Part shown: piece by piece, positions 1-22,500 of the stretch
Layout: the number at the start of each line of letters is the position of its first letter
Position numbering within the stretch: the first letter of the stretch is position 1
DNA from: Pigoraptor vietnamica
Taxonomy: Eukaryota; Opisthokonta; Filasterea
Assembly (NCBI GenBank): GCA_943704525.1
Contig: CALSCQ010003070.1
Location: forward strand, 1 to 22,500
Length of the DNA: 22,500 bases
Direction of reading: 5' to 3'
The notes under the pieces: model-generated
Database searches by the model: none
What the model was told of the DNA's origin: nothing
The model's input: only the letters and a program-made list of their open reading frames with translations
Position numbers and translations under genes: made by a program

Positions 1-141
1 GGGGGGGGAGAGAGGTCAGTTGAAGCTGCGGAGCTCTATGGACGAACAGCGTAAATCCGCTCCTGTTGCACCCGTGCACAGTCCTCTTCGCGCGCCACAG
101 CCATACACACGCACACACACATATTAATGCGATTCCAGGGA

Positions 142-458
142 TCACACTCCCTGACAGCACGGCTTCAGATGTACGGACAGCGTACGGACAGCGCGAAAAG
201 GGGCGTGCCGAGGGACCCACCGGAGGGACTGGAACATCGTGCTGATGCGGTGGATGCCCTCTGCGTCGGCATCGCCGCGCGCAAACTTCGTCGGGTACTT
301 CCACAAGTCATAGACAAAGGCCATGGCGACAATGACGCCCCACCTGCGTCAACACGGTGGTAAGATTAACGACACGCGCGCACACTCAGAAAGTTTTTTT
401 TTTTTCCTTTCCCGCGCACGTTTTACACGGTATCCATAACACTCACACGCACGCAAAT

Positions 459-499
<41 letters not shown>

Positions 500-987
500 C
501 TGATGCAGCTGCACAAGCCCAGCGCGCGCACACGGGGACGGCAAGACAAACGTCGCTCCCAAGCAGGCAGCACAACAACCCACCCTGCAAACATGAGCGC
601 GGGTGGCCACGTCGAGTGACGACCTCCAATGGCCTCCGACAGTATGCCAATAAACGACGTGTACGCGCCGAGCAGATACGCCGCGAGTATCCACACGTTC
701 ATCCAGGGAATGTGGCACGGCCGCGCGAGTCGCGTGTAGGCGACCATGCCGACGTTGATGAGAAAGAGAGAGATGATCGTGAACCACACGTAGTCCCTAA
801 AGTACACCGCGATAATAATCATCGCGAGGTTGGAGAGCGCCGTCGCAGAGTGGAAGTAGGGGACGAAAGTGATGTCGAGCTGATCGTTTAGAGCCTGCGA
901 ACGTGCGCGTGGTGTGCGTAGGTGAGTTGCGAGTTGTATGTGCATGGTGCGTGTGTGTGTGTGTGTGTGTGTGTTGTGTGTGTGTGC

Positions 988-1082
<95 letters not shown>

Positions 1083-3652
1083 TGCGGCGGGGCGGTATGG
1101 CCAGATAAGCCAGCATCGTCGATCGGACGCACCTGCCAAAAGTGCGCGCTGGAGGCCGCGAGGGGAAAGTAGAAGAGGAACGAGAGCATGCCAGTAATCG
1201 CATACGCCCACTGGATGTCGTCGTGCCAGCACTGCACGTCGCACACGCTCGACGGCATCATGTACGCGCCGTACGTCGTGTACCGGCACGCAATCGTGGT
1301 GAGGAGGGTGCGCGTGATCGGGATATAGCCCACGGACCCGAGCAGAGGGAGGAGGACGGGCGCGGGGGCCATGAACGCACGGCCAATGCCGCTCCTGAGA
1401 ATGTACCGCGTGACACCGACGAACATAATGACGCCGTACACGACAAAGATGAGGGCGAGCGGGAACATGATCCAGTAGTACCTGCGGTGGAATCGTGCGA
1501 CGAGTAGAATATGAGCATAGAGACGGGTGCTCACAACAGACCAAGAGGGGAAACTGCATGACTCGAATGGCCATAGGTGGCACAACACTGCCAAGAATGG
1601 AAGCGGCAGACGACGCAAAGACGAACCAGGTGAAGCTGAACTTGCTGAGGCCCACAGACGACACCGCCTTGTCCGTGACGTCAAGCGGCGCCCAGCCGAG
1701 ATCGGTCGCCAGCACGAGTGACGTCACCTGCGGGAATGACGAGCGACGAGAGAAGACACGGCGAGTGAACAACGGAACACGCAATGCGCGCACTGGTACA
1801 CAAGACTGCCAACAGTCGCCGCGGAAGCGGTGAAGTTTTGGCATGACACAACCACACGGAGCGTCACACCGCGCACACGACACCCCAGCGCACACGTGCG
1901 CACGCACGGCAGGCGACGGGGACGCACCTGGAACATGAGAATAACCACGGAGAGCATTGGGATGAAATTCGTAATGTTGAGACGCACGAGCTTCCCCTCG
2001 TCCTTGTTGCCGACGTACTCGCCGGGCTTGAGAATGTACACGATCGAGTAGTAGATGACGCCGACGATCTCCGCGACGACGCACACGATCATGATAAACA
2101 CAAACACGACGCCGCCCCGCGCGTAGTCCCACGAGCTCGAGAGGCGCTGGAAGAAGTGCTTCGAGTCGTCCAGCACCTTGGAGCACAGGTCCACTGCGGG
2201 CGGGAAGGGATTGCGGCAGCGTGAGATCAAACGCGAGTGTGCGAGACAGCCCAACCACGCGCTTCTGGGTACGCGAAGTCCATTAGCTGCCATCGTCACG
2301 CATCTCTTCTCTTCTTAACGACCCTCCATTGAGCCCATCCGCGCACCCACCGGTCGTGTACACGTCGCAGAGGGTGCCAGAGTATCCCGCATCGCACTGG
2401 CACACGTCGTCCCCGACGCACTTTCCGTTCCCGCACCCCTTGAGACAGAAGAACGTCGTCGTGTTGTCGAGCACTATCCGCCCGTCGTACTTCGGGAAGA
2501 GCGGCGCGAAACTCTGCGCCGCCACATAGTCCCTCAGGATGTCGCTGAGCACGGGCCCGTAATCGTATACGCCTTGCGACGAGTCCGTCAGCATCGTATA
2601 GCCGTCGCCACCCTGCCGCGTGAACGACGTCGAGCACACCTGGTAGTAGTCTGTGGGAACGACCGGACGGAATGCGTTGGCGTTGCTGTTCCACACTTCC
2701 GTCTTTACGAGCTTTCGCCCGGCGGGCTTGTCGGGGTTGAAGGCAAGCCGCAGGCCGGCGACCTGGAGAAAGCGGCCGGAGCCCGTCGGAAGGTTTCTGC
2801 CGGAGTTGGGCCACCACGTCGTCGCGTTCGGCACAATGTCGACGGAGAACTGGAGGGCGCTGATCAGCACGGATCCCGGAAGCTTGTACCACGACAGCGA
2901 GTTGCGGAACGGCAGCGCCGTGAGGATCGTGTCGAGCGAGACGTTGCCCGCATTCAGGTTTGTGCGGAGGCCGCCAGAGTTGATGAGGACGATTTTGCAG
3001 TCGGTGGGGAACTTCCACTGTATGGCCGTTGTGACGAGGTTGCCGAGCGCACACTCGCGCGCACGGCACACCGCGCCGCCGTCAAACGACGAATTGGCGC
3101 GGCCGACAACCGTCTGCAGCATCGGTACGTGAGCAATTTCATGCGAGACACCCAAGATGGGAGATGCATAAGAGTGCGCGCATCATCTACAGAGACTTTG
3201 TGTGACAACAGCATGAACGGGTGCATCTGTGCGCGTGAGTTGCGTGCGTCTGTGCGTGCGCGCGTGAGCGGGTGCGATGCGGTCGTTGCGACACCATCGC
3301 GTGGGGCCGGCCACGCACCTTGATGGCCTTGTCGAGCGTCGAGAGCGTAAAGTCGATGTTCGCCTTCAGCACAGGGTCGGGATTGTAGCAGCTGAAGTTG
3401 GCGCGAGGGCAGGCAAACAGAGGAACGGAGTTGCCACCCCACGTGCTCACACGCCCGACGGCGTCAAAGGAAACGTCCAGCGTTGCTCCCATCGCCGCGC
3501 CAATGCCCGCCGACACGACAAGAGTTCGGTCGATTCCTGCGCGTGGCCTGTTTAGAGGAGGTGGCGAGTGCGCATGTGTGCGCCACAAGTGAGAGCGTAT
3601 GTTGTGAACGTGTCCCCTCGTGCGTGCGTGTGCGTGTGCGTGTGCGGGTACG

Positions 3653-3684
<32 letters not shown>

Positions 3685-5174
3685 TGTGCGCTTTCTTACC
3701 GTTTGTGTGGTTGAGCACAATGGGGTATGATCCCTGAATGCTGAGAGGGACGCCGCCGAGCGACTTCATGTTCGTTAGAACGACAAATTGCATCATGACG
3801 ACGTCAATGTCCGGCACAAACTCGATCAGCCTCGGCAGCACCGAGAGGTCGAGGTTGGTCAGCAGCACGACAATCTTGATCCCACGTGCGGCGAGGGAGT
3901 CCGCCTGCGTCTGCAGCGCCACGATCGGGTCCGTGATCGAAATGATCGTGTCGCCGTTGGATGCGCAGAGCGTGCGCGAGCACATGCCTGCAGTGTGCAG
4001 TGTACGCGTGCGTTTGTGAGTGAGTGTGTGTGTGTTTGTGTGTATGCGAGTGTGTGTGTGTGTGCGTGCGTGTATGAGGGTTGTGCGCGCGTTGCATGCA
4101 TTGGACGGAAGGATAAGTTGAAAGTCCACGTGCACCAACGGCACAACACAGCAAACCCAATGGAACGCGGCGTCCCACGCACCTTCGTCCACAATCCCGA
4201 GGATGCCGACAGGCACGTCATCGCCTTGCGCCGATTTGATTGTGAGCACGAGCTCCTTCTTCACAACAGTCGCGAGCGGATGTGTTGGCCGCACGTTAAA
4301 GTTCGTCGCCACAAGCGTGGGTCCCTTTCCGCCGCCGTAGGCCTCTGCGTAAGCGTCTGGGCCATAGAAGAGATCTCCGGTGCCGGAGCTGCGTGTCACC
4401 GGAGATACAATACGTTAATGCGGGCGCTATGTCATACACGCGCACGCACACACACCCAGAGGCATGATGAGGCTATCATACACGCACACACGCACACACC
4501 CGTGGCATTGAAAGAGGCATGAGGAAGCTACCATACACGCGCACGCACACACGTATGCATTCAGGCACGGATAAAAGCCCATGAACGCACATGCGCGCTC
4601 GTGCATGCCAAAGGGGGGGGGGGGGGGGGGGGAGAGAGCGCCCCAAAGCATGCACGGCGGCAACGCACCCCACAGCAACGTAGCCCATCTGACGAAAGAA
4701 TTCGGGGATCTTCTTGCCCTCGTAAAATTGCGAGAAGAGCGTCGTCGAGGCAAGAGACCCAGAGTCGACGATGAGCACAGAGCCGGGCGGCCGCGCGGAC
4801 GTCACGTTGCCCAGCCAACCAGCGATGCGCGCGATGCCGCCGTACTCATACTACGCGTGGGACACAGAACACACACACACACACACAACACACAAGAGTG
4901 GGTTAGCTTCGCCATCAAAGGCGCGAAAGAGTCTCAAATGAAAGCCACAGTACGTTAGAAATGCGAACGTTTGCAAACGGCAAACACGAGCGCTCACCGC
5001 AGGGTTGGTCGTGAACGCTGGCGCAACAACGCCCTGAATGGACGTCGTGTGTGCAATAGTGAAATTCGCCGATGCAGCGTGCGCCGCATCCCGCGGAAAA
5101 ATAAGCGCCATCCATGCGAGTGCGGCGAAGAGGCGCAGCGACACGAGGGGCGGAAGCGACCTCCGCGCTCCCAT
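142..5174 (-). CDS. Membrane-anchored 5'-nucleotidase-like pseudoenzyme, EGF-like, multi-pass (11 exons)
   Basis: Exons read on the minus strand: 5174-4998, 4850-4669, 4388-4183, 3987-3700, 3536-3319, 3113-2351, 2193-1928, 1727-1555, 1481-1133, 894-611, 343-142; phases agree and give about 1035 residues. Start ATG 5174 has G at -3 and +4 and opens a signal peptide (residues 1-33). Residues 38-357 match the metallophosphatase half of 5'-nucleotidases (CD73/UshA type), 358-575 the substrate-binding half (CRxRECxxGNL, NSGGLR 402-407, GGDGYT 525-530). An EGF-like module with six cysteines lies at 580-606, then 9-10 membrane helices from about 640 to the end. The family motifs HTNDxH, DAGD, GNHE, GHS and GGHSxT read HTTSIQ, DSGS, GSGT, LTN and MMQF, so metal-dependent catalysis is probably lost; this points to a surface receptor or binding protein. 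Weak points: the 1555 donor is GTTTCC (phase-compatible; a better-looking GTGAGC at 1534 breaks the frame), the 611 donor is GTGGCC, and the last exon may instead splice at 221 and continue outside the window. Confidence 0.85.
461..496. repeat. A36 homopolymer inside an intron
   Basis: An uninterrupted run of 36 A on the plus strand, so poly-T in the sense strand of the last intron (344-610) of the nucleotidase-like gene. A shorter T run lies at about 394-406. It is not a retrotransposon tail by itself, since no element body or target duplication adjoins it. Confidence 0.9.
951..1079. repeat. (TG)n microsatellite in intron
   Basis: About 130 bases of nearly pure GT/TG with three small interruptions, filling most of the intron between the exons ending at 1133 and starting at 894 of the nucleotidase-like gene. 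It produces long spurious His-Thr and Cys-Val reading frames in all phases. Confidence 0.95.
3620..4073. repeat. Two intronic TG/TGCG-rich tracts (3620-3690 and 4020-4073)
   Basis: Two separate simple repeats flank exon 4 (3987-3700) of the nucleotidase-like gene. The first is a TGCG-type tetranucleotide array, the second an interrupted TG array. The exon between them is unique sequence. Confidence 0.85.
4432..4632. repeat. Intronic minisatellite-like repeat and G20 tract
   Basis: In the intron 4389-4668, two and a half copies of a 44-55 base unit start at 4432, 4476 and 4531; each begins with TCATACACG or CCATACACG and carries a GGCATGA-type segment. A run of 20 G at 4613-4632 follows. The G run is a likely place for base-count error in an assembly. 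Confidence 0.75.
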
Positions 5175-5974
5175 TTCGAATTGCGCAAGTCTCAAAGCGG
5201 ACTACGAGGAAACAGTCCCTTCTCTCCTCTTTCAAGAGATAACAATGAAGCGAACAGTGCCCACTGGAGCGATGAGGGAGGACAGCGGAAGATTGCGTGA
5301 AGAAGAAGGAGGAAGAAGGGATTAAAACGATGGGTCAATGCGATATTGGTGCCACTCAAGAGCCGATTGAGTTGCGTCGTTCTGCGTTTTTGTCCGCAGT
5401 GTCCACATGAAAAAATAATTTCCATTTTCATACAAATTTAATAGTAAAGGGAAGCGCAAATAACATTAAGAATCGGAGATGGACTTGCCCCCATTGCCAT
5501 GGTTGCGCTATGTTACCACGCGAGCAGTTGTCCGGACATATCACTGAGCCGTGACAGTGCCGGCCGACGAGAAGATGCTTCTGAACTCCTCGTCTTTTTT
5601 TCGTATTTGATCTAATACGATCTGACCCGAGGCATTGGGATCTTGTATGTGACAGCACGATCGCCTAGACGGGCACCAGTGGCGGAGGGCACTGAGTTGA
5701 CTGGCCGGCCGTCGCCGTGACTGACCCCGGCGGCCCGATTTGAACTGCAGGAGCGGTAGCGGCAGCTCATCGGTATCGGCGGGTTCCCACCGAATGACGG
5801 CAATGCAGAAAAGGTTGAAACCGCGGCGACAATTCATTAACTTAGGGTTGAGTTTTCCAGTCACTGACTTGGCCGTTTCACTATTGAATTTGTTATGACG
5901 TCATACCTATTGTCACTGTCTTCGCCAGAAAACCATCTCCCCCCAGCGCCCTCACCCACGCACGCGGAGTTGCA
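5175..5974. promoter_or_regulatory. Head-to-head intergenic region with CRE palindrome TGACGTCA at 5896-5903
   Basis: This 800-base gap separates the start codons of the minus-strand nucleotidase-like gene and the plus-strand acidic-protein gene, so it must hold both promoters. It is less GC-rich than the genes. The palindrome TGACGTCA, the binding word of CREB/ATF-type bZIP factors, sits 72 bases before the plus-strand ATG. The same word lies upstream of PXK. A 107-codon minus-strand reading frame at 5541-5864 has no recognisable features and I do not call it a gene. No TATA box is convincing. Confidence 0.5.
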
Positions 5975-6394
5975 ATGGGCGACAGCAGCGACGGAGAGGA
6001 AGGGTCGAGTCCCTCGGATTCCTCCCGCAATGCCACGACGCCGTCGCACGGACGCAGCACGTTTGCGTCGGAAGAGAGCGACTCGGATGACGAGCTTTCG
6101 CTGCGTTCGTCCCCGAGCGATTCGTCGTCCCTCTCTCCCGCGGAAGACCCCTTTGCCTCGATGCCGAACACGCCATCCGCCGCCGTGGATGGGGACGTGT
6201 TTAGTTTCGCGCAGCCTGACGAGTATGGGGGCCAGAGCGAAAGATTGGGCGCGCTTGAGGCTCGCGAGTACAGGATGCTTGTGCGCAGCGTCGTTGCATC
6301 CATTCTCGCGGATGGGGGGGACCCCTCGTGGTCGGAAATTGCGCTGGGAGGGCAGGGAATTGTCGGGTGTGTGTCGCGGCGCGTTTAGTGTTTG

Positions 6395-6453
<59 letters not shown>

Positions 6454-7827
6454 GCGTCGCGTTTAGTGTTTGGTGCGCGCGCGCGTGTGTGTGTGTGTGT
6501 GCGAGTTTGTGTGTATGAGTGCGTGCGTGTGTGCGTATGCCTGTGTGTGTGTGTTTCCATTACCACTTGTCTCATAATGAGTGTTGTCTGCAGCAAAATT
6601 GCGTACATTGGTTTTGACGGTGACGACGTGGACGATCTGCACACACCCTCAACCTTTGTCGACGGCATTCTTGTGGGGGTGAGACATTAACAGAGGTCGT
6701 CGTGTGCACACTTTATTTTACGTGTGTGAATGTGTGTACGCTGCGTATGTTTGACTGAGCGCGTGTATATTTGTGTGTGTGCGGGTTCGTGCGTCGCTAG
6801 CGTGAGTGTGTGTATGCATGCAACACATTTTTTTCTCCGTCACAATTGCTTGTTCCTACTTCTCAGGATGTTTCGAGCGAAGACGAGGACGTCGACGCAG
6901 ACGTCGAAGCCGCTCTCATGCGACGATTGGCAGCAAAGAAGAGCGCCTCCGCCACGCGCGGCGACATCTTCTCCCTATGGAATTCGCTACCGGACTTCAG
7001 TGACGACGAGGCCGCACTGAGACACTCGACGCGCGAGTCGCAGCTAACGGCGTTGGACCCCCTCGAAACCAGTGCCATGTCGGAGCATGTCGAGCGAATG
7101 GTGAAGACGGTGTGGCAAGAGGGCGCGGGGACGGAGAGTGGGCCTGCAATGGACGCACACGTGCGCCGGTGTCTTGTGCGCGAGGGGTGTGCGGCCATGC
7201 GTCGAATTCTCAAGGAGGCGATTGCCCTTCGCACGCACGGCGGACCCAAGTGCGTGCTTGTGACGAGTGTGCCACGTGCATGTCTGTGTGTGTGTTCGTA
7301 CCTGTGTTTTGCGTGCGTCTTCTGTGTGTGTTATGCACCTTCGTTCACGCACATGCCATTCTCTTCTCAGGGCGCAACACGGGCGCCCTGCCAATGCACG
7401 TGCGGGCGGCGTGGAGACGGCGTTGCACGCAGCTCAGCTGGCCAGTGTGTCGCCCGCGTAAGTGTTTCCCTGTGCCATGGACACACGTGCCTTCTCTTTC
7501 GCCTCTGTATTTTGCTCGCGTTGAAGCAAACCTATCCAATGTTAGTCCGTCACCCTCATGAAGTCATGTGTGTATCTCCTTCTATCTTTCTCTTCTTTTT
7601 CTCTGTGTTTTGCTATGCCACGGACGGCCCTTGGATTCGCCTCTGCCTTCCATTTGCGTGTGCGTTCAAACCCCCTCTAACGTCAGTCCAACACCCTTCG
7701 CCGCAGTGCCATTGCGCGCGCAAAGAGGCGACTGGAGTCAATGTTTGGCCCGGAACTCGACACGGCGTCCTCCGCAAAGCGCCGCAGGGGAACGCCATCG
7801 GCATCGCGCGAGGGATCGCCGGGTTGA
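5975..7827 (+). CDS. Acidic serine-rich protein of unknown function (5 exons)
   Basis: Exons 5975-6366, 6594-6678, 6867-7249, 7371-7457 and 7707-7827; all borders are GT-AG, phases agree, and the product is 355 residues. The ATG has G at -3 and +4. I do not recognise the family. Residues 1-90 are acidic, serine-rich and probably disordered. Residues 95-160 contain a predicted ordered stretch ending in a GFDGDDVDD acidic motif. A second acidic segment ([12 protein letters not shown]) opens exon 3, followed by a helical region of about 110 residues ([15 protein letters not shown] and [11 protein letters not shown]). The C-terminus is basic ([14 protein letters not shown]) and could act as a nuclear localisation signal. 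The acidic/basic layout suggests a nuclear or chromatin-associated protein, which is inference only. It is tail-to-tail with PXK, 148 bases apart. Confidence 0.8.
6372..6480. repeat. Intronic (TG)n flanked by a duplicated 29-base segment
   Basis: In intron 1 of the acidic-protein gene a pure (GT)26 run at 6401-6452 sits between two near-identical copies (about 6372-6400 and 6452-6480) of a segment containing GCGTTTAGTGTTTGGTG. The whole looks like one 80-base tandem duplication with microsatellite growth between. More TG repeats follow to 6553. Confidence 0.8.
7473..7700. repeat. Tandem duplication of about 140 bases within an intron
   Basis: In intron 4 (7458-7706) of the acidic-protein gene, a block from about 7473 to 7556 recurs diverged at about 7616-7698. 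Shared marks are TGCCAYGG, TTCGCCTCTG, CAAACCY and AGTCCRWCACCCT. The second copy leads straight into the used 3' splice site at 7706; the first copy ends in an equivalent pyrimidine-rich stretch, so the duplication copied an acceptor region. Confidence 0.6.
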
Positions 7828-7975
7828 ATGAATACTTACAAACAAACAACAAGGCAAAACGCGAATACGCGGCTCAATTTCCACAGTTATCCGTCCCCTT
7901 CATTGCACACACGTGCGCGACGCGCACGCGCGCAGTTCCTTCGGCTTCCGCGCTGCGGCTTCGCACGGAGGGTGC
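7828..7975. other. Convergent 3' intergenic spacer
   Basis: Only 148 bases separate the stop codons of the acidic-protein gene (plus) and PXK (minus), so their 3' untranslated regions must abut or overlap. I see no canonical AATAAA on either strand; AATGAATAC just after the plus-strand stop is the nearest candidate. Confidence 0.6.
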
Positions 7976-10186
7976 TCACAGGGAGGGTGCGCTGCGGTCG
8001 TTCGTCTTGACCTTCTTCAGGCCGCCCTTGAAGCCCGTGATGGAGCTGAGAAGAGCGCCGCGTCCCTTCGTCTCGGCGCCTGCGCACGCAACACATGCGT
8101 CAGGCGCACAAGTAACTGGAGCAAGGCCTCGGAAAAGACACGTCAACAGCCATACCACAGTCAAAAAGAAGCACACATAGAATCCATCCCCAGCACCCCT
8201 GAACTACAACGCCACGACACCCCTCACCTGCAGGAGGTCCGGCACTCGGCGGTGGCGGGGGCGGCGGTCCGCCACCCATAGGCGGCGGAGGAGGGGGCGG
8301 TCCACCCATCGCGGGGGGTGGCGGCGGTGCTTTGGGAGCAGCCGGCGGTGCAGGCGGGGCCTTGGGAGCTGCTGGCGGGGCTGGCGGTGCTGGCGCAGCG
8401 GGGGCCTTCGGGGCGGCCGGAGGGACAGGCGCCGCCGGTGCACGCGCGGGCTGCGGCGGAGGCGGAGCGGCGGAGGGCTGCGGCGCGGGGGGAGGGGCAG
8501 CTGCTGCAGGCGCGGGTGCGGGCGGCGCTGCGGGGGTGGGCGCCGCGAAAGACGTGAGGTTCGGCGCGGCGATGGTCGTCGCGGGCGCGGCGGAGGCCGT
8601 CTTCTTCTTCTTGGGCTTTCCGCTGGCCTTCTCGTCCTCCGAGTTGCCGCCCTTGTCCTTTTTGGACATGCGCGAGAGGCGACGGAAGGCGCTCGACCTC
8701 TTCTGCTCCTCGGCCATCCGCTTCTCCTGCGCATCGCGCGCCGCCTTAAGCATCTCCTTGGCGCGGTCCTTCACCTTGAACGAGACCTTGGCGGCCTCTG
8801 GCGTCGATGGCTGTCCGGGCTGCGCGTCCGCGAAATACGCGTTCGAGAGGAGCGTCGCGAGCGAGGGCATGCCCGTCTTCACCGCGGTGACCGTGACGAG
8901 CATCTCGAGAATTGGACGGAGCCCCGGGGGGCACTCTGCAGGAAGTGCGTCGACTGAGAAGCCCTCCATCTCGCGCCCAAACGCCATCTCGTACAGGAGG
9001 AGGCCAAAGAGGTAGGCGTTCTCGGCGTCCTGGCCGACGATTTTGCGCAGCGTGACAATGTTCTGCTTGTGGCGCGAGACGACGCCGAGCAGGCCGTTCT
9101 CGAGGTCCGTGAGCCTGAATAATTGCAGAGAGTGCGAAGGGGCAAGAAGGGGGAGACAAGAGGACAGCGAATTAGAGTGAGGTAGAGTGAGGCCGTCGTA
9201 TAAAGGCGTAAGTTCGATTTGAAGTCATAGAAATTGCGAAGGACATGATGAAGGTTGATTCCGCTTGACAAAATAAAAAATTTGAAAACGAGGGAAGAAG
9301 AGAGAGAAAAAAGGGCATGGTCGCGTTATCGCGGCTCAAGCACGTGACGGAGAGGACAGACAGCAGCGGGTGTGAGTGCGCACTGCACCTGCAGACGCCC
9401 TCATCAATCAGCACATTGCCAGCGTGGAGGTGGCTGTAGGGGAAGCCATTGTCCGACAGGAACTTGAGGGCCTGTCGTCGCAACGGAAAGCGGTTGAGTC
9501 GCAGGGGCACGTGCACGGCCATCACAGGCGCGTGCGTGCTTACATGACGACAATTTCACTGAGGGAAGGAAGCAAGAAACGCCCTCCCCCCACACACAGT
9601 GACTGCGACCCGCCAGTGTCTTGTGCAATTGGTCCAGAACCTTAAGGCGCCTGACTCCCGCTAACTAATCGGATGGGCGCAACCCAGACACACCTCGAGG
9701 ATTTCGCGGCCGTTCTTTCGGATAAACTTCTCGTCGAGGGGGCGTCCGGGACCGTCGTAGTACTTGCGCATGTACGGCTTCTTCGGCTTTGTCTGCGGTA
9801 ACAGATCGAAGGGGAGAGATGTCAGCGTCTCGGATCGAAGGAGAGAGACATCAGCGTCTCAAAGTTCAAACCCCCCCCCCCCCCCCCCCCCGCGAGCATA
9901 CGGATACGCCAACTGCCCTTCTTTCCTTACCCTGTAGATGACGTCACGGAGCGACCCCCTCTCCGTGAATGCGCGGATGGCGAGTCCCGAGCCTTTCAAA
10001 TCGGCGTACACTGTCGGGTAGATGTATGGGTGCTGCGCGCACGCGGGAATTGGGCGTCAAGCACGGTCACACGTTGTGCAAGACGGCAAGCATTGAAGTG
10101 TCTGCCTGTACATGCGCCATGCGAAGCCGACTTGGGCAAGTGGGAATGAATGTGTGTTGCAGGTAAAAATTGTGCCTCTTTTGTGT

Positions 10187-10219
<33 letters not shown>

Positions 10220-10842
10220 TGTGTGTTAGGAGGGCGACGTGGCACCTTGATGTTCGGCAGCGTGTGCTTGAGAATGCTTCCAATGTCTTCGCGGCGGAAG
10301 GCACAGTCGGGCCCAACTTCCGTCTGCGGCACACGTTTCAACCCTTTGAGCGCGCAGACAACCTTAACATATCCAGAACGCTTCAGCAATTGGAGAGTTC
10401 AAGTGCCATGTGCGTGTACATGCAGCAGAAGGGGGGGTGGGGGACTCGAAACACTCACCCATGACAGCACTTGGGCGTTGCCCGTCTTCGGCTGCACCAC
10501 GAAATAGTGCTTGCGAAGGCGCCATCCTGCACACGGCACACGCACAGGGGATCAACCATCGATCACGTGACATGGCACAAAAGTAACGAGTGCGGTTGAT
10601 GAAGGGATAGCGAAACAATAAACAGTACGTACCAAATCGCTTGAGTGGCTCTGTGATCTCCCACCGGGGCTCAGAACGGAAGTACATGGATGCCTCGCGC
10701 AGTGCCTCCTCTGCAGTGTATGCGACGTCGAATGTGAGACAGACACACGCGCACGCACACACACATGCACACACTCCATTCACATCCACACTCACACACA
10801 CACACACACACACACACATGCACACACTCAAGCACACATTCA

Positions 10843-10892
<50 letters not shown>

Positions 10893-11906
10893 CGCATTAG
10901 GACGGTAACAAAAACAAGAGATGGCAGTGAAGACATAGCCCGCAGCACCCGCATGCGTCCCACTGAGCGCCACACATCGTCATGGCAATAACACGCAGGT
11001 GCGCAACTGCACTCGCACGCACCGGAGAAGTCCGACGGGTATGTCTTTGGGTCGAAGAAATTCTTCACTTCGTACAGAGACGAGAACACGGGATCGACCA
11101 GAACGGCGTCGACAAACGCCTGCAAAGCCGCCTTCGTCAGTGGCATTCACACGACCACATAGATGGTATCCCTCATATGACGAACAACACAACAACAACA
11201 ACCCACACGCGCAGCTGCAAAAAATGATGCGCCACGCGCATCCCATCGCCACACACGCACCTGCAGACCTCTCCGCCGCTCGGCGATAAAGTCGCGGTCG
11301 AAATTTCCGAAGATGCGCTTCGGCGGCATGGGAAGCTCTCGCCCCGGAAACTGCGCCTGTGCGCAGCGACTCACACAAATCAGCACAATAGTGCACAACT
11401 GAGAAGAGCCACGCGCAAACGCCGAAGTCACAGCGACTTTACAAGAACAATAGCACGACTGAGAAAAGCACCGCACAAACCCTAAGTCACATACAATTGA
11501 GGAAAGCCACCGCACAAAAAAACGCCAGATTCACAGACATGGGCGACATAAACGCGAGCACGCGCACGCAAAAACGCACCTGAATGGTCGCATAGAGCTG
11601 GTCAAAGTCGCTGTATCGCTTGATGATGGACCACGACTGCTCCTGGCCGAGCCCACGCGTCACCTTCAGCACATACTCCTGCGCTCGCGATGCGTGTGGT
11701 GCCTGTTATCCATCGGTGTCCTCTGAAGCAAAGGGAAGGATGCAAGCATGGAACGCGTGCACGCGCGTGCGTGTGCGTGTGTATAAATGTTTTTTGCGGA
11801 CACTCACGACATGGTCCTCAATCTTCTGCTGGCTCTCGATGCCGCACTGTAGGAGCACCGTGTCGTCGATGCCCGGCGAGGGCGACGCCGACGAGAGCGC
11901 CGCCAT
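7976..11906 (-). CDS. PXK: PX domain-containing kinase-like protein with WH2 tail (12 exons)
   Basis: Exons on the minus strand: 11906-11808, 11678-11580, 11356-11261, 11119-11023, 10710-10633, 10526-10459, 10362-10246, 10032-9931, 9792-9694, 9471-9389, 9114-8228, 8079-7976; phases agree and give 642 residues. The ATG has A at -3 and G at +4. Order: PX domain about 15-130 (RRGLQ-type end, RYSDFD, PPKRIFGNFDRDFIAER), kinase-like domain about 135-430, lysine-rich linker, long Pro/Ala tract about 490-605, and a C-terminal WH2-like segment (RGALLSSI 615-622, DRSAPSL end) that closely matches animal PXK. The family binds phosphoinositides and acts in endosomal trafficking and ligand-induced receptor internalisation; the WH2 segment binds actin. 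The catalytic loop reads HLHAGN (299-304) instead of HRDLKxxN and the DFG position reads TDLEN (314-318), as in animal PXK, so kinase activity is doubtful. Exact 5' edge of exon 3 could shift by six bases (AQ included or not). Confidence 0.93.
9804..9891. repeat. Intronic 29-base tandem duplication and C21 tract
   Basis: In PXK intron 8 (9793-9930), GATCGAAGG...CAGCGTCTC occurs twice (9804-9831 and 9833-9860), followed by 21 C at 9871-9891. On the sense strand the latter is a G run close upstream of the 3' splice side. Confidence 0.75.
10183..10226. repeat. (GC)n/(GT)n microsatellite in PXK intron 7
   Basis: GC dinucleotides grade into GT dinucleotides between the exons ending at 10246 and starting at 10032. 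Sense strand reads CA/GC. Confidence 0.85.
10741..10890. repeat. Interrupted (CA)n array in PXK intron 4
   Basis: Three CA blocks separated by short ATGCAC and ATTCACATTC spacers, in the intron 10711-11022; the sense strand reads TG. The alternation of near-identical spacers suggests internal block duplications. Confidence 0.85.
11394..11535. repeat. Degenerate intronic repeat in PXK intron 2
   Basis: Three diverged copies start at about 11394, 11454 and 11492 and share a core like ACTGAGAARAGCCACCGCACAAA followed by AAGTCACA. They sit in the intron 11357-11579. No mobile-element features accompany them. Confidence 0.55.
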
Positions 11907-12326
11907 GTTCTCGCACACACGCACTCACGCACGCACGCACCTTTACACGCACACACACACACACTCACACACTCTAATACATAAAGTTTAGGAGGCTTTC
12001 AAGTGTTGTACGACCTGTTGTTGACGTGGGCGAGAATGGGCTATAAATAACCCCTGAGTCCTTGAATACCATATTTGGGTAAAACGGTTCCGAATTCTTT
12101 TTATAGCTCATAGCATGACGTCACGTGCACACCGCCACACGAGTGCTCAGCGAAATTCTCGGGTGAAACAGTCTACTTGTCATGGGAAAGTGCGCAGGTG
12201 GGGCCCTTTGATTTTTACTCCAATCTCAGAGTGCAGCCCGCCGCCAACAGCGCCTTCAGTGGGCACGGATCAGCGCCGAAACTCTGAAGTTTATGCCAGA
12301 AACAACGGAGGGCTCGCCTCAATCAG
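11907..12326 (-). promoter_or_regulatory. Upstream region of PXK with TGACGTCA (12116-12123) fused to E-box CACGTG (12122-12127)
   Basis: About 420 bases lie between the PXK start codon and the last recognisable piece of the receptor pseudogene. The first 75 bases upstream of the ATG are TG-rich on the sense strand and could be leader or the end of a leader intron. A CRE palindrome overlaps an E-box at 12116-12127, about 210 bases before the ATG. The AT-richer segment 12040-12115 may be core promoter. The rest (12128-12326) shows nothing I can support. Confidence 0.45.
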
Positions 12327-14176
12327 TTATCGGCAGCGCACGCGCAATTCAGTCCACATGGCAAGCAACTCGAATTCCGACGCGCCGTTCTCACGGACAT
12401 GCAGTCCGCGGAGCGATATGCCGTACACGCGCGTACCCGCCACAGCTAGCAGCGGCGCGGTCGGAGCCAAGATCGAGATATTCGCATGCAGCATGAAAGA
12501 GCGAGTTCCACCCATCGTGACGAAACAGTCAACACTGACGGACACTGAGTTGCGGTGCCTGCGTCAGCTCCCACAACTGCCGCTGTGCGTTGACAAAAAA
12601 TCACACGTTCGGTGAGCGTGTCGACGAGCGTCACGAAGTTGCCAATGGCCACGCAGGCGCCGGTCGCCGCATTGGCCGTCGGCGTAGTCGCACGATACGC
12701 TGAAGTTGTGACCTGTGTCACCGCCGTCGGAGTCTGCAGTTGGCTCACTGCGGCGCTGACGCCGGCGCCGATGGGTTGCAGTTGCACGGACTGCACGGTG
12801 TAGGCGTTGTCGCCGGCGCCGTCAGAGTGAGCAACTGGGTCCTCACGGTGGTTGACGGCGTCGGGTTGTTGCAGGCGCCTGAGATCGGATCGCAAGTCGC
12901 CGTGTCCGTCGTCATCGCCGCACGAGCAGGTGAATGCGCAGTCCGTCCCATACCTTCCCTGCCGACATGGTTTATTTACGATACGGGGAGCTAGCACTGC
13001 AGACCGGGGCCACCACCCCCCAGGTGCCTGGGTAATGAAATTGGTCGTTCGTAAACCCGGGAGGGCACAGCGGGGTGGTCAGGCACTGCTGCTTTGCCGC
13101 GGTGCACAGCGGCGTCAAATCGGCCCCGGAGTTATTGCCCACAATTCTGCGTTGAAGTCACACAGTTAACGGGCACAAATGGCAGCCGGCTGTTACAGCA
13201 GAAAATGTCGCCCCGAGCCACAACAATAGGACGGAATGCTCCGGACCCTCAGCCCTAGCGCACGAACTGATCAGCCGATTTGACTTAGTGTCCTGCAACT
13301 ACGGCTGCATCATCGTGGAGTAACTTACACAAACTGAGTCAACGGACGCGGCCAGCTTGTAGTCATGTGGAAGGAACGTAAGTGGATTGTACGAAAGATC
13401 CTGCAGGGAAAGTCAATCAGAAACATGTTAGTGGCTTGACAGCTCAGTCAGGTGCACACCGAGTATAGCTACTCGGCTGCAAACAGGACTGCACGCACGG
13501 CTCGGCAGAGATTGTGACGCTGCCGGCTGTACCAATGGAGGTACTGATTTGTCGCCGAATCATGATCGAATCGCGTGACCGGCCGGTGGACACTGACGGA
13601 ATGGCACCAGCGGGCAATCTTATTACTTACCGGCAATCCCAAAAGTTTCGCCATGCTGAAGAGATTGGCTGAAAGGGACATCAGCTGGTTCGCCGCGAGC
13701 GATCTGCGTGATGGTGGCGCCAGGTAGAGAATAAATTGGACGATCCGTCTCCGAGAACACCTTTAGCTACTGGGTCCACTGCACGGCACACCGGACAGCT
13801 CCGTCCACACCCGGCCGACTGGACTACAACTGAATCGGCCGGGCGACAACACATCACCAGCTTGGCAAACGCAAAACCAGTTGAGGCCAACTCACATAGA
13901 TTGAAGGGATGGCAGGTTGTCAAAAATGCCGGCAGGGAGTGAGGTAAGTCTGTTATTGGCCAGAGATCTGCAGAAATAGACCTGTCCAGCGGAAGTGAGC
14001 ATCAATCAGGCGCCCCCCCGGGCGCTGGCAGCTGGTTGCAGTTGCCGTGGGGATGCATGCACGGGCATACTCAGAACCAGAGCAGATGACAATGTTACAG
14101 ACTCACACGGCAGGTGTGTAAGTTGCGGCAGGTTGTCAAGGCAGAAAGTGACGAAAGACGGTTATTGGAAAGGTCT
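12327..14176 (-). pseudogene. Decayed LRR/EGF-like receptor ectodomain gene
   Basis: Minus-strand LRR exons are clear: 13967-13896 (72 bases; NNRLTSLPAGIFDNLPSLQ), 13703-13631 (73; NQLMSLSANLFSMAKLLGL) and 13400-13329 (72; DLSYNPLTFLP), each with CAG/GTRAGT borders and matching phases. A fourth at 14176-14109 (DLSNNRLSSL) is short by about seven bases relative to its sisters and shifts frame. Below 13,200 a cysteine-rich region continues (NNSGADLTPLCTAAKQQC, then GRYGTDCAFTCSCGDD, then CDPISGACNN, a laminin/MEGF-type EGF pattern, then a Thr/Val-rich domain), but the frame changes repeatedly, near 13135, 12985, 12905, 12810, 12590 and 12545, with stops in the abandoned frames. LRR ectodomains bind ligands at the cell surface. 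No membrane or cytoplasmic part is seen. A very intron-split active gene or assembly indels are less likely alternatives. Confidence 0.65.
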
Positions 14177-16187
14177 CTGTGGGGCCGAACGATCGCAGGT
14201 GAGAGATCAGTTCAGAGTTAATTTGGCCGCCGTTGCTGGTTTGCCGGCAGCCGGCAGCCGCATCCAAGGTCATCGTGGGACTCCCGGCCTGATGCCGAGT
14301 GTGCCGCGGCAAGCTTAAGCTGTGAATGCCGCCGGACGGCACCGACTGTGCGGACATTCCACTCGCTTTGTCGCGGGCGTATCGCAACAGTGTTTATGCC
14401 CATCGGCTAATGTGCACTACATGTACGGCTGAGGGTGGCTGTCAGTGTCAGTTTGGCTTCCGGCTTTTTGGTTCGTTGTCGTCATTCGAGATTAATCTCA
14501 GCCAGCTGTGGACCCTCCGCTGTGGCATCAGAACGTAGGGTCGCTGCCCTCCCCGGCCCTGACTGCACACTCATTGCTGCCCGCCGGCGGGCAGAACGAC
14601 GTACGGCAATCCGAGATGCCGGGGTGCGTGCCGTCGCCTGACTGAGGCGACTAAGGTCGCATGCCGCGCGGCAATGGCTCGGCGTTGAACGCATCGGCCG
14701 AGGGACAACACCATGCCAATCCGGCTCGTGGTCAGTAGCCAACTGTTTGACCGATGGCTTCGGCGCCTCGTCCGTGCAGTGCGGCCATGACTACCCATTG
14801 TCCGAAACCGGCCAAAACTGCCGCCAAATTTGGCTGCTGTCCACCCCGGTACCAGTCGACGCGCTGCAAGGACATCTGCTGCAAGGTAGGTTTCTAACAG
14901 TGAAAACGGGGGGCGATCCGGTGAGGGGCTGACTGTGCATTGAGAAGGGGCAGTCGTCGGTTTGATGACGCACACGTTCAGTTCCCTTGTGTCTCCGCAT
15001 GCCATTCATTCAGGGCCGGTCTCGGAAGCAGTCGCGGACGCCTCGGATCCGCATGGTCGTTGCTGTTCGCCGAGGTCGGAAGGCCCGAGGCTGGGCCGTA
15101 CCGCCGAGTCGGCGACCTTTCACTGCAGGGCATGCGCCGGCGCCTGAACGACCTCGGCCGTTGTTCGTTGTACCGCATCCCATTGCTCTCAGCGAGAACT
15201 GCGCCGGCCGGCCGCTGCCGTGTGATGGCGGAAGACCCCTGTGACGGCCGGGGCAACTGTGCGGAATCGGCCGGGCCGTGACTCACAGCGGGCCGGCCTT
15301 ACGCACTAAGCCCGGCGCCCCGTCAGTGTGTGAAACAGCCGCTCTCTGATAAACCCGGTCGAGCTGTAATAAGACAATCGCTGGGCGGGTGTGCGTTGCA
15401 GTGTGTTGTCGTCTCTGCTGAAGTCGACTCGGGCGCGCCGGGCCCGGCGTGACAGTGACATCGCCGCATGCTGTAAACGGGAAGGATCTGTGACAGTCTG
15501 AATCCGCTAAGGGTGTCAGTCGATAGGTCGGGCGGCCGGCGTCCACACGCGTGTGTGTGAACCGAGTGACGCAGATTGGGTTTGCCGGTGGTTTAGTTTG
15601 TGTCATGTGCGGAGAAAGTCGGCGACGGCGTCTACACGTGCTGCGCGCACGCCGGTAACCTCGGCTTCTCTCTTGGTGTCCGGCGAATTCCGTGGAGGCA
15701 AAGGCGTCGACTGAGTGACACGTTGGACTGGTGAATTGGTGTGAAATCAGACACTTCCCGATTTGTGCAACGGCAATGACACCCGGGCGTTTTTCCCCTT
15801 ATTTCCATTTTTCGTTGCTCCGCTCACTCTGTGTTTCCCTTCGATCCGCGAAGCATCTTCCGCATACATCATCCGCAGTAAACAGGCGCATAGCGCTGGC
15901 ATGCAAGCACACCGACCACGTCCCATGACCAGTTCCTTTGCGGTGTGTGGAAGACTCACACTTACCCATCGCCATGTTGCCGGCCCGCCGGGTCACGGCC
16001 GCCGGCCGGCGGCACGGCCCGCGGTCGGGACCGTGCGGCATGAAATCGCCGGGCAGTCGCCGGCGGCCCGCCCGGCGAGGTCAGCGCGAGTGCCGCCCCG
16101 GGTGACAAAGACTTACTCAAGCGGCGACGCGAGCTAAGCCGCACCGAGTAAGGGACGACTGGGCCCGCCGGCGTCGCGGCCGAACTG
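14177..16187. other. GCCGGC-rich stretch without an intact gene; possible LRR scraps
   Basis: No reading frame here has convincing coding character. The DNA is rich in GCCGGC and CGGCCG words. On the minus strand weak LRR-like pieces appear near 14,930-14,880 (QPLTGSPPVFT; ETYLAADVLAARRLV in another frame) and near 15,340-15,300 (ERLFHTLTG), and donor-like ACTCAC/ACTTAC complements occur at 15281, 15954 and 16111. They may be further decayed exons of the neighbouring receptor gene or chance. Confidence 0.35.
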
Positions 16188-16220
16188 ATGCTCAAATCTG
16201 ATCGCTTCGTCGGCCCAGTC

Positions 16221-17855
16221 ATGCCTGCGTTGTCTGAGGACGCGTGCAAGGTCCTCCTCGCGAAGGTTCGCGAGGAGTACGAGAATACGCCTGCTTCCCG
16301 CCGCCGCGATGATGACGCCGTGCCTCAGTGGTCGCGCCGCAGGGGCCTCCGGAAGGGCGCGCTTCCCAAGTCGCCGGGCTCGACAAACACGAACAGTTTC
16401 ATGGTGTTCAGCAACCGCTTCCGCGGCCCACTTCGCCGCCACCTTCCGACGCTGACGAACGGCCAACTCTCGAGCGTCCTCGCGCAGCTGTGGCGCTCTC
16501 TGCCAGACAGAGAGAAGGCGGAGTTTCGCACCGCCGCTTCAAGACTTCGGCAGATGGTCCCGACCTCTCGCTTGCCATTGACAGCGGCGCAGCCAGGCGC
16601 CGACAACGACTGGGCGGCAGCCGCGACGGACTCCGCCCCGGCGACGTTTGCAGCGCCGGCGTCAGCTTTTGTTCCATTCCGGCCGGTCAACGACGTGCGT
16701 ATGGACAGTGAACAGGCTGACGCATGCGCGCCTCGCCGGCTTCGTGCTACTGCTGCGCCAACAGAGACTCTGGGCGCCGTTATTGAGACGGGATCCCCTG
16801 GCCGTGTCCGCGACTCCGCCGGCGTTGTTTGCTCGTCAGCTTTCGGCCACACCGCCGCCTTCGACGACGCCCATCGCCGGCTTCTTGCAATCTTTCCAGC
16901 GCACAGGCCGTTACTGACAGGGGCCGACGGGCACAATCAACCGCAAGTCCAGACACCGCGTTTTGGGCAGGTGACGGTGAGCCCCGCCGGCGTGGAGTTG
17001 TCGAGAAAACAGAGGTCCGTTGTGTGTGGCGGCATTCGAACCCTCCCTCTTTTCGGAGGTGTCGGACGGGAAGCGCAATCATGTGTGCAATCGGCAGCGG
17101 CACAGGCGTCCGACAGCATCGGCTCGCATCCGAGGGTCAACGATGGCAGTGTCGGCCTTGGGCAAGGGGCGTTATTCCCCTCCGATCTCTGCTCGCGCGA
17201 CGGGTATGATGCGACGGGTTGTTCGGGTGCTCACGTCACGGCGACACATGGCGAACAGTCGTACTCGTTCTTTGCCGGAACGGCTCCCACAGGAGCTCAC
17301 TTCGACGATCTGCAACCGCTAACGAGCGACGCGCTGTCAGTGGACGTTGGGTTGTCGTCCACGTGTCCGGATCCAGTTGGTGTGATGTCGGCGTTGACCG
17401 ATGCCTTGCCTGCGGAAGTCGCTCGAACGACGTCTCTATTCGAATTCGAACAATTCGAACGGGAGCGCATCTTGTTGTCGGATCTGACGGGCGGCGAAAT
17501 GCGTGCCGCCCTCGACGCACGTCGCATCCCAGTTGTGCGCCAGGAAGCGCCGTCTTCTCCGGCGGCCGGCTCTTTCACGTTGGCAGACGGTGCCGGCGCA
17601 TTTTGCGCTTTCCCGCACACCGACGAAGCGAACGTGCAGGACTCCGATCACTCGGCGTCGCTTTTTAGTGATTGGCGCGAGGACGACGGCGGCCAAGGCC
17701 CTCTTTCTCACCACGACGTGCGTACACTCGGGGCACGCGCTGGACCTCAAGCGCCTGTCACGTCAATAGATAGCGATCCAGCGCAGCAGTTTGACGCGTC
17801 TGCGGAATCGGCGGCGGCTGTGGCGTACTGGAGCATGCCGGTTGTCCTCGTGTGA
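16221..17855 (+). CDS. HMG-box protein, paralogue 1 (intronless)
   Basis: A single open frame of 555 codons from ATG 16188, or 544 from ATG 16221; I prefer 16221 because it has G at -3 while 16188 has C. Numbering from 16188, residues 20-65 form a conserved basic block (DDDAVPQWSR, RRGLRKG), and residues 66-122 are an HMG box: NSFMVFSNRFR, RRHLPTLT, LSSVLAQLWRSLP, EKAEF, AASRL align with the family pattern NAFMLFxxxxR, P, LSxxLGxxWxxLxxxEK, AxxL. HMG boxes bend DNA in the minor groove; single-box proteins of this MATA/SOX-like type are usually sequence-specific regulators. Residues 123-545 are low-complexity Ala/Asp/Ser/Thr-rich with no recognised domain. The C-terminus ends YWSMPVVLV. About 70% identical to paralogue 2 over residues 20-122, unrelated in the middle. 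No introns, unlike the neighbours. Sits opposite in strand to the decayed receptor gene. Confidence 0.85.
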   Translation: MPALSEDACKVLLAKVREEYENTPASRRRDDDAVPQWSRRRGLRKGALPKSPGSTNTNSFMVFSNRFRGPLRRHLPTLTNGQLSSVLAQLWRSLPDREKAEFRTAASRLRQMVPTSRLPLTAAQPGADNDWAAAATDSAPATFAAPASAFVPFRPVNDVRMDSEQADACAPRRLRATAAPTETLGAVIETGSPGRVRDSAGVVCSSAFGHTAAFDDAHRRLLAIFPAHRPLLTGADGHNQPQVQTPRFGQVTVSPAGVELSRKQRSVVCGGIRTLPLFGGVGREAQSCVQSAAAQASDSIGSHPRVNDGSVGLGQGALFPSDLCSRDGYDATGCSGAHVTATHGEQSYSFFAGTAPTGAHFDDLQPLTSDALSVDVGLSSTCPDPVGVMSALTDALPAEVARTTSLFEFEQFERERILLSDLTGGEMRAALDARRIPVVRQEAPSSPAAGSFTLADGAGAFCAFPHTDEANVQDSDHSASLFSDWREDDGGQGPLSHHDVRTLGARAGPQAPVTSIDSDPAQQFDASAESAAAVAYWSMPVVLV

Positions 17856-18874
17856 AGCTGTCGTCGGTGAGCATTTGTCAGAGCAATGAAGAAAACCAGA
17901 CTGTCTTTTGGCTGATACCTGTCCAGCTTACCGCCCGGAGTTACGGCAGTTTTTCGGCCGTGGACTGTCTGCGACTGGTTGCTGCAATGGCACGCGGCTG
18001 TTTTGCTCAGTGCCGGCATGCACGCCCTTATGCCGGACCGCCGTCATCATTCGCCGGCCAGTAGCGGCCTTACAGTAGTTCGCTCACTCGGCCGGCGGAT
18101 CCGGCCGGGGCCTTCAGCCGTTGGCCAATGGCCGGAGCTGCCCCGGGTGCGAGGCCCGGGCCGTGACGGTGGCGACTGAAACGGGGCTTTATTGCGACGG
18201 GTTCAGTCCTGTCGCCGGAATTTTGCCGCCTTCGGGTCAGCCGGCATCAGACGAGTGCCAGCACACGACACTGGCGGCAATTCGTCCATCTCAGTCTCTC
18301 AGTGCCCGCCCTGACACACTGACCGACATACCCGTTACTGTACTACCCAGTCCGGACCGTGCGCCTGGCGACGCCTCGACGTCATCCGACCGCTCTTCCT
18401 CCGTGTAGGTAACCTGATGAAAGGCAATGACAGGAGTGATGCCAAACCCAAAAAATAGCCTAAATTTAAAATAACGTTAAAGGAGTATCGCATAGCCGGT
18501 TTGCTTCAATCTAACGTTTAGTCCGGGAATGGTCGGCACACGCCCGCCCGCCTGCGGTTCTGAACACACAGCCGCCGGCCACTGACCGTGGGTCATCACG
18601 GCGGCCCAGTCACTGCTCAGTACCGGCCACTTGCCCGGTCGTCGGCGGCGATTGTTCCGGTCAGTCACTGACAGTCAGACGGACCGGATCAGCGGCGGGA
18701 TCCACGTATCTGAGCCGCCGCCCGGGTGCCGTGGCTCTGATGCCGCAGCCCACGGCTGAGCCGTACAGTACCCGGAGCCGGCCCGGCGGCAGCCGCCGGC
18801 TGAATCGGGCCGCCGCCGCCCAGACCGGACACTCGGCAGGCACTCAGTGAGTCACGGATCGGCGGCGAACTCAC

Positions 18875-19070
18875 CAGGGTAAGCCTATTCCATGGGATGA
18901 CATCTTAGGTGCGAGGGGATCGCTCGTTTTCGTGCGTGAATCGGCTGCCCGTGTCGGGCGCGGCTTGATTGACGCAATGATGGCAGGTGCACGCGCAGGG
19001 TGCCAAATCTGCCAGCCAACAATGATGCCCCATTTAATCCGAGAATGTTCCACGGAATCGCTCCACTCAC
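18875..19070 (-). pseudogene. LRR-like exon relic
   Basis: Minus-strand code reads LGLNGASLLAGRFGTL followed shortly by HLPSLRQ, close to the LRR exon pattern NxLxSLPAGxFxxLxSLQ of the receptor pseudogene at 13.3-14.2 kb, but with an extra three residues and a missing one. Donor-like GTGAGT sites bound the segment at 19070-19065 and 18874-18869. If real it extends the receptor relic to 19 kb and places HMG-box paralogue 1 inside its span. Could be chance similarity. Confidence 0.35.
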
Positions 19071-19217
19071 AAAGGTAACAGGAGTGGAACCCTTTTGTTA
19101 GCCCTGTGTCCGTCTATCGCCAGCACGTGGTTTCTCTGTGCAAAGTGAAAAAAAAACGGGAGGAACATGGCATTGCGCCGGCATAAATGGCCAGAACTCC
19201 CTAATCCCTAATCGAGT

Positions 19218-19529
19218 CTATTGGCAGCCGGGCGACATGGACACCTTTTTTTGTTTCACTTCAAAACGGTCTTCGTGTTGGAACTTCCACTCGCTTTGCG
19301 TGGGCCATGCAAAGCAAGCCACGCCGCCAGTGGGCTCTTTTAATTTTTTGGAGTCCTGACTCAGTCGGTCGGCCGTCGACAATCCAACTGTGACACCCAT
19401 ACCCTTTAGGTCGATTGTGCGGGTCGTGCCGACACACATCGAGACGCCGACACATCGAGGCGCATCCTGTGGCACAATCGTCTTAGTGTACTTGACGGCG
19501 TTTTGGAGTTCCTCGCGGCAGCTTGACAC
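19218..19529 (-). other. Unassigned minus-strand reading frame, possible exon
   Basis: An open frame of about 100 codons without an ATG at its head; a CCGGTAG acceptor-like site lies at its upstream edge near 19,530. The translation (ELQNAVKYTKTIVPQDAP, GTTRTIDLKGMGVTVGLS, EWKFQHEDRF) has ordinary composition and four cysteines and looks more protein-like than the antisense frame at 19138-19359. It may be an N-terminal exon of the decayed receptor gene or noise. No family recognised. Confidence 0.3.
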
Positions 19530-19882
19530 TACCGGCAGGCCTGCCGCCGGCGGGGGCCACCACGCTCGGATCGCCGCGCTTCACGGACAGACACCGACGC
19601 CACTCAACGGCATGCGTTATCACGCATCGAAATCAGTAGGGTGGGCCACTTTCCGTATGTTGCGAGTGCGCCGCATAGTTCTCGGACGTTCATCGTTCTT
19701 CACAGTCGACCAGTCGGCGGTCTTAGACTCAGTGAGGGTGCGCCGTATGTCAGTACACTAACGCCCCAGAGACGTCCTCCCCTCCCCCCCCCCCCAAACC
19801 TCACTACGCGCCCGCGGCGGGCTCTTGCAGTGCGACCAGTCGCCCCGCGCAGCATCGGATGGCGGGCGCCGCGGACAACAGT

Positions 19883-21190
19883 ATGGGGCGGCCGCAGAGT
19901 CCGTCGGACAACGAGTGCAGGGCTCTGCTCCTGAGTCTCCACGCCGAGTACCACAGTGCTCCGCCGTCTCACCGTCGCGACGATGAGGACGTCCCGCAGT
20001 GGTCACGCCGCAAGGGCCTCCGGAAGGGCGCGCGTCCAGCGACTCCCGGCTCAACCAACACGAACAGCTTCATCGTGTTCAGCAATCGCTTTCGAAGCCC
20101 ACTTCGCCGTCACCTTCCGACGCTGACAAACGGCCAACTGTCGAGGGTCCTCGCAAAGCTCTGGCGTCTCTTGCCAGAGAGCGAAAAGGACACGTATCGC
20201 ATGGCCGCGGCGAGGCTTCGGGACGGCGCGACGCAGGCGGAGGACAGTCGCGCCGGCGGTGCGCCGTCCGCCGTCCGGACCGCTGGTAACGCTTCGAACG
20301 TCGCAGCAATTCCATCCATCGGCGCGGCGTCGCAGGAGGCGGCTGCGCAATACCCGGCAAATGACGACGTGTCCGTCGAAATGGTCGAGGACGACGCGCC
20401 GCCGGCGAGTCACGTGAGCGCCCACACGCGCCAAGTCAATCTGCCGCGCTACAAGCCGCTGCTGTCGTGGGACCCGACGGACGATCACGTGGCCACCGAA
20501 CCTGTTCGAGCGACTCCACAGCAGACGCCGGGCGGCCGTCCCCCCTGGCCACCCTTCGGCAACGCCGGATCGCTCGAGCCGACCACGACCACGAACCCGG
20601 CGGATCCACCGCTGCACGTGCTGCAGGCACTCCACATCGCGGCGAACCAGCCGGTCCCCTTCGGCCTCCCGGCGAACGGCGGCGGAGGGCTTGGCGGGCA
20701 CGTGACCTCGTTGTCGGACAACGTCGCGCGTCGCCTGTTCATCGACAAGGTGTCCGTCGTCGACCCCCTCGATCACGTGACGGGTGGGGACGGCGAGGAC
20801 GACATCTTGTTCGCAGCCTCAACGCTCAACGACACGTACCCGCCGACGCACGCGCACGCGACGGCATTCGGTGCCAATCGCCCTGTCGCGTTCCCCTGGG
20901 ACAGCGCCGGTGCGCGAGTGTCGCACGACAGCGGAAACGACGCAATGGTCTGCGTCGACGAGGTCCCTGCGTCAATGACGTACACGAGCGACGCGCCTCA
21001 CATATGGATCCCAAAGCCAGCCTCGACCGTCAACGCCGCTTACACCGACATTCGCGCGCCGTTCGTCGAAATGAGCGCCCCGAACGGACCTGCTGCGAGC
21101 GTACGCGACGCACACCCCGGCACGATGGCCGGCGCAGGGGAGGCGAACCAGACGCGACCCTATTGGACGATGCCGGTTGTTCTTGTGTGA
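19883..21190 (+). CDS. HMG-box protein, paralogue 2 (intronless)
   Basis: A single open frame of 443 codons from ATG 19859, or 435 from ATG 19883; 19883 is preferred because it has A at -3 and G at +4. Numbering from 19859, residues 20-65 hold the same basic block as paralogue 1 (DEDVPQWSR, RKGLRKG) and 66-122 the HMG box (NSFIVFSNRFR, PLRRHLPTLT, LSRVLAKLWRLLP, EKDTY, AAARL). The two blocks align without gaps at about 70% identity. The middle is shorter than in paralogue 1 by 112 residues and not alignable by eye. The end, YWTMPVVLV, differs from paralogue 1 at one residue. Likely a nuclear DNA-binding regulator. Head-to-tail with paralogue 1 two kilobases upstream, and tail-to-tail with the kinase gene 178 bases downstream. 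Confidence 0.87.
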   Translation: MGRPQSPSDNECRALLLSLHAEYHSAPPSHRRDDEDVPQWSRRKGLRKGARPATPGSTNTNSFIVFSNRFRSPLRRHLPTLTNGQLSRVLAKLWRLLPESEKDTYRMAAARLRDGATQAEDSRAGGAPSAVRTAGNASNVAAIPSIGAASQEAAAQYPANDDVSVEMVEDDAPPASHVSAHTRQVNLPRYKPLLSWDPTDDHVATEPVRATPQQTPGGRPPWPPFGNAGSLEPTTTTNPADPPLHVLQALHIAANQPVPFGLPANGGGGLGGHVTSLSDNVARRLFIDKVSVVDPLDHVTGGDGEDDILFAASTLNDTYPPTHAHATAFGANRPVAFPWDSAGARVSHDSGNDAMVCVDEVPASMTYTSDAPHIWIPKPASTVNAAYTDIRAPFVEMSAPNGPAASVRDAHPGTMAGAGEANQTRPYWTMPVVLV

Positions 21191-21368
21191 AGAGCGCCGA
21201 TGCCTCATAGTAAATCGCTCCCCGCGTGCGTGCGTCAAACAAACGGAACATGAAAGGCGCATAGCTCAAAGTGACAGTTTCAATGCATATAATAAGGCAG
21301 CTCGAAGCACGCAGCAGACGCAATTTAAAACAGTTGTGGGGCGCACGACGCGCAGATAGATAGATACT
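21191..21368. other. Convergent 3' spacer between HMG-box paralogue 2 and the kinase gene
   Basis: 178 bases shared by the 3' ends of two convergent genes. A GATA triplet repeat (21355-21366) lies at the kinase side, and ATAATAAGG/TTTAAAAC AT-rich words in the middle could hold polyadenylation signals on either strand; none is canonical. Confidence 0.5.
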
Positions 21369-22500
21369 TCACCACGACCCAACCCATTTGTACGACTTCG
21401 TTTCGCCGCTCGACAGCCGCGCCACGTGCATTAGCGGCGGCGGGGTGTGGAACAGGTTCGCGTCGGGCTCAACAAACGCAGCGACGTCCATGTCGGCAAG
21501 CACAGACGCGATCGCGATGAACGAGGGGCGCCGCGCGGGGCTGTCGTCCCAGCACGCGCGCATTAGGTCCATGTAGGGCTGCGCGTAGCTGTCAGGCACG
21601 GGGAACGGGCGCACGCCGCGGTAGGCGACCTTGAGGGCAAAGTGGAGGAGCGGTTGTCCCTTGATCATAGGGCGGAGGTTGCTGTACGGCAATCGGCGCG
21701 CGAAGAGCTCGTACATGATGATGCCTGTCGGCGTCGAACGTCAGCAATTGCAGTGTAAGTGTAACACGACGCACGCGGGACAGCACACAGAGACTCTCCC
21801 AGCACACAAAGGCCGGTTGCCGAAACAATCGACACGTGGCAACCCTACACAAGTACTATACGGGAAAGTAGCAACATGTATCTCGGCCGCCTATTCCTAG
21901 TGACTCGACTGGGCCTCGCAATGTACGGCACACAGCGGCATGCAATTCGCTCGTCTCTGACTCGACTCGGCCGCGCAATGTGCGACACATACAAGCGCAC
22001 TCACCAAACGAGTACACGTCGGCGGCGGAATCGACGACGTCCCCGCGGATCATTTCGGGCGCCGTCCACATGGGTGACCCTCGCCCGTCGCCCTTCACCG
22101 TAACACTCTTGAGCACGGAGAGGCCAAAGTCCGCCACCTGCGCCAAAAAAGGCGTCACAATATGGCACGAGCGTCACTTGCGAGATGACGCATGGGCGCG
22201 TTAGAGGGGAGACGCACCTTTAGGCGCATCGTGTCATCGATGAGAAGGTTCGCCGATTTCTGCGTTGAAACACACGCTGAGCTACTACCCAGAGGCGCGA
22301 TAGCAAGAACACACAGTTACACACACGACGCACCACACCATTCGCAACACGCGCGCACACGCCCTCTCTTCTGCGAAGCACATTATGGACGGTCCTAACG
22401 GCACGCTTGCGCACAAAGAACACGTAGCGCACTCACGAGGTCGAGATGGAGGATGGGCGGGGACGCCGAGTGCAGATAGGCCATGCCCCGCGCGGCGTCT
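21369..22500 (-). CDS. TKL-family protein kinase, C-terminal part (truncated by the window edge)
   Basis: Four exons on the minus strand: from beyond 22500 to 22437, then 22259-22218, 22137-22005 and 21724-21369; all GT-AG with matching phases. They encode the C-lobe: ARGMAYLH, catalytic loop HLDLKSANLLID (HRD arginine is leucine), activation segment VADFGLS to GSPMWTAPEM, DVYSFGIIMYEL, then a CWDDSPARRPSF motif and a 30-residue tail ending WVGSW. The GxPxWxAPE and CWxxxPxxRP motifs are those of tyrosine-kinase-like (TKL) Ser/Thr kinases. Asp and Lys of the loop, DFG and APE are intact, so it is probably active; with Leu before Asp it is a non-RD kinase, not needing loop phosphorylation in the usual way. 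Whether it carries a receptor ectodomain lies outside the window. Confidence 0.9.
21901..21991. repeat. Intronic tandem duplication, 57-base offset
   Basis: In the kinase intron 21725-22004, TGACTCGACTGGGCCTCGCA at 21901 recurs as TGACTCGACTCGGCCGCGCA at 21958, each followed by ATGT/ATGTG and ACACA. The second copy lies next to the 5' splice site of the intron. Confidence 0.65.

Follow-up and report, generated by a model that had tools for sequence, protein, structure and literature searches.

Tandem HMG-box genes at the locus

The window, a 22,500-nucleotide stretch of DNA, harbors two HMG-box genes (gene 1, W1; gene 2, W2) that lie in tandem on the same strand with 2.0 kb between them and are tandem duplicates within a larger HMG-box family. 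Both plus-strand open frames proposed in the earlier note are present where it had placed them. Gene 1 is a single open frame with its stop at 17855 and two in-frame ATGs, at 16188 and 16221, that yield proteins of 555 and 544 aa, respectively, while gene 2 (19859-21190) is a single open frame encoding 443 aa. An HDAC8-like gene adjoins; its best identity is 51% among the best 120 of 4429 matches listed. The features of the pair are as follows.

16221..17855, plus strand: HMG-box gene 1, single frame (open frame, Pfam, BLASTP)
16232..16602, plus strand: conserved N-terminal block of gene 1, with a helix, the PQWSRRxGLxKG basic block, and the HMG box (blastn, repeat search)
16383..16556, plus strand: HMG box of gene 1 (PF00505 over cut-off)
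16551..17825, plus strand: middle of gene 1, 425 residues (alignment, blastn, composition)
17826..17855, plus strand: tail of gene 1, YWSMPVVLV and stop (BLASTP, repeat search, motif scoring)
19859..21190, plus strand: HMG-box gene 2, single frame (open frame, Pfam, BLASTP)
19903..20266, plus strand: conserved N-terminal block of gene 2 (blastn)
19907..19957, plus strand: predicted N-terminal helix of gene 2, residues 17-33, within the conserved block (AlphaFold2)
20054..20230, plus strand: HMG box of gene 2, with predicted helices at residues 69-85, 91-104, and 107-132 (PF00505, AlphaFold2)
20222..21160, plus strand: middle of gene 2, 313 residues (alignment, composition, AlphaFold2)
21161..21190, plus strand: tail of gene 2, YWTMPVVLV and stop (BLASTP, repeat search, motif scoring)

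The N termini of the two proteins share 73 of 106 residues (69%) by BLASTP, and a second BLASTP piece at the C terminus, ending in YW[ST]MPVVLV, is identical at eight of nine positions, in agreement with the roughly 70% and eight of nine first reported. At the DNA level, the genes are related by (i) a block of 74.5% identity over 373 columns (blastn E 7.6e-68) and (ii) the tail with its stop, 32 nt at 84% (E 8.8e-4). Ten further blastn pieces are weaker, all with E ≥ 0.33, and a repeat search recovers the identical two blocks, N-terminal and tail. The last 30 or so bases had been described as nearly identical; the similarity is real, while the wording is slightly strong, as 5 of the 32 positions differ.

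The HMG-box family and the affinities of its box

The presence of an HMG box, for which a profile search had been proposed, is borne out by Pfam: PF00505 (HMG_box) matches gene 1 with 44.2 bits (E 2.7e-11) and gene 2 with 43.2 bits (E 5.5e-11), well over the curated cut-off of 25.4 bits. The Pfam search of both proteins matched no second domain. Between the two genes, the box block has a dN of 0.193 and a dS of 0.67.

The same 32.5-Mb eukaryotic genome as that of the window contains at least nine family members (W1, W2, C1346, C358, C796, C728, C321, C457, and C984). They were found by whole-protein searches with matches that lie over the box, and the matched stretches between members are 28-40% identical. 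Searches started from three other members each return eight of the nine, two of them without C321 and one without C796. In a genome-wide PF00505 search, seven members exceed the cut-off, with C457 below it (22.3 bits) and C728 absent from the list. A conserved helix and the basic block PQWSRRxGLxKG precede the box in five members.

Members outside the pair are dispersed single frames. Because all nine frames are unbroken from box to stop, intronlessness is a trait of the family. Retroposition, previously suggested as the origin of the pair, finds no support, since the copies are tandem, on one strand, and 2.0 kb apart and the lack of introns is family-wide. A giant-virus origin of the intronless genes was rejected, as an insensitive search of viral contigs with the family alignment gave 133 pattern matches, none of which was confirmed. 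Insensitive searches of public proteins and of viral contigs turned up no relative, and the reading of the family as unique to this lineage is therefore not contradicted. In the open-licence PMC literature, five tail strings have no occurrence, and a family of such HMG-box and tail proteins was not met by topic.

The family boxes appear to group with SOX-type boxes and away from those of the HMGB type. In a small, midpoint-rooted tree of 21 rows and 66 columns, with short reference stretches and nine of the 18 non-family HMG places of the genome, they form one group (support 83/82) that a 98/95 branch places with SOX9 and SRY, opposite the HMGB rows. N58 is invariant in all nine members of the family alignment, and in printed alignments this site is Asn in SOX9 and SRY and Ser in HMGB1. 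Asn in place of Ser at this DNA-contact position of the first helix generally marks sequence-specific HMG boxes. PDB profile scores (38.0 bits for HMGB1, 35.5 bits for SOX-9) fail to tell the SOX type from the HMGB type, and a Foldseek search with the mostly disordered gene 2 model has SOX9 as its top match with an E of only 0.19.

With SOX/TCF/MATA-type factors, the family has in common the single HMG box, the Asn of SOX9 and SRY, and the tree grouping with these two proteins. It differs from them in the pre-box PQWSRRxGL block of five members and, for the pair, in having no second Pfam domain, and no C-terminal motif like the family tail is known to us from SOX proteins. HMGB/NHP6 proteins share the HMG fold and profile scores similar to those of SOX; however, HMGB1 has Ser where the family has Asn, and the HMGB rows lie across the 98/95 branch. 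To our knowledge, HMGB/NHP6 proteins carry no tail of the family type.

Linkers and the C-terminal tail

The middles of the two genes had been reported as unalignable by eye, and they indeed give no convincing alignment: their global score is reached by 11 of 200 shuffles and their local score by 19 of 200. Across the family, none of the 36 member pairs has a 12-mer common to the middles at a threshold of ≤1/60 shuffles. Disorder-promoting letters make up 73% of the gene 1 middle and 74% of the gene 2 middle. The AlphaFold2 model of gene 2, built on two sequences with a mean pLDDT of 42.1, contains a block at residues 71-120 with pLDDT 80-88, while residues 133-443 are under 50. The family linkers are probably disordered and freely drifting. 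Faster evolution of the middle, or its replacement, was a candidate prompted by the box dS of only 0.67 but was dropped after simulation at the box distance (20 runs each). The median blastn score is 264 bits without indels and falls to 39, 27, and 20 bits with 0.05, 0.1, and 0.2 indels per substitution, as compared with the observed 21.1 bits. Since simulation with indels gives similarly low scores, no acceleration of the middle is claimed.

Eight of the nine members carry a form of the tail motif, [YF]-W-x-M-x-V-x-[LT]-[VLI], at the C terminus or within 14 residues of it; seven of these forms are clear and the one in C728 is weak, while C984 has none. The tail lies directly at the stop in W1, W2, C1346, C358, and C796, as does the weak form of C728, while 4 residues follow it in C321 and 14 in C457. 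Among eight tail rows (seven members and the frame C1336, without C728), every row is hydrophobic at positions 2, 4, and 6 and one row each at positions 3 and 5, and the W, M, and V at positions 2, 4, and 6 are kept across the tails. Most rows are hydrophobic at positions 1, 7, 8, and 9 as well (7, 6, 6, and 7 rows, respectively), so strict strand alternation is limited to positions 2-6.

The motif derived from the pair was scored on the seven other members. Three of them beat all 591 other frame ends, in line with the earlier claim that the tail goes beyond chance, three more are reached by 1-2 of the 591, and C984 has nothing; these ends come from frames defined as open by mechanical criteria, most of which are not genes, and that of C1336 among them was fetched by the tail pattern itself. 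The C728 tail score is reached by 223 of 5000 shuffles. Given its absence from C984 and its poor form in C728, the tail can be dispensed with. Between the two genes, the tail codons show 3.5 synonymous differences in 6.0 sites and 1.5 non-synonymous ones in 21, which agrees with the proposed constraint, although the ratio alone is weak because there are just 6 synonymous sites. What the earlier note had set out to be looked for is thus present, namely an HMG-box match, further tail-bearing members, here in the same genome, and mostly synonymous change in the tail.

Three tail codon patterns, which span only part of the codon and residue choices of the family, have 6, 11, and 5 matches in the genome versus 1, 2, and 0 in a reversed control. 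Eight of the 11 matches to the second pattern lie outside the family and C1336; these chance-looking hits, too, exceed the control with its 2. Beyond the known members, C1336 is the one case from these patterns in which a frame of >90 residues ends in the motif; this tail-bearing frame has ~96-102 residues and no HMG box.

Candidate roles of the tail

The conservation of box and tail around a drifted middle points to the tail as a plug that would fit a partner protein shared by the members. It is reasonably probable that the pair and its family are sequence-specific HMG-box regulators with drifting linkers and a tail that docks onto one shared partner. The box would bind and bend a short DNA site in the manner of SOX proteins, and the middle would serve as a free tether between box and tail. 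The tail, perhaps as a beta strand, would fit a groove of a single nuclear protein that the members have in common, either a co-repressor or a co-activator, so that one machinery would be brought to target sites that differ from member to member. Docking onto a putative partner, as put forward in the earlier note, is the best explanation for the tail.

It is unlikely that the tail is a SUMO-interaction motif (core [VIL][VIL]x[VIL] or the reverse) through which the proteins read SUMO-modified chromatin proteins. Such a core can be seen by eye in all eight tails (VVLV twice, VVTL twice, VTLL, IVRL, VVLI, and VILL), and the regex matches the last 30 residues of eight of the nine members versus 114 of 662 other frame ends in the last 30 residues and 47 of the 662 in the last 12. 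Yet the motif is permissive, and the regex first hits a stretch ahead of the tail in C796 (LAIL) and shifted stretches in C728 (LPVI) and C321 (LPVV). The most constant letters, W and M at positions 2 and 4, fall outside the core. SUMO-interaction cores often come with an acidic flank, and none is conserved around the tails read. That box block and tail are the sole two blocks conserved between genes 1 and 2 could also reflect intramolecular action, in which the tail folds onto its own HMG box (auto-inhibition), or a pairing of strands between copies to form dimers. Self-folding has a precedent in the acidic tails of the HMGB-type proteins HMG-D and ZmHMGB1, which occlude the DNA-binding region (PMC4207994). 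The family tail is hydrophobic rather than acidic, however, and its blocks in the AlphaFold2 model have pLDDT 35-38 with no strand called, which is weak evidence; this type of action is improbable.

A hydrophobic C-terminal degron or localization signal that keeps the regulators short-lived or sorted would suit the tails located at the stop (the five clear ones named above and the weak form of C728). This role is quite improbable given the 14 and 4 residues that follow the tail in C457 and C321 and the retention of specific side chains at positions 2, 4, and 6 instead of general greasiness. It is very unlikely that recent duplication or gene conversion simply left the tail behind without a function. 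The tandem layout of the two genes and their only moderate divergence (box-block dS 0.67) would fit such an origin, but the tail persists between members whose matched stretches are 28-40% identical and whose middles have no 12-mer in common, and its codons in the pair show synonymous changes.

Most short docking motifs described on transcription factors come from animals, plants, and yeast; WRPW sits at the C terminus. WRPW or WRPY is absent from the C termini of all nine members, read directly, and an eh1-like regex ([FWY][ST][IVLM]xx[IVLM][IVLM]) fits two of the eight tail rows, both in the pair. Like the tail, WRPW (Hairy-type) and eh1 (engrailed) are short hydrophobic peptides with an aromatic residue; they dock Groucho and thereby bring a co-regulator to DNA-binding proteins. 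Capicua, an HMG-box repressor, is tied to Groucho by a short motif that arose in dipterans, and this N2 motif, given as LYLQCLL, belongs to the N-terminal isoform-specific part of Cic-S (PMC4287436). Like the family, Drosophila Cic-S is an HMG-box protein with a short lineage-specific motif, N2 being transferable and co-regulator-binding; unlike the tail, N2 is N-terminal, and its sequence has no similarity to YWxMPVVLV. The tail matches none of WRPW, eh1, and Capicua N2, though by analogy its working would be alike, and a repressor-type partner is a guess drawn from these three motifs. Tup1 was considered as the partner and rejected, since Tup_N has 2 matches in the genome and none over the cut-off. 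WD40 repeats are plentiful in the genome and uninformative on the partner.

The docking reading extends, at low probability, to a lineage-specific regulatory hub for which the tail would serve as address label and in which at least nine HMG factors with different targets would share one co-regulator through a new strand-type motif and the C1336 frame would be a decoy competing for the socket. The family marks two functional ends, with little recognizable beyond the DNA-binding box and one nonapeptide, and forms a natural experiment in which the search for the shared partner reduces to a simple pulldown. It would also offer a handle on the way in which the many regulators of such a single-celled lineage are connected to a single output. 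Weaker tail ends occur at the stop of a 12-residue frame in C676, with 2 residues following in a 64-residue frame of C1060, with 6 following in a 111-residue frame of C112, and in C1076 (12 residues) and C1379 (11 residues).

The gene pair and its origin

Two forward-strand genes in the window share an N-terminal HMG box and closely similar ends:

16221-17855, plus strand: gene 1, a single open frame of 544 aa (11 aa longer if translation starts from the in-frame ATG at 16188)
19859-21190, plus strand: gene 2, a single open frame of 443 aa

Their N-terminal 106 residues are 69% identical (73/106), and the extreme C-terminal ends also align (YWSMPVVLV in gene 1, YWTMPVVLV in gene 2). DNA comparison returns two blocks: (i) 16232-16602 of gene 1 with 19903-20266 of gene 2 (74.5% identity, E 7.6e-68) and (ii) 17826-17857 with 21161-21192 (84% identity, E 8.8e-4). 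Ten further pieces score no better than E 0.33, and a second method recovers the same two blocks. The pair with like N termini and like ends described in the earlier note is thus real, and the profile search it proposed places a Pfam HMG box in the N terminus of each gene (44.2 and 43.2 bits; cut-off 25.4). Its claim of unalignable middles is borne out: the 425 and 313 residues between box block and tail of genes 1 and 2, respectively, give no convincing alignment, with 11/200 shuffles reaching the global score and 19/200 the local one. In simulation, neutral drift with indels suffices for this loss of similarity.

Because the genes lie in tandem on the same strand, 2.0 kb apart, and frames are unbroken from box to stop in all nine members of the family to which they belong, the pair is explained by duplication of a gene that already lacked introns; retroposition of the pair, suggested earlier, is unsupported. 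Between the genes, 17950-18880 is GC-rich; for part of this stretch (18540-18880) the sole genome match is itself, which speaks against a repeat element there.

A tailed family in the genome

The finding extends beyond the pair to a family. Gene 2 as query against the genome (32.5 Mb in 1395 contigs, window included) finds nine places, namely the pair and one member on each of contigs C1346, C984, C728, C358, C457, C796, and C321, these seven through matches over the box. As the search scores best candidates only, nine is a lower bound. C457 or C796 as query each recovers eight of the nine, without C321, the C796 search adding the HMGB-type C419; C321 recovers eight, without C796, and adds the SOX-like C948 and C1053 as well as C654.

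Eight of the 26 places in a genome-wide Pfam HMG_box search belong to the family, C728 being absent from the list. The non-family frames printed look HMGB-like or SOX-like, or seem to combine an HMG box with an F-box seen by eye. A tail regular expression, which missed the C321 tail, matched no frame end at non-family HMG loci; single frames were read, and intron-bearing genes may end outside them. Four frames with an F-box by eye and an HMG-like box (L010, L013, L026, and L032 on C1274, C943, C778, and C1158) are apparently a second family. The C457 member (L007) is adjoined on the opposite strand by an HDAC8-like frame (2468-3262, minus; best identity 51% among the matches listed).

Tails of the family, with the number of 591 other frame ends and of 5000 shuffles of the member's own last 30 residues that reach its score (BLOSUM62 against YWSMPVVLV within the last 30 residues). 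The 591 are mechanically open frames, mostly non-genes, and include the C1336 frame fetched by the tail pattern.
Member; tail; position; frame ends; shuffles
Gene 1; YWSMPVVLV; at stop; 0; 0
Gene 2; YWTMPVVLV; at stop; 0; 0
C1346; FWAMPVVTL; at stop; 0; 0
C358; YWSMKVTLL; at stop; 0; 0
C321; SWRLPVVLI; then 4 residues; 0; 0
C457; YWRMIVRLG; then 14 residues; 1; 1
C796; FLRMPVVTL; at stop; 2; 27
C728; EWSKMQLPVILL, shifted form; at stop; 2; 223
C984; no tail; none; 273; 4071

The C984 frame (L004) has an intact box, lacks the tail, and is closed by two stops. Over eight rows (seven members and C1336, with C728 and C984 left out), tail positions 2, 4, and 6 are hydrophobic in 8/8 each, positions 3 and 5 in 1/8 each, and positions 1, 7, 8, and 9 in 7/8, 6/8, 6/8, and 7/8, respectively. 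This alternating pattern at positions 2-6 hints at a beta strand.

Nei-Gojobori counting between genes 1 and 2 gives dN 0.193 and dS 0.67 for the box block. The comparison of synonymous and non-synonymous change called for earlier yields, in the tail, 3.5 differences in 6.0 synonymous sites and 1.5 in 21 non-synonymous sites, a small sample. The sites are few, and persistence of the tail between members only 28-40% identical over matched stretches points the same way as the codon counts, to a tail probably under constraint.

On C1336 (L040/L072), a 96-residue frame ends GTYWRMNVALI (tail at 1939-1965, minus), by eye nearest to the C457 tail. An unrelated frame of 473 residues lies ~0.86 kb upstream of it. 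The tail-bearing frame has coding-like GC by codon position (0.60, 0.52, 0.68). Neither the genome Pfam search nor inspection by eye of the 4.6 kb read shows an HMG box on C1336, and the frame could be a decoy or a remnant, or have arisen by chance. On C676 (L037), a reverse-transcriptase-like frame, DIRS-like by eye, adjoins a chance-looking match to the tail pattern.

Class of the box and relatives elsewhere

An AlphaFold2 model of the two window proteins (mean pLDDT 42.1) predicts helices at residues 17-33 (pLDDT of blocks 11-40: 74, 88, 76) and at 69-85, 91-104, and 107-132 (80-88 for blocks 71-120, 60 for block 121-130); all residues from 133 on, tail included, fall below 50. Foldseek ranks SOX9 first, at E 0.19, followed by other HMG boxes, and no match reaches E 0.001. 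Profile scores against solved structures (HMGB1 38.0 bits, SOX-9 35.5) do not separate the two classes. A 21-box tree, which took nine of the 18 non-family Pfam HMG_box places and left out split or partial boxes, does separate them: it recovers the family as a single group (83/82, and 81% of 200 bootstrap trees), pairs C984 with C728 (96/95), and places the family with SOX9, SRY, and the SOX-like C948 and C1053 in a 98/95 group that excludes HMGB. Asn at the first-helix position is a mark of sequence-specific HMG boxes; it is invariant in 9/9 members, and the printed SOX9, SRY, and HMGB1 alignments agree with the rule. On sequence grounds, the family is probably one of sequence-specific HMG-box factors with a putative short docking motif, a variant within a known kind.

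C1053 (L012), the SOX-like protein nearest the family in the tree, has a 615-residue frame ending IWSVDSLLAARRRANPSS, which is eh1-like by eye and scores 17 against the tail. Given this end, the tail may be older in origin.

With the alignment A1 as query, 7995 candidates from 5.8 billion proteins were scored and none reached E 0.001; a search with residues 20-125 of gene 2 yielded 165 candidates, none at E 1. The protein collection includes eukaryotes (EukProt and NR among its sources), but its word filter has little sensitivity for distant boxes. A search of viral contigs found no relative.

A candidate recruiting role and neighboring features

The box would grip DNA at one end, the tail would act as a plug at the other, and the middle would serve as a free tether. 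We infer a recruiter anatomy because the two ends are conserved and the middle appears to be such a tether. Among the cases consulted, the nearest worked-out one is Capicua, an HMG-box repressor that recruits Groucho through a short motif of dipteran origin, different from both WRPW and eh1 (PMC4287436). As a family the tail is not eh1, an eh1-like regular expression fitting two of eight tail rows, nor is it WRPW, from the C-terminal ends read. Rival readings hold that the tail is a SUMO-binding motif, that it docks on its own protein, or that it is a degron.

Elsewhere in the window, 2286-3155 (minus) encodes a 5′-nucleotidase C-terminal domain (PF02872, E 2.3e-32); a stretch that looks EGF-like by eye comes after it. 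Downstream of gene 2, 21372-22158 (minus) holds protein kinase pieces in two separate frames (PF07714, E 2.5e-7 and 7.8e-4, the latter under the curated cut-off) and is probably an intron-bearing kinase gene.
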